A stretch of 60,525 nt of DNA from a virus: positions 1-60,525 of IMG/VR virus record IMGVR_UViG_3300045739_000092; one strand, written 5' to 3'. The first letter of the stretch is position 1; each line of letters opens with the position of its first letter. The notes under the pieces are model-generated. The model worked only from the letters and a program-made list of their open reading frames with translations, was not told the DNA's origin and did no database searches. A program made the position numbers and the translations under genes. Positions 1 through 60,525 of the stretch are shown here, piece by piece.

Positions 1-1086
1 ACCGACCTCTCCCCTACCATCAAGCACCTGTACGGCACCGGGTTCCGGAATAAGAACATCGGTTTCCGTTGCGGGCAGGACGGCCGCATGGTCCGCACCG
101 AGGACGGCGGGGTCTCCTTCGTTATACAGACCTCCAGCACCGGGGTTGATCTCTACGATGTCAGCCATCCCGCGGCGTCGTTCGCCTATTCCTGTGGACA
201 TGGTGGAGTCATCGTCGCTACTTCAGATGATGGCGACACATGGAACACTCAGACCTCCGGCACTGCCCAGAATCTGCGGGGCATCCACTTCCCCCACGAC
301 GAGGAAGTCGGTTACGTCGTCGGTGATGCGGGCACCATCCTCAAAACGACGGACCTCGGCGTCACATGGAATGCCCAGACCTCTGGCACCGCCGAGCACC
401 TGCGAGGGGTTTACTTCCTCGACAACGAGCAGGACGGTTGGGCCGTCGGGAACGCGGGCACCATTCTCGCCACCGAAGACGGAGGCACTACCTGGGTCGC
501 CCAGACTTCAGGTACCGCCAACGATCTCTACGATGTCGAGTTCAAGGACGGGAACACGGGATGGGCTGTAGGTGAAGCGGGAACCATTCTCAAAACGACC
601 GATGGAGGAACGACCTGGGCGGCTCAGACCTCTGGAGTAGCTGTGATCCTTCAGTCGGTCTCGGTTCGTTCCTCTACGAAGGTCTGGGCCTGCGGCATGG
701 CCGACACCATCCTCGTCACCACTGACGGCGGGACCACCTGGAACACCCAGACCTCCCCGCTCTCCGGCAAGGACCTGTACGCCATCTCGTTCCACTACGA
801 CGACAACCAGGGCATCACCTGCGGAGAGTCCGGCGCTGTTCTCCGCACCGTCGACGCCGGTGTTACCTGGACCCAGCCCAGTCCCGGGACCAAGGTGGCG
901 CTGTCCGCCTTTTCCCACCCCGACAACGCCATGTACGTCTTCGGTCCCCACAACGGTCTCCACAAGGACTTCATCCAGCCTGACTACCACGTCTACATCG
1001 ATGGCCTTACCGGCGACCCCGATGTCCGTGACGCGGTGACGATGGTTCTACTAGACAGGTTCGACCAGCATCCTTCGGAGCCGTAA
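1..1086 (+). CDS. YCF48/BNR-type beta-propeller virion protein, 5'-truncated copy
   Basis: The frame is open from base 1, so the start lies off the window; the intact version is at 59184-60524. The protein consists of repeats of roughly 40 residues built on T(I/V)L(K/A)T(T/E)DGG(T)TW followed by QTSG, the signature of YCF48/BNR-like propeller blades. About six blades are visible here. Such propellers in phage virions usually sit on tail or fibre structures and bind partners or surface sugars; the exact ligand cannot be inferred. The stop codon overlaps the next ATG (TAATG), indicating translational coupling. Compared with the right-hand copy, protein changes cluster in the first half (for example I/M, S/G, H/Q and N/H exchanges). 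Confidence 0.85.
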   Translation, partial: TDLSPTIKHLYGTGFRNKNIGFRCGQDGRMVRTEDGGVSFVIQTSSTGVDLYDVSHPAASFAYSCGHGGVIVATSDDGDTWNTQTSGTAQNLRGIHFPHDEEVGYVVGDAGTILKTTDLGVTWNAQTSGTAEHLRGVYFLDNEQDGWAVGNAGTILATEDGGTTWVAQTSGTANDLYDVEFKDGNTGWAVGEAGTILKTTDGGTTWAAQTSGVAVILQSVSVRSSTKVWACGMADTILVTTDGGTTWNTQTSPLSGKDLYAISFHYDDNQGITCGESGAVLRTVDAGVTWTQPSPGTKVALSAFSHPDNAMYVFGPHNGLHKDFIQPDYHVYIDGLTGDPDVRDAVTMVLLDRFDQHPSEP

Positions 1087-1087
1087 T
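1..1087. repeat. Direct repeat of contig ends, left copy
   Basis: Bases 1-1087 align without gaps to 59439-60525. Substitutions are scattered and most are synonymous; they are denser in the first two thirds and rare after about base 780. The right copy stops at the TAAT where the left copy continues into the next gene. This is what a circularly permuted genome assembled from a mixed strain population would show, with the overlap left untrimmed because the two alleles differ. A true tandem duplication is the alternative. Confidence 0.9.
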
Positions 1088-2675
1088 GGCCGCTGTAACC
1101 GTTGCCTTCATCGGTACGAAGGCGGTCCAGGCCGAGTCCACCACCGGTTGGAACGCGGGCAACCTCGACACCGACATCTTCGTTGAGGGGAACTCCTCCG
1201 TTGGGGCCAAGACCTCCAACACGACGGCGGACTTCTACGACCTCTCCATCACCGGCAGCCCCTATGACTTCTCCTCGGGGGGAGCCGACGAGGGCAAGCA
1301 CATCTTCGCCTGGTTCAACACCCTGACGCCGGTGTCTCTCCACGGCATCATCGCCGTGGACGACCTCGCCACGGACTCCCTCGGCTACTGGGCCGTGGGA
1401 CCCCCTACCGGATACGGCGGTGGGTGGATCAACTACGTCATCGACCCGGCCAACAACGCGCTGTTCACGGTCATCACCGCGGGGACCGGATCGTGGACCG
1501 GCAGCGGTAACCCGGCGCAACTCTCCGGGGTGGACGGGTTCGGGGGTCGTCACACCACCTCCACGTCCATCATGGGTAACTTCAACAACGCCCTGGTTGA
1601 TGCAGTTTCCGTCGGTACCGGTTACCGGATCTATGGAGGAGATGGGGTCGACCCAGATGCCGTGTTCGCTGACCTCATCTCCTACGAGCAGATAACCGCC
1701 AATCGCTTCGGTGGGCTACGAGCTCCTGGTGGCGGGGTCCTCCTCATGATGAGCAAGATCCTTCTCGGTAACGGAGCAGCGGCCACTGACTTCACCGATT
1801 CGGGCTTCACCGTTGTCTGGCTAGATGCTCCTGTCGCCACCACTTTCTACGAGTTCGCCGTTGATCCCGGAGCCTCTGGAACGATCAACCTCTCCCTCTC
1901 GAACGGACTCCTCGCGGATGAGGCCGGCGGATTCCTCACCTGCGACTTCCGCAACTTGACCCAGTGCATTCTCAACACCGTCAACATCGACGGGGCGAAG
2001 GCCGTCTACCTCCAAACAGACATGACCATCACCAACGGGGTGTGGACCGGACTGGCTGAACCCGTCTACGTCGCTTCTGAGCAGCCATCCATAGACGGGT
2101 TGGCTCTTGTGAACCCTGTCGGTATCGGAATGCAGATCCAGTCGGCAGGAGCGATGACGAACATCTCTGGATTGCGTGTCAATGGCGCCGGTACATACAG
2201 CCTCGAAGTTGACATCGCCGGGGCCGGCCCCTTCGACATCTACCTCGATTCGTTCATCAGTCAGACTCCGGGGACCAACCACATCGTCATCCGTGCCAAC
2301 AACAATGCCGACTACACCTTCTACCTGACCGGATCGGGTACAGGGTTGAGCGTTGGGGATATCACCAACGAGGGAACCGGTACGGTCACGGTGGTAGCGT
2401 CCCGCACCCTATCCCTCATCAATCTCCCCGAGGGGTCTGAAGTGACCTTCGTCCGTGATGCCGACCTTGTCGAGCTCCACCACATCGAGAGTGTCGATGT
2501 GACTGGGATCGCTTCGTACACCTACTCGGCTGGAGACGCTGGGACCGTCATCTACATCAACGTTCTCCCCCCCGTGGATGCACAGGAGAACGACTACATC
2601 GAAGTTACGCTTGCCGCGACAGATCAGACCCTCATCTGGTCAGGACTTACCGAAAGGGTCTATTCCAATCCATGA
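1086..2675 (+). CDS. Virion structural protein, probable beta-rich fibre protein
   Basis: 529 residues, Gly/Thr/Asn-rich with alternating hydrophobic beta-strand pattern and few charged helices, typical of phage appendage proteins. No enzymatic motif was recognised. Its C-terminus, LTERVYSNP, is nearly the same as that of the next protein (LAERVYANP), although the rest differs; this suggests a common C-terminal assembly or trimerisation tail. The start overlaps the stop of the propeller gene (TAATG). Position in the late operon between the propeller gene and neck genes supports a virion role; function beyond that is unknown. Confidence 0.7.
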   Translation: MAAVTVAFIGTKAVQAESTTGWNAGNLDTDIFVEGNSSVGAKTSNTTADFYDLSITGSPYDFSSGGADEGKHIFAWFNTLTPVSLHGIIAVDDLATDSLGYWAVGPPTGYGGGWINYVIDPANNALFTVITAGTGSWTGSGNPAQLSGVDGFGGRHTTSTSIMGNFNNALVDAVSVGTGYRIYGGDGVDPDAVFADLISYEQITANRFGGLRAPGGGVLLMMSKILLGNGAAATDFTDSGFTVVWLDAPVATTFYEFAVDPGASGTINLSLSNGLLADEAGGFLTCDFRNLTQCILNTVNIDGAKAVYLQTDMTITNGVWTGLAEPVYVASEQPSIDGLALVNPVGIGMQIQSAGAMTNISGLRVNGAGTYSLEVDIAGAGPFDIYLDSFISQTPGTNHIVIRANNNADYTFYLTGSGTGLSVGDITNEGTGTVTVVASRTLSLINLPEGSEVTFVRDADLVELHHIESVDVTGIASYTYSAGDAGTVIYINVLPPVDAQENDYIEVTLAATDQTLIWSGLTERVYSNP

Positions 2676-2708
2676 TGAACCCTCGCGGCCCATTACCATC
2701 GGAGAGCT

Positions 2709-4319
2709 ATGGCGAAGATCGTTGACCCAGACCAGTTGAACCAGGGCGTCGAGGTTGTCTTCAGCACCGGCGCTAAGACCTGGCAGTTGCTCGTAGCTGG
2801 CAATCTCGATGATGGTTCACCGGGAGCCATCTCGGGTGTTTCTCTCCAGGCCGGCTATTCCCACATGAAGGAAGAGTGGCGTATCGACGCCAGCCTGAAT
2901 AAGTTCAAGTTCCCCTTGAAGATGTTCGGTAAGACCGAAGGACTCTTCCAGAACGGTTGGGCGCCAGCAGACGCGCAGACTCGAGATCTGATAAGAGACG
3001 CCGGCTGGCAGGAGATAGATGGCTCGCAGCGAGCTGGCATCATCTCTCTTGGCGACTTCGACGCTGACACTGATCCTGGTTACTACCTCCAAGATCCAGG
3101 GACCACCACCCCGTTCGATGGCACTACCGCTTCCTTCGACAAGACGGGGGAGATCAACGAGGCCGTCGTAGTCCACGACGGCGGAGCTGGTGACTACACC
3201 GGGTTCCTCAAGCTCTTCAACAGGGTCCAGGGCAAGATCTACTCCGAGTACGAGATCGTTCGGGAGCAGAACCTCTCTGCTCTCGAGCCGATCGTCTTCA
3301 GGGCGCCGCTTACCTCTACCCCCAACCCGAACGTTGTCGCTTCCGACGTCACCATCGACGGCAACGCCCCCTACACGGGAATGTCGATCAGCTTCCTCAA
3401 AGGAAGTGGGTTCACCACCTGGGCCAACTCGACGGTCTACGCGGCCGGAGCAGTAGTCCAAGCCCTCACCGGTCGCTGGTTCTTCACCCCTGCCGGGGGG
3501 ACATCTTCGGGAACGGACGTTGGCGACGATGTCGGAGTGACCGACTGGGAGGCCTATGTCGGTGAGCGCCAGGTAGGTGCCAACTGGTACGCCTTCAATG
3601 TCATCATCGAAGGGAACAGCGGCACAGCCCAAGAGATCCACGAATACGAGCAGCGCCAGCTCCGCCAGACAGGCAACATCAACAACAACCTGTTGGGGAG
3701 TCCGAACCAGAACGCCTACGGTACTGTCAACGGGAACATCTGCAAGCAGTTGACACGGTTCGTGGGAGACAACCTCCATACGGGAGGAGCGGCCGGTTAC
3801 CCCGGCGGAGTCTTCATCGACAACATCTCAGCGGGAGATGTCAACAACATCACCTACTACGACATCACCGTCGATTCTGGTGGTCTGAACACATGGGATG
3901 AAGCTCCGGTCGTTTCTACCGCTCGGATCACTCCGTTCGTCTCCACGTACGACTTCAACTTCCTCCAGGCCGCGATAGACGATGTCAACGGGGAGTACAC
4001 GGTCTACTTCCTCAACAATGACACCGGTGACAACGATGGTTCCGACTTCGACACGGCGAACGCCATCATCGTCAACGACAACGGCGGTTCGCCACTTCAG
4101 GGCTTGTCCATCACGGCTCTCAAGCACAGCCACGACTTCGACTACGACGGGAACGTTCAGCGAGGAGCCGGGTCTGCAGGAACCGATGCCCCCATCGTCA
4201 TCCAGGTTGTCGGAGAGGACCAGATCGAGATTCTCGATGTTGAGTTCCTCATCACACGTAACGCAGGGCTGCAGTTCAACGTGAACACCCTCGCCGAGCG
4301 GGTCTACGCTAACCCGTAA
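2709..4319 (+). CDS. Virion structural protein with shared ERVYxNP tail
   Basis: 536 residues. The N-terminal third (MAKIVDPDQLNQG, then beta-strand and amphipathic sequence including EEWRIDASLNKFKFPLKMF) resembles structural proteins of other environmental siphoviruses, but no named family can be assigned. The remainder is beta-rich and Asn/Gly-rich. It ends LAERVYANP, matching the end of the preceding protein. An SD-like GGAGAG lies 5 bases before the ATG. The next gene starts 3 bases after the stop. Virion location is inferred from context and composition. Confidence 0.65.
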   Translation: MAKIVDPDQLNQGVEVVFSTGAKTWQLLVAGNLDDGSPGAISGVSLQAGYSHMKEEWRIDASLNKFKFPLKMFGKTEGLFQNGWAPADAQTRDLIRDAGWQEIDGSQRAGIISLGDFDADTDPGYYLQDPGTTTPFDGTTASFDKTGEINEAVVVHDGGAGDYTGFLKLFNRVQGKIYSEYEIVREQNLSALEPIVFRAPLTSTPNPNVVASDVTIDGNAPYTGMSISFLKGSGFTTWANSTVYAAGAVVQALTGRWFFTPAGGTSSGTDVGDDVGVTDWEAYVGERQVGANWYAFNVIIEGNSGTAQEIHEYEQRQLRQTGNINNNLLGSPNQNAYGTVNGNICKQLTRFVGDNLHTGGAAGYPGGVFIDNISAGDVNNITYYDITVDSGGLNTWDEAPVVSTARITPFVSTYDFNFLQAAIDDVNGEYTVYFLNNDTGDNDGSDFDTANAIIVNDNGGSPLQGLSITALKHSHDFDYDGNVQRGAGSAGTDAPIVIQVVGEDQIEILDVEFLITRNAGLQFNVNTLAERVYANP

Positions 4320-4321
4320 GA

Positions 4322-4855
4322 GTGAGCGACTTCTCCCTAGAGACCTTCTTCACGCAGGTCGATGAAGCGGCGGGCATCAGTGAACTTCAGAATCTTTGGG
4401 GCTCGCTGGTGAGTCAAGAGGCTATCCCGCGACGATTGCGCGAACGGGGAGCTCTCAAGATTCGCAAGAGAGTCCGCTATCTCTGTTTCCGTATCGCCAA
4501 CGAGATGCAGGCCAAGACCAACATCGAAAGAGCCGTCGAGGCCGGCAAGATGACGAAGAAACAGGCCGCGGCCAGGTTGATCTCCACTCGAGCCCCCAAG
4601 ATGAAAGGGTTTCGACATCACTACGAATCTCTTCCCCAGTTCGAGGGATGGGACCAGTTCGCTAAGACCTGGGATATCAACTTGGATCAGGTTGATGCTC
4701 TCGATTTCTCGACTGTAGATCCGTTCGCTCTTCGCTACCGACTTCGTTCCGTCTACGACGAATGGGACGACGAGGTTCGCCGCGCATCCAGTCAGTCATT
4801 AGGTGCCCTCGTTATCAAGCACAAGCAGGAAGGGGATAGAGCCGCTGAGGGATAG
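4322..4855 (+). CDS. Hypothetical late protein, helical and basic
   Basis: 177 residues with a GTG start two bases after the preceding stop. The sequence is mainly helical, with a basic stretch RRLRERGALKIRKRVRYL near residues 38-55 and a charged C-terminus. No known domain was recognised. Unlike its neighbours it is not beta-rich, so it may be an assembly factor or nucleic-acid-contacting protein rather than an exterior fibre; that is inference. Confidence 0.65.
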   Translation: MSDFSLETFFTQVDEAAGISELQNLWGSLVSQEAIPRRLRERGALKIRKRVRYLCFRIANEMQAKTNIERAVEAGKMTKKQAAARLISTRAPKMKGFRHHYESLPQFEGWDQFAKTWDINLDQVDALDFSTVDPFALRYRLRSVYDEWDDEVRRASSQSLGALVIKHKQEGDRAAEG

Positions 4856-4882
4856 AGGGCGACCGTAAAGTAGGGGGCAGAA

Positions 4883-5443
4883 ATGTCCAGTGTCACCTTC
4901 GACCCCACATTGAAGCTCATCATCCCAGATGGCCCTATCGTCGGCGGGATCATCCAGGTTGACTTCCGCACAGAGGTCTACCTCGCGGGCAAGGCTGATT
5001 GGCGTACCGATCCCACACTGAATGAACGCAAGTTCCCTATCAGGGTAGAGATCGCTTCGACTGCCATCGCTACTGCCACCTTCGTTCTTGAGGAGGGATG
5101 GCAGATGCGTCACTTCGAGGGGGACTACACCCTCCAGGTCACCGGCATCGTTCGTACCGATGACAACAGGGCCATCATCCTTCCCTCGGTAGGAACGTTC
5201 TCCAACTCGGTCGAGTGGTTTGTCCCCGACCATGTAGTTACCGATCTCACCCTGCAGGGCAATGTCCAGGATCTCCACTGGGCCACCATGAACAGGAAGT
5301 TCACCGACCCCGTTACCGGCAAGTACAAGGTCTACGACCCCAATGATGCTCTATGGAAGCAGGCGGACGCCTGGGCCGATGACGGAACCACCCCATACGA
5401 TGGAGGGGATCTGGAGAGGGTCGATCGTCTGGTTGATCCCTGA
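4883..5443 (+). CDS. Hypothetical virion protein
   Basis: 186 residues, ATG preceded by GGGGGCAGAA. The first 100 residues show beta-strand alternation with an EWF...VTDLTLQG segment later; a YDPNDALWKQADAWADDGTTPYDG segment near the C-terminus resembles flexible linkers in fibre proteins. The stop overlaps the next start (TGATG). No family recognised; assigned as virion-associated from its place in the late operon. Confidence 0.6.
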   Translation: MSSVTFDPTLKLIIPDGPIVGGIIQVDFRTEVYLAGKADWRTDPTLNERKFPIRVEIASTAIATATFVLEEGWQMRHFEGDYTLQVTGIVRTDDNRAIILPSVGTFSNSVEWFVPDHVVTDLTLQGNVQDLHWATMNRKFTDPVTGKYKVYDPNDALWKQADAWADDGTTPYDGGDLERVDRLVDP

Positions 5444-6108
5444 TGGTCTGGCTACCGGCCGGAGGTCTCGGAACTAGACGGCCGTATGTCACCGGGGGCG
5501 TCGGAGCAGAGGTTCTCGTTGGGGCGTTCGTCGGCGTTGGCTCAGCCGCGTCATCCGGCGCTGGTTCCCTCACTGTCACCGAACAGATCATCTCTCTCGT
5601 TGGAGTCGGGTCCAACTCTTCAAGCGGTGAAGCTACTCCGACTATCAAGGTTCTTCTGGGGGGTGTTGGGTCCTCGTCCTCCATCGGAGGAGGGGCAGTT
5701 GACGTCATCGTCATCCTCCCCTCGGTTGGAGCATCTGCCGGCTCCGGTGCTGGCACCCTCACGGCTCAGTTGGCTCTCTCCGGTGTTGGGGCTGCCGCCA
5801 CGATCGGGCAAGGCTTCTTCGGGCCGAAGGTTCTCATCTCTGGAATCGGGTCCAGTTCCGGCTTCGGGGTGGGCGATTTCGAGTACTGGTTCTACCGGGT
5901 CATCAACCGCCAGCGTCGTACCGATCCTGCGCCCAACAACCGCTCTACCACTAGACCTCCAGCTCGCACCCCCTCCGGTGAGCTGGAACGTACCGCTACG
6001 GCTCCTGGTTGGGATAGGTCTCCGAAGCACCAGAGGCAGCTAGTTACAATCGGCGGGCCTGAGTTCAGCCCGCGAGAGGAAGACGAGGACGAAGAAGGAT
6101 GGCACTAG
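5443..6108 (+). CDS. Small Ser/Gly 20-residue-repeat virion protein
   Basis: 221 residues. After a short lead it contains six consecutive repeats of about 20 residues (near residues 27-150) of the form L-x-G-V-G-S-x-S-S-x-G-x-x-x-L-T-V. These match the repeats that fill the C-terminal third of the 1,567-residue adhesin at 53739-58442. The C-terminal part also parallels that protein: a YWFYRVINRQRRTDPAP segment followed by Pro/Arg/Thr-rich sequence, compared with VWYLILDKRDTTPAP in the large protein. It looks like a miniature version of the same repeat-plus-tail architecture. Its last bases overlap the next gene. Confidence 0.75.
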   Translation: MVWLPAGGLGTRRPYVTGGVGAEVLVGAFVGVGSAASSGAGSLTVTEQIISLVGVGSNSSSGEATPTIKVLLGGVGSSSSIGGGAVDVIVILPSVGASAGSGAGTLTAQLALSGVGAAATIGQGFFGPKVLISGIGSSSGFGVGDFEYWFYRVINRQRRTDPAPNNRSTTRPPARTPSGELERTATAPGWDRSPKHQRQLVTIGGPEFSPREEDEDEEGWH

Positions 6109-6467
6109 CCGCTGAGATCATCTCATTGATCCGAGACGAGATCGGAACGGACCTCGACGTCACTGACAACGATCCCCCTCCGGCCAACGGGATCCAGGAC
6201 AGTCTCGAGAACATCTACACCGACCCTGACCGCGGCAACTCATCCATCTTCCTCACCGCTCTCATCGTGTGGCGTCGACGTCTTGCCAACCATCAGTCCA
6301 GGGCTTTCGACTTCTCCAAAGAGGGGAACTGGTTCGCCCGTAACCAGAAGTCCAAGTTCCTCAAAGGGATGGTGGACAAGTACGAACGCCTAGCGGGCCT
6401 GAGCGGCTCCGGTGCTCCCCACCGCAACGGGCAGATGACCTCTGCGGCTATGCGCGAGGCACCATAG
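6099..6467 (+). CDS. Probable head-tail connector/adaptor protein
   Basis: 122 residues, acidic and helical in the first half (IISLIRDEIGTDLDVTD, LENIYTDP, IFLTALIVWRRRLAN). This pattern and the position just before head-closure and neck proteins are usual for gp6-like connector (head completion) proteins, which form a ring below the portal. No diagnostic motif, so the role comes from order and helical profile. It overlaps the upstream gene by 10 bases; its TAG is directly followed by a perfect hairpin. Confidence 0.5.
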   Translation: MALAAEIISLIRDEIGTDLDVTDNDPPPANGIQDSLENIYTDPDRGNSSIFLTALIVWRRRLANHQSRAFDFSKEGNWFARNQKSKFLKGMVDKYERLAGLSGSGAPHRNGQMTSAAMREAP

Positions 6468-6493
6468 GAGGTATATCTAACTTGATATACCTC
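6468..6493 (+). promoter_or_regulatory. Perfect hairpin over an SD-like sequence
   Basis: GAGGTATATC (6468-6477), a 6-base loop and GATATACCTC (6484-6493) form a perfect 10-bp inverted repeat. The left arm contains most of an AGGAGG at 6466-6471, the best SD in the gap, but it is 27 bases from the GTG start at 6499. Folding would hide this SD or change its distance to the GTG. There is no U-tract, so translational control of the protease gene seems likelier than termination. Confidence 0.6.
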
Positions 6494-6498
6494 GAAGT

Positions 6499-6903
6499 GT
6501 GAAACTGACAGCGGAAGACGTCGAGACCATACGAAGACAGCAGGCCGCGAACCCGGCCGAAGAGGTCTGCGGTTTGGTTATGACCCATGGGCTCATCCCG
6601 CTCATCAATCAGGCTCGTTCCAACTCCCGCTTCGTTGTGGGGTGGCCCCAAGTGGCCGAGGCTCTTCAGGTCAACGACGATGACCCGATCTCGGAGATCC
6701 AGTCCAAGGTCGACAACGTCGTAGGCGTCTACCACACACACCCTTCAGGGGGGATCAAGGCATCTGCGGTAGACAAGGAGTGCATGGTTTCGATCTCCGA
6801 TGACTGGCCGGGCCGTTTCCACTACATCGTCTCCGGTAGTTCCTACTCTGTATGGGTAGTAGACGATGGCAAGGTGAGGATGACCGATGAGCAGCATCAC
6901 TGA
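6499..6903 (+). CDS. JAMM/MPN-family metalloprotease
   Basis: 134 residues. The JAMM zinc signature is complete: Glu22 in EEVCGL, then HTHPSGGIKASAVD with His79, His81, Ser89 and Asp92, matching HxHP(x)nSxxD. JAMM enzymes cleave isopeptide or C-terminal peptide bonds; in phages they are known mostly in tail genes, often fused to NlpC/P60 domains and near lambda gpK-type proteins. Here the domain stands alone among head-neck genes. Possible roles are processing of a virion protein or host ubiquitin-like (Pup-like) conjugates; neither is shown. The GTG start at 6499 follows a hairpin with the SD in its stem. The 3' end overlaps the next gene by 17 bases. Confidence 0.8.
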   Translation: MKLTAEDVETIRRQQAANPAEEVCGLVMTHGLIPLINQARSNSRFVVGWPQVAEALQVNDDDPISEIQSKVDNVVGVYHTHPSGGIKASAVDKECMVSISDDWPGRFHYIVSGSSYSVWVVDDGKVRMTDEQHH

Positions 6904-7294
6904 CTTCGAGCTCGACTGCATGAGAGAAGATCAGGAAGCGGAGATGGACGATCAATGCATCATCGACTACATCTCCGATCGGGGGGCTCTGAACGAGGCG
7001 ACCTCTGAGTACGACAACCCCACCTGGACGACGGTCTACACCGGCAAGTGTTCTGTGTTTCCCATCGTGGCTCGCCGTGACCGGATGGACTCCCGTGGCG
7101 AACACTTCCTCCTACAACGCCAGTACCGGATTCACCTGCCATGGGATTCGGGGGACATCGCTCCCAAGATGAGATTCCGCGCCACTACCACCCAAGACCC
7201 TCAGCTTCTCAACCGTGACCTCGAAGTCCGTGACGTCTATCTAGTGTCTCAGCCCTCGCAGCGCAGGATCGTCGTACACGACATAGTCGGATGA
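6887..7294 (+). CDS. Probable head closure (stopper) protein
   Basis: 135 residues; central part TWTTVYTGKCSVFPIVARRD followed by LLQRQYRIHLPWDSGDIAPKMRFRATT is typical of actinophage head-completion proteins of the DUF6093-like kind, where a beta-sandwich measures tail attachment. Gene order (connector, closure, HK97 gp10-like, tail terminator, tail tube) supports this. The stop overlaps the next ATG (ATGA). No catalytic motif is expected. Confidence 0.6.
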   Translation: MSSITDFELDCMREDQEAEMDDQCIIDYISDRGALNEATSEYDNPTWTTVYTGKCSVFPIVARRDRMDSRGEHFLLQRQYRIHLPWDSGDIAPKMRFRATTTQDPQLLNRDLEVRDVYLVSQPSQRRIVVHDIVG

Positions 7295-8208
7295 CTGATC
7301 GGTTCCTAGCTCCGCCGGGCAGACCTCCATACATCAGGCCGGCGGACTTCGCCAACATTCCTGTCTCAGTCGAAGGACCACGCTTCCCCAAGAGGTCCCT
7401 CGCTGCGGGGGTTGGCACAGTGGCCCGCCGGCCTGGGTCTTCTCAACGTTACTCACTGAACATCAAGATCCAGGGACTCAACACGCTCATCGAGCACTTC
7501 GACGCCATAGCGGAACTGACCCCTCAGTTGGTGTGGTCTGTCACCAACTATGCCGGAGAGCTCGTCGTCCAGGAGGGGAAGGCTCGAGTCCGTGTCGACA
7601 CTGGGGCTACCCAACGGTCCATCCACCACAATATGTTCACGGATCAAGAAGGGATAGGGATGGAGGCTGGTCCCACCACCTTCTACTCCCCCTTCTTGGA
7701 GTTCGGTACTGTCCGTATGGGTCCCTTCCCCTTCATGTTCCCTGCAGCCGACATCGTGGCTGGCGACGAGACCCATGGTTGGATCAACGCCATGATCCAG
7801 ATCGCCGGTATGGCGGACCAGCTCCAGACTATTCCCCCTCCATACGATGCCGACGACCACACCCGCCAACTCATCACCCGTCTCCGTTCTCGCCTCTACT
7901 CCTACGAGAAGGCTCTTGGCGACATCTCGGTACTGGGTGGTCGTTCCGTTATCTCCCCATTCCGAGGCGGGATCCTCGCCCTGGCTCGAGCCCTCGGCGA
8001 CCTGACATCTGCGATGTCGGGAACCATCAACCAACGGCTTGTGACCCGGCTGCGAGGCCAGATAACTGGTAGGGCTATCGGTGCTGGACACTTCACTATC
8101 GCTGGGTCTCGGGAATACTCGTCGTTCCCGGGTGGTGCCGCTGGGTCAAGGGTCTACCAACGCCTCCTGGGTCGGTACTCTGGAGTCAGCCGAGGTATGA
8201 ACTTCTGA
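7291..8208 (+). CDS. HK97 gp10-like neck/morphogenesis protein with extension
   Basis: 305 residues. Residues about 55-150 match the HK97-gp10 pattern: helical start (LIEHFDAIAELTPQLVWSVTNYAGELVVQEGKA), then VRVDTGATQRSIHH and a GPTTFYSPFLEFGT segment, the hallmark of this neck family. Family members are usually 100-150 residues, so the extra C-terminal 150 residues, with AQA/Gly-rich sequence, are an extension of unknown role. ATGA overlap upstream and TGATG overlap downstream point to coordinated translation with neighbouring neck genes. Confidence 0.75.
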   Translation: MTDRFLAPPGRPPYIRPADFANIPVSVEGPRFPKRSLAAGVGTVARRPGSSQRYSLNIKIQGLNTLIEHFDAIAELTPQLVWSVTNYAGELVVQEGKARVRVDTGATQRSIHHNMFTDQEGIGMEAGPTTFYSPFLEFGTVRMGPFPFMFPAADIVAGDETHGWINAMIQIAGMADQLQTIPPPYDADDHTRQLITRLRSRLYSYEKALGDISVLGGRSVISPFRGGILALARALGDLTSAMSGTINQRLVTRLRGQITGRAIGAGHFTIAGSREYSSFPGGAAGSRVYQRLLGRYSGVSRGMNF

Positions 8209-8645
8209 TGGATCAGACCCCCGTAAACATCAAGCACCATGTTGATGCTGTTGTAGCCAACCTCCGCGCCTCCCTTCCCTCCCCTCTGAAAGATCGTGTT
8301 GGGGTCGCCTATGGGGGTGACCACGAACACCAAACGTTCGTGACACCCTACGTCGTGGTGCACCTACTCGGCGGAGGAAACATGGGCGGCCCCATCACGG
8401 ATCCGCAGGTAGATGTTCAGGTCAGGATTCAGGTCAACTCCATTGGCGATACCGCCGAGCAGGCGATGAACACAGCCGAGTTGGTCAATGCCCTCATGGT
8501 CAAATCGAACATCACTATCACCGGCCGGGCTGTTCTCAAGGTTCCGAAAGAGACGACCTCTGATGGCATCGTCAGAGACGACGACATCTCGCCTCCTCTC
8601 TTCTATGCTTATGACGTCTGGAGACTCTGGACAACGCCGTCGTAA
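8208..8645 (+). CDS. Probable tail terminator/tail completion protein
   Basis: 145 residues. Layout of an N-terminal helix (HHVDAVVANLRASLPSPLK), a beta-strand core (PYVVVHLLGGGNMGG, VDVQVRIQVNSIG), a helix with AEQAMNTAELVNALM, and a final strand ending in YDVWRLWTTPS is characteristic of tail terminator proteins (lambda gpU/HK97 gp10-adjacent, minor tail protein DUF3168-like). It sits exactly where the family is expected, between the gp10-like protein and the tail tube. Confidence 0.7.
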   Translation: MDQTPVNIKHHVDAVVANLRASLPSPLKDRVGVAYGGDHEHQTFVTPYVVVHLLGGGNMGGPITDPQVDVQVRIQVNSIGDTAEQAMNTAELVNALMVKSNITITGRAVLKVPKETTSDGIVRDDDISPPLFYAYDVWRLWTTPS

Positions 8646-8656
8646 AGGAAGTTCAC

Positions 8657-8854
8657 GTGGCAGACGAGACAGTCGAGATCTACCACCCGAACATCGAAGG
8701 CTCTGCCATGACGACTTTCGAGTCGCGCTTCAAGATCATGGAGAAGCGGGGCTGGATGAAGGTGGGATCAGAACACCCCACCAATCAGGCACCGGCCGAG
8801 GAAGAGCCACTCCCCGAGAAGGACTTCGGTGAGTGGGAGGAAGACACTCCGTAG
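8657..8854 (+). CDS. Small hypothetical protein before the tail tube gene
   Basis: 65 residues with GTG start after AAAGGAAG. The sequence has a FESRFKIMEKRGWMKVGS segment and a Pro/Glu-rich acidic end. Short proteins with a central KxxGW(x)xV motif are common next to tail tube genes in actinobacteriophages, but their role is unknown. Confidence 0.55.
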   Translation: MADETVEIYHPNIEGSAMTTFESRFKIMEKRGWMKVGSEHPTNQAPAEEEPLPEKDFGEWEEDTP

Positions 8855-8880
8855 TTCTTCCGCATCTTCTCGGCCCCGCG

Positions 8881-8886
8881 TATGAT
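8881..8886 (+). promoter_or_regulatory. Possible -10 element upstream of tail tube gene
   Basis: The 64-base gap before the tail tube gene contains TATGAT (8881-8886), a good -10 hexamer, 33 bases upstream of the ATG, followed by a clear SD (AAGGAGAAAGG). No convincing -35 is present at 17 bases, so promoter identity is tentative. An extra promoter would suit the high demand for tail tube subunits. Confidence 0.3.
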
Positions 8887-8918
8887 TGGGTTCGTTCCTG
8901 ACATAAGGAGAAAGGCTC

Positions 8919-9386
8919 ATGGCTCGAACCATCCCAGATGGAGTCATGCAACTGTTCGTTGTGGATTCCATCGCAAGTCCGTCCGCCCCGACCGTCGCAG
9001 AGATCACGGCCGGGTCGGAAGTCACCGGTGAGCTCATCTCATTGGCGACACCGCTCGATGGCGATGCGGTGGCGTCGAACGACATGAGCTCGGCTTTCAA
9101 CAAGTCCATCGAGGGCACCTACGGAGGCGGCGCCACTGCCGTCTTCTACCGAGACGCCGCGGCTGAGACGGCCTACGGGCTGCTCCCCCGCAGCACCGAA
9201 ACCCATCTGGTGCTGGCTCGGTTCGGTTTCACCGGTGGAACGCCCACGATCGCGGACACCTGCGAGGTCTGGCCCGTTCGGGTCATCACCCGCTCCCCCG
9301 CCGATCTGGTGTCGAACACCCCCCAACAGTTCACCGTCAACTTGGCGACCACCGACGAACCCACACTCGCCGCCACCGTCGCCTAG
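8919..9386 (+). CDS. Major tail (tube) protein
   Basis: 155 residues, strong SD. Opening MARTIPDGVMQLFVVDSIASPSAPTV followed by beta-strand segments, a FNKSIEGTYGGGATAVFYRD loop and a C-terminal DEPTLAATVA matches actinophage major tail subunits, which stack as hexamers into the non-contractile tube. It is short for the class and lacks an appended Ig domain. It is followed by a long hairpin (9417-9479) and then the frameshifting chaperone pair, the conserved order of siphovirus tail modules. Confidence 0.8.
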   Translation: MARTIPDGVMQLFVVDSIASPSAPTVAEITAGSEVTGELISLATPLDGDAVASNDMSSAFNKSIEGTYGGGATAVFYRDAAAETAYGLLPRSTETHLVLARFGFTGGTPTIADTCEVWPVRVITRSPADLVSNTPQQFTVNLATTDEPTLAATVA

Positions 9387-9416
9387 TAACAGCCGGTCCT
9401 ATGTTGGGAACCATGG

Positions 9417-9479
9417 GAGCCCAGCGACCTTCCTAGCTTGTTAGCAAAGTGCTCCGCTAACATGAAGGTTGCTGGGCTC
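9417..9479 (+). terminator. Two-tier hairpin after the tail tube gene
   Basis: Outer arms 9417-9432 and 9464-9479 pair over 16 bp with one G-U; inside, GTTAGC (9440-9445) pairs with GCTAAC (9456-9461) around a 10-base loop. No U-run follows, so it may be an attenuator or a 3'-end stabiliser that lets tube protein exceed the downstream chaperones, rather than a full terminator. Confidence 0.7.
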
Positions 9480-9495
9480 ACCCATTGGAGAGAAG

Positions 9496-10104
9496 ATGAC
9501 TCGCAAGTTCACATCAGATAGTCCCTCGATGGAAGAGATCATGTCGGTGAAGAAACCGACGCAACGCTCTACGCGAATCTGCCTCCGTCCCGATCTGGTG
9601 GAGGAGCTCAACAACCTCCATGCCAAGAACTTCGATCGCTCCTCTCGTTTCAAGAGCCTGGCCGAAGCTCCCCCGGATACTCGGTATCAAGAGGCCATCG
9701 AGGCTCTACAGGCCGAGATAGAGGAGGCCACCGTCACCTTCGTCTTCCAGGGGGTCGGGCGTCGCAACTTCGAGCTGATGATGCAAGCTCACCCCCCGAC
9801 AGACGAACAGCAGGAGCGTCACAAGGCAGATACGGGCGAAGATCTCGTTTGGAACACAGATACCTTCCCGCCGGCCCTGGTCGCCGCTTCTTCCCTCACT
9901 CCCAAGATCTCCAAAGAGGAGGCCGTCAAGATCTTCGAGGACTGGGACGGACCAGACCTTCTCGACATCTTCAACGCAGCCTTCGCTGCCAATCAGTCGA
10001 AAGTCAACGCCCCTTTTTTCAAGCGAGATATAGGCGAGATCCTGTCTTCCGACTCGAGCTTGATTACTGCGCTGAACGAGGAATCCCCCATTCAGAGTTC
10101 CTGA
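9496..10104 (+). CDS. Tail assembly chaperone, short (unshifted) product
   Basis: 202 residues from ATG 9496, preceded by GGAGAGAAG; an upstream in-frame TTG at 9469 lies inside the hairpin and is unlikely. Helical, acidic protein at the invariant position between tail tube and tape measure. It contains the slippery run at 10011-10020 near codon 173, after which the zero frame continues for 28 codons. Siphovirus chaperones of this kind (lambda gpG-like) coat the tape measure during tail polymerisation. Confidence 0.8.
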   Translation: MTRKFTSDSPSMEEIMSVKKPTQRSTRICLRPDLVEELNNLHAKNFDRSSRFKSLAEAPPDTRYQEAIEALQAEIEEATVTFVFQGVGRRNFELMMQAHPPTDEQQERHKADTGEDLVWNTDTFPPALVAASSLTPKISKEEAVKIFEDWDGPDLLDIFNAAFAANQSKVNAPFFKRDIGEILSSDSSLITALNEESPIQSS

Positions 10105-10373
10105 GTTGGCCTGACTCAGATCAAGAGAAGGTCATAGCCTGGGCCATCGAGCAGCGGCTCACCTGTCATGAGTGCGGTACTCGGTACGATGAGTGGAATC
10201 CCCATGAAGGGGGGAACCTACACGCGTACGACGCGGAAGCCTTCATCTGTCGAGGCTGTCAGGAACGGGACGCCGTCCTCTACGAGAAGGCCGAGCAGAA
10301 TCGGAAGTTCCAGGCTGCCAACCATGGGTTGAAGGTCAGGCTGAACCGCAGAGAACCCAAGCCCCTCCAGTAA
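9496..10373 (+). CDS. Tail assembly chaperone, -1 frameshift fusion product
   Basis: The tract CCCCTTTTTTC (10010-10020) is read GCC CCT TTT TTC in frame, giving two overlapping canonical heptamers, C CCT TTT and T TTT TTC. A -1 slip continues in the frame that stays open to 10373, producing a fusion of about 292 residues (lambda gpGT-like). The appended part has a LTCHECGTRYDEW...AFICRGCQ zinc motif, common in actinophage second chaperones. The downstream frame has no good start of its own, which supports frameshifting. The exact slip codon and efficiency are not known. Confidence 0.8.
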
Positions 10374-10386
10374 TCTCCTAGGTGGT

Positions 10387-13300
10387 ATGGCTGACAAGAC
10401 AGTAGTCGTCAAGTTCATTGCCCAGACCTCTGGTTACGTAAGCCAGGTCAACGGCCTCAACGCTGCGACCAGGAGCATCGGCAATGAGGCCGCTACTGCA
10501 GCGGCCAAAGCGAAGTCGGCGACCCAGCAACTCGCCGCTGCCTCCATCGTCGCCTCCAAGATCGTCCTATTGGGTCTTGGTGGTGCTCTGGCCTTGTCTG
10601 CGAAGGCTGCCATTGATTTCGAGTCTTCCTTCGCCGGCGTCCGCAAGACCGTCCAGGCCTCCGAACCTGAGTTCGCTGCCCTGGCTTCACGGATCCGTGA
10701 GCTCGCCACTCGCATACCGGTCAACGTCAACGAGCTGAATCGAATCGCTGAGATTGGTGGTCAGCTAGGCATCGGGATCGAGGACCTAGAAGGCTTTGTC
10801 GAAGTGGTAGCTGCTCTGGGAGTGACCACCAACCTCTCTACCGAACAGGCTGCTACCGGTCTGGCCCGCCTGGCGAACATCATGGGTACCAGTCGAGGGG
10901 ATTTCGACCGCCTGGGCTCCATCATTGTTGACCTCGGGAACAACTTCGCCACCACCGAGTCCGAGATCCTCTCGATGGGCCTGCGTCTGGCACCCATCGG
11001 GGCCACTCTGGGAGCTTCCGAAGAGGCCGTGTTGGGCCTTGCCGCGGCCCTCACCGCAGTAGGGATCCCAGCCGAACGTGGTTCTACATCTATCCAGCGA
11101 CTCTTCATCGAGATGGCGGCTGCGGTAGAGGAGGGCGACGCCAAGCTCGCTACCTTCGCTCGTACTGCAGGTATGACCGCAGATGAGTTCGCTTCCCTCT
11201 TCGGGGAAGACCCCACTCGTGCCTACCTCGAGTTCGTCAAGGGGATAGACAGGGTCAAAGAGGCCGGTGGCGATGTCTTCCGCATCTTCTCTGACCTAGA
11301 TATCTCACAGCAACGCTCCATCGCGACCATCTTGGCCTCTGCCAATGCCAACCAGGATCTCGAAAGCGCCCTCGATAGAGCGAAGGAAGCTGGCGAGGAG
11401 AACACCGCCATGTGGGAAGAAGCTGCGAAGCGGTACGGCACCACTGCTTCTCAGATCCAGATCATGGCGAACAACTTCACCGATCTCCGCATCACTCTCG
11501 GCCAGTCTGCCGTTGGTGCGATCGCCGCTGCTCTGGAGTGGATCAACGCCCTCATCGACGGCATCAAGAACAACATCGAGACCGTGAAACAGCTCGGATC
11601 GGCCTTCTTGTGGTTGGCAGGAGCCCGTGTTGGTCTGGCATTTGTCATGTGGGTAGGCAAGAGCATCTCCCAGGTTTGGGCTCTAGTGTCCTCTATGGGT
11701 GCTGCCGTCACAGCTACCAAGCTGGCAGCCGCAGCTCTCGGCGCCTTCAACATCGTTGCTGCTGGACTCACCCTCATCACTATCGGCCTCATCGGGAAGT
11801 GGACCGAGGCGGCTCAGAAGGCCCGGGCGTTGGAGACAGCCGTGCGTGCCATCAATGATGCTTGGGAGGAGCAGGGTCAGTTAGAAGCTCTGAATCAGTT
11901 CCGCACCCAGATCTCTGACATGAAGACCTTCACCACCGAGATCCAGGACTTCCTGCTAGGCCAAGGGGTGACCCGTCTCGATCTTGCCAAGGCAACCCTC
12001 TTCGGAGATCCCGAGTCTCTCGAGAAGATCAATGCAGCTCTGGAAGTGATGAAGGGACGCCTGGCTGATATCCCCTCGATCGCTCCGACTGTGGGGGAGT
12101 GGGGCAACGTGCAGTACGTTCCCGATCAGGACATGCTCGTCGCTCAGATCTCAGAGGCGGAAGGGAACTTGTCTGACCTCGAGGACTTCTACGTTGAGCT
12201 CGGTCTACTCGGAGAGGGTGTCCTCGAAGAGCGGCGCCGACGACAACTGGAGCGTGTCCTCGACCTCAACTTCACCTATCCAGACCTGGCTCTCCGCAAC
12301 ATGGCGAAGTCCCTTGGTGCTCTCAGGACCTCCTACAGACAGACCGTGGATGACATAGAGGATCGACCGTTCACCTTCGCCGACATGATGGCAGAGGCCA
12401 CAGAAGAGGGTCTCGACGCCATGCAGGACTTCAGGGAAGACGCTGCTGACATCTGGGATGGTTTCCGAACTGACATTCGTGACACCTTCTACGACCTGGA
12501 GGCCGACCTCCTCGATAGCTTGCCTGTCTTCGATGAGTACGAGGGCGCCCTTGAAACCAGCCTTGGAGACATTCGCAAATCGCTGGAGCTCTTCACCGGT
12601 GACCTCCAGGCTTGGGTGGATACCAGAGCCGAGATCCTCGCTCGGTCGGATATCGGGGCAGCGGAGATAGCGATCTTCGATGAGTTCGATCTGGCCGAGA
12701 AGGCGTTCATCTCCTCTCTGAGTGAATCGGAGCTCGATGAGTTCATCGCTGATATCTTCCTTCCGGCCTTCGAGTCCACGAAGCAATCCGCTAAGGAACT
12801 CTTCATGCAGGATCTCCCCCGCATCATGGGGGACGGGATAACTTCGGTCAAAGAGCAGCTCATAGCCCGGGCACAGGAACTTGGGGAGGCCGGGCTCGAG
12901 CCCAAGCTGGCGTTCGAGCAAGCGGTGAAGGAAGGATTCGAGGCTCTCGGTATCGACATCGACCCCTCAGTAGTGAGTGAGGTTGCCGACGAACTCGCTC
13001 TGGATCCATCATGGTTCACAAGTGGTGGAGCTGCAGCCCTGGAGTTCGGTCGAGGGTTCTTCGCCTTCTGGGCTTCGATCTTCGGGCCTGAGTTCTTCGC
13101 AAATCTGGGGTTCGCTCCAAGGAACTTCTCTATTGACGACCTGCGATCCACATTGGGGAACCTCCCCGGAGACACACCTTCATCCGCTCCACCCCGCACC
13201 ATCACCGGTGCCTACGTCCCGGCTCCCGGCTACAACGTTACAGCCGGCTTGACCGGTGGGGGAAGTGGCGACACCTCTACTTCTGGGGGACCCACTCCCC

Positions 13301-13407
13301 GCAGCCTCGAGCTCACCATCGTCAATCCTCAGACGAACAACCTCTCTGAAGATGTACAGTCTGGTCTGTTGCTGGACAACTTGATCGAGGAACTGAGTCC
13401 TCGCTGA
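10387..13407 (+). CDS. Tape measure protein
   Basis: 1,006 residues, one of the two longest genes. The first 350 residues fit the TP901-type tape measure core: Ala-rich helices, FESSFAGVRKTVQASEPEF, repeated helical hairpins ending in GIDRVKEAGGDVFRIFSDL. Hydrophobic segments at residues about 394-475 (including FVMWVGKS and TLITIGLIG) may insert in the host membrane during DNA ejection. The rest is acidic and coiled, with a Gly/Ser/Thr-rich end. With the usual 0.15 nm per residue the tail would be near 150 nm. TGATG overlap with the distal tail gene. Confidence 0.9.
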   Translation: MADKTVVVKFIAQTSGYVSQVNGLNAATRSIGNEAATAAAKAKSATQQLAAASIVASKIVLLGLGGALALSAKAAIDFESSFAGVRKTVQASEPEFAALASRIRELATRIPVNVNELNRIAEIGGQLGIGIEDLEGFVEVVAALGVTTNLSTEQAATGLARLANIMGTSRGDFDRLGSIIVDLGNNFATTESEILSMGLRLAPIGATLGASEEAVLGLAAALTAVGIPAERGSTSIQRLFIEMAAAVEEGDAKLATFARTAGMTADEFASLFGEDPTRAYLEFVKGIDRVKEAGGDVFRIFSDLDISQQRSIATILASANANQDLESALDRAKEAGEENTAMWEEAAKRYGTTASQIQIMANNFTDLRITLGQSAVGAIAAALEWINALIDGIKNNIETVKQLGSAFLWLAGARVGLAFVMWVGKSISQVWALVSSMGAAVTATKLAAAALGAFNIVAAGLTLITIGLIGKWTEAAQKARALETAVRAINDAWEEQGQLEALNQFRTQISDMKTFTTEIQDFLLGQGVTRLDLAKATLFGDPESLEKINAALEVMKGRLADIPSIAPTVGEWGNVQYVPDQDMLVAQISEAEGNLSDLEDFYVELGLLGEGVLEERRRRQLERVLDLNFTYPDLALRNMAKSLGALRTSYRQTVDDIEDRPFTFADMMAEATEEGLDAMQDFREDAADIWDGFRTDIRDTFYDLEADLLDSLPVFDEYEGALETSLGDIRKSLELFTGDLQAWVDTRAEILARSDIGAAEIAIFDEFDLAEKAFISSLSESELDEFIADIFLPAFESTKQSAKELFMQDLPRIMGDGITSVKEQLIARAQELGEAGLEPKLAFEQAVKEGFEALGIDIDPSVVSEVADELALDPSWFTSGGAAALEFGRGFFAFWASIFGPEFFANLGFAPRNFSIDDLRSTLGNLPGDTPSSAPPRTITGAYVPAPGYNVTAGLTGGGSGDTSTSGGPTPRSLELTIVNPQTNNLSEDVQSGLLLDNLIEELSPR

Positions 13408-14135
13408 TGGCTAACTGGGACTACGCGTGGCAAGTTGATGGGCAAGCACTTTCCGACTACTGCGTCATGGTCAGACTTCCCTCTGAGTTCGCCATGCCTC
13501 GTCGGGGTCAGCACGTTGAGATTCCATTCCACCACGGCAACCGTCGTCCCTCTGGCCTGCATCTAGCTGGCGGTCAGTTCGGTCTCGAGACCACCATCCG
13601 GATGACCAATCCTTCGGGGGCTATCACCCACCCTGATGGTGCTGCCGGCCACGCCTACGAGAACTTCGGTAAGCTCAAAGAACTCTTCACCGGTAAGGGA
13701 GGCGCTTCTCCCCTCTTGCGCCGCACTGCTCCCCATCAAGGGACGGTGGAGATCCCAGTGGACCTTCTCTCTCAAGTTCAGAGTTCACAGAATCGTTTCA
13801 CCTTCCTGTGGCTTCTCTCTGCGGCAGACCCCTTCTGGTCTTCTACTTCTGTGGTCAACGAGACTGGTCCCGGTTCCTTCTCGGTAGGAGGCGACGCCCC
13901 CGTCAATGACATGATTATCACCTTCAACGCTGGCGGAACGGTGGGCCTCTCTGGTTCCTTGCACGCCCTCACGGGTACCTCTGGCATGGTGGTGGACGTT
14001 GGGGCTCGCAAGGTGACGACCGGCTCTGAGGCTGATCTTGTGCCCGCCACCCCCGAGTGGATGGAGTTCTATCCGGGCTCCGTCACCCTGACCGGTGTGT
14101 CAGTGAACGTCGACTTCTACGAGAAATGGCTCTGA
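13407..14135 (+). CDS. Distal tail protein (Dit-like)
   Basis: 242 residues. The N-terminal part (QVDGQALSDYCVMVRLPSEFAMPRRGQHVEIPF, then LHLAGGQFGLETTIRM) follows the Dit/minor tail pattern of actinophages, with a HAYENFGKLKELF helix and a C-terminal galectin-like half. Dit hexamers join the tube to the baseplate. The position directly after the tape measure and before a large Tal-like protein is the family norm. Confidence 0.7.
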   Translation: MANWDYAWQVDGQALSDYCVMVRLPSEFAMPRRGQHVEIPFHHGNRRPSGLHLAGGQFGLETTIRMTNPSGAITHPDGAAGHAYENFGKLKELFTGKGGASPLLRRTAPHQGTVEIPVDLLSQVQSSQNRFTFLWLLSAADPFWSSTSVVNETGPGSFSVGGDAPVNDMIITFNAGGTVGLSGSLHALTGTSGMVVDVGARKVTTGSEADLVPATPEWMEFYPGSVTLTGVSVNVDFYEKWL

Positions 14136-14138
14136 GAG

Positions 14139-17100
14139 ATGGCCTACAGCAAGGATTGGTGGGTAGAAGCCTGGACCTTGCCGGGTGTCGGGAGCTTCCA
14201 ACGTAAGGTTGCCAAGGTCGAAGCCATCTCAGCCTCGGTAGGCGATGGTGTGACGACTAAGGGCTCTGGCTCCATCGAAGTTCGTGCTCAGTACGACCGT
14301 CTCGATGAGATCTGCGATCCCAAGAACAACGTAGAGAGCCTTCTTCGCCTCTATGTCGATGGCAACGTGGTCTCCGAGTTCTACGCTCGGACACTCTCGT
14401 TCCCCTACGGGGAGAGTGGGAACAAGGTCATCAAGATCTCTGGTCCCGGGCTCGCAGATGCTCTCGACCACGCCATCGTCTTCCCCTACGACTACCCCAA
14501 AGCTCCTACCCGTGATCCTGACTGGATCTTCGGTTCCGAAGAGAACGCCATGGGCAACGCAGGGGCAGAAGACTATGGAGAGAGTGGCCTGCAGAACCCT
14601 GGTGCCGAGACGGGGACCATTGTCCCTTGGTTCACTACCTCTGCTGCCCTTATCGCCGATCAGACCTTCGTCCGAACGGGTTCCTGGTCCTTTCGGGTAA
14701 CGTCTGACATAGAAGAAGGCGGCGCTTCTCAGATCTTCTCGGTGCTTCCTGGCGCCCAGTACACGGTGACCGGATACGTGTTTGGAGTCGCTGGCGACAA
14801 GGTCCAAATGGGTCTCACCACTGATCCTGATGGGCAACCGAAGTTCACCTACACCCGTTTCAATGTAGTCGACCCTGAAACTGAGTGGCCTACTGAGACC
14901 GAGGTCCAACTCGACCACACCATCGCGGTAACGAATACCTGGGAGCAGGTACAACTCACCCTCATCACCGGTCGCCAGCAGACGAGGATGAAGCTGTCGT
15001 TCCGCGGGCTGAACGTCTCGCAACCGCAGGTGTTCCGTTTCGATGACGTAGATGCCAACGGCCCCTCGCTGGGAGCCGAACCGTGGATCTTCTCTCACCC
15101 ATCAGATCTGGCGAGTACCACCTTCGAGGCTACATCTGAGCAAGCTCGCACAGATACCCACTCCCTCAAGCTCACATGCAAGCAACAGCAGTATGTCTAC
15201 CAGCGGATCACCGGGATCACCCCTGGGGCCACCTACACCGCTACGGCCTACCTTCGCAACTCCATCGGTGATGTTTGGGAGTTTGTTCTCATGGACCCGA
15301 TGGGGAACATTCTGGCTCGAGACCAGCACACTCTCCCTGTCAACTCTTGGGACAAGTACGAGATTGTCACCACCCTCCCAGACACCATCTATGGGAACAA
15401 CCAAGACGTCCCTCCCGACACGGAGGTCTGGCTCGGGATTCGATACGTCAGCCCCAACGTCACTTCGACTGTGTACATAGATGATGTTTCGTTCGCCCCC
15501 GGGCTCCCGGGAACCACCTTCGGCGACATCATGACACAGCTCATGGACGATGCCGCGGTAGATCACATCGCCGATGGAAGGACATCGGCGGGCGGAGCGG
15601 GACACCTCGCATGGATCAAGTACGACTCCTGGAGCAACTCCCTCGATTCTGCCGGCAACACTTGGAACGACGCCAGTCTTTCGGTAGAGATCAGCAGGGG
15701 TCAGACCTACCTGCAGTTCCTCGAACAGATCGCTCGAAAGTTCGGTTACGAGTGGCGCCTGGCCTGGAATGGTTCTCAACACGAACTGAAGCTCTACAAC
15801 CCCTACGACCCGGCCACCAAGACTGGTGGTATGGGTACGGACCTCACCGCCACAGTCGGAATCGTTGAGGGCCAACCTGAGTCTGGGGACATCATCAAGT
15901 CCAATAGGGGAAGCTCGGCGGTCTTCGGAGAAGGGGCAGAAGGGCTCTACGACGAACAAACCGACGCCGGCCTCATCTCTGCCTATGGGCGTCGAGAACG
16001 CTACGTTGGTCTGAAGGAAGCCCTCGCTCTCTCTACCGTCCAGTCCCTCACAACAGAGGAGCTCAGCAAAGAGTCCGTTGACTCTGCGGAGCTCAAGCTG
16101 ACTTTCTGGGGAGGCCAGGACGTGCTCCCCTACACCGATTTCAACATCGGTGACACAGTGAGAATGGTTCTCAAAGAGTCAGAACAGATAGGGGATGAGC
16201 ACCGGGCGGTTCAGTTCTCTGTCAGGCTCACCGAGGAGGTCAGAGTCGACGTCGACTTCGGTGGCATCGTCTACCACCGTCCTGTCTGGTCAGGACCCCT
16301 ACCAGTAGCTCGAGGGGGCGGAGGGGCATCTTCTGGCCTGACCGAAGTTGTCTCTCGGCTGCATCGAGCTTTCAAGTCCCCGTTTGAGAGAGAACGCCCC
16401 AAGCTCTCTAACTCCACCCCCGTCCTCTTCGATCCTTCGTCGTCCCCTCCAACAGTCTTCGTGGCGGCATCAGACAGCAGCCAGCTTGACAAGAACAGAG
16501 CAGACTTCGTCTGTGATGGCACCGACGACCACGACGAGATCAACGCCGCCATTCTCTCAGGGATCGAGGGGCTCAGCGGCCTAGTAGCTCCTCGCATCTT
16601 CCTCGCTGAAGGGAACTACGTTGCAAACGGCGTGATAGGAGACTCAACGTGGGGTCCCTACATCTTGGAAGGCTTCGGGCGCTACAACACCCACATCATC
16701 AACAACTATGGGGGGACTGAGCAGCTTTGGCTCCCATCGGGTTCTGTCATGCGTGCTCTTGGGTACCAAGCTCACGCCACAATCACGGGATATGCCATCA
16801 AGGGGGTCGGTACCGATTCCCGATTGTTGATAGAGGATTGCCGGCTCTTCACATCAGAAGACGACTTCGTAGATGGGGGGCACCTTCTCCAGTACGACTC
16901 TTGGGCTGTGGTCATCAGGGACAGCACCCTTGCTACCACCGCGGACAACCGGTGTATCACGCACGGAGGACCAGAAGGCATCATCACCGGCAACGTCTTC
17001 GAGTCGGGGGCTGCCATCTATGTAGAGAGTCTCATAGGTACAGATGAGCTCTTCGTAGTCGGCAACATGGATCTCGGAGGACAAGAGTTCATCGAAGTTG

Positions 17101-17531
17101 CCGCTGGTCAGACCGGGAAGGTCATCGAGCGGGCCAACTACTACTCCGGGACCATCATCGGAGGTTCCGCCTCCATCGAACCCGGGACTCGAGACACCGA
17201 TCAGTTCTCTCAAGCTGGCGTCTTGTCTGTTGGGGCCGGCTCCTTCCGCCTTCCGGTGGTTGATGTGCGGAGAGTTCTCAAGGTGAGGGCGATGGTGGGA
17301 ACTGCCCCTGTTGGGGCCAGCGTCACCATCGACATCAACAAGAACGGGAGCACCATCTTCACCACACAGGGGAACAGGCCGACCATAGCTTCAGGGCAGA
17401 ACGATTCAGGAACGGCCGTTCCGGATATCACTGATCTGGCTCCTGGCGATTATGTCACTGTCGACATCGACACGGTGGGGGCACCTGGGACCGAAGGTGA
17501 AGATCTGGTAGTGACCCTGGTCACTGACTGA
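14139..17531 (+). CDS. Large minor tail protein: Tal-like with carbohydrate-binding and beta-helix domains
   Basis: 1,130 residues in several parts. Residues 1-140 look like the N-terminal base of tail-associated proteins. Residues about 150-300 and 305-455 are two related jelly-roll modules (each with NPGAETG/..TGSWSFRVTS or ARTDTHSLKLTC strands and a final FRFDDVDA/YIDDVSFA), like CBM4/9 carbohydrate-binding modules. Residues about 460-720 return to a baseplate-like fold. Residues about 780-1000 begin DFVCDGTDDHDEINAAI, the typical entry to a right-handed pectate-lyase-like beta-helix. The end is a small beta-sandwich with INKNGSTIFTTQ, seen in fibre tips. Likely host glycan recognition and possible depolymerase activity; catalytic residues cannot be assigned. 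Confidence 0.75.
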   Translation: MAYSKDWWVEAWTLPGVGSFQRKVAKVEAISASVGDGVTTKGSGSIEVRAQYDRLDEICDPKNNVESLLRLYVDGNVVSEFYARTLSFPYGESGNKVIKISGPGLADALDHAIVFPYDYPKAPTRDPDWIFGSEENAMGNAGAEDYGESGLQNPGAETGTIVPWFTTSAALIADQTFVRTGSWSFRVTSDIEEGGASQIFSVLPGAQYTVTGYVFGVAGDKVQMGLTTDPDGQPKFTYTRFNVVDPETEWPTETEVQLDHTIAVTNTWEQVQLTLITGRQQTRMKLSFRGLNVSQPQVFRFDDVDANGPSLGAEPWIFSHPSDLASTTFEATSEQARTDTHSLKLTCKQQQYVYQRITGITPGATYTATAYLRNSIGDVWEFVLMDPMGNILARDQHTLPVNSWDKYEIVTTLPDTIYGNNQDVPPDTEVWLGIRYVSPNVTSTVYIDDVSFAPGLPGTTFGDIMTQLMDDAAVDHIADGRTSAGGAGHLAWIKYDSWSNSLDSAGNTWNDASLSVEISRGQTYLQFLEQIARKFGYEWRLAWNGSQHELKLYNPYDPATKTGGMGTDLTATVGIVEGQPESGDIIKSNRGSSAVFGEGAEGLYDEQTDAGLISAYGRRERYVGLKEALALSTVQSLTTEELSKESVDSAELKLTFWGGQDVLPYTDFNIGDTVRMVLKESEQIGDEHRAVQFSVRLTEEVRVDVDFGGIVYHRPVWSGPLPVARGGGGASSGLTEVVSRLHRAFKSPFERERPKLSNSTPVLFDPSSSPPTVFVAASDSSQLDKNRADFVCDGTDDHDEINAAILSGIEGLSGLVAPRIFLAEGNYVANGVIGDSTWGPYILEGFGRYNTHIINNYGGTEQLWLPSGSVMRALGYQAHATITGYAIKGVGTDSRLLIEDCRLFTSEDDFVDGGHLLQYDSWAVVIRDSTLATTADNRCITHGGPEGIITGNVFESGAAIYVESLIGTDELFVVGNMDLGGQEFIEVAAGQTGKVIERANYYSGTIIGGSASIEPGTRDTDQFSQAGVLSVGAGSFRLPVVDVRRVLKVRAMVGTAPVGASVTIDINKNGSTIFTTQGNRPTIASGQNDSGTAVPDITDLAPGDYVTVDIDTVGAPGTEGEDLVVTLVTD

Positions 17532-18820
17532 TGGGCAACTACAACCAGCGGATCACTAACGCCTCGGACGAGGGCTACGCCGTCGCCGAGACCAGTTCCT
17601 TCAACAACGCCGTCAATCCCCAGCTTGGGGTCGTAGCAGCGGGAGCGCCATGGGGTCGTCTCCGCAACTATGCCTGGTTCCGCTTTCCGAATGTCACCAT
17701 CCCGCAGGGGGCTGATGTTCACCGTGCCTACATCATGTTCAAGACCACCAACCGGAGTACTTCTCCATACGGTGACATCTACTCCAACATCTACGCTGTC
17801 GATGAGGACAACCACGCAGCCCCGACATCGTTCTCAGAATGGAACACGGATCACGGCCTCCACACCACTGCTTCTGTCGCCTGGGGTCCTTTCGCAGCTT
17901 GGGGGACAGTGGGTATCGGGCTCCGGTTCAAGACTCCGAACATCGCCCCAGTCATAGACGAGGTTGTGAAGAGGGGGGGATGGTCGTCAGGAAACGCCAT
18001 CGGGATCCATATCGAGGGAGACCCAACCGCTCAGACTGAGAACCACTGGTGCGAGGTAGAGGACGTCGAGAACTCTGGGACTTCAGCAGCTCGCCTCTAC
18101 ATCGAGTGGGGAGAAGACCACTTCATCGAAGTCCATGGAGACATCGAGCTCCCTACCTACCAGGAACACGTTTCACCAGACGATGGCTACGACACCGAGA
18201 GCGCCATCAACTACACCAACACCCTGACCCTGGCGGGACGCCAGAACGCCAACTACCTCACTGGGCTGTTGGGGTTCATCTGCCACGCCCCTCAAGGGGC
18301 CACCATCGACAGTGCCTTCGTCCGCTTCCTCACCGTATCGGCAGCCGGCGCTGGCAACACTGTCGACATCGACATCTTCGGGCTGAAGAAGGATGACCAC
18401 ACTTCCCCTACCACTCACGCTGAGGTCGTCACCGATCACGGGCTGCATACCACTGCTTCCGCTCATTGGACTTTCGTCGCCAATAACACAGCAGGGGTTA
18501 CCCAGGACACTCCTGATATCTCGGCTGTCATCCAGGAGATAGTCGATAGACCGGGCTGGGCTCCCGGCAACACCCTTGGTCTGCACATCGAAGGAGTGTC
18601 CCCAACTCCGTCTCTGACATTCCAGCGATGGCAGACCTACGAGACGAACTTCTTCTCAGATGGGAAGGTTGAGCTCGAGCTCTACATTCAGTGGAGCCTC
18701 ACTGGTCCTATCCAGTTGGCGGGGTCGGGGAAAGCAGCCGCTCAGGGAGAAGGCGACTTGACCATTCTCGGCCAACCCTCCACCACCCTAATCGGTTGGG
18801 GTATCCCTATCGGAGCTTAG
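17531..18820 (+). CDS. Tail protein with two tandem beta-sandwich domains and one Ser/Gly repeat
   Basis: 429 residues. Two homologous halves (about 1-190 and 200-385) share the order of a strand-rich start, a VHRAYIMF/IDSAFVRF strand, a conserved TDHGLHTTAS block, an acidic loop, and GGWSSGN/PGWAPGN followed by HIEG. They look like DNRLRE-type fibre domains that bind surfaces. After them a single LAGSGKAAAQGEGDLTIL unit repeats the 20-residue module found many times at 56430-58265. The 3' end overlaps a convergent minus-strand gene by 33 bases. Confidence 0.7.
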   Translation: MGNYNQRITNASDEGYAVAETSSFNNAVNPQLGVVAAGAPWGRLRNYAWFRFPNVTIPQGADVHRAYIMFKTTNRSTSPYGDIYSNIYAVDEDNHAAPTSFSEWNTDHGLHTTASVAWGPFAAWGTVGIGLRFKTPNIAPVIDEVVKRGGWSSGNAIGIHIEGDPTAQTENHWCEVEDVENSGTSAARLYIEWGEDHFIEVHGDIELPTYQEHVSPDDGYDTESAINYTNTLTLAGRQNANYLTGLLGFICHAPQGATIDSAFVRFLTVSAAGAGNTVDIDIFGLKKDDHTSPTTHAEVVTDHGLHTTASAHWTFVANNTAGVTQDTPDISAVIQEIVDRPGWAPGNTLGLHIEGVSPTPSLTFQRWQTYETNFFSDGKVELELYIQWSLTGPIQLAGSGKAAAQGEGDLTILGQPSTTLIGWGIPIGA

Positions 18821-19189
18821 GTGTAGGTTCAGGGGGGCGGGGGGATGCCAGTTGGGGATCATGCCAGCGTCTACCAGTTGATGATGCAGTCGGTCACACC
18901 CCTCTCGGTACATACGAACTCGGTTCTCGAGGTCGGTGAGTCGAGTTCTCATGTAGTCGTTATCGGTTCTCAGCCGCTCCAGGTCGCGCTCGAGCGCCTC
19001 GATTCGTCCCTGGTCGATAGCCGCGTAGGTAGACGTCGCCTGAGCTCGAGCTAGGTCGTAGTCGCCCTCGGACTTCCTTCTACTGAACCACGCCGTCAAC
19101 CAACCCCCGCTGGCTGTCAGTATCCCCAAGACAACTGCAACAAGGGCCTGGTCGATCCCATCACTCACGATCGCCATTCCCACGCTCAA
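18788..19189 (-). CDS. Membrane protein with coiled coil
   Basis: 133 residues. One transmembrane segment near residues 12-33 (ALVAVVLGILTASGGWLTAWF) followed by a basic stop-transfer and a long heptad region (about 40-100: LERDLERLRTDNDYMRTRLTDLENRV). The topology, N-terminal anchor with cytoplasmic or external coil, resembles phage spanin i- or Rz-like proteins and small holin-associated proteins, but it reads against both flanking operons. Start ATG lies within the 3' end of the next upstream minus-strand gene, so the pair is probably co-transcribed. Confidence 0.65.
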   Translation of the reverse strand: MSVGMAIVSDGIDQALVAVVLGILTASGGWLTAWFSRRKSEGDYDLARAQATSTYAAIDQGRIEALERDLERLRTDNDYMRTRLTDLENRVRMYREGCDRLHHQLVDAGMIPNWHPPAPLNLHLSSDRDTPTD

Positions 19190-19487
19190 TGAGCGAGCGG
19201 CTCATGAATCGGAAGCCGAGCCACATCGAATAAACGACTGCCAAGACTCCGACCCGTTGAGCGGTTCGGATTTCTTCTGGAACTGGGTTGTGCAAGAAAG
19301 CTGCCACGATGTAGGTCAATCCAAGGAAGCTGGTCGTTGCCCAAAGGAACTGCATGTAGGGCAGAGCCTTCGGCCTGTACGCGTGGTGAGCAACCCGGGT
19401 GCCGTAGTAACCGATGTAAATCAGTGCTGCTCCGGCGAGAATCCTCGTCCAGAATCCAAAACCCCAGAGATGGTGGAGAGCTACCAC
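19161..19487 (-). CDS. Small three-pass membrane protein
   Basis: 108 residues with three hydrophobic segments (about 10-30, 45-65, 78-95) and a charged end. GTG start with no clear SD. It overlaps the 133-residue membrane gene by 29 bases and is divergent from the endolysin gene, separated by about 33 bases. It may be a holin-like or membrane-modifying protein. Being inverted between tail and lysis genes suggests a moron-type insertion. Confidence 0.55.
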   Translation of the reverse strand: MVALHHLWGFGFWTRILAGAALIYIGYYGTRVAHHAYRPKALPYMQFLWATTSFLGLTYIVAAFLHNPVPEEIRTAQRVGVLAVVYSMWLGFRFMSRSLIERGNGDRE

Positions 19488-19520
19488 GGATGGATAGTAG
19501 AACGTGGTAGCCTCAGATTC

Positions 19521-20273
19521 GTGGCTTGGCAGCTAAGCGGATACGACGCCATCGAGCCGTTCAAGGGACCATGGCGAGTGGGGGAATCCATCAAGGTTCT
19601 CGCCCTAGCCATCGACGCCCTTGCCCCGGATCGGAACAGGAGCTCCGATGGCACCAAGGGGAACGAGGCCCACCAGACGTACCGCTCCGACCACAACCCC
19701 TGGGTGAAGGACGGAACTACCGGGGTAGTAACGGCTATCGACATCACCCACGATCCTGACGGTGGTGCCGACATGGGGGCCATCACCGAGAGGGTCCGCC
19801 TGGCTCGCCACCCTGTGGTGAAATACGTAATCCACGCGTCGAAGATCTTCGCGTCGTACCACAGGGACCACCGACCGGCCTGGGAGTGGGGACCGTATAC
19901 AGGTTCGTCTCCTCACACACATCACGCTCACTTCTCTGTACTCTCAGACAACTTCGATGACACCACACCTTGGCCGCTGACCGAGGAGGAAGGCGACGAC
20001 ATGGCAACATTCGTGGATAGCATCACTGCCATCACGTGGCACCAGATGGGGCGGCTCTTTCCCGAAGACCCCAACTTCGGCTCCTACTACTCACCGGGAG
20101 GTGGGGTCGAGGCCGAAGCTGACCCAACGGCCTCGCGCGTCAACGCCTACAATGTCTGGATGCAGCGGTTGTCTGCGAGAGACAACACCCTTCCTCCTCA
20201 CTCCCATCCCCTCCCCGCTCACAACCATGTCCTCCCTGCCCATTCTCACAATGTCTCAGGAAAGGCAACCTAA
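19521..20273 (+). CDS. Endolysin, M15-type peptidase with His-rich tail
   Basis: 250 residues from GTG 19521; the frame extends upstream but that part is antisense to a membrane gene. The SDGTKGNEAHQTYRSDHNPW start, AIDITHDP and PHTHHAHFSV give the zinc-binding H/D/H set of VanY-like (M15) peptidases that cut peptidoglycan cross-bridges; actinophage lysins of this type share these blocks. The last 40 residues contain LPPHSHPLPAHNHVLPAHSH, a run of HxH pairs like metal-binding stems of fibre proteins. A holin gene follows at once. Confidence 0.75.
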   Translation: MAWQLSGYDAIEPFKGPWRVGESIKVLALAIDALAPDRNRSSDGTKGNEAHQTYRSDHNPWVKDGTTGVVTAIDITHDPDGGADMGAITERVRLARHPVVKYVIHASKIFASYHRDHRPAWEWGPYTGSSPHTHHAHFSVLSDNFDDTTPWPLTEEEGDDMATFVDSITAITWHQMGRLFPEDPNFGSYYSPGGGVEAEADPTASRVNAYNVWMQRLSARDNTLPPHSHPLPAHNHVLPAHSHNVSGKAT

Positions 20274-20579
20274 ATGGCTGATCTAGCGTTCCTGTCGGCG
20301 GTCGTGTATGCGATCGTCTATGCCCTGAAGGAGCAGTTCGGACTCCAAGGGCACTACACCCGCCTGGCGGCTATCGCTTTGGGCCTCCTCATCGCCTTCA
20401 CGGCGGAGGTTCGGATGCTGACCGAGTACTCGGTCCCCTACTGGGTGGACGCATTCTTCACCGGACTAGCGATCGGACTGGGCCTCCCCAGTGTGTTCCA
20501 CAAGGCCACCCAGGCTGTGTCGAGAGTTGGCGAGTTCGCCTCCGGATCCTTCATAGTCGGAGAAACCGAAACGGACTAG
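20274..20579 (+). CDS. Holin-like membrane protein
   Basis: 101 residues; starts at the base after the endolysin stop. Hydrophobic stretches near residues 5-18, 30-45 and 55-75 (FLSAVVYAIVYAL; LAAIALGLLIAF; YWVDAFFTGLAIGLGL) are separated by short charged loops, with a polar C-terminus. Size, topology and position after the lysin are those of phage holins, which open the membrane for the endolysin. Ends 3 bases into the convergent uracil-DNA glycosylase gene. Confidence 0.7.
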   Translation: MADLAFLSAVVYAIVYALKEQFGLQGHYTRLAAIALGLLIAFTAEVRMLTEYSVPYWVDAFFTGLAIGLGLPSVFHKATQAVSRVGEFASGSFIVGETETD

Positions 20580-21517
20580 CTGACTACCACACCGTCGACG
20601 TTGGTCTTGATGGTGTGGATGGCACGAAGCATCGTCATATTGATCTGACGAGCGCGTCCGAGCATCCCGATACGGAGGAGCTCTTCAAGAGAGTAGCGGG
20701 GATAGTTGAGGCTGGACACTGAGGAGGGAACCTTGGTGGTTTCGTCCTTCGTGACTACCAACTTGTCGGAGAGTATGGCTGAGTAGAGAATGGCCCATCC
20801 CTGTTTGGAGATGGCTTCTGAGAAGTCCCTCTTCTCTATCTCTATTGACCTGGGGACCAGCTCTGACGGCCAGGAGAGGGGCTCGTAACCATCGAGGATC
20901 TTCTTGGCTAGAGCCATGTCTTCCCCGAGTTCAGAGTAGTCGCCCATACGGAGGTAATAGGCAGGGTGCTTCATGGGGAGAACGAGCCGACCTTCTCGGA
21001 AGACCGGTTTGCCCCTCACTGCCCCGATGTTGACCTCCGATTCGAGGACTCGCCGGGTAGCGACAGCGCCCATAGGGATGACCAACCAGGCACCAGAGAT
21101 GTCTAGTTGCTGCTCGAAGAAGGGACGACAGGCTCGGACCTCCTCGAGATTGGGATCCCGGTTCTTGGGGGGTCGGCAGCAAACCGTGTTCATGACGAAC
21201 ACTTCCTTGCGCTTGATCCCTACCTGCTTCAAGGTGTTGTCCAGTAACTTCCCCGACCTCCCTACGAACGGTATTCCCTTCATGTCCTCGTTGTACCCAG
21301 GTCCCTCCCCGATGATGGCGATGGGCCACGGGCCATGAATAGGACCTGACCATGGCACCGCTTGGGATCGAGACTCACTGAGAGGGCAGAGCTCGCATTC
21401 TTCAATGGCACGGCGGAGCTTGTTTCCTTTGAGCTCCCTCATGTAGTGCTTCCTCTTGTCGGGTGAGGGGGTGAGCTTGGCAGCCTTGAGAAGTTGAGCG
21501 TCACTCAGAAATGCCAT
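20576..21517 (-). CDS. Uracil-DNA glycosylase, family 4-like (Fe-S)
   Basis: 313 residues from ATG 21517, overlapping the transglycosylase gene by 13 bases. Iron-sulphur ligands are seen as CELC (Cys41, Cys44) and CCRPPKNRDPNLEEVRAC; the CRPPxNRxP spacing is the family 4 hallmark. Glycosylase motifs are GEGPGYNED and, near the C-terminal side, MKHPAYYL. Members are usually about 200 residues; the extra C-terminal 110 residues have no recognised domain. A phage enzyme would remove uracil from replicating DNA, or recycle host DNA. Confidence 0.85.
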   Translation of the reverse strand: MAFLSDAQLLKAAKLTPSPDKRKHYMRELKGNKLRRAIEECELCPLSESRSQAVPWSGPIHGPWPIAIIGEGPGYNEDMKGIPFVGRSGKLLDNTLKQVGIKRKEVFVMNTVCCRPPKNRDPNLEEVRACRPFFEQQLDISGAWLVIPMGAVATRRVLESEVNIGAVRGKPVFREGRLVLPMKHPAYYLRMGDYSELGEDMALAKKILDGYEPLSWPSELVPRSIEIEKRDFSEAISKQGWAILYSAILSDKLVVTKDETTKVPSSVSSLNYPRYSLEELLRIGMLGRARQINMTMLRAIHTIKTNVDGVVVS

Positions 21518-22074
21518 TGCGACCCATCTGGTTGGCAGACCCAATGCCCCCAGTTGGGAGCTGACCCGGCTCGAGGATGGCCCTGCGTCCATATCGACGC
21601 TGCTAGGGCGATGTTCTGCTCTGGATCGAAAGGGTCGAAACCCGATGTGTGCCAGAGGCCAACTATCTGGAACAATCCAGAAGCCCCGCTCGGGTTGTAG
21701 GCGTTGGGATCGCCTCGGCTCTCACACCACAGGACGTTGAGAGCTCCATCTACTGCCCATGCGGGGAAGTACTGCGAGACCAGATCCCGCCAGGCTTCGG
21801 CCCCGCCGGCAGGTGGTGAAGTGTTCCGAATAGGTGTCTGTTTCACGTCACGCGAAACAGCAGGGGGAGACGGAACGAAGTAGGGGCCGTTGAGCTCCTC
21901 GAGAGCCTGCCGCTCCTTCAACCTGTCATAGTGTTCGAGCCGTGCCTCGAGACGCTCGGTTGTCAAGACCCCTTCGTCGGGCTCGGTCTCATAGTAGGAG
22001 AAGGCACTCTCAGCCGGCCGGCACATGACCAACACCAGAACGAGAGCGAAGAACCAGACGAACAAGAGCCTCAT
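21505..22074 (-). CDS. Secreted lytic transglycosylase-like protein
   Basis: 189 residues. Residues 1-24 form a signal peptide (basic start, VWFFALVLVLVM core, AESA cleavage region). After a linker, an SLT-like domain starts near residue 93 with catalytic Glu118 in WCESRGDPNAYNPSGASGLFQI, the sequence block of transglycosylase/Rpf-like muralytic enzymes. It is not a virion gene by location; secretion would let it remodel the host wall from outside. ATG overlaps the stop of the 27-residue ORF upstream (ATGA). Confidence 0.8.
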   Translation of the reverse strand: MRLLFVWFFALVLVLVMCRPAESAFSYYETEPDEGVLTTERLEARLEHYDRLKERQALEELNGPYFVPSPPAVSRDVKQTPIRNTSPPAGGAEAWRDLVSQYFPAWAVDGALNVLWCESRGDPNAYNPSGASGLFQIVGLWHTSGFDPFDPEQNIALAASIWTQGHPRAGSAPNWGHWVCQPDGSQWHF

Positions 22075-22154
22075 CTGGTGAGCAGCCAGACCAGACCAAC
22101 AGCGCAACCGATGAACCACGCGTAGATGAGAATGGTTTGGTGTAGGGGCTCCAC
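22071..22154 (-). CDS. 27-residue single-pass membrane peptide
   Basis: GTG start with a near-perfect SD (CGGAGGTATCCGTG). After a polar 7-residue start comes a continuous hydrophobic helix (ILIYAWFIGCAVGLVWLL) and a final Thr-Arg. The TGA overlaps the transglycosylase ATG, so the pair is coupled. It is too short for homology; a membrane accessory of the secreted muralytic enzyme is a guess from coupling. Confidence 0.6.
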   Translation of the reverse strand: MEPLHQTILIYAWFIGCAVGLVWLLTR

Positions 22155-22197
22155 GGATACCTCCGTGAGTGGAGAGAACCCCAGTTTAGGAGGGGAG

Positions 22198-22395
22198 TCA
22201 TCGGCCAAGAGCGTTTGCTGCTCGCATCCCAAGTTCCCAAGACATTAGAAAGTCAGCCACGACTACAACGACCACCTTCCCGTAGCGTTGGTTGTCGACC
22301 CATGTGAGGGAGTAGTCCTCTCCCTTATAGGTCCCAGACGAGTACCACAGTCGATAGTTATCTGATTCTGCCTTTGGCATGAAGTTCTCTGACAT
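22198..22395 (-). CDS. Small hypothetical protein
   Basis: 65 residues from ATG 22395 (alternative ATG 22380; neither has a strong SD). Contains a YRLWYSSGTYKGEDYSLTWV beta-like segment followed by KVVVVVVADFLMSWELGMRAANALG, a strand-helix pattern. No family recognised. It overlaps the preceding membrane gene by 38 bases. Confidence 0.5.
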   Translation of the reverse strand: MSENFMPKAESDNYRLWYSSGTYKGEDYSLTWVDNQRYGKVVVVVVADFLMSWELGMRAANALGR

Positions 22396-22837
22396 AGGAG
22401 AAGTAGGTTCTTCCTGGCACAAGATCGAACTGAGGAAGGATCTCAGCAGTAGAGCTCACTCCGGTCTTGGTCTCGAAATCGGTTGGGGTATCGCAGTCCA
22501 GTACGTTCCAGATCCCTTCTACCCCATCATCCAAACAGGCGCCACCGCCTAGGTCTACAGCCCCTTCCTCCAACACTGGAACCTGGCAGTTGGTACACCA
22601 CTGAGGAGCCACGGGTGTCTGGTCGGCAGCAGGAGCTTCGCCCCACCCTGGAGGCAGGCTCAACAGGGTGTGGTGCTCGCTGCCCTCAACATTCCCGGTC
22701 ATGAGCGGGATCGGGCCGAACGCCGCCAGAAGGCACACAAGGGCTAGCCAGAGTCGATCCCGGTACACAACGAACGTCGCCGCCAGCGCACACCACACCA
22801 GGGTCCACAGCAGTCCGACGACGATGAGGATGGTCAT
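22358..22837 (-). CDS. Membrane protein with extracytoplasmic domain
   Basis: 159 residues from ATG 22837. Two transmembrane segments close together (about 3-24 and 30-46: ILIVVGLLWTLVWCALAATFVVY; LWLALVCLLAAFGPIPL), then a loop with WCTNCQVPV and two more cysteines, and a YFSYVREL end. The ATG overlaps the stop of the 44-residue gene upstream (ATGA). Role unknown. Confidence 0.6.
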   Translation of the reverse strand: MTILIVVGLLWTLVWCALAATFVVYRDRLWLALVCLLAAFGPIPLMTGNVEGSEHHTLLSLPPGWGEAPAADQTPVAPQWCTNCQVPVLEEGAVDLGGGACLDDGVEGIWNVLDCDTPTDFETKTGVSSTAEILPQFDLVPGRTYFSYVRELHAKGRIR

Positions 22838-22968
22838 TGAGAACACTCCTTCGTGTGTCCTGTTACCCCCCCACATTCGTCGCACTCTCCCCTCGTGCCT
22901 ACATGGACAAGTGCCCAGGCGAAGATGAGCCCACCTAGCCACGCTCCGATGATGGTGGGTATCGTCAT
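22834..22968 (-). CDS. 44-residue membrane/zinc-motif peptide
   Basis: ATG preceded by the repeated junction sequence (GAAGGGAGCGAGAA). A single hydrophobic helix (IIGAWLGGLIFAWALVHV) is followed by ECDECGGVTGHTKECSQ, four-ligand zinc-like spacing. Both ends overlap neighbours as ATGA. It is the promoter-distal end of the junction-repeat gene array. Confidence 0.6.
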   Translation of the reverse strand: MTIPTIIGAWLGGLIFAWALVHVGTRGECDECGGVTGHTKECSQ

Positions 22969-23171
22969 TTCTCGCTCCCTTCGATGATGCCCAGTCGCTC
23001 GCGCAGGTCATGGGGAAGACCCTGGTCGTCCTCGGCCCACGCCAAGACCTCCACCCAGTCAGCCCACGGCAGCACAGCGTAGATGCCAGAACCGCCCTCT
23101 ATCTCTAGCACGTAATGCTCCTGCCCTTCGCTGATGCCGTCCAGTATCGCCTCGACCTTCTTGACGCTCAT
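22965..23171 (-). CDS. Small protein of the junction-repeat array (KVxAxL family)
   Basis: 68 residues, MSVKKVEAILDGISEGQEHYVLEIEGGSGIYAVLP then an acidic helix. It is a paralogue of the array member at 23392-23652 over the first 35 residues (KVxAxLxGxSExxYxxEVxxxGxYxVxP). Ends GIIEGSEK where the shared junction DNA encodes its last residues. Function unknown. Confidence 0.6.
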   Translation of the reverse strand: MSVKKVEAILDGISEGQEHYVLEIEGGSGIYAVLPWADWVEVLAWAEDDQGLPHDLRERLGIIEGSEK

Positions 23172-23395
23172 TCCTCGCTCCCTTCGATGATGCGGTAGTT
23201 CGACCGACGCAGCGACCGCAGCCGCCGTTGAGCCTTCCACTCAGCCCGGCGACGACTTCGGTACAGAATGGGAGACCCGGTGTGGCTCCATGTCTTCCAC
23301 GAATCGCCCCCAGCGGACCAGCGGACCAGCGGGGCGTCCGCTACAGGTTGCCACCTCACGTGGCCCTCGTCGTTCACCCACTTCCTGACACTCAC
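23168..23395 (-). CDS. Small basic protein of the junction-repeat array
   Basis: 75 residues, GTG start just after a junction repeat. WVNDEGHVRWQPV and a very basic ILYRSRRRAEWKAQRRLRSLRRSNYR end, followed by IIEGSEE encoded by the next junction copy. The Arg-rich segment suggests nucleic-acid or membrane contact. No homologue recognised. Confidence 0.55.
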   Translation of the reverse strand: MSVRKWVNDEGHVRWQPVADAPLVRWSAGGDSWKTWSHTGSPILYRSRRRAEWKAQRRLRSLRRSNYRIIEGSEE

Positions 23396-23652
23396 TCCTC
23401 GCTCCCTTCGATGATGGCGATGACCTCCTCCACTTGACTGTTGCTCAGCCCACCCGGAACATTCCCTGCTCTGAGTGTCTCCACCGCCTTCTTGATGCGG
23501 TTGCGCTCCGCCTCTCGTACATCGCCCACCAAGTTCTGATTGTGTCCCTCCGGCACGATGTAGTAGGTGCCGGGGGGTACGTCTACCTCGATGCGATATC
23601 CGGTTTCTGATAGGCCAAACAGTGTCGCCTTGACCTTCCTCACCTCACTCAT
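23392..23652 (-). CDS. Small protein of the array with KVxAxL and ERxRIKKAVE segments
   Basis: 86 residues from ATG 23652. First half is paralogous to 22965-23171; second half has EAERNRIKKAVETLRAG, a helical motif repeated in three other array members (24265-24537, 24770-24973, 24970-25185). This chimera of two recurring parts fits reshuffling of small modules. Ends IAIIEGSEE. Confidence 0.6.
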   Translation of the reverse strand: MSEVRKVKATLFGLSETGYRIEVDVPPGTYYIVPEGHNQNLVGDVREAERNRIKKAVETLRAGNVPGGLSNSQVEEVIAIIEGSEE

Positions 23653-23887
23653 CCCTCGCTCCCTTCGATGATGGCGAAGTCCTCGTTCCCTTCGGGGGGA
23701 AGTGCCGCCAGCACACATCTTTGGAGGGTCCATCTGTGACGCGACCTGACTTCTCGTAGCGCCATCCGTGTATCCTCGCCCGCCGCCGAGCCTGGGGAAC
23801 GTCGTTGGCCCCCGGCACGCGCCTGCTTTGGCCGCACACATCGCAGATGAGGGTGATGCGAACGTACGTCGTCTTCTGGTAGCTCAC
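23645..23887 (-). CDS. Small zinc-motif protein of the array
   Basis: 80 residues, GTG start. VRITLICDVCGQSRRVPG, ARRRARIHGWRYEKSG and KDVCWRHFPP are the two cysteine pairs and central ARRxAxxxGW helix seen in many small phage zinc proteins. Another frame over the same DNA ends AIIEGSEG, but lacks these features. Because the junction repeat is read here as SPSSKGARDE, this gene shows the repeat is not a peptide tag. Confidence 0.6.
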   Translation of the reverse strand: MSYQKTTYVRITLICDVCGQSRRVPGANDVPQARRRARIHGWRYEKSGRVTDGPSKDVCWRHFPPKGTRTSPSSKGARDE

Positions 23888-24090
23888 TCCTCGCTCCCTT
23901 CAATGAGTACAGCGAGGGCCGCATACGAGGTATCAGACCCCAGGTGGACAAGTGGCCGGGGGTCAGGCTGACTACCTGAAACGCCACGGTCGGGCTTGCC
24001 CGCACCGCCGCCGTCCCCCCCGCCCGCCATTGGGCGGGGCAGATAGTCCAAGGCTTGTCCCATTCGCTCTACGGCCCTCGCTCTACTCAC
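23884..24090 (-). CDS. Small Gly/Pro-rich protein of the array
   Basis: 68 residues, GTG start preceded by GAGAAGAGAA, a diverged junction. A short helix (AVERMGQALDYLP) is followed by a Gly/Asp/Pro-rich linker and the C-terminal LIEGSEE. No family recognised; the coding call rests on overlaps with both neighbours and on the junction repeat. Confidence 0.45.
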   Translation of the reverse strand: MSRARAVERMGQALDYLPRPMAGGGDGGGAGKPDRGVSGSQPDPRPLVHLGSDTSYAALAVLIEGSEE

Positions 24091-24275
24091 TTCTCTTCTC
24101 GCAACCAGCTTCGTACCACGTTGAACGGTTCCCCGACGATCTTGGCGATGTCTGCGATCTTCATACCGTGTTCATAACGTAGATGCTTCGCCAGGGGGGG
24201 CTTCCAGTAGCCGCCATCATGGGGGTTGCCACTCATGTTGGCCCACGGTGTTCCTGTGTATCCGTCAGGACTCAT
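24087..24275 (-). CDS. Small helix-turn-helix protein
   Basis: 62 residues from ATG 24275. LAKHLRYEHGMKIADIAKIVGEPFNVVRSWLREEK is a compact HTH ending with the recognition helix, like resolvase/transposase-type or MerR-like minimal domains. Placed inside the array, it could regulate the minus-strand operon. The stop overlaps the next GTG. Confidence 0.6.
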   Translation of the reverse strand: MSPDGYTGTPWANMSGNPHDGGYWKPPLAKHLRYEHGMKIADIAKIVGEPFNVVRSWLREEK

Positions 24276-24537
24276 CCTCGCTCCCTTCGCTCGGCCATCC
24301 ATTGATGATGGCGAGGGCGTCACCAAGGGCGCAGTCACGGCAATCACACCCTGCTGCTCCCACGGGGGACTGCCGATACTCCTCCACCGCCTTCTTGATC
24401 CGCTGGCGCTCGTCGGCGCGGCCCTTGTCGTAGGCCGCTTGGTACGGGTTCACTCCTCGCCGGGGCCTCCGGGACTTTCCTTCTGCTAGTCCGTCATCGA
24501 ATCCCCGCTGGTAGTCGGCGTTCGCTGCTGTCCTCAT
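24265..24537 (-). CDS. Array protein with ERQRIKKAVE helix and Cys pair
   Basis: 90 residues from ATG 24537. YQRGFDDGLAEGK and YQAAYDKGRADERQRIKKAVEEYRQ are two repeat-like amphipathic helices; CDCRDC follows. The ADERQRIKKAVE segment recurs in three other array genes. Ends with SEGSEDES, a variant of the shared end. Unknown function. Confidence 0.6.
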   Translation of the reverse strand: MRTAANADYQRGFDDGLAEGKSRRPRRGVNPYQAAYDKGRADERQRIKKAVEEYRQSPVGAAGCDCRDCALGDALAIINGWPSEGSEDES

Positions 24538-24773
24538 TCCTCGCTCCCTTCGATGGCGGCTGGCATCGTTCCCCGAACCAAGGCAGCGAACATAGGCATT
24601 CGACGCATCGCCTCCGATATCGGGACATACTCCCACTCCGTTCCGAACGGCCCTGCGCCCGTGGGTAGAACCTCGACTAGGGAGTGGCATGACAGCGACT
24701 CGCCGCAACTCTCGCAGTGGTCGAGAGATTGTCCCATCCACGAGAAGCCATGAACACTTCGATTCCTACTCAC
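24534..24773 (-). CDS. Small array protein with Cys cluster
   Basis: 79 residues, GTG start. HCESCGESLSCHSLVEV gives a cysteine cluster able to bind zinc; later EWEYVPISEAMRRMPMFAALV and the end AAIEGSEE. ATGA/GTGA overlaps on both sides. No named family. Confidence 0.55.
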   Translation of the reverse strand: MSRNRSVHGFSWMGQSLDHCESCGESLSCHSLVEVLPTGAGPFGTEWEYVPISEAMRRMPMFAALVRGTMPAAIEGSEE

Positions 24774-24973
24774 TCCTCGCTCCCTTCGATGGCGACCAGA
24801 GCCACCGGCCCAGCGTCGTGTTCCTCACCGAAAGGGCAGAAGAGGGCTTGCCGCTTGTGGCGGTAGCACCACCACGTCGTCGGGGCGGCGCTGCGAATGC
24901 GCTCCCGCTCGTCCCGCCGGGCCTCGGCCACCTTGCGGGCGACGTACTCCCAGTTGTACCACCTCCGAATCAC
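24770..24973 (-). CDS. Array protein, YVARKxAEARR family
   Basis: 67 residues, GTG start. WEYVARKVAEARRDERERIRSA is almost the same as the N-terminal helix of 24970-25185 (EEYVARKMAEARKAERQRIRKA), showing recent paralogy. CYRHKRQALFCPFGEEH may bind metal. Ends AIEGSEE. Confidence 0.6.
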   Translation of the reverse strand: MIRRWYNWEYVARKVAEARRDERERIRSAAPTTWWCYRHKRQALFCPFGEEHDAGPVALVAIEGSEE

Positions 24974-25185
24974 TCCTCGCTCCCTTCGATGATGGCGATG
25001 ACTTGACCGTAGGCCACCATCGCACCGAACGCCTGCGCCTTATGGGGCTTGTCGATGGCAGCGTGGCGATGTTCCCACACCGCATCGGCCTCGGCCTGCT
25101 CCACCGCCTTCCTGATCCGCTGGCGTTCGGCCTTCCTGGCCTCGGCCATCTTGCGAGCGACGTACTCCTCGTCGTGCCTACCCAT
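24970..25185 (-). CDS. Array protein, YVARKxAEARK family (first gene of the array)
   Basis: 71 residues from ATG 25185 (GTG 25188 also possible; the TGAGG suits the ATG). EEYVARKMAEARKAERQRIRKAVEQAEA is a long charged helix shared with its neighbour. Ends VIAIIEGSEE. It lacks an upstream junction repeat, marking the 5' border of the array, and overlaps the lipoprotein gene by 8 bases. Confidence 0.6.
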   Translation of the reverse strand: MGRHDEEYVARKMAEARKAERQRIRKAVEQAEADAVWEHRHAAIDKPHKAQAFGAMVAYGQVIAIIEGSEE

Positions 25186-25693
25186 CACATGGCCTCAGAG
25201 CATCAGCCGACTGGTTGAGCATGAAGTTCCCCTCCGTCAAGAGGAGGACAGCTTCATCCAAGAGGTCCGCGTCCACCGCCAACATTCCTTCACCTGCCGT
25301 TCGGTACCCATCAGCGAACAGGACATACGCATGATGGAATAGCTCCATAGCCTCTCTCCACTCTGATGGCGGAGTCCCGAGAGCACGAACATCATCGTTG
25401 ATGGATCGGAACTCATCAGCTAGCTCCAACAGTTCAAGACCCCCATCAGTCCAGTCCATCCTGCCGTCCATGACAGCCGTGGTGACATAAACCCCAAAGT
25501 CGATCATGCCATCTACCGGGTCGGTGATGAGCACGACCCGACTGGCGTAGTCCTCACAGTCTGTGGACTTGGAGATCCCTACAACATTGGGGCTGTAGTC
25601 CTTTACGGTCGCATCCGTAGCACATGCGCCCAGCATCAGAGCCAAGAGCAACATCATTGCTGTTCGTTTCACCCGTTTCGCCCTTTCACCCAT
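25178..25693 (-). CDS. Phage-encoded lipoprotein
   Basis: 171 residues. Basic n-region, hydrophobic TAMMLLLALM and a lipobox LGAC give a signal peptidase II site with the lipidated Cys near residue 24. The mature part is acidic and helical, with cysteines in DCEDYA and RPCDG. Lipoproteins of phages often act in superinfection exclusion by blocking DNA entry or receptors; that role is only inferred. ATG lies within the end of a 33-residue TM gene. Confidence 0.7.
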   Translation of the reverse strand: MGERAKRVKRTAMMLLLALMLGACATDATVKDYSPNVVGISKSTDCEDYASRVVLITDPVDGMIDFGVYVTTAVMDGRMDWTDGGLELLELADEFRSINDDVRALGTPPSEWREAMELFHHAYVLFADGYRTAGEGMLAVDADLLDEAVLLLTEGNFMLNQSADALRPCDG

Positions 25694-25787
25694 CGTTCAT
25701 ATCCCTTCCTGCCCAGGCCCACATGCGGACCAGCCAGTAGAGGCTGGCGATGGTGCCCCCAGCGATGAACGCCAGAAGCTCACTCAC
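25686..25787 (-). CDS. 33-residue membrane peptide
   Basis: GTG 25787 with GAGGAG seven bases upstream. LLAFIAGGTIASLYWLVRMWAWAG forms one transmembrane helix followed by a polar end. Overlaps neighbours by 8 bases on both sides, so it is embedded in a coupled run of membrane-related genes (80-residue TM protein, this peptide, lipoprotein). Confidence 0.55.
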   Translation of the reverse strand: MSELLAFIAGGTIASLYWLVRMWAWAGRDMNDG

Positions 25788-26022
25788 TCTCCGGCTCCTC
25801 CTCGCCGGTCAGCATCCTCTTGTAGCCTTCCACAACCTGACCAATGGCCGAGGCGACCGCCTTACGGTCCATCCACATCACCCAGGTCATCAGCAGGATG
25901 GTCGCCAGGACCGCCGCGCCCACGATGATCATGCTTTCCATGAAGCTGAGCCGCACGGCATCGAGCGCTGCCTCTAGATCGGTGTCGGTCAGCCTCACCA
26001 CGGTCGGTGTCGTCTGGTACAT
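25780..26022 (-). CDS. Small single-pass membrane protein
   Basis: 80 residues, SD GAAAGGAG. An amphipathic N-terminal helix (LTDTDLEAALDAVRLSF), one TM (MIIVGAAVLATILLMTWVMWM) and a charged cytoplasmic-like tail ending EEEPESE. Looks like small holin-accessory or membrane-anchoring proteins of actinophages, but no family is assignable. Confidence 0.6.
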   Translation of the reverse strand: MYQTTPTVVRLTDTDLEAALDAVRLSFMESMIIVGAAVLATILLMTWVMWMDRKAVASAIGQVVEGYKRMLTGEEEPESE

Positions 26023-26085
26023 GTGTGCTCCTTTCGCAATAACACAGAGTGATGAGTCCGCACTTGACGCACCACCCTCCTCCAG

Positions 26086-26745
26086 TCACTTCCTCTTCAG
26101 AGCTTGTATCAGCTTCTGAGCTCTACCCTTCCCGACTCCCTTCACTCCCTGAAGATCAGTCTCCCCTACCGACCACTCCAGGGGTGCCCCCCCGAAGTGG
26201 TCGTAGATGGCGCCAGCAACTTCCGGCCCGATCCCCTCGAACGATTGCAGTAGGTGGATCCCCCAATCCCTGTTGGTGACCTTTCCCCATGGACTAGTAG
26301 GTCCTGGGCGTCGGAGCAGCGATGTGTGTTTCGTCTTCTTCGACCACCGCTGGATAGACAAGATGGCGGCTACGGTCTCGTCTAGGTTCCTCACCCTCAT
26401 GGTGGGTACGTTGAACTCGAGGGCCATCGTCATCAGAAGGGGGTAGAACTGGTCACGATGGAACTGCCGGCGATCATCCATCAGATGCCCATCCACCGTC
26501 CATTGACCGAACCCCTCGATTATCAGAACCACATGATCGAGAGCCGCCATCTGGTGGAGCTCCTTCGAGAGCCTGTTGTCATAGACCGACGAGAGGAAAT
26601 CAGCGGGGAACTGCTTGCGCTGGATTCCGAACTTCCGGCGCTTAGCTGCCCAGAAGATGTCAACCCCATAACGCTCAGGCGTAGAAGACGTCTTGCCGAG
26701 AGCCTTGATTTCATCCGGCTCAGTCGGTGATATCAAGAGACTCAT
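26086..26745 (-). CDS. ERCC4-type nuclease with HhH domain
   Basis: 219 residues. GVDIFWAAKRRKFGIQRKQFPADFLSSV and VVLIIEGFGQW follow the ERCC4/XPF nuclease fold order, with the usual D...ERK-like core partly altered (GIQRKQF). Two helix-hairpin-helix units close the protein: FEGIGPEVAGAI and VKGVGKGRAQKLIQALK. Such proteins cleave branched DNA or act as structure-specific nucleases. Neighbours are a RecA-like ATPase and RecB-like nuclease, supporting a recombination module. ATGA overlap with the upstream gene. Confidence 0.75.
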   Translation of the reverse strand: MSLLISPTEPDEIKALGKTSSTPERYGVDIFWAAKRRKFGIQRKQFPADFLSSVYDNRLSKELHQMAALDHVVLIIEGFGQWTVDGHLMDDRRQFHRDQFYPLLMTMALEFNVPTMRVRNLDETVAAILSIQRWSKKTKHTSLLRRPGPTSPWGKVTNRDWGIHLLQSFEGIGPEVAGAIYDHFGGAPLEWSVGETDLQGVKGVGKGRAQKLIQALKRK

Positions 26746-26954
26746 CCTTCTAGTGGAGGAGCAGCAGAGAACCAGGCCTTGGCGTCGTGATCCCTATCAC
26801 GCTGAGGGTCGAGATGAATCCACCCCACTCTGAAGTCTGCCATCGAGAACCCGTCGTAGCGTCGGCTCCTTTTCGGGAGTTCCTCAAGAGGGATCCACTT
26901 GATGAGCTGATTACAGACCATGCAGGGCTTCGTCGTGGTTTCGGGAGTCGTCAC
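26742..26954 (-). CDS. Small hypothetical protein with Cys pair
   Basis: 70 residues, GTG start overlapping the stop of the ATPase gene. KPCMVCNQLIKWIPLEELPK and RVGWIHLDPQRDRDHDAKAW resemble the zinc-ribbon halves of small phage proteins in which a Cys pair and a His pair chelate metal. No known role; coupling places it in the recombination operon. Confidence 0.55.
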   Translation of the reverse strand: MTTPETTTKPCMVCNQLIKWIPLEELPKRSRRYDGFSMADFRVGWIHLDPQRDRDHDAKAWFSAAPPLEG

Positions 26955-27775
26955 TCTTCCTCCTCTTCATCTCCCGCCCGCCCTACTTTCCATCCAGCTA
27001 TCTTCAGTAGGTACTCCTTGGCAAAGCTCTTGCCAGAGAGATCCCTGTTGGTGACAACTTCCCGTTCTCGATCCTTGACGGTGGTGAAGGCCCACTCATC
27101 CTCCCCCTTAGACCTCATGTGGAGGATGGTGTGGGGGTAATGGGCAGTTCTCTTCTCGCCTTCTGGCTTGAACCCAATGGAGTCGAAGACCTCGATGATC
27201 TCCTTCTTGTCGGCCCAGGCACCGGAGCGGCTGAGAGGTTTCTGGCCTGTGGTGATGAGGACGTGAGCCTTGTTCCGCAAGAGAACTTGCTCGGCGAACC
27301 TCTTGTAGAGGGGCTTGATGACTCCCCAATCGGATGCCCCCTCGAACCCCTCATCGCTCTTCTTTGACTTCGATGCCTTCGCCGCTGCAGCCTTCCTTTC
27401 CAGGAAGTAATCGGCCATGTCCTTGCCGTAGGTCTCTTGGCTGAAGTAGTTCTGGGCTTCTTCCCAAGCATTCGAGAAGAGGTCACAGATGATCCAGTCT
27501 CCCCTAGCCGCCTGCGGCCTGATTTCGGCAATGGCCTCCATGTACTCATCGAAGCTGTCGACCTCCCAAACTTCTAGGTTGTCGAGCTTCCCGAAGCTCT
27601 TCGATTGCAGCATCCGATCGACGGCGTAGTCGGTGTCGATGACGTACATCTTGGACGAGCTTCTCGTCTTCTGTAGCAACTTGGCTACCGACAACCAGGC
27701 TCGGGTCTTGCCGGCTCCTGGGCCACCCATGAGCAAGATCCGTTCACGTGCTTTCCCCGGGGGGTGTATCGGCAT
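26951..27775 (-). CDS. RecA-like P-loop ATPase, Sak4-like
   Basis: 274 residues. Walker A GGPGAGKT at residues 17-24; Walker B-like DWIICDLF near 93-100; a sensor-like AHVLITTGQ follows. The tail is highly acidic (GDEEEEE), a feature of recombination and SSB-interacting proteins. Size and order fit phage Sak4-type single-strand annealing/RecA-like ATPases. It is flanked by a RecB-like nuclease and an ERCC4 nuclease, so together they may form a recombination-dependent replication or repair module. An alternative is a general AAA_24 ATPase. Confidence 0.7.
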   Translation of the reverse strand: MPIHPPGKARERILLMGGPGAGKTRAWLSVAKLLQKTRSSSKMYVIDTDYAVDRMLQSKSFGKLDNLEVWEVDSFDEYMEAIAEIRPQAARGDWIICDLFSNAWEEAQNYFSQETYGKDMADYFLERKAAAAKASKSKKSDEGFEGASDWGVIKPLYKRFAEQVLLRNKAHVLITTGQKPLSRSGAWADKKEIIEVFDSIGFKPEGEKRTAHYPHTILHMRSKGEDEWAFTTVKDREREVVTNRDLSGKSFAKEYLLKIAGWKVGRAGDEEEEE

Positions 27776-28740
27776 CAGTCCTTCTCCTTTGCCGTGACTC
27801 GGAGAACATCGAATGGTTCTCCTGTGGTGATGAATCGACCGAAGACTTCATCCCCGAGTTCGGCCCTGGCCCTGGCCTTGTCGAAGCGTTCAGCACCCTT
27901 CTGTTTGTGGACACTGAACTTGTACTCGTCGGTCTCTGACTTGATAGGTTCCCCTTCATGGGCCTCTCCGCCGGCCTTGATGATGCTGGCTATCCGGTTC
28001 CGGAGTTCGTTCTTCTTCTCTTCCATGTCTGCGAGGACCGACTTCACCGTCAGGTACTCAGCAGCCAAGGAATCGAGTTGGATGGCGGTGATCCCAGAGG
28101 GAGGAAGCAAGTCGCTGTCGGGCGCCTCGTCGTGGAGGAACCAGTACTGGCAGGGGAACCGCTCTGGATCGCACTCTGGCATGTCACCCAAGCCGAAAGC
28201 CTTGAAGACCTTCATGGCCTTGGCCTTGATCTCGCGTAGGGGGATGGGGGGTTTCTGGATAACGAACGTATCTAGGAAGCCATCGTCTCTTCGCTTCACG
28301 GCGTAGAGCGCATCTCGGGCGCCGCTCCCATACATGTAGGCAGAGATCTGCCAGGCGTACTCGGGTCTAGCAGCGAACTTCCCATCCATCCATTTGTCGA
28401 ACGCTGCTCGGGACATGGACTTAGCCTCGAAGATCCTGTTCGGGATGCCCTTGACTCGTCCGTCAAGATGGCCCACGATGACTAGCTTCTGTGGAATCAC
28501 CCAAAGCTCGACCTCCTCCTGATCGTCAACGATCTCGATACCGTCAAGGGCCAGCGATTCCTTGATGGCAGCTTCGTGGAGGTCTCCCTCAGCGAATATC
28601 CGCTTCGTGTTCTCGGAATGGGGTTCGGGATCAACCCCGGATAGGGATGCCCACAGGGCTCGAGAGCAGTACCCGAGGGACGATCCACGAATAACCGTGA
28701 CTCCATCGGGACGAACGTATGCCATGCCGGCGTCACTCAT
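27775..28740 (-). CDS. RecB/Cas4-like PD-(D/E)xK nuclease
   Basis: 321 residues, SD GGAGGAAGG. Nuclease core: His55 in GDLHEA, Asp93 in GHLDGR, and Glu105-x-Lys107 in FEAKS, in the right order for the PD-(D/E)xK RecB family. Cys25 and a CDPERFPC pair could be remnants of the Cas4/AddB iron-sulphur site. The C-terminal third is charged and helical. Phage members produce 3' tails for annealing proteins; the adjacent Sak4-like ATPase fits. Stop overlaps the ATPase start. Confidence 0.8.
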   Translation of the reverse strand: MSDAGMAYVRPDGVTVIRGSSLGYCSRALWASLSGVDPEPHSENTKRIFAEGDLHEAAIKESLALDGIEIVDDQEEVELWVIPQKLVIVGHLDGRVKGIPNRIFEAKSMSRAAFDKWMDGKFAARPEYAWQISAYMYGSGARDALYAVKRRDDGFLDTFVIQKPPIPLREIKAKAMKVFKAFGLGDMPECDPERFPCQYWFLHDEAPDSDLLPPSGITAIQLDSLAAEYLTVKSVLADMEEKKNELRNRIASIIKAGGEAHEGEPIKSETDEYKFSVHKQKGAERFDKARARAELGDEVFGRFITTGEPFDVLRVTAKEKD

Positions 28741-28759
28741 GATGACCTTCCTCCGGGGA

Positions 28760-28792
28760 GGGAGCGGGGTAAGGGGAAAGAACCCCGCTCCC
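28760..28792 (-). terminator. GC-rich hairpin between ssDNA-binding candidate and nuclease genes
   Basis: GGGAGCGGGGT (28760-28770) and ACCCCGCTCCC (28782-28792) are a perfect 11-bp inverted repeat with an 11-base loop, 12 bases past the stop of the 28804-29514 gene. No U-run follows on the minus strand. It probably attenuates or protects the 3' end of the upstream message so that it is expressed more than the nuclease. Confidence 0.65.
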
Positions 28793-28803
28793 CCTCACCG
28801 GAT

Positions 28804-29514
28804 CTATTCCTCGATCTCAGACCAGATGCCGTCGTCCTCATCGAGAACATCGGCATGGAGCTCTTCGTTCGAGGGATCTTCGATCTCCGGGTACTTCTCG
28901 TAAACGGCAGTCACGAAATCATCGTGATCGTCGCCGGCTTCGCTGACCTTGTTCGCCAGCTTGACGAGCTTGCTGCGGAGACCCTTCCCCTTCGAGGAGC
29001 CGGATCTACCGGCTTCAGCTTTTGGGGACTTCTTCTTCTTCTTCGAGTCGCCGTTCCCCTCCACATACGAGGTCGGGAGGAGGACCTCGAAGTCCCCGAG
29101 TCCCTTGCGCTCGATGAGGACACGCTCCATGTGGAAGGTGAGCCCCTCCCAGATCTCGGCGTTGTCGGGAGTTCCCCGCTCCATCAAGACGTCGTTGGCC
29201 TCTGTGTCCAGAGCAGCCTTGATGAAGGCCATGTAGTTGGTCGAAGAGCGGAACCCGCTCAGACCATCATCGCTCACCGCCGTCTTGCCGCGGTCCTCCG
29301 TATCCCACCCGGAGCCAACCGAGTAGAACTGCCGAACGAAGTTGCCCTCTGCCTCTGAGTCGGGGGAGGTTCCCTCGAGGATCATGAGGAGGACTTCACC
29401 GTTCTGGTAGCCATCGTCGTAGCCGAACCGGGCCTTCTCGATCGTGAAGTCGAAGTCATCGAGCAGGCCGGTCGACACGACCGGATCCCACCCGACTCCT
29501 GTGTTCTTCGCCAA
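28804..29514 (-). CDS. Probable ssDNA-binding protein with acidic tail
   Basis: 236 residues from TTG 29514 (SD AAAGGAAA at 7 bases). Residues 20-140 form a beta-rich domain; then a Lys/Ser-rich linker (KKKKKSPKAEAG), a helical segment, and a strongly acidic end (LDEDDGIWSEIEE). An OB-like core plus acidic aromatic-containing tip is the usual SSB plan, and the following hairpin suggests high expression. No direct family match. The start (NTGVGWDPV) carries a motif shared by two neighbouring proteins. Confidence 0.5.
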   Translation of the reverse strand: MAKNTGVGWDPVVSTGLLDDFDFTIEKARFGYDDGYQNGEVLLMILEGTSPDSEAEGNFVRQFYSVGSGWDTEDRGKTAVSDDGLSGFRSSTNYMAFIKAALDTEANDVLMERGTPDNAEIWEGLTFHMERVLIERKGLGDFEVLLPTSYVEGNGDSKKKKKSPKAEAGRSGSSKGKGLRSKLVKLANKVSEAGDDHDDFVTAVYEKYPEIEDPSNEELHADVLDEDDGIWSEIEE

Positions 29515-29528
29515 TGTGTTTCCTTTCG

Positions 29529-29612
29529 TCAGAGACCCTGCGCTGTCCTTCTTCTACCTCTGGGCCACCCAGCAGAGTCTCGAGAGTGGCCGACCCATGA
29601 GGAGAGTGTCAT
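29529..29612 (-). CDS. Possible 27-residue peptide between helicase and ssDNA-binding genes
   Basis: ATG 29612 overlaps the helicase TGA (ATGA), the usual coupling here. The peptide (TLSSWVGHSRDSAGW then an Arg-rich end) has no recognisable feature and no SD beyond the upstream AGGGGC. Kept as low confidence; the stretch may simply be the leader of the downstream gene. Confidence 0.3.
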   Translation of the reverse strand: MTLSSWVGHSRDSAGWPRGRRRTAQGL

Positions 29613-31753
29613 GATGCCCCTAGTGCTTTGTCCCCCTTTCGCTTGCCGCGAAGCACTAGTGCCTTCTTCCACCATTCGGGAAGCATGGCCTTGCGCTTTC
29701 GGTAGATCTTCTCCATGAACTGCGAATCCAATATGTAGATCTCGCAGTAGTCGTCGGCGGTACGCATGGCCCGCCCTGACATCTGTACCAAGGTGCGAAT
29801 CGTCTGCATGTCGTACCACGCCTGGCCCTGACTCCGAGGCTTCGAGTAGAGACGAGCAGAGATCTGTTTGTCTCCGAGGTTCGGGAAAGGAATCTTGACG
29901 ATGACGACGACTCGGCAGGCGTCTCCGGCCAGGTCGATACCACGGTCGAAGCTAGGAGCCAACATCACTCCATTGGCTGACTCGAGGAACCTGTTCAGGG
30001 CACCCTCTCTCTCCCGGGCGTTCTTGTAGGTGAAGAGGCGACCCGAGTGGCCGGTCCTAGAGAGATAGTCGTAGGTGTGGGCGGTGAGCTCGTATGAGAC
30101 TGTGTGTATGAGGACACGTTCGTCTGGGTAGTCGTCCAACAGGTCGTTGATGCTGCTCATCATCGGCGGGTAGGACGTGGCCTTGTTCTTGTGGCTCATG
30201 GGGGCGATGTTCTCGATGTAGATAGGCCGGCGACGTGGGTCGAAGTTGGAGTCGATAGAGACTACTGCCCACTCATGATCCTCCAGGCCAAGGTTCTGCG
30301 CTTCGATCTCTGGGCTGATAATGGTGGCCGACATCAAGAGCCATCTCTTCGCCTTCTCCCACAGCAACTTCCGGGCGTAGCCGTCCACTCTGATCGGCTT
30401 GAAGTGGACTCCCCTATCTCCCGTGTAGACCCAACCCTCCTCCAGTTCGATGTAGTCGTACCCATCGTCATCGGTCTTGACTCGGCTGAGATCGGTGAAG
30501 CGTTGGTGGAGATTCGCCCACTTGCTGTGCTCTCGACGTTCGTTGTGGTCTTTGCTGTTGGGACTGAGGAGGTTGCGCTTATGGGCGATGGCCGGGAGGG
30601 CGTCTTGGGAAGCCCATTCCACCCATGAGGAGGGGATCGTCTTGCGCCTCGGTGGGCCGATACCGAGTTGTTTCAGCATCCTGTCGGAAAGGACTACTTC
30701 CACGTAGCGCATGATCTCCTGTTCCAGCATGTCGGCCTCGTCAACGATGACCAGCGGCATCCCGGTGAAGATGGCGTTGTACGCGTTGGATTCGTAGAGG
30801 AGATAGGAAGTGTTCGCTACCGCCAACTGAGCCGTGGCGGCTTCGGTCTTAGCGACTTGGTAGGGGCAGGCAGCGAAGGGATGGCATTGGGAGCAGTGGC
30901 GAACCTCTTTGTCGAAGAGAGCCTCATTGGGGGGGCAGGAAGAGCACGCCGGGTACCTCGACAGAGCAGCGTCGCATGTCTCCGCCGTGATGGTCGGGAA
31001 GTCATCTGGGCGATCAAAGGTGGGGTAGTTCGAGCGTCCCTTGATGACCCTGGCATAGGGGAAGTCCCGTAGGACCTGATCCTGGAGTGTCTTCGTAGTG
31101 CAGGTGTAGACACACCAATCACGCTCTGTCGTCCGATACCGTTCCTGTAGTACCCGCCGAACACTGTCGGCTATCAGGGTCTTGCCCGCACCGGTGTTGG
31201 CATCCAGGAAGACCGCCCGCTTCCCGTTGGAGAAGTGCTGAACGACTTCCTGGATGCCCTCCCATTGATGGGGGAAGAAAGACTTCACCCAGGGCGGGAA
31301 CACCGGCTGCCCCGGATAAAGAAGGACCTCCGGGGCGGGAACGTCGACGTCCAGATCGACAGCGGTATCAGCGGGAGCGGGCAGATCTGCCCCCGGTGCT
31401 GCCTCTCTACTCTCCTCGACGCCGACGTTCCCTTCATCCTCACTGTCAGGGTGGTCGATGAGGGCTATACGCCCTTTCCTGGCGAGGATGACATAGAGAA
31501 TGTGTGAACAGATCTGGCGATACTCCCCGCCGTGGTGGTTCTGGCAGGAACAGCGGTAATGGTTGGAGTCCATCGGCATGGTGACGTAGTACTTGGGGTA
31601 CTTGTCGGAGAGACCTGAGTCTCCCAGCACCACCCAGGAGGATCCCTCTTTGGTCTCGTACCCGGTTCTCTTCTTGGCACGATCGACCAGTGTCTTGCGG
31701 AACTTCGCCTCGATGGGACGATGTTCTACTGCTTCCCACCCAACCTTGCTCAT
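29609..31753 (-). CDS. DinG/XPD-like helicase with N-terminal SWIM zinc finger
   Basis: 714 residues. Cys68, Cys70, Cys82 and His84 form a SWIM finger (CxCx11CxH). Helicase motifs follow: Walker A ANTGAGKT (185-192), DEAD (338-341) and motif VI QMSGRAMRT (657-665). Between motifs I and II lie Cys260, 270, 273, 287, 290 and 296, positioned like the XPD/DinG iron-sulphur cluster. These enzymes unwind DNA 5'-3' and remove R-loops and forks. The acidic Pro/Ala linker (about 101-140) separates finger and motor. N-terminus MSKVGWEAV belongs to the shared motif group. Confidence 0.9.
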   Translation of the reverse strand: MSKVGWEAVEHRPIEAKFRKTLVDRAKKRTGYETKEGSSWVVLGDSGLSDKYPKYYVTMPMDSNHYRCSCQNHHGGEYRQICSHILYVILARKGRIALIDHPDSEDEGNVGVEESREAAPGADLPAPADTAVDLDVDVPAPEVLLYPGQPVFPPWVKSFFPHQWEGIQEVVQHFSNGKRAVFLDANTGAGKTLIADSVRRVLQERYRTTERDWCVYTCTTKTLQDQVLRDFPYARVIKGRSNYPTFDRPDDFPTITAETCDAALSRYPACSSCPPNEALFDKEVRHCSQCHPFAACPYQVAKTEAATAQLAVANTSYLLYESNAYNAIFTGMPLVIVDEADMLEQEIMRYVEVVLSDRMLKQLGIGPPRRKTIPSSWVEWASQDALPAIAHKRNLLSPNSKDHNERREHSKWANLHQRFTDLSRVKTDDDGYDYIELEEGWVYTGDRGVHFKPIRVDGYARKLLWEKAKRWLLMSATIISPEIEAQNLGLEDHEWAVVSIDSNFDPRRRPIYIENIAPMSHKNKATSYPPMMSSINDLLDDYPDERVLIHTVSYELTAHTYDYLSRTGHSGRLFTYKNAREREGALNRFLESANGVMLAPSFDRGIDLAGDACRVVVIVKIPFPNLGDKQISARLYSKPRSQGQAWYDMQTIRTLVQMSGRAMRTADDYCEIYILDSQFMEKIYRKRKAMLPEWWKKALVLRGKRKGDKALGAS

Positions 31754-32007
31754 GAGCGTAGGTTGCGGAGGTTGGCGATGATGTTGCCGAGCTCGGAGAC
31801 GGCGTGCTGGACACCATGGAGTTCGTTGCGGGTGTTGCGGAGAAGTCGAACCCGTTCGTTGGATACCGCGGCCACATTGGCAGCACCTTCGTCTGCCTCG
31901 CCCAACTGGAAGCGGAGGATCCTGAGTTCCTCACGGAGCTCCGTGTTCTCATCGTGGAGACGAGCGATCGTCTCGATGAGCTCAGTTACGTCCTTGTGTT
32001 CCACCAC
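31750..32007 (-). CDS. Small coiled-coil protein
   Basis: 85 residues, GTG start with AAGGGGAAT before it. Nearly all heptads (TELIETIARLHDENTELREELRILRFQL) then a second helix. ATGA overlap with the helicase gene suggests it is made with it, perhaps as an oligomerising partner. First gene after the promoter at 32037-32065. Confidence 0.6.
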   Translation of the reverse strand: MVEHKDVTELIETIARLHDENTELREELRILRFQLGEADEGAANVAAVSNERVRLLRNTRNELHGVQHAVSELGNIIANLRNLRS

Positions 32008-32036
32008 ATTCCCCTTGTTCCTAGTGAGGGACTTGG

Positions 32037-32065
32037 ATTATGCCACAGACTGGCCGCTACCACAA
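32037..32065 (-). promoter_or_regulatory. Promoter for the helicase operon
   Basis: On the minus strand: TTGTGG (complement of 32060-32065), 17-base spacer, CATAAT (complement of 32037-32042), matching -35/-10 consensus 3/6 and 5/6. It is 30 bases upstream of the coiled-coil gene start and lies in the 99-base gap after the RHH gene. Confidence 0.6.
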
Positions 32066-32106
32066 GTCATTATTGACTACAGTTCGGGACTACCCTCACA
32101 GCAGGG

Positions 32107-32613
32107 CTAGAACCCGCCGATGGTCTTGATCTTGCCCTCGAGGAGAGCGATGTAGCGGCTGCGATGTTCGATGGGGACGACGTGGGCCTTGTTGAGCATG
32201 TCCTCGCAGTACTCCCGGAGGCGTTCGTGCTCGCCGGCCGTCTGGTAGTGGGTGCAGTTGGTCTCGATGATCTGCAGCATCTCCCGGAACTGTTCCCGCT
32301 GGTCAGAGATCCTCTTGTTGTCGTGGTAGAGGACCGTCAGGTTGAGGACTCGCTGGAGTTCGCCTGACCTGATCTTCGATTGAAGAGTGTGGAGCCGGTG
32401 GACTATGGCGTCTCGTACCAGATCGGATGCTGTCTGGTAGTCAGGGATGATGTTCGACTCGATGATCTTGCTGATCTCGGCTCGAACCTCTGTTGGTACC
32501 TGAGTCCGTATCTCCTTGCCGTGCCCCTGGCGATCGGAGGCCGACGTGTAGAACTGATTGGGGTCGTATGTCCCTTTGCCACCAACGGGATCCCACCCGA
32601 CCTTGCTCGTCAT
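32107..32613 (-). CDS. Ribbon-helix-helix-type DNA-binding protein
   Basis: 168 residues, SD AAGGAAGGAG. After MTSKVGWDPVGGKGTYD, the segment KEIRTQVPTEVRAEISKIIE...TASDLVRDAIVHRLH has the strand-helix-helix pattern of RHH repressors. The C-terminal half is helical. It is the first gene of the leftward block and may autoregulate the divergent 32614-32743 interval. Its N-terminus is the clearest example of the VGWDPV motif. Confidence 0.65.
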   Translation of the reverse strand: MTSKVGWDPVGGKGTYDPNQFYTSASDRQGHGKEIRTQVPTEVRAEISKIIESNIIPDYQTASDLVRDAIVHRLHTLQSKIRSGELQRVLNLTVLYHDNKRISDQREQFREMLQIIETNCTHYQTAGEHERLREYCEDMLNKAHVVPIEHRSRYIALLEGKIKTIGGF

Positions 32614-32743
32614 GTCCCACTCCTTCCTTCTCAGTGAGGGCTCGGAGGATAGGGCATCGACCGGCCTCGATGGTGCATTGCCCCCAAGGTCGGGAAATCA
32701 AGTCTTATCCTCCTTTGGTCACCCTAGGTAGGAGGGTCAGCCA
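32614..32743. promoter_or_regulatory. Divergent intergenic region
   Basis: 130 bases between the leftward replication block and the rightward exonuclease block. It must hold promoters for both, but no -35/-10 pair with correct spacing was found by eye. TTCTCAGTGAGGG at 32628-32640 resembles TTCCTAGTGAGGG at 32018-32030, both just upstream (minus strand) of SDs, and may be a shared operator or leader element. Confidence 0.4.
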
Positions 32744-33058
32744 TTGCCGGTATCAGACCTCGTACCCGAGCGGCCACGCATAGGTCGCCTATGCGCTACC
32801 GCCGTGGTACTTGACCAACTCTCCGGACTCTTCGATACCGACCAAGAAGGAAATCCAACTCAGCCCTTGGCTGGAGTAGTGGATGGTCTTCTCCGTGAAC
32901 AGAACGTGAGCGGGGAATGGGTCATATCGTTACCCCAAGCCCGGAGATTCATACTCAACGTCTTCGAGGAGTACGAGATGGAGCTCGAAGGGGTACTCCC
33001 TACTCCGAGCACCATCGGACGGCACCGACGAGGCGAGTGCCAGTGTGAGCCGCGCTAG
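32744..33058 (+). CDS. Small hypothetical protein
   Basis: 104 residues with TTG start; GGAGGG lies at a proper distance upstream. A helix-rich middle (AVVLDQLSGLF, AGVVDGLLREQ, QARRFILNVFEEYEMELEGV) and a basic His/Cys end (GRHRRGECQCEPR). No domain recognised. It overlaps the exonuclease start by 14 bases, so it is probably cotranslated with it. Confidence 0.5.
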   Translation: MPVSDLVPERPRIGRLCATAVVLDQLSGLFDTDQEGNPTQPLAGVVDGLLREQNVSGEWVISLPQARRFILNVFEEYEMELEGVLPTPSTIGRHRRGECQCEPR

Positions 33059-33929
33059 CAAGCTCGCTGAGCAGTTTCGGAAACGTAAGGGACCCGTTCG
33101 GAAACTGTCGACGGCGAACGTCCCCGACCTTGTCCTCCCACCAGAGGACGGGCCACGGATCCTCTTCTACGACATCGAGACGGCGCCGGCTCTGGCGTGG
33201 GTGTGGGATGCCTACGACACCAACATCATCGACGTAGAGAAGGAGTGGTACCTTCTCTGCGTCGCCTTCAGGTGGCTAGGAGAAGAAGAGACTCACTTCA
33301 TCTCCATCTTCCAGTCCCCCACCTTCCGACCCGACAAGGTCGATGACATGTACGTAGCACGTCGCCTAGCGGTGCTCTTCGACCAGGCTGACGTCGTGAT
33401 CGCCCACAACGGGGATCGTTTCGACAAGCGGAAGGCCAACGCCCGCTTCCTAGCTAACGGACTCGACCCCCCATCTCCCTATGAGTCCGTGGATACCAAG
33501 AAGCTCGCCAAGCGTGAGTTCGCTCACCTCAAGAACAACCTCGACTACCTCTCTCATCTACACGGTATGGGGAACAAGCTCCCGACCCAGGGCTTCCATC
33601 TCTGGCGAGGCTGCATGACCGGAGACCCCGAGGCGTGGCGGATCATGGAGGAGTACAACAGGCGTGACGTCGAGCTCCTCGAAGAGATCTACTACAAGCT
33701 GGCTCCTTGGGTGGCCCCCGGGAGCTCGTTGCTCCCCAACGTGGGACACTGGGGTCCCAAGGGACAACCCATCTGCCCCATCTGCGGTTCAGACGAGATG
33801 AATCCACGGGGGATGAAGCGAACCAAGGTGTCAGAGTTCCAGGCTTGGCAGTGCCAGAACTGTCGCGGATACGCTCGCTCGAGGGAGAGGAAGTCCCAGT
33901 GGGGGAACCAGGGAGTGAAGATCAGGTAG
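33045..33929 (+). CDS. DEDD-family 3'-5' exonuclease with zinc ribbon
   Basis: 294 residues, GTG start. RNase H-like exonuclease motifs: ExoI FYDIETAP (Asp43, Glu45), ExoII VIAHNGDRFD, ExoIII YNRRDVELLEEIY with the conserved Asp. The C-terminal 60 residues carry CPICGSDEMNPRG...WQCQNC, a zinc ribbon. It resembles stand-alone phage DnaQ-like/DNA polymerase B exonuclease domains (RNase_H_2 group). With no phage polymerase present it could be a proofreading or end-trimming activity working with host polymerase. Confidence 0.85.
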   Translation: MSRASKLAEQFRKRKGPVRKLSTANVPDLVLPPEDGPRILFYDIETAPALAWVWDAYDTNIIDVEKEWYLLCVAFRWLGEEETHFISIFQSPTFRPDKVDDMYVARRLAVLFDQADVVIAHNGDRFDKRKANARFLANGLDPPSPYESVDTKKLAKREFAHLKNNLDYLSHLHGMGNKLPTQGFHLWRGCMTGDPEAWRIMEEYNRRDVELLEEIYYKLAPWVAPGSSLLPNVGHWGPKGQPICPICGSDEMNPRGMKRTKVSEFQAWQCQNCRGYARSRERKSQWGNQGVKIR

Positions 33930-33934
33930 GGGCG

Positions 33935-34047
33935 ACCACCCCACCCGCGACCACTGGGAGCCCGTAGGAGGAGGAACTTCTCGGGCTGTCTCCCGCAAGG
34001 GGATGGGTCCTACCAGACCCCGGGAGCAGGTCGGCGAGTGGGGTGGT
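33935..34047 (+). ncRNA. Candidate structured RNA, multi-branch
   Basis: Directly after the exonuclease stop. Closing helix: 33935-33944 pairs with 34038-34047 (10 bp), continued by CGCGACC (33946-33952) with GGTCGGCG (34029-34036; one bulge). Inside: helix AGCCCG (33959-33964)/CGGGCT (33982-33987); then either TCCC-GCAA-GGGG, a GNRA hairpin at 33991-34002, or CTCCCG (33990-33995)/CGGGAG (34021-34026); and GGGTC-CTACCA-GACCC (34005-34020). The nested pairing is far beyond chance for 113 bases and the GNRA loop favours the plus strand. No known RNA family recognised. It could be a 3' UTR element or stand-alone RNA. Confidence 0.55.
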
Positions 34048-34051
34048 GCCT

Positions 34052-34294
34052 CTACCCACTAGACCGTTCGGAGGGAGAATCCTTACGGTCGAGCAGCTCG
34101 GAGAGAAGCGCGGGTACTGGCCGGCGTGTGTCTCGGGGATCCCAGGAAGGCACCCCGGAGAGCTCGTCAAAGGTGATGGAGTCTGGTCGGAGACCCCTGA
34201 TGGGGGTGGTGATGACTCGTCGGCGCGTTCTCCGCCAGAGGTAGAGACCCATTCCAGAAACTAGCAGAATCAGGAGAATCTTGGTAGTTATCAT
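34052..34294 (-). CDS. Small membrane-anchored protein
   Basis: 80 residues. TTKILLILLVSGMGLYLW is an N-terminal transmembrane anchor followed by RRTRRR and a polar, Pro/Arg-rich domain. No clear SD; start chosen as the ATG opening the TM. It is transcribed opposite to both neighbours, with the structured RNA region just downstream. No better frame exists on the plus strand. Confidence 0.5.
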   Translation of the reverse strand: MITTKILLILLVSGMGLYLWRRTRRRVITTPIRGLRPDSITFDELSGVPSWDPRDTRRPVPALLSELLDRKDSPSERSSG

Positions 34295-34471
34295 GCTATA
34301 TACTACCTACCTACCTGCCTTGTTATCTTGATATGCCGGATACCCGGATGCCCTGTCTACACCACGCCGGATATCCATGATACTATGATAGCAAGGAGGA
34401 CTCCCCTAGCGGCTCCGGGGGGTGCCTTGAGGCTAGCAACGGATGGCCGCGTTTCCAAATCAGGAGGCAAG
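34295..34471. promoter_or_regulatory. Divergent leader region with inverted repeat
   Basis: 177 bases between the membrane gene and the rightward pair. It has an AT-rich core (CTATATACT at 34295-34303), repeated ACCT units, two CGGATA copies and, near the 34472 gene, CTAGC (34406-34410)/GCTAG (34432-34436) flanking a GC-rich loop. Divergent promoters are expected here; a leader of about 90 bases precedes the next gene, but no known riboswitch was recognised. Confidence 0.4.
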
Positions 34472-34756
34472 ATGGATGATGAGACCGTTGGCGCGGTTCC
34501 CGTGCCGCGCCGGCAACTGAGCTTCGATGACTTCCAGCGGTGGCTTGCCGACCAGGGCATCCGTACCGACATGATCGTGCAGATAGAGATCGTCGCCGAG
34601 TTCCCGGGCAATGACGGCAACGGAATGATGGCCCTCAAGGTGGTCCGCCATGCCGACTCCTTCATGCACTTGGGTACTCCCCTCATAACTCATCTCGGCC
34701 CGCAGACGGTCACGGAGATCCACCCCATCTTCGACAACATCGGACTCGGTTCCTGA
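34472..34756 (+). CDS. Small hypothetical protein
   Basis: 94 residues from ATG 34472 with an excellent SD (AGGAGGCAAG); a frame upstream of it is noise. LSFDDFQRWLADQGIRTDMIVQIEIVAEF, then MALKVVRHADSFMHLGT shows an alpha-beta fold. No family recognised. Its TGA overlaps the next ATG. Confidence 0.6.
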   Translation: MDDETVGAVPVPRRQLSFDDFQRWLADQGIRTDMIVQIEIVAEFPGNDGNGMMALKVVRHADSFMHLGTPLITHLGPQTVTEIHPIFDNIGLGS

Positions 34757-34950
34757 TGGACTATGAGGGGATGCAATCTCGAGCCCAAGGTCCCAAGAAG
34801 CTCTACGGAGACAGGGTGCAGATGCCCATTCGGATCTCCAAGGGTTTGAGAAACGCACTTCGGAGGAAGGCCGGCCACCGCAACGTGAACCGAGTGGTTA
34901 CGGAGTTGGTGAAGGGTTACGTGGTGGGGAAGTACGAGGTTGAGGACTAG
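34756..34950 (+). CDS. RHH-like DNA-binding protein
   Basis: 64 residues. VQMPIRISKGLRNALRRKAGHRNVNRVVTELVKGYV has a basic strand and two helices like Arc/CopG (ribbon-helix-helix). As a small dimeric repressor next to a divergent region it may control the early genes. TGATG coupling to the gene before it. Confidence 0.65.
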   Translation: MDYEGMQSRAQGPKKLYGDRVQMPIRISKGLRNALRRKAGHRNVNRVVTELVKGYVVGKYEVED

Positions 34951-34965
34951 CTCCCCCATTAGGGA

Positions 34966-35244
34966 TTAGGCATTCTGCCCGCGTCTGTTGATCTCGGCGC
35001 GTCTGGCGGTGTAGTAATCCTCCAGGAGTTCGGGTCTGTTTAGAGCGACCCAGGTGACGACGGAGCCCCAACGCCACTTCAGGCGAATGCCGTATCGACG
35101 TCGACCCGTCTTGCCCCCCTTGGGGTGGTCGTAAGGAGGGAATCCCATCGTGGCGGACGTTGCCCATCTCTTGACAGTGGACTCGGTGACGCCGAGCCGC
35201 TGGGCGATCTCGTTGTAGCCGAGTAGAACTTCTGATTCTGACAT
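34966..35244 (-). CDS. MerR/AlpA-like HTH protein A
   Basis: 92 residues. YNEIAQRLGVTESTVKRWATSATMGFPPYD, then RRRYGIRLKWRWGSVVTWVALNRPELLEDYY is the winged-helix excisionase/MerR-type fold. Paralogous to 35499-35732 (same EIAxRL, TVxRW, GFP, WRWGxVxxWVxxNRPELL blocks). It is not next to an integrase, so a transcription regulator is likelier than an excisionase. Confidence 0.75.
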   Translation of the reverse strand: MSESEVLLGYNEIAQRLGVTESTVKRWATSATMGFPPYDHPKGGKTGRRRYGIRLKWRWGSVVTWVALNRPELLEDYYTARRAEINRRGQNA

Positions 35245-35276
35245 TCTCGTTCTCCCTCTCTATACTGCTCGACTGT

Positions 35277-35303
35277 CAAGTGGGTTTCCCACCCATCCAC
35301 TTG
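35277..35303 (-). promoter_or_regulatory. Inverted repeat upstream of HTH gene A
   Basis: CAAGTGG (35277-35283) and CCACTTG (35297-35303) are perfect 7-bp arms; inside is a smaller GTGGG/CCCAC pair. The 27-base dyad lies 33 bases upstream of the HTH gene start and could be its own operator. Confidence 0.45.
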
Positions 35304-35341
35304 CAAGACCTACGCACGGCGATGGCGTAGACAGTGAGGAC

Positions 35342-35382
35342 GTAGGGGGGGTTGGGTCTCATCCATGCCCAACCCCCCCTAC
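35342..35382 (-). terminator. Long G/C hairpin between small membrane gene and HTH gene A
   Basis: GTAGGGGGGGTTGGG (35342-35356) and its exact complement at 35368-35382 form a 15-bp stem with an 11-base loop, just past the stop of the 38-residue gene. It lacks a U-run. The G7/C7 tract resembles the stem after the capsid gene (52222). Probably attenuates transcription or blocks 3' decay. Confidence 0.7.
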
Positions 35383-35385
35383 TTG

Positions 35386-35502
35386 TCAGAAGTGGAACTC
35401 CTCGACGGTAGCCGAGAAGATCTCGTACCCTCGCAAGATGAACGACAGGACGATGAGGGTGATGATGACCGCGATGAAGTAGCTCCAGAAGTTTCTACTC
35501 AT
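35386..35502 (-). CDS. 38-residue membrane peptide
   Basis: ATG 35502 overlaps the stop of HTH gene B (ATGA). NFWSYFIAVIITLIVLSFILRGYEIF is a single hydrophobic helix with aromatic borders; the C-terminus is EEFHF. The strong hairpin follows within 4 bases of its stop. Function unknown. Confidence 0.6.
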   Translation of the reverse strand: MSRNFWSYFIAVIITLIVLSFILRGYEIFSATVEEFHF

Positions 35503-35732
35503 CGAAGAAGCTCCGGCCTGTTGTCCCGCACCCACTTGGCGACTCGACCCCAACGCCAGTACTTCTTCTGGCCGCGTCCGAAGTTGCGGCGGTCGGCATT
35601 GCGCGGTCTGTCGGGGTTGGGGAAACCATGACGGTCAGAGTTGTACCAACGGACCACGGTACGGGGATGCACCCTTAGCCGGCGTGCTATCTCTAGTCGG
35701 TCGATGAGCTCGAAGTCGCTTTGTGGTTTCAT
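35499..35732 (-). CDS. MerR/AlpA-like HTH protein B
   Basis: 77 residues. IDRLEIARRLRVHPRTVVRWYNSDRHGFPNPDRP followed by KKYWRWGRVAKWVRDNRPELL; same fold and sequence blocks as protein A at 34966-35244, so the pair arose by duplication. Both carry the extra GFPxxDxP turn before the wing. Possibly two regulators with different operators. Confidence 0.75.
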   Translation of the reverse strand: MKPQSDFELIDRLEIARRLRVHPRTVVRWYNSDRHGFPNPDRPRNADRRNFGRGQKKYWRWGRVAKWVRDNRPELLR

Positions 35733-35741
35733 TGGTTCCTT

Positions 35742-35978
35742 TCATGCTTTCCGCACTCTCAACACTTCAGCATCGACCACTTCACTGAGATCTAGCTCCC
35801 CCTTCTCGATTTCGGCGATGAGGTCCTCTGCGACGTCACGTTGGGAGTACGAATCATCGAGCCCTTCGACCAGGACACGACAGGTGAGCGATACGTCCAG
35901 CTCATAGACACCTTCGGTGCCCTCCCACTTTCGGATGGTGCTGAGCCCTTCGGTGATGAGGCCGATCCGGTCGGTCAT
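35742..35978 (-). CDS. Small acidic hypothetical protein
   Basis: 78 residues: beta segments (GVYELDVSLTCRVLVEG) and an acidic helix (AEDLIAEIEKGELDLSEVVDAEVLRV). ATGA overlap with the clamp-like gene, hence probably co-regulated with it; it may be a clamp partner. No family. Confidence 0.55.
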   Translation of the reverse strand: MTDRIGLITEGLSTIRKWEGTEGVYELDVSLTCRVLVEGLDDSYSQRDVAEDLIAEIEKGELDLSEVVDAEVLRVRKA

Positions 35979-36649
35979 TGCCGCACCGACATGAGAACGC
36001 CGTAGTAGTCCGCTTCGCCGTACTTGCGTCGGTTGACCACCATCGGCTTGCCGGCTTCCTGTAGCCGAACCGCGAATGGAACCGAGTACTCCACGGCGGA
36101 CAACCCAGCAGCGTCGATGAGCTTCTTGAGGTAGGCGCCGTTGAAGTGCTGGGCGTCTTCGTCGTTGGCGATGAACTTCCGGTAGTCGGGGAAAGTTGCG
36201 TCGATCGAACGGAGGGAGACAGTCTGTACCTCCGTGTTGGGGTCGATAAACCCACTCACCTTGACGAGCCGAGGGTCGGAAACGTCGATCACCACCATGC
36301 CCATATCGTTAGTCCACTCCTCGGCGAACCGCTTCTCCATCGCAACCAACGCTTGGGCGAGCTGCTTCGCTGGGACCAGAACGGATCCAGCGACGATCTT
36401 CCCAACCAGGGTGATTGGGGCTTGCTGTGTCCCCTTACTCGTCATCTTCTCCAGGTCTGGGTAGTGGGGAGCATCATCGACCTTGCGACAGGAGAGGAAG
36501 TAGGAGTTGGTCGTAACGATCGAAACCTCTCCCTCAGTGTTCCACTCGATGCTCATACCGGTGAGGACCGGCCTGGCCTTGTCGGTGCCAGAGCTCTTGA
36601 CCAACGCGGCCACTTGCTTTGCCGTTGTGCGGTTCAGTACCACTTGCAT
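35975..36649 (-). CDS. Sliding-clamp-like (DnaN-type) protein
   Basis: 224 residues from ATG 36649 (SD AAAGGGG). Start VVLNRTTAKQVAALV, RPVLTGMSIEWNTEGEVSIVTTNSYFLS and TFPDYRKFIANDE are clamp features: DnaN domains read 'RPVL.GI......L...ATDSYRLS' and 'FPDY.KLI'. Bacterial clamps are about 370 residues with three domains; 224 residues fits two domains per subunit, so a trimer (PCNA-like count) is possible. No phage polymerase was found here, so it may tether host polymerase or nucleases, or act in late transcription as T4 gp45 does. Confidence 0.7.
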   Translation of the reverse strand: MQVVLNRTTAKQVAALVKSSGTDKARPVLTGMSIEWNTEGEVSIVTTNSYFLSCRKVDDAPHYPDLEKMTSKGTQQAPITLVGKIVAGSVLVPAKQLAQALVAMEKRFAEEWTNDMGMVVIDVSDPRLVKVSGFIDPNTEVQTVSLRSIDATFPDYRKFIANDEDAQHFNGAYLKKLIDAAGLSAVEYSVPFAVRLQEAGKPMVVNRRKYGEADYYGVLMSVRQ

Positions 36650-36688
36650 AGTTGTTTCCCCTTTCAGGATTGCCATTCTTTGCCGGAC

Positions 36689-36949
36689 TTATACTAGGTT
36701 ATCACCATCCTCGCGTGCGACTTCCAGGATCCTTGCCACCACTGCCGAGAACTGCCGCCAGAAGTAGTCCTCTGAGAGAACCTTGATAGCCGCGTTGGTG
36801 AGCTCGGCGTCGGTGAGGTCGGTGACGATGGTGCCGGCCGTCACCGATAGGTGCTGACGGACAGCTTCGGGCGTGTAGTGGACGGTGAGTAGGCCGCGGT
36901 CTCTTTGGATCTTGGCTACCCGCGACGCGACTTCCTCTGGGTACTCCAC
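36689..36949 (-). CDS. Small helical hypothetical protein
   Basis: 86 residues, GTG start overlapping the previous stop. Helical with YTPEAVRQHLSVTAGTIVTDLTDAELTNAAIKVLSEDYFW. No motif recognised. Spacing and strand place it in the clamp operon. Confidence 0.5.
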   Translation of the reverse strand: MEYPEEVASRVAKIQRDRGLLTVHYTPEAVRQHLSVTAGTIVTDLTDAELTNAAIKVLSEDYFWRQFSAVVARILEVAREDGDNLV

Positions 36950-37203
36950 TAGAAGATCACCACCCTCTCGATTTCGTGCCAGGGGAAGAACCGTGAAGTT
37001 CCATCCTCTAGCTCAATTTCCAGACCGTAGGCACCGTCGCCTGAGTAGGTTGAGCTGCACGTCCCCTCTACTCCATTGACCTCGATGGTGTACCCAACCG
37101 TGAGGTGCCCGAATACGCCGTACCACGTATCGTCGTCGGTGCCTTCACCGAAGATCACGTTGACTCCCCGAGTTTCCTCCTTCAACCTTCCTCCTTCAAC
37201 CAC
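36949..37203 (-). CDS. Small beta-rich hypothetical protein
   Basis: 84 residues if GTG 37203 is used; TTG 37185, with AAGGAGGAAGG just before it, gives 78 residues and avoids most of the overlap. WYGVFGHLTVGYTIEVNGVEGTC and GLEIELEDGTSRFFPWHEIERVVI look like a small beta-barrel. A direct repeat GTTGAAGGAGGAA at the start may tune initiation. Confidence 0.5.
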   Translation of the reverse strand: MVEGGRLKEETRGVNVIFGEGTDDDTWYGVFGHLTVGYTIEVNGVEGTCSSTYSGDGAYGLEIELEDGTSRFFPWHEIERVVIF

Positions 37204-37367
37204 ATTCGCTCGATCCAGACCTCATCCGTCGACGGATCGAACCATTCCTCCGGCAATCCCTCCGCCATCCCGGCGACCACGCCGGCGAAGTTCGGCTTAG
37301 GGCTGTCTTCCCACCACCGCACTTCGACTAGAACCGCGATGATCGCTCTTTTGTACTCACCCTCCAT
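37182..37367 (-). CDS. Small hypothetical protein
   Basis: 61 residues from ATG 37367 (leader GAAAGTAGGC is shared with the next gene upstream). YKRAIIAVLVEVRWWEDS and WFDPSTDEVWIERMWL strands. No family; coding supported by SD and overlaps. Confidence 0.5.
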   Translation of the reverse strand: MEGEYKRAIIAVLVEVRWWEDSPKPNFAGVVAGMAEGLPEEWFDPSTDEVWIERMWLKEEG

Positions 37368-37380
37368 GCCTACTTTCCTT

Positions 37381-37575
37381 TCACGATGTATAGGGCACTT
37401 CTTCCTGTGTCTCCGGGTCGTGGCGGTATGCCGGCTTGTAGATTTCTTCCCATCCCTCTCGACAGTCCAAGCATCGAACCTGCTGGACAACCGCATAGTC
37501 GTCTATCTCAAGATCGCCGCCCTCGATATCGTTGCTTCCACAGTATGGGCACCGATACCACGGTGTGATTTCCAT
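37381..37575 (-). CDS. Small zinc-ribbon protein
   Basis: 64 residues from ATG 37575. RCPYCGSNDIEGGDLEIDDYAVVQQVRCLDCREGWEEIY is a two-CxxC zinc ribbon with the YxxVxxxCxxCxxxWxExY pattern widespread in phage small proteins. Probably a nucleic-acid or protein-interaction module. Confidence 0.65.
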   Translation of the reverse strand: MEITPWYRCPYCGSNDIEGGDLEIDDYAVVQQVRCLDCREGWEEIYKPAYRHDPETQEEVPYTS

Positions 37576-37577
37576 GC

Positions 37578-38339
37578 CTACTTCCTCCCCTTCACGAAAC
37601 AACGACCGCAGATCGCCGTACCGTCGTCGTTGAACGTCACTGTCTCGGGGTGCTCGGAGCAAACCTCTGTCCGCTTCGCCCATCCCTCTTTGCCGTACTC
37701 GCGCTCTCGGTAGAAGGTGCGATAACGCTGCAGGTAGGTCTTCTCGTCTTTGCAGTGTGCGATCACTGCCGAGATCGTGGCGTGGCACCCACTGAGCACC
37801 CACTTCTTGCGTGGCGTCCAGTCCTCCGCCATTCTTGGAAGATGGCAGAAGTGCAGTGGTGGGAGCTCGCCCAAGAGCATGTACGCCTCGGCGATATCTT
37901 CGGTGAGATCCATCCCCCCGCCGGTGAGAGCCAGGTGCGGTTTGTCATCCAGCATGATGATGCAGACGGCGCCTCCCCGAGCGTAGAGAATCGCTTGGGC
38001 GTCTTCGGGCTCGACGCGAGTGTCAATCGGATAGGCGTAGTTCATGACGGGCTCGCCGACCAGGGTGCCGGTGTCTAGGAAGGCTTCGGAGATCTCAAAG
38101 CTCTCGGGCTCTGGATCGTCGGGGAGTCGGTCGCCGAAGGCTTCGTCAACGACGCGGGCTCGCTCGCCGGCCGTGAGCGCGTCCCAGTTGGCACCAACGA
38201 GCTCGACGCGCCCATTGGGGTCGATGTCGACATAGCCAGCTTCGGACCAATCGACGTGGATAGGTTGGCAGAACAAGTTCCGCCGGTGCATTTGTGTCGG
38301 ATTCATTCGTCCGGGCTTCGCGGTTTCCTTTACCGCCAT
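37578..38339 (-). CDS. Unknown phage protein with C-terminal Cys pairs
   Basis: 253 residues, SD AAAGGAGAG. Middle portion (YAYPIDTR, ILYARGGAVCIIMLDDKPHLALTGGGMDLTEDIAEAYMLLG) is alpha-beta; C-terminus has CSEHPETVTFNDDGTAICGRC, a short zinc ribbon. I do not recognise the family. It sits among small early genes and may act on host targets. Confidence 0.55.
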   Translation of the reverse strand: MAVKETAKPGRMNPTQMHRRNLFCQPIHVDWSEAGYVDIDPNGRVELVGANWDALTAGERARVVDEAFGDRLPDDPEPESFEISEAFLDTGTLVGEPVMNYAYPIDTRVEPEDAQAILYARGGAVCIIMLDDKPHLALTGGGMDLTEDIAEAYMLLGELPPLHFCHLPRMAEDWTPRKKWVLSGCHATISAVIAHCKDEKTYLQRYRTFYREREYGKEGWAKRTEVCSEHPETVTFNDDGTAICGRCFVKGRK

Positions 38340-38340
38340 T

Positions 38341-38568
38341 TCATCTCTCCTTTCCGGGTTTCAGTGTTTCGTATGGGTTGCCCGGCACCATGAGAGCGAA
38401 GGGGGTCATGTGATACTCGCTCCCATCGAACACGATGGCCGTGACAACGGCCACTCGCGTGCCTGCAGGAATGTCAACGGCCAGCTCGCATTCCAGTAGT
38501 CCTTGAGCTCCGTCCCCGAAGACTTTCTCCAGGGTTTGGAAGTTCTTCTTCTCAGCTCTTGTCAACAA
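38341..38568 (-). CDS. Small beta-rich hypothetical protein
   Basis: 75 residues taking TTG 38568, placed correctly after GAAAGGGG; a GTG at 38607 would add 13 residues overlapping the upstream gene. CELAVDIPAGTRVAVVTAIVFDGSEYHMTPFALMV suggests a beta-sandwich. Function unknown. Confidence 0.45.
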   Translation of the reverse strand: MLTRAEKKNFQTLEKVFGDGAQGLLECELAVDIPAGTRVAVVTAIVFDGSEYHMTPFALMVPGNPYETLKPGKER

Positions 38569-38821
38569 CGCGTGTCCCCTTTCTGGCCGCTTCTGAGCAT
38601 TCGGCACACGGACATAGCTGCCCAGGTGCGAGCTCGTCGGCTGGATCTACTTCGATTCTGTACTTCGGTCTTGGGGTCACTCCCCACCATGCCGCGGACC
38701 ACGTAGTTAGGTGCGCGTTTAGTAGGGCGAGCTCCACTTCCTCATCGGTGCCGGCGAGAGGTCCGGTGATCCAGTGAACGGTGACGAAAGTTCCGTGCCG
38801 GTAGCGTTTGGCAGTGGTCAT
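38552..38821 (-). CDS. Small hypothetical protein with Cys pair
   Basis: 89 residues, MTTAKRYRHGTFVTVHWITG; later GVTPRPKYRIEVDPAD and CPCAECSEAAR. Starts after AAAGGAACGACGAA, a leader duplicated at the next gene upstream, where ATGACCACTGCCAAACGC is also repeated. No family. Confidence 0.5.
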   Translation of the reverse strand: MTTAKRYRHGTFVTVHWITGPLAGTDEEVELALLNAHLTTWSAAWWGVTPRPKYRIEVDPADELAPGQLCPCAECSEAARKGTRVVDKS

Positions 38822-38846
38822 TTCGTCGTTCCTTTCTCTACGGTCC

Positions 38847-39071
38847 TCAGACATATTCCACTTTGGTGATGTCGGTGCGGAGCTCACCACACTCACACCA
38901 ATATTCGGTTTCCGATTCACTCTCTCCCGAACTGGCGGAGCTCAGCTCGATTACCAGGGTGTCTCCATCCCAGTGGGTATCGTGTTTGTAGGGCACGTTC
39001 CACCATGCAAAGACTTCATGTCCTTCATGCATCATTTCGTCGTTCCTTTCCCTGCGTTTGGCAGTGGTCAT
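38847..39071 (-). CDS. Small hypothetical protein with duplicated start
   Basis: 74 residues if ATG 39071 (overlapping the previous stop as ATGA) is used, beginning MTTAKRRERNDE; or 62 residues from ATG 39035, which follows the SD AAAGGAACGACGAA. The product has VFAWWNVPYKHDTHWDGDTLVIEL and YWCECGELRTD. The duplicated start region suggests a local tandem duplication with the neighbour. Confidence 0.5.
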   Translation of the reverse strand: MTTAKRRERNDEMMHEGHEVFAWWNVPYKHDTHWDGDTLVIELSSASSGESESETEYWCECGELRTDITKVEYV

Positions 39072-39769
39072 TGGTCCCGCCACGTAGCGAGTAGGTCGTC
39101 GTCGCGGGCACTAGCGATTCTCTCTACGGTGTCCGCTGCGGACGCCAGAGCTTCCCCGATGAGGTCGCAATCCCAAACGATTGACTCGGCGATGTATCGG
39201 GCCCGCGCGGTTGGGGTGTCTCTTGGATCTGGATCCAATCCCCCTATCGAACTTGCTCCCACTTCGGCGCCGGCGTAGTAGACCGTGACGTCGGCCACGT
39301 AGCTTTCGCCACTTGCCACCACCCATTGCTGACTACGTACCGCTTCGGTGATTCGTTCTTGGATTCGTCCTCGCGACATTCCAGCTTTGCGGTAGTAGTC
39401 CTCTAGGCCGTCAAGACCGCTGGGCACGAACCAATCGGGGAGCTCGCTCGGATTGTGTTGCGTGTAGCCTGCGAGCGGGGGTCCCACTTCGGGCAGTCGT
39501 GGCACGGCGCCCGGTTCCCACTTGTGGGAGAACTCCCCGGCGTAGCTGAGATCTGGATTGAGATCCCTCTCCACGCGGATCGTTACGGTGGTGCCGGCGA
39601 TTTCGAGGATGGTGGCGCGCCCGGTGCCGATGTCCGAAGCGATGGCGTCGACCCATTCGCGTTCGGTGTCGGTGCGCTTGTCTTCGGTGCGTGCCCAACG
39701 GAGCCGTGTCCCCGCCGGCGCGTCTGGGTAGGTCTTGGCGTATTCGTGAGCTCTTGCGATGGTGGTCAT
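39068..39769 (-). CDS. Hypothetical early protein
   Basis: 233 residues from ATG 39769. Residues about 10-90 look like a small beta domain (GTRLRWARTEDKRTDTEREWVD, TVTIRVERD), then YYRKAGMSRGRIQERITEAVRSQQW and VYYAGAEVG, ending with a helical acidic part. No recognised family. ATGA overlaps on both ends. Confidence 0.5.
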   Translation of the reverse strand: MTTIARAHEYAKTYPDAPAGTRLRWARTEDKRTDTEREWVDAIASDIGTGRATILEIAGTTVTIRVERDLNPDLSYAGEFSHKWEPGAVPRLPEVGPPLAGYTQHNPSELPDWFVPSGLDGLEDYYRKAGMSRGRIQERITEAVRSQQWVVASGESYVADVTVYYAGAEVGASSIGGLDPDPRDTPTARARYIAESIVWDCDLIGEALASAADTVERIASARDDDLLATWRDQ

Positions 39770-40098
39770 GACGCCTCGCAGTCGTGCCCGTAGGCCCATT
39801 CTCCGGCGTCGGTGCCGTCGTTTAGGTCGAAGATCCGTCCGCATTCGGGACACTTGACCATCATGTGATTCCCCTTTCCGGTTGTCGTTAGCCAATCGGC
39901 GACTTGCGGCCAGAGGTAGACCCCACCGCGCGACGACCCGACTACCTTCGCGGGGAAGGGTGTCGGGCAGTGGTGGCAACCCTGGCACATTGGATCTTTG
40001 GCGTAGCGGGCGATCCAGTTAGATACTGCCGCTGAGGTGACGCCGGCGCGCTTTGCAATCTCGGTGATCGTCACAAGGTCGTCTGTGTTGACTATCAC
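39766..40098 (-). CDS. HTH protein with C-terminal zinc motif, possible internal start
   Basis: 110 residues, GTG start overlapping the previous stop. VTITEIAKRAGVTSAAVSNWIARY and GGVYLWPQVADWL is a MerR/AlpA-type HTH. The last 32 residues (MMVKCPECGRIFDLNDG...) form a zinc motif and are preceded in DNA by a GAAAGGGGAATC start-associated sequence and two ATGs at 39859-39864, so a separate short product may also be made. Confidence 0.65.
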   Translation of the reverse strand: MIVNTDDLVTITEIAKRAGVTSAAVSNWIARYAKDPMCQGCHHCPTPFPAKVVGSSRGGVYLWPQVADWLTTTGKGNHMMVKCPECGRIFDLNDGTDAGEWAYGHDCEAS

Positions 40099-40301
40099 CG
40101 ACTCGCCCTTCCCCGATCAGCAACCCCGACCGATACGAAGGCATTTAGGGGGAAGAGGTAGAAGATAGCCTCTTGAGCTAGGTCCGGGTAGGCCACGATC
40201 TCCACTTTGTCCCTGTGGTGGCGAACTGCCACGACGGGGACACCTCGAAGTGTGTCGCCCGGCTTCACGAATCCAGCTCGCATCTTGACGGTGCCCCTCA
40301 C
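40095..40301 (-). CDS. Small basic beta-barrel-like protein
   Basis: 68 residues from GTG 40301, overlapping the upstream stop as GTGA. MRAGFVKPGDTLRGVPVVAVRHHRDKVEIVAYPD has the strand-turn pattern of small SH3-like proteins. Function unknown. Confidence 0.5.
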   Translation of the reverse strand: MRGTVKMRAGFVKPGDTLRGVPVVAVRHHRDKVEIVAYPDLAQEAIFYLFPLNAFVSVGVADRGRASR

Positions 40302-40510
40302 TTGCCCGCTCCCCGCTTCCACGCCGCGAAGTTCCGCCGGCGCGTTCGCTCTCTCTCAACCCCGTCCCACCATCGCGCCGGTAGTGCATGTGGAGGCCAT
40401 TGGTCACAGGTGATCGCGTGCTCGGTGAGCTCCGAGAACGCTAGGTGACTTGACCCCATTACGCGCCCGGTTGCGTAGTTCTCATTGGCGTCGGTGCATG
40501 TGAATGCCAT
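40298..40510 (-). CDS. Small hypothetical protein
   Basis: 70 residues from ATG 40510. FTCTDANENYATGRVMGSSHLAFSELTEHAITC then a WWDGVERERTRRRNFAAWKRG basic end. Overlaps the next gene stop by one base. No family. Confidence 0.45.
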   Translation of the reverse strand: MAFTCTDANENYATGRVMGSSHLAFSELTEHAITCDQWPPHALPARWWDGVERERTRRRNFAAWKRGAGK

Positions 40511-40746
40511 TAGGAACCTCTCTCGGATTGCAGCTTCCGTAGGGCAGTGTCGATGTGGGCATCGGTGTAGTTCCACTCATATGGGAATGGCATTCGGCCG
40601 GCGTCGACCGCGTCCCACATCGCGTCCCACCGATACCGCATCGGGCAATCGTGCCGAGATCCGATGCGATCGTGATTGCATTCACCGTGCATTGGCGCCG
40701 TTATGGCACGTCGCATGATGTTTAGGTGTGCATCGGTGATCTTCAC
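40510..40746 (-). CDS. Small His/Cys-containing hypothetical protein
   Basis: 78 residues from GTG 40746 (SD AAAGGGGG). HGECNHDRIGSRHDCPMRYRWDAMWDAV may chelate metal; YTDAHIDTALRKLQSER helix at the end. No family. Confidence 0.5.
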   Translation of the reverse strand: MKITDAHLNIMRRAITAPMHGECNHDRIGSRHDCPMRYRWDAMWDAVDAGRMPFPYEWNYTDAHIDTALRKLQSERGS

Positions 40747-41018
40747 AGATCCCCCTTTCGCGCGACGTCGGTGACCGACTTGACCAACGTGACGTCGGGG
40801 TGTGTGTCCACGTACTGCCACAACGGTTCACCGGTGTAGTCGGGGAGCTTGCCGGCGTCGGCGAGGATTTCGGCGCCCGTCACCAACCATTGGTCCCCGT
40901 AACCGTAGGTCATTGGGGATTTGCCGACTAGCTCCCCGTCCGCGTAGGCGACGGTTGTGTGGTAGGTATTGCCGCCGGTGCGGTCGAACCACCGTCGACC
41001 CAAGATCGTCAAGACCAT
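40743..41018 (-). CDS. Small hypothetical protein
   Basis: 91 residues, ATG after GAAAGGGGAATACGTAA. TYHTTVAYADGELVGKSPMTYGYGDQWLVTGAEILADAGKLPDY is the kind of alpha-beta sequence seen in other small early phage genes of unknown role. Confidence 0.55.
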   Translation of the reverse strand: MVLTILGRRWFDRTGGNTYHTTVAYADGELVGKSPMTYGYGDQWLVTGAEILADAGKLPDYTGEPLWQYVDTHPDVTLVKSVTDVARKGDL

Positions 41019-41071
41019 TTACGTATTCCCCTTTCTCTGAGTCGCATTATGGCAAAGAATGGCGAAGGTTG

Positions 41072-41863
41072 TCAAGTGATTTCTCGGTCGGCGATCAGAC
41101 GCCGGCGGAGGTAGCGGCGAACCTCTCGCCGAATGTCGCCGCCACCGCGCTTCCCCGTGGCGAGGGCTTGCAAGTCGACTCCCGCTACCAACGCAGGGTG
41201 CGGATACCTATCCGCGTACGCGTTTCGTATTAGGGATTGCATGTAATACCTCTCGGCCAGGTGTGACCGAAGGTGGTCCGTGTTGCCGATTTCGTCGCCG
41301 AGAGGTTTCCCGCTGCCGGTGTCGCGTAGTAGGCAGTAGAAACAATCCCCCGCCGGCGCGCTTGCCAAGATCTCACCCGCCGTGGTGGCGTCGATCCCCT
41401 TCACGTAATCCGCGATGAGTCGTTCCGTGGCCGCGTTCTCAGCGTCGATGGTGTCGAAGTTGGGCGCGTCTTCGGGATTGGTCACGGTGCCGGCGTCGGC
41501 GTCGACCGTCATGCCGTCGAAGTATTCCACGTGCCTACCGTGGTCGAAGTCGCTTGACTCGCCGGCGTCGCCGATCCGGGCGAACCATTTGCCCGCACGC
41601 GAGTACACGTAGAAACCGATTGGGGTGAATCGGTTTATGCGGTCTTTCGTGGTGACGGTGCGGTATCCACCGCTATCGACCGTGAAGCTGCCGCCGGTGT
41701 GGTGGGTCACAACGTCGGTAGCGTGAAGTTGCACCGCGATGTCGGTGGATCCCCGGCGAACTAGGCGCGTATTACGTGCCACGATTCGACTGTGCATTCT
41801 GGCGCCGGTGCCGCGATGGTGTAAGGCGGCGTCGGCGTCGGTGTACGTTCTCGGGTCGGTCAT
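41072..41863 (-). CDS. Hypothetical early protein, 263 residues
   Basis: Start ATG 41863 directly behind a GAAAGGGGAATAC element. Beta-rich N-terminal half (TDIAVQLHATDVVTHHTGGSFTVDSGG; FTPIGFYVYSRAGKWFARIGD), Cys pair CFYC near residue 185, helical basic end (REVRRYLRRRLIADREI). The repeated small-barrel look suggests a DNA-mimicking or sensor role only by analogy; not assignable. Confidence 0.5.
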   Translation of the reverse strand: MTDPRTYTDADAALHHRGTGARMHSRIVARNTRLVRRGSTDIAVQLHATDVVTHHTGGSFTVDSGGYRTVTTKDRINRFTPIGFYVYSRAGKWFARIGDAGESSDFDHGRHVEYFDGMTVDADAGTVTNPEDAPNFDTIDAENAATERLIADYVKGIDATTAGEILASAPAGDCFYCLLRDTGSGKPLGDEIGNTDHLRSHLAERYYMQSLIRNAYADRYPHPALVAGVDLQALATGKRGGGDIRREVRRYLRRRLIADREIT

Positions 41864-41878
41864 GTATTCCCCTTTCAC

Positions 41879-42043
41879 TTAGGTGTCGTCGGTTGCACGG
41901 TTGTCGGTAGGATCTTTGCCGGCGTCTTCCGGCGTCTTCCCCGTGGCGCCGTCGAAGTACCGTTGGTGCCGAATGCAATAAAGCTCCCCGTCACCGGTGG
42001 CACGGTTGTCGGTAGGGCATTCGCGGTGGTCGGTCGTTCTCAT
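41879..42043 (-). CDS. Small hypothetical protein with duplicated PTDNRAT
   Basis: 54 residues from ATG 42043. Contains CPTDNRATGDGELYCIRHQRYFDG and ends PTDNRATDDT: a 7-residue segment occurs twice, reflecting duplicated DNA. Cys/His spacing could be a zinc site. Unknown role. Confidence 0.45.
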   Translation of the reverse strand: MRTTDHRECPTDNRATGDGELYCIRHQRYFDGATGKTPEDAGKDPTDNRATDDT

Positions 42044-42228
42044 GACGTGCACCCTTCGTCGTCGTGGTCTTTCGCGTTGGCGCGCATACGGCGCCGAATG
42101 GCGTCGATAGCGTCGCCGTATTGGCGCCACGGTGCACCGACTAGCCTTGCCGCTTCACGTCGGTTGGCGAGTATGCGGATTTCGCCGGCCAGCTCCCGGC
42201 CGAGTCGCTTGTGGGCACAATCGGTCAT
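42040..42228 (-). CDS. Small basic helical protein
   Basis: 62 residues, MTDCAHKRLGRELAGEIRILANRREAARLVGAPWRQYGDAIDAIRRRMRANA: two basic helices able to contact nucleic acid. ATGA overlaps at both ends. Confidence 0.5.
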   Translation of the reverse strand: MTDCAHKRLGRELAGEIRILANRREAARLVGAPWRQYGDAIDAIRRRMRANAKDHDDEGCTS

Positions 42229-42431
42229 GGTGTCACCAACGTGCCGAAACCTTCCAGCATCGCCGGAAGACCATCGCGGCTAGGTCGATAGACCATCACG
42301 TGCACGGATCCGCGCGGATTCACCGCCACCCGCCCGGCGGCGAAGTTTCGCGCGTCGACCAACGTGACGTGCCCGTGCCATTCGAGTTGTCCGGTGCGAT
42401 ACCGGGTGCACGTGGAATAGTTCGCGGTCAT
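42225..42431 (-). CDS. Small hypothetical protein
   Basis: 68 residues; ATG directly after GAAAGGGGATTAC. GQLEWHGHVTLVDARNFAAGRVAVNPRGSVHVMVYRPSRDGLPAML shows beta alternation. No family. Confidence 0.5.
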   Translation of the reverse strand: MTANYSTCTRYRTGQLEWHGHVTLVDARNFAAGRVAVNPRGSVHVMVYRPSRDGLPAMLEGFGTLVTP

Positions 42432-42586
42432 GTAATCCCCTTTCTAGGTCGTGGTCGATAGGTGTCCGTCCGCCGGTGTCCGCAATACGCGCACCGGCGA
42501 ACGGTGACAAGTTTCTCCCGGCGGATGTCTAGACCTTGTGGGGTCCACCGGTGACGGTTGGCGACGGTGCACGGTTGTCGCTTCAC
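42428..42586 (-). CDS. Small zinc-motif protein
   Basis: 52 residues from GTG 42586 (GTGA overlap). RHRWTPQGLDIRREKLVTVRRCAYCGHRRTDTY: one CxxC and flanking His. Starts with the same DNA (GGTGGCACCGTGAAGCGAC) as the next gene upstream. Confidence 0.5.
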   Translation of the reverse strand: MKRQPCTVANRHRWTPQGLDIRREKLVTVRRCAYCGHRRTDTYRPRPRKGIT

Positions 42587-42708
42587 GGTGCCACCGATAC
42601 TGCCGGCGCCGTGGTGGTCGGTGCCGGCGGTGCACAATCGGTCGATAGGCCGGCGCCGACGATGGCGATGAGAACGACGGCGGCGACGTTACGCGCGAGT
42701 CGCTTCAC
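42583..42708 (-). CDS. 41-residue secreted or membrane peptide
   Basis: GTG 42708 overlaps the upstream stop (GTGA). KRLARNVAAVVLIAIVGAGLSTDC is a signal-like helix with a possible but imperfect lipobox, followed by a Pro/Thr/Ala-rich tail. Too short for homology; likely exported. Confidence 0.5.
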   Translation of the reverse strand: MKRLARNVAAVVLIAIVGAGLSTDCAPPAPTTTAPAVSVAP

Positions 42709-43517
42709 GGTGCCACCATCGGTGCCGGCGCGTATGGGCGAATGACGCCGGCGTCGGTGTCGAAGTATCCGCCGTGCACCGAGTAACCGTTGGGCCGTAT
42801 CACCACGGTGAGCGTTGTCGCGACTTCGCGTGTATTGGGGTCGATCACGTTAGACCACTGTGTAAACCCGTGATCCCTCACGCGTTCTATTACGGCCGTG
42901 GTGTCGCCGGCGCCGGCGCGTTCCCACGCGGCGCCGTAGTCGGTGCACGTGACAATGGTGCGGGGAAGCCTTAGGGCACCGAGAAGGGTTTCGGCGTGAG
43001 CAAGTCTGGCGCCGAAGAGTATGTGCACGTCGACGTCGGCGAAGTATTGCCGGCGAAAGTCTTTCGGCAAGTGGTCGGTACGACCTATGTGGTCGGGGAG
43101 TCGGTGTCGGCCAGTGGTATAGGCGACTTCCGTGCCGGTGCCGTCGCACCCTCTACAGGGTATTAGCACCGGATAGGAACGTTGCCGGCCGGTGCCGTTG
43201 CAAGTGGCGCGTCCAGCGTAATCCTGGCACGGTTTCGCGGTTCCACGCGTCTTCCCCGACTTCGCCGAAGAGGGTGAACGGTAGGCTTCCCCCGACTTTC
43301 GGGTAATGCCGTACCCTTTGCACCGCGTGCACGTGACGACTTCGCCAACGTGCCGTGAGGCGTCTAGTTGGTACTCCGCCGGCGGGGAGTCGGTAGGACC
43401 GTATCGGTTGGCGTCGGTGTCGTTGCCGATTCCCCCACAATCGGTGCATGGCACTAGAGGGTAATCGGGGAGCTCATCGGTGATCGGCGCCGGCGCCGGC
43501 GTCGCGTTGTCGGTCAT
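42705..43517 (-). CDS. Protein with DnaJ-type zinc-finger repeats
   Basis: 270 residues from ATG 43517. Four CxxCxGxG-like units: CTDCGGIG, CTRCKGYG, CNGTG and CRGCDGTG, the pattern of the DnaJ cysteine-rich domain, without a J domain. After it, LPDHIGRTDHLP and a beta-rich half. DnaJ-like zinc folds bind unfolded chains or host chaperones. A phage protein with only this part could redirect host chaperone, but that is speculation. Confidence 0.65.
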   Translation of the reverse strand: MTDNATPAPAPITDELPDYPLVPCTDCGGIGNDTDANRYGPTDSPPAEYQLDASRHVGEVVTCTRCKGYGITRKSGEAYRSPSSAKSGKTRGTAKPCQDYAGRATCNGTGRQRSYPVLIPCRGCDGTGTEVAYTTGRHRLPDHIGRTDHLPKDFRRQYFADVDVHILFGARLAHAETLLGALRLPRTIVTCTDYGAAWERAGAGDTTAVIERVRDHGFTQWSNVIDPNTREVATTLTVVIRPNGYSVHGGYFDTDAGVIRPYAPAPMVAP

Positions 43518-43756
43518 GGTGTAGCCTTTCGTCGGTGGCGAAGGGTGAAGCGCTCGGCGTGTGGCGCGCATAGCTCACACTGCCGGCACGTATCGGTTGG
43601 TCGATAGGTGCCACGGAACAACAACGCGTACACGCACGCCGGCGAACACAGGCAACCGATGCACCTATTGCACGTGCACCCTAAGCCTTGTGCCGGAGAA
43701 CGTCGGCCGTGCCAGACGTCGCCGGTGGTGGTGGTGGTGGTGTCGGTGTCGGTCAT
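43514..43756 (-). CDS. Cys-rich small protein
   Basis: 80 residues. GCTCNRCIGCLCSPACVYALLF and CRQCELCAPHAERFTLRHRR give 10 cysteines in two clusters, pointing to two or more zinc sites. N-terminal Thr-rich tail. ATGA overlaps on both sides. Confidence 0.55.
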   Translation of the reverse strand: MTDTDTTTTTTGDVWHGRRSPAQGLGCTCNRCIGCLCSPACVYALLFRGTYRPTDTCRQCELCAPHAERFTLRHRRKATP

Positions 43757-44226
43757 GACGTCACCAAACCGGCGGCATCGGTGAAGCGCTCGGCGTCGAA
43801 CGTGTCGTTAGTGCCGGCAAGAACCTCCGCGAATCGTTCCACCAATCGCCGATGCCAGTCGGTGCCGGCGAAGTCGGCAAGGGTGCCGGCGATGAGCTCG
43901 AAGTGTTGGCGCGTCATGTTCGCCGGCGCCGGATCCGTCGGCCGTGACCATATCGGCCGATGGTCGGTCATGTACTGTGCACACTCACAGTCGGTGAGTA
44001 GGCCGCAGTAATGTTGCACCGCGTAGACTTCCCACAGGCTGCCGGCGCCGGGTCCATCGTTCGCCCATTCGGCGCCGAAGCGCGCAAGGGTGGCGTCGAC
44101 GTGTTCGCCGATAGGAACATCGCCGGCGAAAGCTTTGCCGTCTTCGTCGACGCACCATGTTTCCTCCGCGCCACCATCGCACACAAGCTGTAGCTCGGTG
44201 CAAGTGTTCGTCGGTGATCTAGTCAT
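43753..44226 (-). CDS. Hypothetical early protein, 157 residues
   Basis: N-terminal LQLVCDGGAEETWCVDEDGKAF, middle DCECAQYMTDHRPIW, then a helical FELIAGTLADFAGTDWHRRLVERFAEVL. Acidic overall. No family; translationally coupled to the Cys-rich gene. Confidence 0.5.
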   Translation of the reverse strand: MTRSPTNTCTELQLVCDGGAEETWCVDEDGKAFAGDVPIGEHVDATLARFGAEWANDGPGAGSLWEVYAVQHYCGLLTDCECAQYMTDHRPIWSRPTDPAPANMTRQHFELIAGTLADFAGTDWHRRLVERFAEVLAGTNDTFDAERFTDAAGLVTS

Positions 44227-44230
44227 GCCG

Positions 44231-44380
44231 TCACACTCTCCCTACTAGTTCGGTCGCCGGCGGAATGCCGACAACATCGGTAAGGGTGGAACGATCAGAC
44301 GCGCCGGAGTAGATAGGTGAGTGTTGGCGCCGGAGTGTTCCACCCTTGCCGATGGCGTCGGTATCGGTGGCGTCGGTCAT
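44231..44380 (-). CDS. Small hypothetical protein, leaderless first gene of the leftward operon
   Basis: 49 residues, MTDATDTDAIGKGGTLRRQHS; no SD, but a promoter -10 ends 7 bases before the ATG, so translation from a leaderless mRNA is expected, as is common in actinobacteria. Its coding sequence is otherwise unremarkable. Confidence 0.5.
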   Translation of the reverse strand: MTDATDTDAIGKGGTLRRQHSPIYSGASDRSTLTDVVGIPPATELVGRV

Positions 44381-44387
44381 GGCGCCT

Positions 44388-44416
44388 AATCTACGGCAAA
44401 GGGTGGCACAATGCAA
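44388..44416 (-). promoter_or_regulatory. Promoter for leftward early operon
   Basis: Minus strand TTGCAT (complement of 44411-44416), 17-base spacer, TAGATT (complement of 44388-44393). The -10 ends 7 bases before ATG 44380. It lies at the edge of the GAAGGGTG repeat block. Confidence 0.55.
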
Positions 44417-44940
44417 GTAGAAAGATTTCGCGAAGATTTCGCCGGCGAAGGGTGGAAGGGTGGAAGGGTGGAAGGGTGGAAGGGTGGAAGGGTGCCAGGA
44501 TCTAGGCCGAAAGTCGGCGAAGGGTGAAGACGCCGACGCCGAAAGGGTGAAGACTGCCGGCAAGGGTGAGAATGCCGGCGAAGTCGAAAGGGTGGCGAAA
44601 GGGTGAAGGGTGGAGTGTGGTCGTCGCCACCCTTCCACCCTTACGGCATAGGAAGGGTGAAGGGTGAAGGGTGCCGGCGTCGCTGACTGTGAGCGCGTCG
44701 CCGGCGTGAGAATGGCGAAGGGTGAAGGGTGAAGGGTGGAGGGTGACGACTACAGGGTGAAGGGTGACCGATGCCGGCGAAGGGTGAAGGGTGGCGATGG
44801 CGTCGACGTTGCCGGCGCCGAATCCACGATGATCGGCGAAGGGTGGAAGGGTGCCGGCGAAGGGTGACGACTACAGGGTGAAGGGTGAAGGGTGGAAGAC
44901 GTCGCCGGCGTGGAAGGGTGGAAGGGTGAAGGGTGAAGAC
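44397..44940. repeat. GAAGGGTG iteron-like block
   Basis: About 33 copies of AAGGGTG in 545 bases, mostly as GAAGGGTG or GAAGGGTGA with short spacers; six are perfect tandem copies at 44447-44494, and two near 44627-44641 are inverted. GCCGGCG is interspersed. No convincing gene is present from 44381 to 45145: the only long frames are low-complexity His/Pro/Ser readings of the repeat. Situated upstream of the early operon promoter; possible replication origin or protein-binding array. Confidence 0.8.
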
Positions 44941-45145
44941 GCTAGCGGAGAGTAGGGGCACCCCCACCGAGGGTGGTCGACCCCACACAGGGTGGTAGGA
45001 GTCCCACGCTACAACAACCCTGAACCCTTTTCGCCACTCTTTGCCATATTTCTGACTCAAGTTGCTAACTTGCTCGTTTGTTGGCACAACCCATCGAGTG
45101 TTTACACGCGTTCCCTTGTGCGGGGAGCGGGGTTCAGCCCCCCTC

Positions 45146-45235
45146 CTACGAGCAGCCGGTTGTGCTCCCGCAGTTGAGACAGGTGTGACAGCTTCCGGTA
45201 CGGATCAAGAGGCCACCGCAGGTTCCGCAGACCAT
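45146..45235 (-). CDS. 29-residue zinc-ribbon peptide like the NrdJ C-terminus
   Basis: ATG 45235 with AAAGGAAAG SD. The peptide MVCGTCGGLLIRTGSCHTCLNCGSTTGCS matches the C-terminal zinc ribbon of B12-dependent ribonucleotide reductase (class II), which has CGxxLxRxGxCxxCxxCGxxxGCS. In that enzyme these cysteines ferry reducing equivalents to the active site. Here it is free-standing, without the catalytic subunit in the window. It may be a reduction partner or a modified host-interaction module. Confidence 0.65.
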   Translation of the reverse strand: MVCGTCGGLLIRTGSCHTCLNCGSTTGCS

Positions 45236-45278
45236 GACTTTCCTTTCAGCGAGGGGGCAGGAATCCTACTCGCCGGTC

Positions 45279-45308
45279 TTGGGACGCCGAATGAAAGGTT
45301 GTTAGCAT
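45279..45308 (+). promoter_or_regulatory. Promoter for the small rightward operon
   Basis: TTGGGA (45279-45284), 18-base spacer, TAGCAT (45303-45308), then only 6 bases to the ATG at 45315. No SD is present, so the message would be leaderless. Confidence 0.5.
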
Positions 45309-45314
45309 GTTCGC

Positions 45315-45479
45315 ATGGACGACAAGCCCCCCGTCGCCGACAGGACGAAGACCCTGACGGCTCGGGTGACGCCCGAACTCCACAAACAGGTCAAGTTGGC
45401 CGCTATCGAGGCCGACCTGTCGATGGAGGACTTCGTGAGAAGGGCGGTCAGCGAGAAGATGGCTCGCAAGAGGTCGTAA
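45315..45479 (+). CDS. RHH (Arc/CopG-like) small protein
   Basis: 54 residues. KTLTARVTPELHKQVKLAAIEADLSMEDFVRRAVSEKMARK is a classic ribbon-helix-helix: strand with polar alternation, then two helices. Probably dimeric DNA-binding regulator. Coupled to the next gene by TAATG. Confidence 0.7.
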   Translation: MDDKPPVADRTKTLTARVTPELHKQVKLAAIEADLSMEDFVRRAVSEKMARKRS

Positions 45480-45730
45480 TGGACGAAGCCGCGCTCCGTT
45501 TCGTGACCGTATTCAGCATCACGGTCATGATCGCCATCGCTCTGACCTTCCTGGGGATCGCTTTCTGGTTCCGCGACTACCACAACGGCCTCGAGAGCGA
45601 CAACAAGGAGCTCACCAAGCTCAATCGCGACCTCAAGAGGGAGAACGTGGCTCTTCTGGTCGAGAACAACCGCCTCCGCGACGAGTACATGACGATCCGG
45701 GCCAGATTCCACAAGATTCAAGGCCGATAG
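45479..45730 (+). CDS. Membrane-anchored coiled-coil protein
   Basis: 83 residues. VFSITVMIAIALTFLGIAFWF is a transmembrane helix; ESDNKELTKLNRDLKRENVALLVENNRLRDEY is a heptad coiled coil with alternating L/N. Looks like a small membrane-tethered oligomer. Its start overlaps the RHH stop, so a regulator-membrane pair is possible. Confidence 0.6.
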   Translation: MDEAALRFVTVFSITVMIAIALTFLGIAFWFRDYHNGLESDNKELTKLNRDLKRENVALLVENNRLRDEYMTIRARFHKIQGR

Positions 45731-45736
45731 CCGCTT

Positions 45737-45756
45737 CTATAGCGGACTCGCTATAG
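45737..45756 (+). terminator. Perfect dyad CTATAGCG-GACT-CGCTATAG
   Basis: Eight-bp stem with a GACT loop, six bases after the stop of the coiled-coil gene and 12 bases before the tRNA. The stem is followed by TTCT only, so it may be a weak terminator or processing signal separating mRNA and tRNA. Confidence 0.55.
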
Positions 45757-45768
45757 TTCTGCCTACAC

Positions 45769-45840
45769 CGCGGGGTGGAGCAGAGGCAGCTCGCTTGGCT
45801 CATAACCAGGAGGTCGGGGGTTCGAGTCCCCTCCCCGCTA
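45769..45840 (+). tRNA. tRNA-Met (CAT), possibly initiator-like
   Basis: 72 bases form a full cloverleaf. Acceptor stem GCGGGG/CCCCGC with a C1-U72 mismatch, D stem GAGC/GCTC, anticodon stem CTTGG/CCAGG around CTCATAA (anticodon CAT), T stem GGGGG/CCCCT around TTCGAGT. The unpaired 1:72 pair is a property of initiator tRNAs, but only two of the three usual G-C pairs are at the anticodon stem base. CCA is not encoded (CTA follows). The single tRNA here sits just upstream of the late operon. Confidence 0.85.
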
Positions 45841-45957
45841 CTAGGGCTTCTTCAAGCCCCAGACCTTCCGCAAGAGTTCCTCATCGGTTGGTGGCCTACG
45901 GATCCACCAGATGACCCACCCCACCAGCACCACCCATCCGGCAACAATCACGCTCAT
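45841..45957 (-). CDS. 38-residue membrane peptide opposite the tRNA 3' end
   Basis: ATG 45957 (GTG 45951 fits the AAGGAG spacing better). IVAGWVVLVGWVIWWIRRPP is a single Trp-rich TM, then DEELLRKVWGLKKP. Its stop is the base after the tRNA. On the plus strand the same DNA holds GGGCTT-CTTC-AAGCCC (45844-45859), which could be the tRNA terminator stem. Coding status is moderate. Confidence 0.5.
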   Translation of the reverse strand: MSVIVAGWVVLVGWVIWWIRRPPTDEELLRKVWGLKKP

Positions 45958-45964
45958 ACTCCTT

Positions 45965-45994
45965 ATGACCGTCGACTCTTCCGATCCTTACACT
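45965..45994 (+). promoter_or_regulatory. Possible late promoter before terS
   Basis: ATGACC (45965-45970), 18-base spacer, TACACT (45989-45994), 13 bases before the terS ATG, which has no SD. A short leader or leaderless late mRNA is implied. Confidence 0.35.
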
Positions 45995-46007
45995 ACCCTT
46001 TCTCTCT

Positions 46008-46742
46008 ATGGCAGATCTGGCCGTAGTTCCTAGCCAAGACAACGTCACCGTTGCTCAGTACCTCTCTCTCCCCGACGTCGTGGCATGGGAGAAGATCCCT
46101 CATGAGTCCAAAGAGCAGCACGACGCCTTTCTGGCCTACCTGGAGTTCCCTCCCCGCTCCATCACTGGCCTAGCCGAACAGATCGGCTCCCCAACTACCA
46201 CTCTCTACCGATGGGCGCGCCGTTTCTCTTGGGAGGATCGGGCTAGGGAGTTCGACATAGAGATGGACCGAGCCTTCGCCCGGGAGATGGCTCATCAGGC
46301 TCGAGAGACGGCTCGCCGACATTCCCAAGAAGCTCGAGACACCATCAAGACCCTTCTCGCTCCCGTCGAGGCCATGCGGCTCCGTTACGAGGAAGACCCC
46401 GAGCGGTTCATAGCCGAACTCAGTGAGAAGGATCTCAACACCCTCTTCTCGATGGTCAACAAGTCTGCAGCCAAGCTGCCCTCTATGATGAACGCCGAGC
46501 GTCTTGCACAAGGTTCGCCAACGGAGATCACCAAACGTCATGACGACCACTCACTCTCAGTCGATATCGGAGACCCAGCAAGAATCATCGACACGATCTC
46601 GGCGCTTGGAGGACTGGATTACCTCTCTCAACTCCTCAGAGCGGGAGATGCTGGGGAAGTCATTGAAGCCGAGGCTTACGAAGTACATACCGATCTATCC
46701 GACGCCTCGCCAGACAGCCTTCCTCCTGGCTCCCCAACGTGA
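46008..46742 (+). CDS. terS: Terminase small subunit
   Basis: 244 residues. RSITGLAEQIGSPTTTLYRWARRFSWEDRAREFD is the HTH of TerS proteins, followed by a coiled region (REMAHQARETARRHSQEARDTIKTLL) and a C-terminal tail. Binds the packaging start site and recruits TerL. The 3' end overlaps terL by 95 bases. Confidence 0.8.
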   Translation: MADLAVVPSQDNVTVAQYLSLPDVVAWEKIPHESKEQHDAFLAYLEFPPRSITGLAEQIGSPTTTLYRWARRFSWEDRAREFDIEMDRAFAREMAHQARETARRHSQEARDTIKTLLAPVEAMRLRYEEDPERFIAELSEKDLNTLFSMVNKSAAKLPSMMNAERLAQGSPTEITKRHDDHSLSVDIGDPARIIDTISALGGLDYLSQLLRAGDAGEVIEAEAYEVHTDLSDASPDSLPPGSPT

Positions 46743-47976
46743 GGTTCTCTACGGGGGCGCGGCCGGTGGTGGGAAGTCGTTCGGGCTCCTCATGGGGGCT
46801 CTCCAGCACGTAGACATTCCTGGCTACTCGGCCGGCATCTTCCGTCGCACCTTCCAGGATCTCGCCCTTCCTGGTGCCCTCATGGCTCTTTCCAAGGAGT
46901 GGCTCATGAACACCGATGCTTCCTGGAACGCCGAGCGTTACGTCTGGACCTTCCCTTCGGGCGCCACCATCATGTTCGGCTACCTCAAATCCATTGACGA
47001 CAAGTTCCGCTACCAGGGATCGCGTTTCCACTACATCGCTTTCGATGAGCTCACCCAGTTCGAGGCCGAGCAGTACCTCTATCTCTTCTCCCGCAACCGC
47101 AGAGAGGACCATGAGACCACGAACTCCCCTGCAGCCCAGATCCCCCTACGGATGAGGGCCGCGACCAACCCCGGCGGTGTCGGTCATGAATGGGTCAAGA
47201 AGCGGTTCATCGGGACGGCCCGCAAGCCCGTTCGCAAGAAGTCTCGCCTCTTCATCCCCGCCTTCTTGTCGGACAACCCCTACCTCGATCAACACAGCTA
47301 CCGCGAGTCCCTCGAGGAGCTCGACATAGTCACCAAGGCCCAACTTCTCCGCGGTGACTGGGAGGCCGATGCCAGGGGCGGCATGTTCAAGCCCCACTGG
47401 TTCAACATCTCAGAAGATCCTCCCCACCGCTTCTCCTACCTCATCCGTTACTGGGATATGGCCGGGACCTCTGCCAGACGCGGTCGTTCCCCCGACTACA
47501 CGGTGGGGACCAAGCTCGGTCTCGACCAACAGGGCACCTACTGGGTCCTAGATGTCCGCCGCTTTCGAGAAGAGCCGCCCGACACCGAACGGCTCATCTA
47601 TGAAACCGCAATAGCAGATGGCCCCGGGGTCGACATCTTCATGGAGAGGCAGCCGGGTTCCGCGGGCAAGGGCGAGATCTCGAACTACGCCCGCAATGTC
47701 CTCCCGGGGTTCGCCTTCCGTCAGCACCAGACCACCGGCGACAAATCCATTCGCGCCAAGCCCGTGTCCACAGCAGCAGAGAACGGTCTCGTCAGCATCC
47801 TCTACGCTGAGTGGAACGAATCCTTCCTCGATGAGCTGTCCCTCTTCCCCGATGGTTCGTTCGATGACCAAGTTGACTCTCTTTCTGGTGCCTTCGACGT
47901 GATCTTCCGTCGAGTCCAGGTCGCCAAGCGAGGACAGGGTAAACAGACCTCACGCTTCGCCAGCAGACGACGATGA
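46648..47976 (+). CDS. terL: Terminase large subunit
   Basis: 442 residues from ATG 46648; the frame continues upstream but no family sequence is there. Packaging ATPase: Walker A GGAAGGGKS (about 37-45), Walker B HYIAFDEL (about 129-136), coupling motif AATNPGG. RNase H-like nuclease: RYWDMAGT (first Asp, about 268), DIFMERQPG and DDQVDSLSGAFD (about 406). It cuts and pumps phage DNA through the portal. The stop overlaps the next ATG. Confidence 0.95.
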   Translation: MLGKSLKPRLTKYIPIYPTPRQTAFLLAPQREVLYGGAAGGGKSFGLLMGALQHVDIPGYSAGIFRRTFQDLALPGALMALSKEWLMNTDASWNAERYVWTFPSGATIMFGYLKSIDDKFRYQGSRFHYIAFDELTQFEAEQYLYLFSRNRREDHETTNSPAAQIPLRMRAATNPGGVGHEWVKKRFIGTARKPVRKKSRLFIPAFLSDNPYLDQHSYRESLEELDIVTKAQLLRGDWEADARGGMFKPHWFNISEDPPHRFSYLIRYWDMAGTSARRGRSPDYTVGTKLGLDQQGTYWVLDVRRFREEPPDTERLIYETAIADGPGVDIFMERQPGSAGKGEISNYARNVLPGFAFRQHQTTGDKSIRAKPVSTAAENGLVSILYAEWNESFLDELSLFPDGSFDDQVDSLSGAFDVIFRRVQVAKRGQGKQTSRFASRRR

Positions 47977-48200
47977 AATACCTCAACAAGCTCCATTGCC
48001 GTCTAGCCGGTCATTATTGGCTCGGGGGGCAAGAGGTAGTTCCTCTTGCGACCTGGCCCATCTATCGCTACACCCCGACCTACATAGGACACCAAGTATG
48101 CGGTAGATGTTCCATCAAACGCAAGGTCAGATTGCGAGCAAGTCCTCAGCCGCGTACCGGAGGTCGCTTATCCTTGCCTCGAGAATCGACGGAGGCTTAG
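47973..48200 (+). CDS. Small zinc-motif protein between terL and portal
   Basis: 75 residues. MKYLNKLHCRLAGHYWLGG and YIGHQVCGRCSIKRKVRLR: Cys9, His14, Cys43 and Cys46 could bind zinc. ATGA overlap with terL. Similar short proteins are found next to terminases in actinophages, some HNH-like, but the HNH motif is absent. Confidence 0.6.
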   Translation: MKYLNKLHCRLAGHYWLGGQEVVPLATWPIYRYTPTYIGHQVCGRCSIKRKVRLRASPQPRTGGRLSLPRESTEA

Positions 48201-49664
48201 TTGGCTCTACCCCCCCAGGTCGTTCCCCGCGGCAGAGATGTTCCTCCGGGTCCCTTCGATGTCGAGATCATCCTTCAACTGATCCGACACGAAGAGGGAC
48301 TCTTGGGAACCGAGCTCGAGGATCTCGACCGCTACCGCGACTACTACGAAGGAACTCAGTCACTCGTCTTCGCTACCCAGGAGTTCCAAGAAGCCTTCGG
48401 CGAAACATTCCAGGGCTTCCGCGACAACTGGTGCGAGGTCGTTGTGGATACGGTGGAGGACCGTCTCGACGTTCAGCGGATCTCCTTGCGTGACGAGTCT
48501 TCAGATGACCCCCTCAATCCAGATGACGATCCTGTCTGGCAGGTCTTCCTCAACAACGAGTTCGAGGAGATCCAATCGGAGCTCTACAACAACGCGTTGG
48601 TCGAGGGTCGTTCCGCCATTCTGGTCTGGCCTGACGACGAGCTCGGCGCCCGCATCGACGCTCAGGTAGCTCAGAACTTCAAGGTCACCTATCACCCCGA
48701 CGACAAGCGGCGTCCCATCTGGGCCATCAAGCGATGGTTCACCGAGGCCGGGGAAGCTCGGATGACGGTCTACTTCTCGGACTTCATCTACAAGTTCCGA
48801 ACGGATGGGAACTTCAACATCATCAACAACGTTGTCACTTTCCCCAACACCGGATCCTCGTGGGTGATACGTCCGCCGCAAGAGACCGGTGATCCCTCTT
48901 GGCCTCTCCCCAATCCACTCGGCATGGTCCCCATAGTCGAGTTCCGCAACCGCGGCGATGTCTCTGAGATCATCAACGTCATCCCCCAGCAAGATGCTCT
49001 CAACAAGTCCATCGTCAACATGATGGTCGCTTCCGAGTTCCACGGCTTCCCTCAGCGTTACATCATCTCTTCCAACAAGGCGCCGGCGGAGGGTTGGGCT
49101 TCTGGCCCCGGCACCATCTGGGAGATCGAACCCGAAGTAGACATCGACGGCAAATCGCTTCCCACTGAGGTCGGCTCCCTCGATGCGGCTGACCCCTCCT
49201 CCTACATCAAGATCATCGAGTTCTTCAAGGAGGACATCGCCGCGACCTCCCGAACCCCGATAGATGTCTTCGGCGTTTCTTCCCAGCGGGGACAGCGGGG
49301 AGACGCTCCATCTGGGGAATCTCGCCGCGTGGGCGAAGGTGGTCTCATCAAGAAGGTCGAGAAGCTCCAAGCCCGTTGGTCGAAGCGTTGGGTCATGGTT
49401 GCTCGCTTGGTAGCAGCGGCTCTCGGCGACGCCGATGCCTCTGTCACCCGCGGAGATGTCATCTGGGCCAACCCTCAAGCTCATTACTACATGCTGCTTC
49501 TCGAAGAGGGCCGTAAGATGATCCAGGAGTTGGGTCTTCCCCCAGAGATGGCTTGGAAGCGTCTCGGGATGGACGAAGCCGAAATCGCTGATGCCTTGGC
49601 CTACTTCAAGGAACGAGAGGCCAGAGAGGAGCGAATGGACAAGATCGACCCAGAGATGCCGTGA
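48201..49664 (+). CDS. Portal protein
   Basis: 487 residues, TTG start with CGGAGG at correct spacing. LEDLDRYRDYYEGTQSLVFA, FRDNWCEVVVDTVEDRLDV, VPIVEFRNRGDVSEIINVIPQQDALNKSIVNMMVASEF and the clip-stem helices are the pattern of SPP1-gp6/actinophage portals. Twelve copies form the DNA entry ring bound by TerL. A structured intergenic region follows. Confidence 0.9.
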   Translation: MALPPQVVPRGRDVPPGPFDVEIILQLIRHEEGLLGTELEDLDRYRDYYEGTQSLVFATQEFQEAFGETFQGFRDNWCEVVVDTVEDRLDVQRISLRDESSDDPLNPDDDPVWQVFLNNEFEEIQSELYNNALVEGRSAILVWPDDELGARIDAQVAQNFKVTYHPDDKRRPIWAIKRWFTEAGEARMTVYFSDFIYKFRTDGNFNIINNVVTFPNTGSSWVIRPPQETGDPSWPLPNPLGMVPIVEFRNRGDVSEIINVIPQQDALNKSIVNMMVASEFHGFPQRYIISSNKAPAEGWASGPGTIWEIEPEVDIDGKSLPTEVGSLDAADPSSYIKIIEFFKEDIAATSRTPIDVFGVSSQRGQRGDAPSGESRRVGEGGLIKKVEKLQARWSKRWVMVARLVAAALGDADASVTRGDVIWANPQAHYYMLLLEEGRKMIQELGLPPEMAWKRLGMDEAEIADALAYFKEREAREERMDKIDPEMP

Positions 49665-49665
49665 A

Positions 49666-49800
49666 CGGTTGATAGCACCCTTCCCGGATCCTCCTACCCG
49701 GCTCACCCTCAAGCCCTCTTCGCCGTTCTTCCAATCCGCCCACGGAGAAGAGGCCAGCGCACAGAGGCGGGAAGCACTACGGGGAGGGTGCTATCAACCG
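49666..49800 (+). ncRNA. Candidate structured RNA between portal and scaffold genes
   Basis: Arms 49666-49686 and 49780-49800 pair over 21 bp with one G-U. Inside the 93-base loop CCTCTTC (49715-49721)-G-CCGT (49723-49726) pairs with ACGG (49742-49745)-A-GAAGAGG (49747-49753), a second stem of 11 bp with one mismatch and a 15-base loop. No gene overlaps it apart from starting 2 bases after the portal stop. It lacks a U-run, so a simple terminator does not account for it. Confidence 0.6.
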
Positions 49801-49804
49801 GTTA

Positions 49805-49834
49805 TTGTCAACAACTTCGCCCAGTTGCTACTCT
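49805..49834 (+). promoter_or_regulatory. Promoter for the capsid genes
   Basis: TTGTCA (49805-49810), 18-base spacer, TACTCT (49829-49834) preceded by TGC (extended -10 type). Transcription would begin near 49841, right after the structured element, and give a leader of about 87 bases before the scaffold gene. Confidence 0.55.
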
Positions 49835-49835
49835 G

Positions 49836-49906
49836 GCTCGCGTGAGAAACTTCCTGAGCGTGCCAGGTCATGCACGCACCGGTAGCTGGCTCCGGTCAAC
49901 GCGAGC
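49836..49906 (+). promoter_or_regulatory. Branched leader of the capsid operon
   Basis: GCTCGCGT (49836-49843) and ACGCGAGC (49899-49906) close a three-way junction holding hairpins GCGTGC (49858-49863)/GCACGC (49872-49877) and ACCGG (49878-49882)/CCGGT (49892-49896). It ends 11 bases before the GGAGG of the scaffold gene (49918-49922), a good place for translational control. Confidence 0.5.
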
Positions 49907-49927
49907 ACCGATACCGTGGAGGTAGAC

Positions 49928-50572
49928 GTGGACGATCTTCGACGCCGATTGATTCCCACCCTGTATGGAGCCGATGAGGAAGATGCTGAGTCACCTTCCG
50001 AAGAGACTCCACCGCAGACCCAAGAACTATCAGCAGAGGAGCTCGAGAAGATGGCAGCTCGGGCGAGCGATCGTGGAGGCCGCAAGGCCGTAAACAAGCT
50101 CACCGAGGAAGCAGGTTTCTCCTCGAGACAGGAGATGCTCGACTACATCAAGGCTCAGCGAGAGCGAGAGGATTCGGAGAAATCCGAACTCGAGAAAGCT
50201 CAGACCGTGGCCCAGTCGAAACTCTCAGAGGCCCAATCGCTTGTGGAGTCGGTCCAGGCAGAACGCTTCGATCTCGCGATCGAGCGTCGTGTCATCAGGG
50301 CCGGCGTCGCCGACGAGAAGGTCGAGCGTATCGTCACACTCATCAAGTCCGAGATCGGGGACACCGATCCTGACGCCTGGAACGAAGACATCGAAGCAGC
50401 ACTCGAGTCAGTCAGAGAAGATCTGCCTGAGCTCTTCGGCAAGTCGTCTTCCGCCACCACTGGATCCGGGGATGGTGGGGTGCCAACGAGCCCCCCGCCG
50501 CCACCTGTAGACCAAGTGAACAAGCAAGTGGAAGAGCTTCTCTCCCGAGGGAGAGTCCGCCTTCCCGGCTAG
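49928..50572 (+). CDS. Capsid scaffolding protein
   Basis: 214 residues from GTG 49928 (GGAGG five bases upstream; an earlier GTG at 49916 overlaps this SD). Highly charged and helical: SAEELEKMAARASDRGG, REMLDYIKAQREREDSEKSELEKAQ, then an extended coiled coil, DLPELFGKSSS and a Pro-rich linker ending in a helix. Composition and place between portal and capsid are those of scaffolds, which exit before packaging. Confidence 0.75.
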   Translation: MDDLRRRLIPTLYGADEEDAESPSEETPPQTQELSAEELEKMAARASDRGGRKAVNKLTEEAGFSSRQEMLDYIKAQREREDSEKSELEKAQTVAQSKLSEAQSLVESVQAERFDLAIERRVIRAGVADEKVERIVTLIKSEIGDTDPDAWNEDIEAALESVREDLPELFGKSSSATTGSGDGGVPTSPPPPPVDQVNKQVEELLSRGRVRLPG

Positions 50573-50593
50573 TTCCCCGAGTAAGGAAAGGCA

Positions 50594-51010
50594 ATGGCTC
50601 GACTAGACAAGACATTTGTCGAGGTCCGAGCGACGGTGAAGTCGGATACGGCGATCGCTGGTGTCTTCGGTGATGACACAAACCCCAACCTGGCCTGCGT
50701 GGCCCTCGACGCAAACGGTGAGCTCGTTCTCGCCGGCGAGGGTGCGGCCTTGGGAGTCATCGACACAACCGAAGGCAAGGCGGACTCCTCAGTCCCGGGC
50801 TTCCTCAGTGCCGCAGCCGGATCGGTGGTGACGGTGTTCAAGGTTGCCCAGTTCGTGGAAGTCACGGACGCAGGCTTGACCGCCGGTGATCCCATCTATT
50901 CGGCAGCCGCCGGTGACGTGGCTACGTCGCCCCCGGCGTCGGTACAGAAGATCGGTGACGTGATGAAGGAGTCAACCCGCATCATGTTCGACTTCTCCGC
51001 ACCCGCCTAG
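50594..51010 (+). CDS. Capsid decoration-like protein
   Basis: 138 residues, SD AGGAAAGG. Beta-rich with repeated short strands (DLVLAGEGAALGVIDT-like; AAAGSVVTVFKVAQFVEV; DPIYSAAAGDVAT). Resembles DUF2190-type capsid accessory/decoration proteins and lies just before the capsid gene, as usual. Confidence 0.6.
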   Translation: MARLDKTFVEVRATVKSDTAIAGVFGDDTNPNLACVALDANGELVLAGEGAALGVIDTTEGKADSSVPGFLSAAAGSVVTVFKVAQFVEVTDAGLTAGDPIYSAAAGDVATSPPASVQKIGDVMKESTRIMFDFSAPA

Positions 51011-51021
51011 GAAGGAATGAG

Positions 51022-52212
51022 ATGAAGACGATCGTTGATCGCGAACTCTCACGTTCCGTCCTAGAGCGTGCGGCGTCGCGAGGAATCATCAGGCCGGCGC
51101 TGATCCCCGCACTCTTCGGCTCGGATGAGGGTGGCACCGGTCCAGCCGGTGTCCACGCTCGCGCCGATGTCGGTCCCCGAAACACGGTTGACGGAGTTCC
51201 GCTAGAAACCTTGTGGAACGAGTACAACACGCGTCTCGCAGCCTTCAATCGCACGGCCTCTCGTTTCGAGGCCATGCTCGCCTTCCAGACGAACAATCTC
51301 ACCCTTCGCATGGGTGTGCCTCGTCGGAAGCAGATGGAGCAGGCGACCGAGTACGGACAGCCGACTCGTATCCGCACCGAGCGTGTCGCGCGAGGTTTCG
51401 ACCTCAAGCACTATGACATCGGATTCGGCTTCACTCAGGAGTTCCTGGATGACGCCACAGCGGAAGAGATCGCGGCGATCCCGCCCCTGGCCGAGGAAGC
51501 ATGGAACGCCCGCAGGAAGAAGACCCTCCTGCAGCGCCTCATGCTTGAGAACAACTACACGGATCCCGAAGAGGGGATCGCTGTCAAGAAGCTCTACAAC
51601 GGAGACGGGGAGGTCCCCCCGGACTACCAGGAGTACTCCTTCGACGGCAACCACACGCACTACCTGTGGACGGCCTCCACGGCCGTCGCCCAGGCAGACC
51701 ACGAAGCCGCTGAGCTCCACCTGATCCACCACGGATACGGTGACCTGGCTCTCGACGGCCTCGGCGGTCAGATCCAGGCCCGAATGGATCGTGCGTTGGT
51801 GAAGACATTCCGCGGCTTCGCGGACTTCATCCCTGCTCAGTCCGCAACCGTGGCCTCGATCTTGCCGAACTCCGGTGTGGTCGTGGCCGGCAAGGCTCCT
51901 GGGGATGGGATCCAGGGCCACGTCGGGCAGACGGCAATCATCGAGGACCCGGGGATGCCCGCCGGTTACATTCTCTACACCGCTTCCGGTGGAGAGCTGT
52001 CCGGTCAGAACCCCGTGGGTATGCGCTCGCACCGGAACCCTTCGGCTCGCGGGCTCAGGCTCAACCCGGGACGCACCGACTACCCCATCTACGACTCGTT
52101 CTACGACGGGTACGTGGGTGGTGGCATCATGAACCGTGGTGCCGCTGTCGTGCTCTTCGAGGATGCTGGCGCGGCCGGCGCCTACGTCGATCCTGCCTCA
52201 CTGGCGGAGTAA
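51022..52212 (+). CDS. Major capsid protein
   Basis: 396 residues. Unlike HK97 no protease is seen; N-terminal SRSVLERAASRGIIRPALIPALFG, long helix LWNEYNTRLAAFNRTASRFEAMLAFQTN and the DHEAAELHLIHHGYGDLALDGLGGQIQARM region are in the right order for an HK97-fold capsid of the actinophage type. It is followed by the decoupling hairpin at 52222. Position after scaffold and decoration genes makes the call firm. Confidence 0.85.
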   Translation: MKTIVDRELSRSVLERAASRGIIRPALIPALFGSDEGGTGPAGVHARADVGPRNTVDGVPLETLWNEYNTRLAAFNRTASRFEAMLAFQTNNLTLRMGVPRRKQMEQATEYGQPTRIRTERVARGFDLKHYDIGFGFTQEFLDDATAEEIAAIPPLAEEAWNARRKKTLLQRLMLENNYTDPEEGIAVKKLYNGDGEVPPDYQEYSFDGNHTHYLWTASTAVAQADHEAAELHLIHHGYGDLALDGLGGQIQARMDRALVKTFRGFADFIPAQSATVASILPNSGVVVAGKAPGDGIQGHVGQTAIIEDPGMPAGYILYTASGGELSGQNPVGMRSHRNPSARGLRLNPGRTDYPIYDSFYDGYVGGGIMNRGAAVVLFEDAGAAGAYVDPASLAE

Positions 52213-52221
52213 GACGATGAA

Positions 52222-52253
52222 CTTGGGGGGAGGGCTGAGTCCCTCCCCCCAAG
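52222..52253 (+). terminator. GC hairpin after the major capsid gene
   Basis: CTTGGGGGGAGGG (52222-52234) and CCCTCCCCCCAAG (52241-52253) are a perfect 13-bp stem with a 6-base loop. No U-run, so read-through to the next genes is likely. It would raise capsid message relative to downstream genes. Confidence 0.7.
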
Positions 52254-52268
52254 CTCAGAGAGGAAACG

Positions 52269-52631
52269 ATGGAATACACGCCAGAACAGAACGGTCTTGT
52301 CATCCTCAAGAAGCGTGAGCTCCTACGGATGGGCAGACCAGAGATCGTCGCTCGTATCGACATGCAGATAGAAGCGGGAGTCCCTTTCGCTGAACTGCAG
52401 TTCCTCGATCCGACCGCTCAAGCCCCCAACGAGATCAGACCACAGACCAGCGTCGACGCCACCCAGCTCGAGACTCCTCCCCGTTCGGGGAAAGGGGCTA
52501 CCAAGGCAGCATGGCTCGATTTCGCACTGCTCACCATGGATATCGACCCTGATGTCTTGGCCGACTCATCTCGGGATGACATCATCGTCATGCTCGAGCA
52601 GGCAGAGATCATCCCCATCCTCGAGCCCTAG
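52269..52631 (+). CDS. Hypothetical head-region protein
   Basis: 120 residues, SD AGAGAGGAAACG. LVILKKRELLRMGRPEIVARIDMQIEAGVPFAELQF then a linker and DDIIVMLEQAEIIPI. Acidic, mainly helical. A head protein is inferred from its place between capsid and fibre genes. Confidence 0.55.
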   Translation: MEYTPEQNGLVILKKRELLRMGRPEIVARIDMQIEAGVPFAELQFLDPTAQAPNEIRPQTSVDATQLETPPRSGKGATKAAWLDFALLTMDIDPDVLADSSRDDIIVMLEQAEIIPILEP

Positions 52632-52676
52632 GTTGCTACCCTCGCTGTTGACGAATCCGGTCACGAAAGGAAAGTC

Positions 52677-53288
52677 ATGACCCCTGTCATCTTGGGTCCG
52701 GCCAAGGAACTCCACTTCCCTCTCGCCGGGCTCGTTTTCACCCGTAACGACGAATCTGGCCTCTTCCTCGTGAAGAGGACCCACCAACCGAAGGCGGAGC
52801 GATTCCGTACCTTCATGAGACGCCTCGGACTCGACCAGACCGGTATGGCCGGCTGGGTGGACGAGCGAGAGGCTGCCATCCTCGAGGACTACTTCCGCAC
52901 CGGGAACAACGGCACCGCGTCGCACATCGCTCTCGGGACCACTGATCCCTCAGCCGATGACGAAGCCCTCACCGGATGGGCGGAGTGCGCCAACGCAGGC
53001 TCCTACGCCCGCCAGGCCTACACGCGCAACACGACCAACTGGGGCACCGCCACCGGGGCCGCTCCGAAGCAGGTAGCCAACCTCACGACCCTCACCTTCC
53101 CTCAGGCTTCGGCCTCTTGGGGAACGGTCTCCAACTGGGTCTATGTGACCTCGGCCACCTACGGGGCCGGTGTTGGCGAGTTCTGGGCCGCTCTCACCAC
53201 CCCCAAGGCCGTCGACAACGGCGACACCGCAGAGTTCGCCATCGGTTCGATGATCGCGAAGCTTGGCGATCCGGGAGATTCGTACTAG
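52677..53288 (+). CDS. Head-fibre/tail-fibre-like virion protein
   Basis: 203 residues. SYARQAYTRNTTNWGTATGAAPKQVANLTTLTFPQASASWGTVSNWVYV followed by WAALTTPKAVDNGDTAEFAIGSM is the well-known phage fibre-like domain with the FPxAxxxWGTV and LTxPKxVxxGD motifs. N-terminal third is different. Probably an exposed virion appendage or capsid fibre. Confidence 0.7.
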   Translation: MTPVILGPAKELHFPLAGLVFTRNDESGLFLVKRTHQPKAERFRTFMRRLGLDQTGMAGWVDEREAAILEDYFRTGNNGTASHIALGTTDPSADDEALTGWAECANAGSYARQAYTRNTTNWGTATGAAPKQVANLTTLTFPQASASWGTVSNWVYVTSATYGAGVGEFWAALTTPKAVDNGDTAEFAIGSMIAKLGDPGDSY

Positions 53289-53302
53289 AACTAGCTCCCC
53301 TC

Positions 53303-53354
53303 CTGCGCGGCAGCGCAGACTGAAGGCGGTGATCGGCTAACGGTCACCGCCTTC
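53303..53354 (+). terminator. Hairpin pair before the zinc-finger gene
   Basis: CTGCGC-GGCA-GCGCAG (53303-53318) is followed by GAAGGCGGTGA (53322-53332)/TCACCGCCTTC (53344-53354), an 11-bp perfect stem, then GTACATTTT. The short T-run after the second stem makes this the best candidate terminator in the late operon. The downstream gene would need its own promoter or read-through. Confidence 0.65.
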
Positions 53355-53367
53355 GTACATTTTGGGG

Positions 53368-53739
53368 GTGGAGCGCAAGCGACAGGTCATAGAACAGATG
53401 AAGGCTGGTACCTACACCTTGCCTGATCCCCTCCAAGTGGCAGATGCGATGATCGCCGACCCACGTTTCAGGAAGAAGGTGGAGTTCGTCTCCGACACCC
53501 GTAGGACCCCGCCCATCATCCGATGCAACCATTGTGGGCTACGCAAGAGAGAGTACGAGTTCTCCGACAACCCGGCCAAGCGCAACCTCCGCAACTCGTG
53601 GTGCCGCGAGTGCTCTCGGGTCGAGCACGACCACTGCGCCGTCGACCACCTCGCTGAGTTCTGGAACTGGCTCGCCAAGATCTTGGCCGACCGCCCTAGT
53701 CTCAACCTTTGGGCCTACGCTGGAAGGGAGGTTGACTAA
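53368..53739 (+). CDS. FlgM-like helix plus zinc-finger protein
   Basis: 123 residues from GTG 53368 (TTG 53362 possible; neither has an SD). Residues 1-32 (VERKRQVIEQMKAGTYTLPDPLQVADAMIADP) resemble the C-terminal sigma-binding helices of FlgM-type anti-sigma factors (IKxxIxxGxYxxDxxxVAxxLL). Residues about 50-85 carry CNHCGLRKREYEFSD...WCRECSR, a zinc motif common in phage HNH-related proteins but without an HNH catalytic His. Possible anti-sigma function late in infection is an inference. Confidence 0.55.
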   Translation: MERKRQVIEQMKAGTYTLPDPLQVADAMIADPRFRKKVEFVSDTRRTPPIIRCNHCGLRKREYEFSDNPAKRNLRNSWCRECSRVEHDHCAVDHLAEFWNWLAKILADRPSLNLWAYAGREVD

Positions 53740-56700
53740 TGGCTGCCCTAGACGACGCTGAACTCCTCCTCCAAGCGAAGAACTACAGCGGGGCTGGGAA
53801 CTGGCTCGATGAGGCCAACGCCCACGACGGCACCATCACCAATGCCATCTTCAAGAAGTACCCCGACCCGATGTTCATCGGCAAGCCGGGGAACTCGGAC
53901 GGCTATGGGGAGATAGCCGACCACGCCAGCTTCGACCTCTCGGGGGACACCACCTGGTTCCTCGACATGGTGATAGACGAGGCGGTGGGCGAGCCGGGGA
54001 TGCTGGTGGGGCGTCGTGACGGCAGCGGCACACCGGGCAAGGTGTGGATTCTCTACATCAACACCGGCGGCAACTTTGGGATGGACAACTACGACGCCGA
54101 TGGAGTGTTCAAGTACGGGCACACCACTCCCTACTCAAACCTGGCCGCGGTCGGGGAGCGCGTTCAGATCAAGTTCGAGTACGAACCAGACAATGGCTCC
54201 TCGCAGGAGGAGTATTCGATTTACAAGCGGGCCTACCAGGGCCAAGACCTGCTCGACCCAACCGGGTGGACTCTGGTGAAGAACCAGACGGTGGGAACAG
54301 AGGCCCACACCTGGACCGCCGACGATGCGCCGTTGTGGTTCCACCGCTTCGAGTCCACCTACATTGACGACCAGGGGATCTTCCGCTTCGTCTGGAAGGA
54401 AGGGCTTGGCGAGAGTGGCACCACCATCGTCGACACCGATTTCACCAAGGTCACTGAGGCTGAGGAGGCGGCGGGGAGTTTCACCGAGGATGGCCCCAAC
54501 GCCCTGACCTGTTCGTTCAACGGCGATGGCGTCTACATACGCCGACCGCAGAAGTACGCCTACCTGCCAGGGGCGAGCACCGACTACATCGACACCCCGA
54601 CCTCGACCAACCTCGACCCGACCGACGATGTCACGTTCCTGCTCGACATACAGCTTGATGACTACACCCCGGCAGCCGACACCGGACTGGCTCGTCGCTA
54701 CATCACAACGGGTAACCATCGGCAGTGGCACATTCGTAGCCAGCCTGCGGGCAATATCCAACTCATCATCGGAGATGGGTCTGGTGCGTACCGCTATTCG
54801 TTCCAGCCGAATCCTGGCCTCACCGATGGGCAGCGATACCAAATCAAGATAGAACTCGATGCCGATAACGGCTCGACCCAGACCCAGTGCAACATGTTCT
54901 ATCGCCAGTACGGAGGCCAAGACCTCTGGACCGACGACACCGGATGGACCGACTTCAGTGGCGACCTGACAGTCGCAGGCACCCAGTCATGGAAGGCGGT
55001 GACGGCTCCGCTTGAAGTGGGGCGTGGCGATACCGCTAGCTACCCGACGGGCGACTTCTATCGCTTCATCCTCGCTGACGGCATCGGTGGTGGCCGCACC
55101 AAGATGGCCGATGTTGATCTCAACGACGACTCTGTAGCCGAGCCATTCTCCACCTTCACCGAGCAGAGCGCCAACGCAGCGACCATGACCATCAACCGCG
55201 CAGGTCGGGGCAACTTCGCCACCACCATCGTTGACCAGGCCATGTGGCTGTTCGACAGCAACACGACCTACATCACCATCCCCGACCACGCCAACCTGGA
55301 CATCGGAGCATCGGACGACGCCACCGTCGTCCTCGTCTATCGGCTGTACGACCTCTATGTAGGCACGCACGACCGGCTCCTGTTCAAGAAGTCGGTCAGT
55401 GGCTCGTCTGGTGTTGGGTGGGGAATGATGCGGACACTCAACGATTACGTCCAAGGGCTGCTGTCGGACGGCACCACGCAGGTCACCGACCAGAAGCAGA
55501 CAGTGGTGACGGCCAGGGAGCGCCACATCTCAGCGATGGTCGTCAACCGCACCGCTGACGAACTGACAACCTGGCTCGATGCCACCGAGGAGAACTCCCC
55601 AGGCACACCCGGCACCACCGACGCCAACACCACCGATGATGTTCTCGTCATGGCTCAGACCAACGCAGGGAACAGGGGTCACGGAGTCGTCATGGCGGTG
55701 GCGTTCTGGACGCGTGCTCTGTCCGATGCGGAGATCGCCGGTCTAGAGGATGAGTTCTTCCCGCCCGTCGTCAACTATGTCTCATTGGACGGCGCGGGCT
55801 CGGCAGCCTCATCCGGTGGGTTGCAATCCCGACTGATCCTTGATGGAGATGGCGATTCCATCACCACTCCTGACTCAGTTCCCCTGTCCGTCACGGGAGA
55901 CATCGACATTCGATTCGACGGGAGTGATGGTTGGGATGATGCTGCCATCTACACCCCGATACGCAAAGACTGGTATCTCCAGTTAGGGAATACAGGAACA
56001 CTCGCATTCGCGTGGTACGACTCTCTCGATAATTTCAACGCGAAGGAATCCACCACCGCGGTTCCTTTCGGAGCAGGCCGAGGAGCTGTCCGCGTAACTG
56101 TCGATGTCGATAACGGGGCTAGCGACGCTGAGGTCACTTTCTACACCGCTGACACCATCGCGGGACCATGGACACAACTGGGATCTGTTGTCCTAGTCGG
56201 TGCCACCACGGACTTTCGTGACAATGGAGTGGTTCTCCGCATCGGCGCGTTCTCCGCCACGCTGCAGGAGTGGCCTGGGACAGTATTCGCCAGCGAGATG
56301 TACGACGGGATCGACGGAACCCGCGTACTGAACTACCGAGGCGAAGATGACGGTCAGGCGGATTCCGAAGGCAACACCTGGAGCTTCTCGGGAGATGCCT
56401 ACGTCATCGGCGACAATGCCCTTTCTGTTACCCGCGGGATATCCGGGACTGGGTCTTCATCCTCGAGTGGGACTAGCTCGCTGACGATCGAGCGGCCTCT
56501 CGCTGGATCGGGAGCCGCCTCCTCGACAGGTTCGAGCTCACTGACCATCAAAGTTCTCCTCTCCGGGACTGGGTCATCTAGCTCCCAAGGGGATGCCGAT
56601 CTCACCGTGTTGGCCCTCCTTTCGGGGTCTGGATCAGCATCCGGTCAAGGGACGGGCGACCTCACAGTCATAGCCGGGGTGATCGACCTAGCTGGTACTG

Positions 56701-58442
56701 GGTCGTCATCCAGCTCTGCCTCTGGGGATCTTCTCGTCAAGGTCCTCCTATCAGGTACCGGATCTTCCTCCTCCGAAGGGGCTTCGACCGTCACGGTCTT
56801 CGTCCCGCTGGCGGGGTCTGGATCGTCCTCCTCCGATGGTTCCAGTGAGATCTCCGTCGTCATTCTGCTCGCTGGTATCGGTGCCTCTTCTGCCACGAGC
56901 TCCGCAGAGCTTTCTATCTTCGTACCACTAGATGGGTCCGCTGGTGCATCGTCCGATGCTTCTATCTCGGTTTCAGTCCAACGAGCCCTCTCGGGAACCG
57001 GAACTGCTTCATCCGAAGGTTCAGGAGACCTTTCGCCTCTCGTATCGCTCGGTGGGGTAGGTTCAGCGAGCTCACATAGCACATCGTCTATCACGCGTGT
57101 AAGGGCCGTTTCCGGTATCGGGTCATCGGCTTCTGTCGCGACCGGGATCATCTCCGTTGTCACCCCATTGGATGGCACGGGCTCCAGCGCCTCGAGCGGC
57201 ACAGCCACCCTCACCGTCAAGGTTGAGCTCGCTGGTATCGGTGCCTCATCAGCTTCCGGTTCCGTGACCCTTGTCGCCACGCGTTCCCTCGTTGGATTCG
57301 GTTCAGCTTCCAGCATCGGAGACGGTCTTCTCAAGACCGCGATAGACCTCGACGGTTCAGGAACGGGAGCATCGTCAGGTTCCGGGTCCCTCTCCGCGAC
57401 CTATTTCCTGGCGGGCACCGGTTCTACCTCGTCAACTAGCACTACCTCGATCACCATCGTCGTGCAGCTCGCCGGCCAGGGATCGAACACCAATATCGGC
57501 AAGGGGGACCTCGACGCTGGGACAACGAAGCTCTTGGCAGGCATTGGCTCGAGTTCCTCTGAGGGTTCCGCCGACCTAACCGCTACCTGGGCTCTATCGG
57601 GTTCGGGGGCGACTTCTTCGGAAGGGTCCGGTGATGTAACCCTCTTCACTCCCCTCTCCGGCTTCGGAAGTGCTTCCTCCGAAGCCTCGACCCAGTTGAG
57701 TGTTTCCCACTCGCTGGCCGGAATCGGGACCGCCTCTTCAGGCGGAGATGCTTCTCTCACCATCTTGGTTCTTCTCTCTGGAGCAGGGGACGAAGCCAGC
57801 GGGGGATCCGGCGATCTGGACGCTGGAGCCACCACGAACCTCATCGGCGTAGGAGCTATCGCATCGACAGGAACAAGTGACCTCTCGGTTACTTGGAATC
57901 TGGCTGGTACCGGATCTTCCAGCTCTGAGGGTTCTGGCAATCTCTTGCCGCTAGTCAGTATCGGAGGCGAAGGGTCCGCTTCCAGCTCTGGATCAGGGGC
58001 TATATCTCGCTCCCTAGCCCTTACCGGGTCGGCAGCTTCCGTCACCGCCGGGTCGGCAGGTATCACCATCACAGTCATCCTCGCGGGGACTGGCGTAGGA
58101 TCCTCCATCGGTTCGGGGGACCTTCTCTCCGGTCAAGGCGTTCTCCTCTCCGGTAGCGGAGCCGCAGCCTCCTTCGGATACGGTGCTATCCGCACAGATA
58201 CCGTTCAACTTGGTGGGATGGGGGCCATCTCCGCTGCGGGTGCTGGATCCCTTGAGTCTGTGTGGTATCTCATTCTCGACAAGAGGGATACGACTCCTGC
58301 GCCTAGCTATCGAGACCTCTCTGCGGCTCCTACTGCTCGAGTCACCGTTGGGGCGCCGGTGGCGAGAGACGCTGCCCTCTTCCCGCCCGACCCCGACGCT
58401 GCCACACCATACGACTATGAACCCGAGTACACACACGCCTGA
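53739..58442 (+). CDS. Giant adhesin: LamG-like domains plus 30 Ser/Gly 20-residue repeats
   Basis: 1,567 residues. Residues about 1-890 contain four concanavalin/LamG-like domains (starts near YGEIADHASFDL, YIDTPTSTNLDPTD, YITIPDHANLDIG and ITTPDSVPLSV, each ending in a strand like GGRTKMADVDLND), suited to glycan binding. Residues about 898-1510 are 30 consecutive 20-residue repeats L-S/A-G-x-G-S-x-S-S-x-G-x-x-x-L-T-V-x-x-x, with few charges, likely a beta-solenoid stalk. The C-terminus VWYLILDKRDTTPAP matches the repeat protein at 5443. A single stray repeat lies between LamG domains 3 and 4. Probable receptor-binding fibre. Confidence 0.8.
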   Translation: MAALDDAELLLQAKNYSGAGNWLDEANAHDGTITNAIFKKYPDPMFIGKPGNSDGYGEIADHASFDLSGDTTWFLDMVIDEAVGEPGMLVGRRDGSGTPGKVWILYINTGGNFGMDNYDADGVFKYGHTTPYSNLAAVGERVQIKFEYEPDNGSSQEEYSIYKRAYQGQDLLDPTGWTLVKNQTVGTEAHTWTADDAPLWFHRFESTYIDDQGIFRFVWKEGLGESGTTIVDTDFTKVTEAEEAAGSFTEDGPNALTCSFNGDGVYIRRPQKYAYLPGASTDYIDTPTSTNLDPTDDVTFLLDIQLDDYTPAADTGLARRYITTGNHRQWHIRSQPAGNIQLIIGDGSGAYRYSFQPNPGLTDGQRYQIKIELDADNGSTQTQCNMFYRQYGGQDLWTDDTGWTDFSGDLTVAGTQSWKAVTAPLEVGRGDTASYPTGDFYRFILADGIGGGRTKMADVDLNDDSVAEPFSTFTEQSANAATMTINRAGRGNFATTIVDQAMWLFDSNTTYITIPDHANLDIGASDDATVVLVYRLYDLYVGTHDRLLFKKSVSGSSGVGWGMMRTLNDYVQGLLSDGTTQVTDQKQTVVTARERHISAMVVNRTADELTTWLDATEENSPGTPGTTDANTTDDVLVMAQTNAGNRGHGVVMAVAFWTRALSDAEIAGLEDEFFPPVVNYVSLDGAGSAASSGGLQSRLILDGDGDSITTPDSVPLSVTGDIDIRFDGSDGWDDAAIYTPIRKDWYLQLGNTGTLAFAWYDSLDNFNAKESTTAVPFGAGRGAVRVTVDVDNGASDAEVTFYTADTIAGPWTQLGSVVLVGATTDFRDNGVVLRIGAFSATLQEWPGTVFASEMYDGIDGTRVLNYRGEDDGQADSEGNTWSFSGDAYVIGDNALSVTRGISGTGSSSSSGTSSLTIERPLAGSGAASSTGSSSLTIKVLLSGTGSSSSQGDADLTVLALLSGSGSASGQGTGDLTVIAGVIDLAGTGSSSSSASGDLLVKVLLSGTGSSSSEGASTVTVFVPLAGSGSSSSDGSSEISVVILLAGIGASSATSSAELSIFVPLDGSAGASSDASISVSVQRALSGTGTASSEGSGDLSPLVSLGGVGSASSHSTSSITRVRAVSGIGSSASVATGIISVVTPLDGTGSSASSGTATLTVKVELAGIGASSASGSVTLVATRSLVGFGSASSIGDGLLKTAIDLDGSGTGASSGSGSLSATYFLAGTGSTSSTSTTSITIVVQLAGQGSNTNIGKGDLDAGTTKLLAGIGSSSSEGSADLTATWALSGSGATSSEGSGDVTLFTPLSGFGSASSEASTQLSVSHSLAGIGTASSGGDASLTILVLLSGAGDEASGGSGDLDAGATTNLIGVGAIASTGTSDLSVTWNLAGTGSSSSEGSGNLLPLVSIGGEGSASSSGSGAISRSLALTGSAASVTAGSAGITITVILAGTGVGSSIGSGDLLSGQGVLLSGSGAAASFGYGAIRTDTVQLGGMGAISAAGAGSLESVWYLILDKRDTTPAPSYRDLSAAPTARVTVGAPVARDAALFPPDPDAATPYDYEPEYTHA
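56430..58265 (+). repeat. 60-bp coding repeat array in the adhesin
   Basis: Thirty degenerate units of about 60 bases encode the 20-residue repeats. Codon choice varies widely between units (TCT, TCC, TCG, AGC), so the DNA is not nearly identical; this suppresses recombination while conserving protein, a sign of old, selected repeats. Two units (18 and 28) have two extra residues. Confidence 0.8.
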
Positions 58443-58478
58443 CCTCTATGATGCTGAGGATCGAGATGAGAGGGCCAA

Positions 58479-58700
58479 GTGACTCCGTATACATGGGCAT
58501 GGATATTCTGGATCGCCCTCTTCTTCGTGATAGAGGTCCCAGCTATCTTGGATCGCTCAGCCCAAGGCACGCTCTCAGAACACGTGTGGCGCTGGTTCTC
58601 CATCAAAGAGAAATCCTCTGGCTATCGCCGCCGCCGTTTCGTCTTGACTACCTTCCTCGGGTGGCTCGTACTTCACCTTCTCACTGGAGGATGGGTATGA
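58479..58700 (+). CDS. Small membrane protein
   Basis: 73 residues, GTG start. TWAWIFWIALFFVIEVPAIL is TM 1, RFVLTTFLGWLVLHLLTGGW TM 2, joined by a basic loop. In late operons such proteins act as holins or superinfection factors. Ends 36 bases before the next gene. Confidence 0.6.
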   Translation: MTPYTWAWIFWIALFFVIEVPAILDRSAQGTLSEHVWRWFSIKEKSSGYRRRRFVLTTFLGWLVLHLLTGGWV

Positions 58701-58736
58701 GGGGGAAACCGTATTTCCGGCTCTGAGGGGGAGATC

Positions 58737-58946
58737 ATGCCACAACAGGATGGATACCAGTTCCCTGACGTTGAATCTATGCTCGATGCGCTAGAAGAGG
58801 CTCTCTCTCAGGCGGAAAGTCGGAGAAACCCCAACGCCCCTATCCCGCTTCATGTAGCCATCCTGCGGCTCATCCCTACCGTTCTCAGGAATACCTCGGT
58901 ACGGTATTCTCTGGATCACTACCTGGCTCTGGAGTCTGATGGCTAA
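58737..58946 (+). CDS. Small helical hypothetical protein
   Basis: 69 residues, SD GAGGGGGAG. FPDVESMLDALEEALSQAESRR and IPLHVAILRLIPTVLR helices; likely a small assembly factor. No family recognised. Confidence 0.6.
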   Translation: MPQQDGYQFPDVESMLDALEEALSQAESRRNPNAPIPLHVAILRLIPTVLRNTSVRYSLDHYLALESDG

Positions 58947-59184
58947 TCCAGTGAACCTCCCCGCGATGACGGCATGGTGTAGTGGCTATGACGCCTTCCT
59001 GCTAGACCAGGGAACCTACCCCAACATGATCCAGGCTCACAGTTGGCACCACGCCATACTGGACGGTGTGGTGGAGTTCCGCTGCCTGGTTCACAACTCC
59101 CAGGCCGACGAGGGCCAGGTCGATTGCTACGTCGGCGGGGGTGGATGCGACATTCGACCCGGACGCTGGGTGGAGGTTGTCTGA
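58939..59184 (+). CDS. Small hypothetical protein upstream of the propeller
   Basis: 81 residues. SGYDAFLLDQGTYPNMIQAHSWHHAILDGVVEFRCLVHNSQADEGQVDCYVGGGGCDIRPGRW: beta-rich with two Cys. The stop overlaps the next ATG (TGATG). Probably a virion protein by context. Confidence 0.55.
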   Translation: MANPVNLPAMTAWCSGYDAFLLDQGTYPNMIQAHSWHHAILDGVVEFRCLVHNSQADEGQVDCYVGGGGCDIRPGRWVEVV

Positions 59185-60524
59185 TGGCGAAGGTAGCCGC
59201 GGTCTTCATCGAGGATGCCCGCTACGTCGGCATCTGGCCCTCTTACGTCGAGAGCCTTCGCCTTCTCGTCAAGGCGCTGGGGAACGGTGACCTCTACGTC
59301 ATCGACCAGACCCCCGATGGTTGGTACGACGACGGAGCTTCCGAGGTCACCCGCTATCCCCTAACCGCCTACAATCCTGGTCCTATCCGCGAACTGGTCC
59401 CCCTGGGTCACACCCTCGTCGCCGTCGAGGATTCCGGCACCGACCTCTCCCCTACCATCAAGCACCTGTACGGCACCGGGTTCCGGAATAAGAACATCGG
59501 TTTCCGTTGCGGGCAGGACGGCCGCATGGTCCGCACCGAGGACGGCGGAGTCTCCTTCGTCATGCAGACCTCCGGCACCGGGGTCGATCTCTACGATGTC
59601 AGTCACCCCGCTGCTCTATTCGCTTACTCCTGCGGGCAATCCGGAACCATCGTCGCCACCTCGGACGACGGCGACAACTGGAACCCCCAGACCTCCGGCA
59701 CCGCTCAACACCTGCGAGCCATCCACTTCCCCCACGACGAGGAGGTCGGCTACGTCGTCGGTGAAGCAGGCACCATCCTCAAGACGACGGACCTCGGCGT
59801 TACCTGGAGCGCTCAGACTTCCGGCACCGTCGAGCACCTGCGGGGGGTCTACTTCCTCGACAACGAACAGGACGGTTGGGCCGTCGGGGACGCTGGGACC
59901 ATCCTCGCCACCGAGGACGGCGGCACCACCTGGGTCGCTCAGACCTCGGGTACCGCCAACGACCTCTACGATGTCGAGTTCAAGGACGGGAACACGGGAT
60001 GGGCCGTAGGTGAGCTAGGCACCATCCTCAAAACGACCGACGGGGGAACGACCTGGGTGGCTCAGACCTCCGGGGTGGCCGTGATCCTCCAGTCGGTCTC
60101 GGTCCGCTCCTCCACGAAGGTCTGGGCCTGCGGCATGGCCGACACCATCCTCGCCACCGCCGATGGCGGGACCACCTGGAACACCCAGACCTCCCCGCTC
60201 TCCGGCAAGGACCTGTACGCCATCTCGTTCCACTACGACGACAACCAGGGCATCACCTGCGGAGAGTCCGGCGCTGTTCTCCGCACCGTCGACGCCGGGG
60301 TCACCTGGACCCAGCCCAGTCCCGGCACCAAGGTGGCGCTGTCCGCCTTCTCCCACCCCGACAACGCCATGTACGTCTTCGGTCCCCACAACGGTCTCCA
60401 CAAGGACTTCATCCAGCCCGACTACCACGTCTACATCGATGGCCTTACCGGCAATCCCGATGTCCGTGACGCGGTTACGATGGTTCTACTAGACAGGTTC
60501 GACCAGCATCCTTCGGAGCCGTAA
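59184..60524 (+). CDS. YCF48/BNR-type beta-propeller virion protein, full length
   Basis: 446 residues from ATG 59184. Residues 1-90 are a distinct N-terminal segment (VAAVFIEDARYVGIWPSYVESLRLLVKALG). The rest is at least seven propeller blades of the (V/I)GxxGTI(L/V)xTxDGGxxWxxQTSG type. The same gene, with variants, occupies 1-1086 at the other contig end. YCF48-type propellers are protein-binding scaffolds; in virions they are probably adhesin or baseplate components. Confidence 0.85.
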   Translation: MAKVAAVFIEDARYVGIWPSYVESLRLLVKALGNGDLYVIDQTPDGWYDDGASEVTRYPLTAYNPGPIRELVPLGHTLVAVEDSGTDLSPTIKHLYGTGFRNKNIGFRCGQDGRMVRTEDGGVSFVMQTSGTGVDLYDVSHPAALFAYSCGQSGTIVATSDDGDNWNPQTSGTAQHLRAIHFPHDEEVGYVVGEAGTILKTTDLGVTWSAQTSGTVEHLRGVYFLDNEQDGWAVGDAGTILATEDGGTTWVAQTSGTANDLYDVEFKDGNTGWAVGELGTILKTTDGGTTWVAQTSGVAVILQSVSVRSSTKVWACGMADTILATADGGTTWNTQTSPLSGKDLYAISFHYDDNQGITCGESGAVLRTVDAGVTWTQPSPGTKVALSAFSHPDNAMYVFGPHNGLHKDFIQPDYHVYIDGLTGNPDVRDAVTMVLLDRFDQHPSEP

Positions 60525-60525
60525 T
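59439..60525. repeat. Direct repeat of contig ends, right copy
   Basis: Counterpart of 1-1087, same length, no indels. The copy ends at the TAAT that starts the next gene in the left copy, so joining 60525 to 1088 gives one uninterrupted late operon. Confidence 0.9.

Follow-up and report, generated by a model that had tools for sequence, protein, structure and literature searches.

A locus in the 60.5-kb record of an uncultured virus of bacteria (the whole of which we call the window) carries eleven consecutive, overlapping micro-genes, m1 to m11, of 44 to 90 aa on the minus strand (22834 to 25185). Nine of their ten junctions share one short, unchanged sequence that ends one gene and starts the next. 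The array is real and unusual. Taken together with the same locus in relatives, these data make it reasonably likely that the start/stop junctions couple translation and also act as short homologies for the gain, loss and swapping of small genes, and that such events enlarged the array at a locus of variable content.

Layout of the array and anatomy of the junction element

The core of the element, GAAGGGAGCGAG, lies mostly within ATCGAAGGGAGCGAGGARTGA. It occurs nine times in the 60.5-kb record, always on the minus strand, and is unchanged at nine of the ten junctions from m1-m2 to m10-m11; junction m5-m6 is without it (Table 1). With up to three mismatches allowed, a search of the window for ATCGAAGGGAGCGAGGARTGA returned eight minus-strand matches, every one of them within 22965 to 24990; 100 dinucleotide shuffles returned none. 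The ninth copy, at m4-m5, contains the core GAAGGGAGCGAGG and is one base shorter before the ATG. Compared pairwise, the identical stretches across junctions measure 12 to 33 nt, with 33 nt shared by m1-m2 and m8-m9. No copy was found beside any other gene of the record. The original prediction had counted ten genes and nine copies, which holds for the starts of m2 to m11, the genes being eleven once m1 is included; its claim that the copies stand at nearly all junctions, supply the Shine-Dalgarno (SD) sequence and overlap the end of the previous gene was confirmed.

Table 1. Micro-genes, junction copies and flanking genes of the array
Feature	Positions	Strand	Remarks
Sak4-like AAA ATPase and Cas4/RecE-like exonuclease genes	26951..28740	-	Candidate recombination machinery just upstream
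ERCC4-HHH nuclease-like gene	26086..26745	-	Upstream border of variable locus
m1	24970..25185	-	71 aa; YVARKMAEAR..ERQRIRKAVE; C-terminus IIEGSEE
Junction m1-m2	24970..24990	-	ATCGAAGGGAGCGAGGAGTGA; overlapping GTGA stop/start
m2	24770..24973	-	67 aa; N-terminal half paralogous to m1
Junction m2-m3	24770..24790	-	ATCGAAGGGAGCGAGGARTGA scan
m3	24534..24773	-	79 aa; Cys/His-containing
Junction m3-m4	24534..24554	-	ATGA overlap
m4	24265..24537	-	90 aa; ERQRIKKAVE module; C-terminus EGSEDES
Junction m4-m5	24276..24288	-	Core GAAGGGAGCGAGG; one base shorter before ATG
m5	24087..24275	-	62 aa; HTH-like (weak matches); end without element
m6	23884..24090	-	68 aa
Junction m6-m7	23884..23904	-	ATCGAAGGGAGCGAGGARTGA scan
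m7	23645..23887	-	80 aa; Cys/His motif; in the assembly, tail in a different frame
Partial tenth copy	23681..23693	-	GAAGGGAACGAGG; inside m7 end, 27 nt upstream of the m7-m8 copy
Junction m7-m8	23649..23669	-	Out of frame in m7 as assembled
m8	23392..23652	-	86 aa; m10-like N-terminus and m1/m4-like helix
Junction m8-m9	23392..23412	-	33 nt identical with m1-m2
m9	23168..23395	-	75 aa
Junction m9-m10	23168..23188	-	ATCGAAGGGAGCGAGGARTGA scan
m10	22965..23171	-	68 aa
Junction m10-m11	22965..22985	-	GAGAAATGA
m11	22834..22968	-	44 aa; last gene with element at its start
UDG-superfamily gene	20576..21592	-	Downstream border of variable locus

Each copy comprises the last codons of the previous gene (usually reading ..I-E-G-S-E-E), an SD sequence, a spacer and an overlapping RTGA stop/start. 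The SD, GAAGGGAG, can form eight pairs with an actinobacterial-type 16S tail (the tail being an assumption), and the spacer between it and the start is CGAGGA. With the same assumed tail, the pairing energy was about -11.8 kcal/mol at starts with the element, compared to -5.6 and -6.4 kcal/mol at m1 and m6, respectively, both of which are without it. The element contains neither a palindrome nor an extended inverted repeat, and hairpins were not enriched at the junctions, as the mean upstream stem was 5.1 versus 4.6 in shuffles (sd 0.4). Likewise, no match to a sigma-70-like promoter or to a minus-strand terminator was found inside the array in a scan for these two signals, and the run is probably transcribed as one unit. 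Judging from position, expression of the micro-genes may be early.

We next consider how closely the element is kept as DNA. All nine copies use GAA-GGG-AGC-GAG, with no synonymous change in the four codons. In the long genes of this phage, by contrast, the share of each codon among its synonyms is 31, 29, 13 and 70%, respectively. Under independent draws, identical codons in all nine copies would have P ~7e-13, a value that assumes independence, since recent copying would give identity too. The reading phase in the upstream gene is alike in eight of nine copies (EGSE), and the m7 copy differs. A six-C run lies directly before the off-frame m7 tail, and the other frame reads ..EGNEDFAIIEGSEG, as in the neighbours; thus, the off-frame copy is no less likely to stem from an assembly error or a recent frameshift, and we set the out-of-frame argument aside because of the adjacent C6 run. 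The codon usage indicates that DNA, and not only peptide, is conserved in the element, whether by constraint or by recent copying. The original prediction had also named the nucleic acid as the conserved entity; the codon identity sustains this, and the evidence it had drawn from the out-of-frame gene is doubtful.

Relationships of the micro-genes and occurrence of the element elsewhere

Micro-gene bodies were compared after the last ten residues had been trimmed. Similarity was clearest for m1/m2 (z 11.9), followed by m1/m8 (8.9), m8/m10 (7.8), and m4/m8 and m1/m4 (5.3 to 5.6). The m1-m2 relation lies in the N-terminal helix, that of m1, m4 and m8 in ER.RI.KAVE, and that of m8 and m10 in the N-terminus, so that the shared modules proposed in the original prediction are upheld at z 5.3 to 11.9 with the element-encoded ends removed. 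By its module composition m8 is an internal chimera; some mixing thus took place inside genes, away from junctions. The bodies of m3, m5, m6, m7, m9 and m11 showed no clear relation to any other, with m3-m6 marginal. Neither Pfam nor PHROGs gave a confident family for the micro-genes. In every gene the coding score was higher for the called frame than for the alternatives on that strand, though only weakly so in m3, m6, m7, m9 and m11.

Exact-pattern scans detected no contig with at least two copies, either in IMG/VR (CGAAGGGAGCGAGGARTGA) or in the GTDB genome-set contigs (AAGGGAGCGAGGARTGA), and a 30-nt blastn search against phages returned chance-level matches only. Single exact matches elsewhere often lay at stop/start overlaps of unrelated genes; a lone copy is uninformative because the sequence is a natural strong start site. 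For comparison, among 171 loci (1.9 Mb) collected for other purposes, the number of open reading frame starts sharing one 11-mer was at most four and usually two, against nine in the window, 12 in Cluster K mycobacteriophage Anaya and 10 in G004, a relative described below.

The same locus in related phages

No relatives of the record were recovered by DNA similarity search in phages, by tblastn of the AAA protein, m1 or m7, or by single-protein scans with AAA and UDG. A polymerase-exonuclease scan gave 67 loci, which were rejected as relatives since their gene neighbourhood differs. TerL alignment followed by whole-record searches led to G004 (IMG/VR 3300005096_000055), exonuclease alignment to L211, and alignment of the ERCC4-type gene to L213 to L217. 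G004 and the window share 55% identity in TerL, 54% in the major capsid protein, 43% in the helicase, and 40 to 46% in the exonuclease, AAA and ERCC4-type proteins. None of the relatives found carries a homologue of m1 to m11.

Gene order at the locus indicates that the small-gene content between the ERCC4-nuclease and UDG genes varies across this phage group. In G004, L211 and L214, the ERCC4-type gene is almost directly followed by a gene homologous to the C-terminal portion of the window's UDG-type gene; this homology is weak (24% in one comparison), and the window's 4.5-kb array block is absent from all three. L215 has one to two small genes between the two border genes, and L216 and L217 have about 600 to 700 bp in this interval. 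As a separate observation, G004 has a different type of repeated start sequence, at about 19 sites and with hairpins.

L213 has eight small genes (43 to 113 aa) after its ERCC4-type gene, with no detected similarity to m1 to m11. They include independent junction repeats at the same locus, unrelated in sequence to those of the window: exact copies of CTGAGTGGAGGATCGAATGAGC (22 nt) stand at the n5 and n6 starts, and exact copies of CCGAGGTGTCTGATGA (16 nt) at the ends of the two genes. The n5 and n6 bodies are unrelated, yet both ends are identical. Furthermore, the first copy of the 22-nt repeat forms the coding end of n4 (..SEWRIE stop), and the second holds the n5 stop followed by untranslated leader. 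The repeat is coding once and a stop plus leader once; therefore, it is kept as DNA whatever the frame, free of the homopolymer caveat that attaches to m7.

Origin of the junctions and comparison with known systems

It has long been asked how phages can acquire and shed their many small genes and keep operons intact, and at most mosaic boundaries no common sequence is seen. In the reading that we prefer, the overlapping stop/start would hand the terminating ribosome to the next start, and recombination between copies, or template switching there, would gain, duplicate, swap or delete a small gene. Because each copy ends one gene and starts the next, translation would stay intact after such a gain or loss. 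Repeated events of this kind, with recombination as the driver, may have built the array between the ERCC4-nuclease gene and the UDG-type gene, and the encoded proteins would have an accessory role. The Sak4-like and Cas4/RecE-like genes belong to the same gene run as the array, and an exchange function of the junctions is plausible for the m-genes. More tentatively, we propose as a possibility short of the probable that the region is a dedicated small-gene locus of an uncultured phage lineage, with a lineage-specific stop/SD/start junction as universal connector, at which phage-encoded annealing recombination inserts, deletes and exchanges micro-genes while translation is kept and no site-specific recombinase is needed.

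Several observations limit this reading. The minimal homology for RecA or lambda Red recombination is quoted as roughly 30 bp (PMC2327257); the shared stretches of 12 to 33 nt are at or mostly below this minimum, so that one would have to suppose rare events or template switching. Junction m5-m6 without the element and the modules recombined inside m8 speak against a cassette reading. No exchange of m-genes at junctions was seen in any pair of relatives, which are without the whole array or have other genes, and which are too distant to show single-gene exchanges. The cassette system put forward in the original prediction gains indirect support, from the L213 locus and from the Island3/Brujita pair discussed below, and swaps of m-genes between junction copies were not seen among the relatives. 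Nonetheless, the comparison with relatives suggests that identical joints allow small genes to be added, dropped and swapped without breaking translation.

The main competing account is that tandem duplication and divergence alone produced the array, with start-site selection at the ATGA overlap keeping the junction and no cassette exchange. The neighbours m1 and m2 are clear paralogues and several modules recur, and near-identical single copies at unrelated stop/start overlaps are what a natural strong start site would give; constraint on the start site alone could be the source of junction identity. However, m3, m5, m6, m7, m9 and m11 show no clear relation to the other genes, yet the junctions keep both the spacer CGAGG and the synonymous sites. 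Dissimilar bodies beside 33 identical nt (m1-m2 and m8-m9) are hard to obtain without conversion or exchange, and the two unrelated L213 bodies share both ends exactly. We therefore regard duplication alone as rather unlikely. Less probable still is a regulatory origin, in which the element is bound by a factor, of the phage or of its host, that controls initiation in a small-gene regulon, a role proposed for the start-associated sequences of Cluster K, and was spread for that reason. Its conservation does reach beyond the SD to include the spacer CGAGG, an argument also made for Cluster K (PMC3203893), and the hairpin-bearing start sequences of G004 offer a parallel; yet no copy occurs at any other gene of the record, and per-gene regulation would gain little, since the copies form a single uninterrupted run, probably on one transcript.

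Stem, codon and domain tests went against three further candidates, a junction hairpin, a protein tag and a site-specific recombinase, and these were rejected. Selection for IEGSEE as a shared C-terminal tag could explain the common frame of eight of the nine copies; it is very improbable given four codons without synonymous change in nine copies, a variable last residue before the start (E, D, K or G), and an L213 repeat of which just one copy is coding. Small genes flanked by identical short sites also recall an integron-like array, its cassettes moved by a site-specific recombinase. We give this almost no credence, as a domain search whose controls were positive detected neither a tyrosine (PF00589) nor a serine (PF00239) recombinase in the record, which leaves at most an enzyme acting in trans or encoded beyond the contig, and the site is non-palindromic, has no enrichment of adjoining hairpins and coincides with the ribosome binding site.

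Repeated, over-conserved start sites are known as start-associated sequences (SAS, or ESAS) in Cluster K mycobacteriophages (PMC3203893), and SAS are also present in Microbacterium Cluster EF phages (PMC7302621). Like these, the element is a short, asymmetric, over-conserved SD-core repeat that stands just ahead of the start codons of small non-structural genes from different families, in one orientation and in about ten copies per genome. The Cluster K parallel drawn in the original prediction is thus one of kind and not of sequence: the element here is GAAGGGAGCGAGGA, and it does not match the Cluster K SAS GGGATAGGAGCCC within two mismatches. When we retested the Anaya SAS sites, most lay in gaps of >50 bp, at variable distances from the start, and only four overlapped an upstream stop. 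In contrast, all nine copies here overlap and include the upstream gene end together with the stop/start, all lie in one contiguous array, and the upstream inverted repeat found at about half of SAS sites (ESAS) has no counterpart, with stems of 5.1 versus 4.6 in shuffled sequence.

A second parallel is the small Island3 gene 68, whose gain or loss relative to Brujita took place between two copies of a gene end (PMC3029335). On rechecking, gp68 carries the gp67 end (53/58 nt), and Brujita is without gp68, its sequence rejoining right after the shared end. Here too a small orphan gene sits between two gene-end copies and is absent in a relative; unlike Island3, where one event involved ~58 nt, the window has nine junctions of 12 to 33 nt, each also a start site. 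Under the conserved boundary sequence model, identical short sequences are seen at both gene ends in the window and in L213, and gain or loss of a gene exactly between boundaries is seen in Island3/Brujita. Nine boundary copies that are also start sites, with a counterpart of unrelated sequence in a relative, therefore make this model directly testable.

The PeSL cassettes of T4-type phages, described as a promoter plus stem-loop (Arbiol 2010 and Comeau 2014, as cited in PMC4503421), are similar in that, by this secondary account, repeated regulatory sequences lie between small early genes and shuffling has been proposed. They differ in that the element here is a stop/SD/start overlap, with no stem enrichment and no match in a scan for sigma-70-like promoters. 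The nin region of lambdoid phages likewise consists of consecutive small accessory genes whose stop and start codons overlap; its junctions are not known to share one repeated sequence throughout. Altogether, the array brings together start-associated repeats and conserved gene-boundary sequences, each a known idea, in a combination that is new.

A composite junction and an off-frame tail in the micro-gene arrays

In the window array, a run of six C residues (23694-23699) adjoins the off-frame tail of micro-gene m7 on its 5' side, and this run possibly reflects a length error or a recent frameshift. At the same locus of a relative, the composite n5/n6 junction (L213, 12064-12101) holds a seven-codon reading frame, MTEWRIE, in which the start from one junction is fused to the end of the other. 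This frame may be what remains of a micro-gene lost by deletion.

The UDG-type gene and other regions of the record

The neighbour gene in three relatives aligns mainly to the C-terminal part of the window UDG-type protein, with 24% identity for the L209 copy. The UDG domain seems to be absent from the relatives' gene, and a domain gain or loss between the two forms is possible.

Coordinates of the UDG-type gene and its counterparts
Feature	Sequence	Coordinates
UDG-type gene	Window	20576-21592
Neighbour gene counterpart	L209	9018-9743
Neighbour gene counterpart	L211	4185-4910
Neighbour gene counterpart	L214	4206-4913

Elsewhere, in an apparently noncoding G-rich stretch (44400-44950) located upstream of a tRNA-Met gene (45769-45841), the motif AAGGGTG(A/G) recurs dozens of times, with some copies in tandem; this stretch may be an origin or may serve in packaging or regulation. 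The record's two ends, 1-1087 and 59439-60525, share ~87% identity across the first 300 nt compared, and the similarity extends to both record ends. The ends of another genome, G039, are likewise similar to each other. The window may be a genome, either circular or terminally redundant, whose closure involved a strain variant.

Repeats at gene starts in other genomes

On the minus strand of G043 (L225-L227), two gene starts carry an exact repeat of the 26-nt sequence GGGAAAGGATGACAAACCATGGCTAC. In the relative G004 (L207; IMG/VR 3300005096_000055), ~19 minus-strand copies of (G)AAAGGGGTAAG(C/A) occur at about 1.4-11.4 kb, immediately 5' of ordinary small-gene starts. Directly upstream of the majority of copies lies a hairpin whose sequence differs between copies, with a mean stem of 6.5 versus 4.4 in shuffles (sd, 0.25). 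The G004 repeats are a start-associated system different from that of the window, resembling the ESAS of Cluster K mycobacteriophages, in which a start-associated sequence is accompanied by an upstream inverted repeat.
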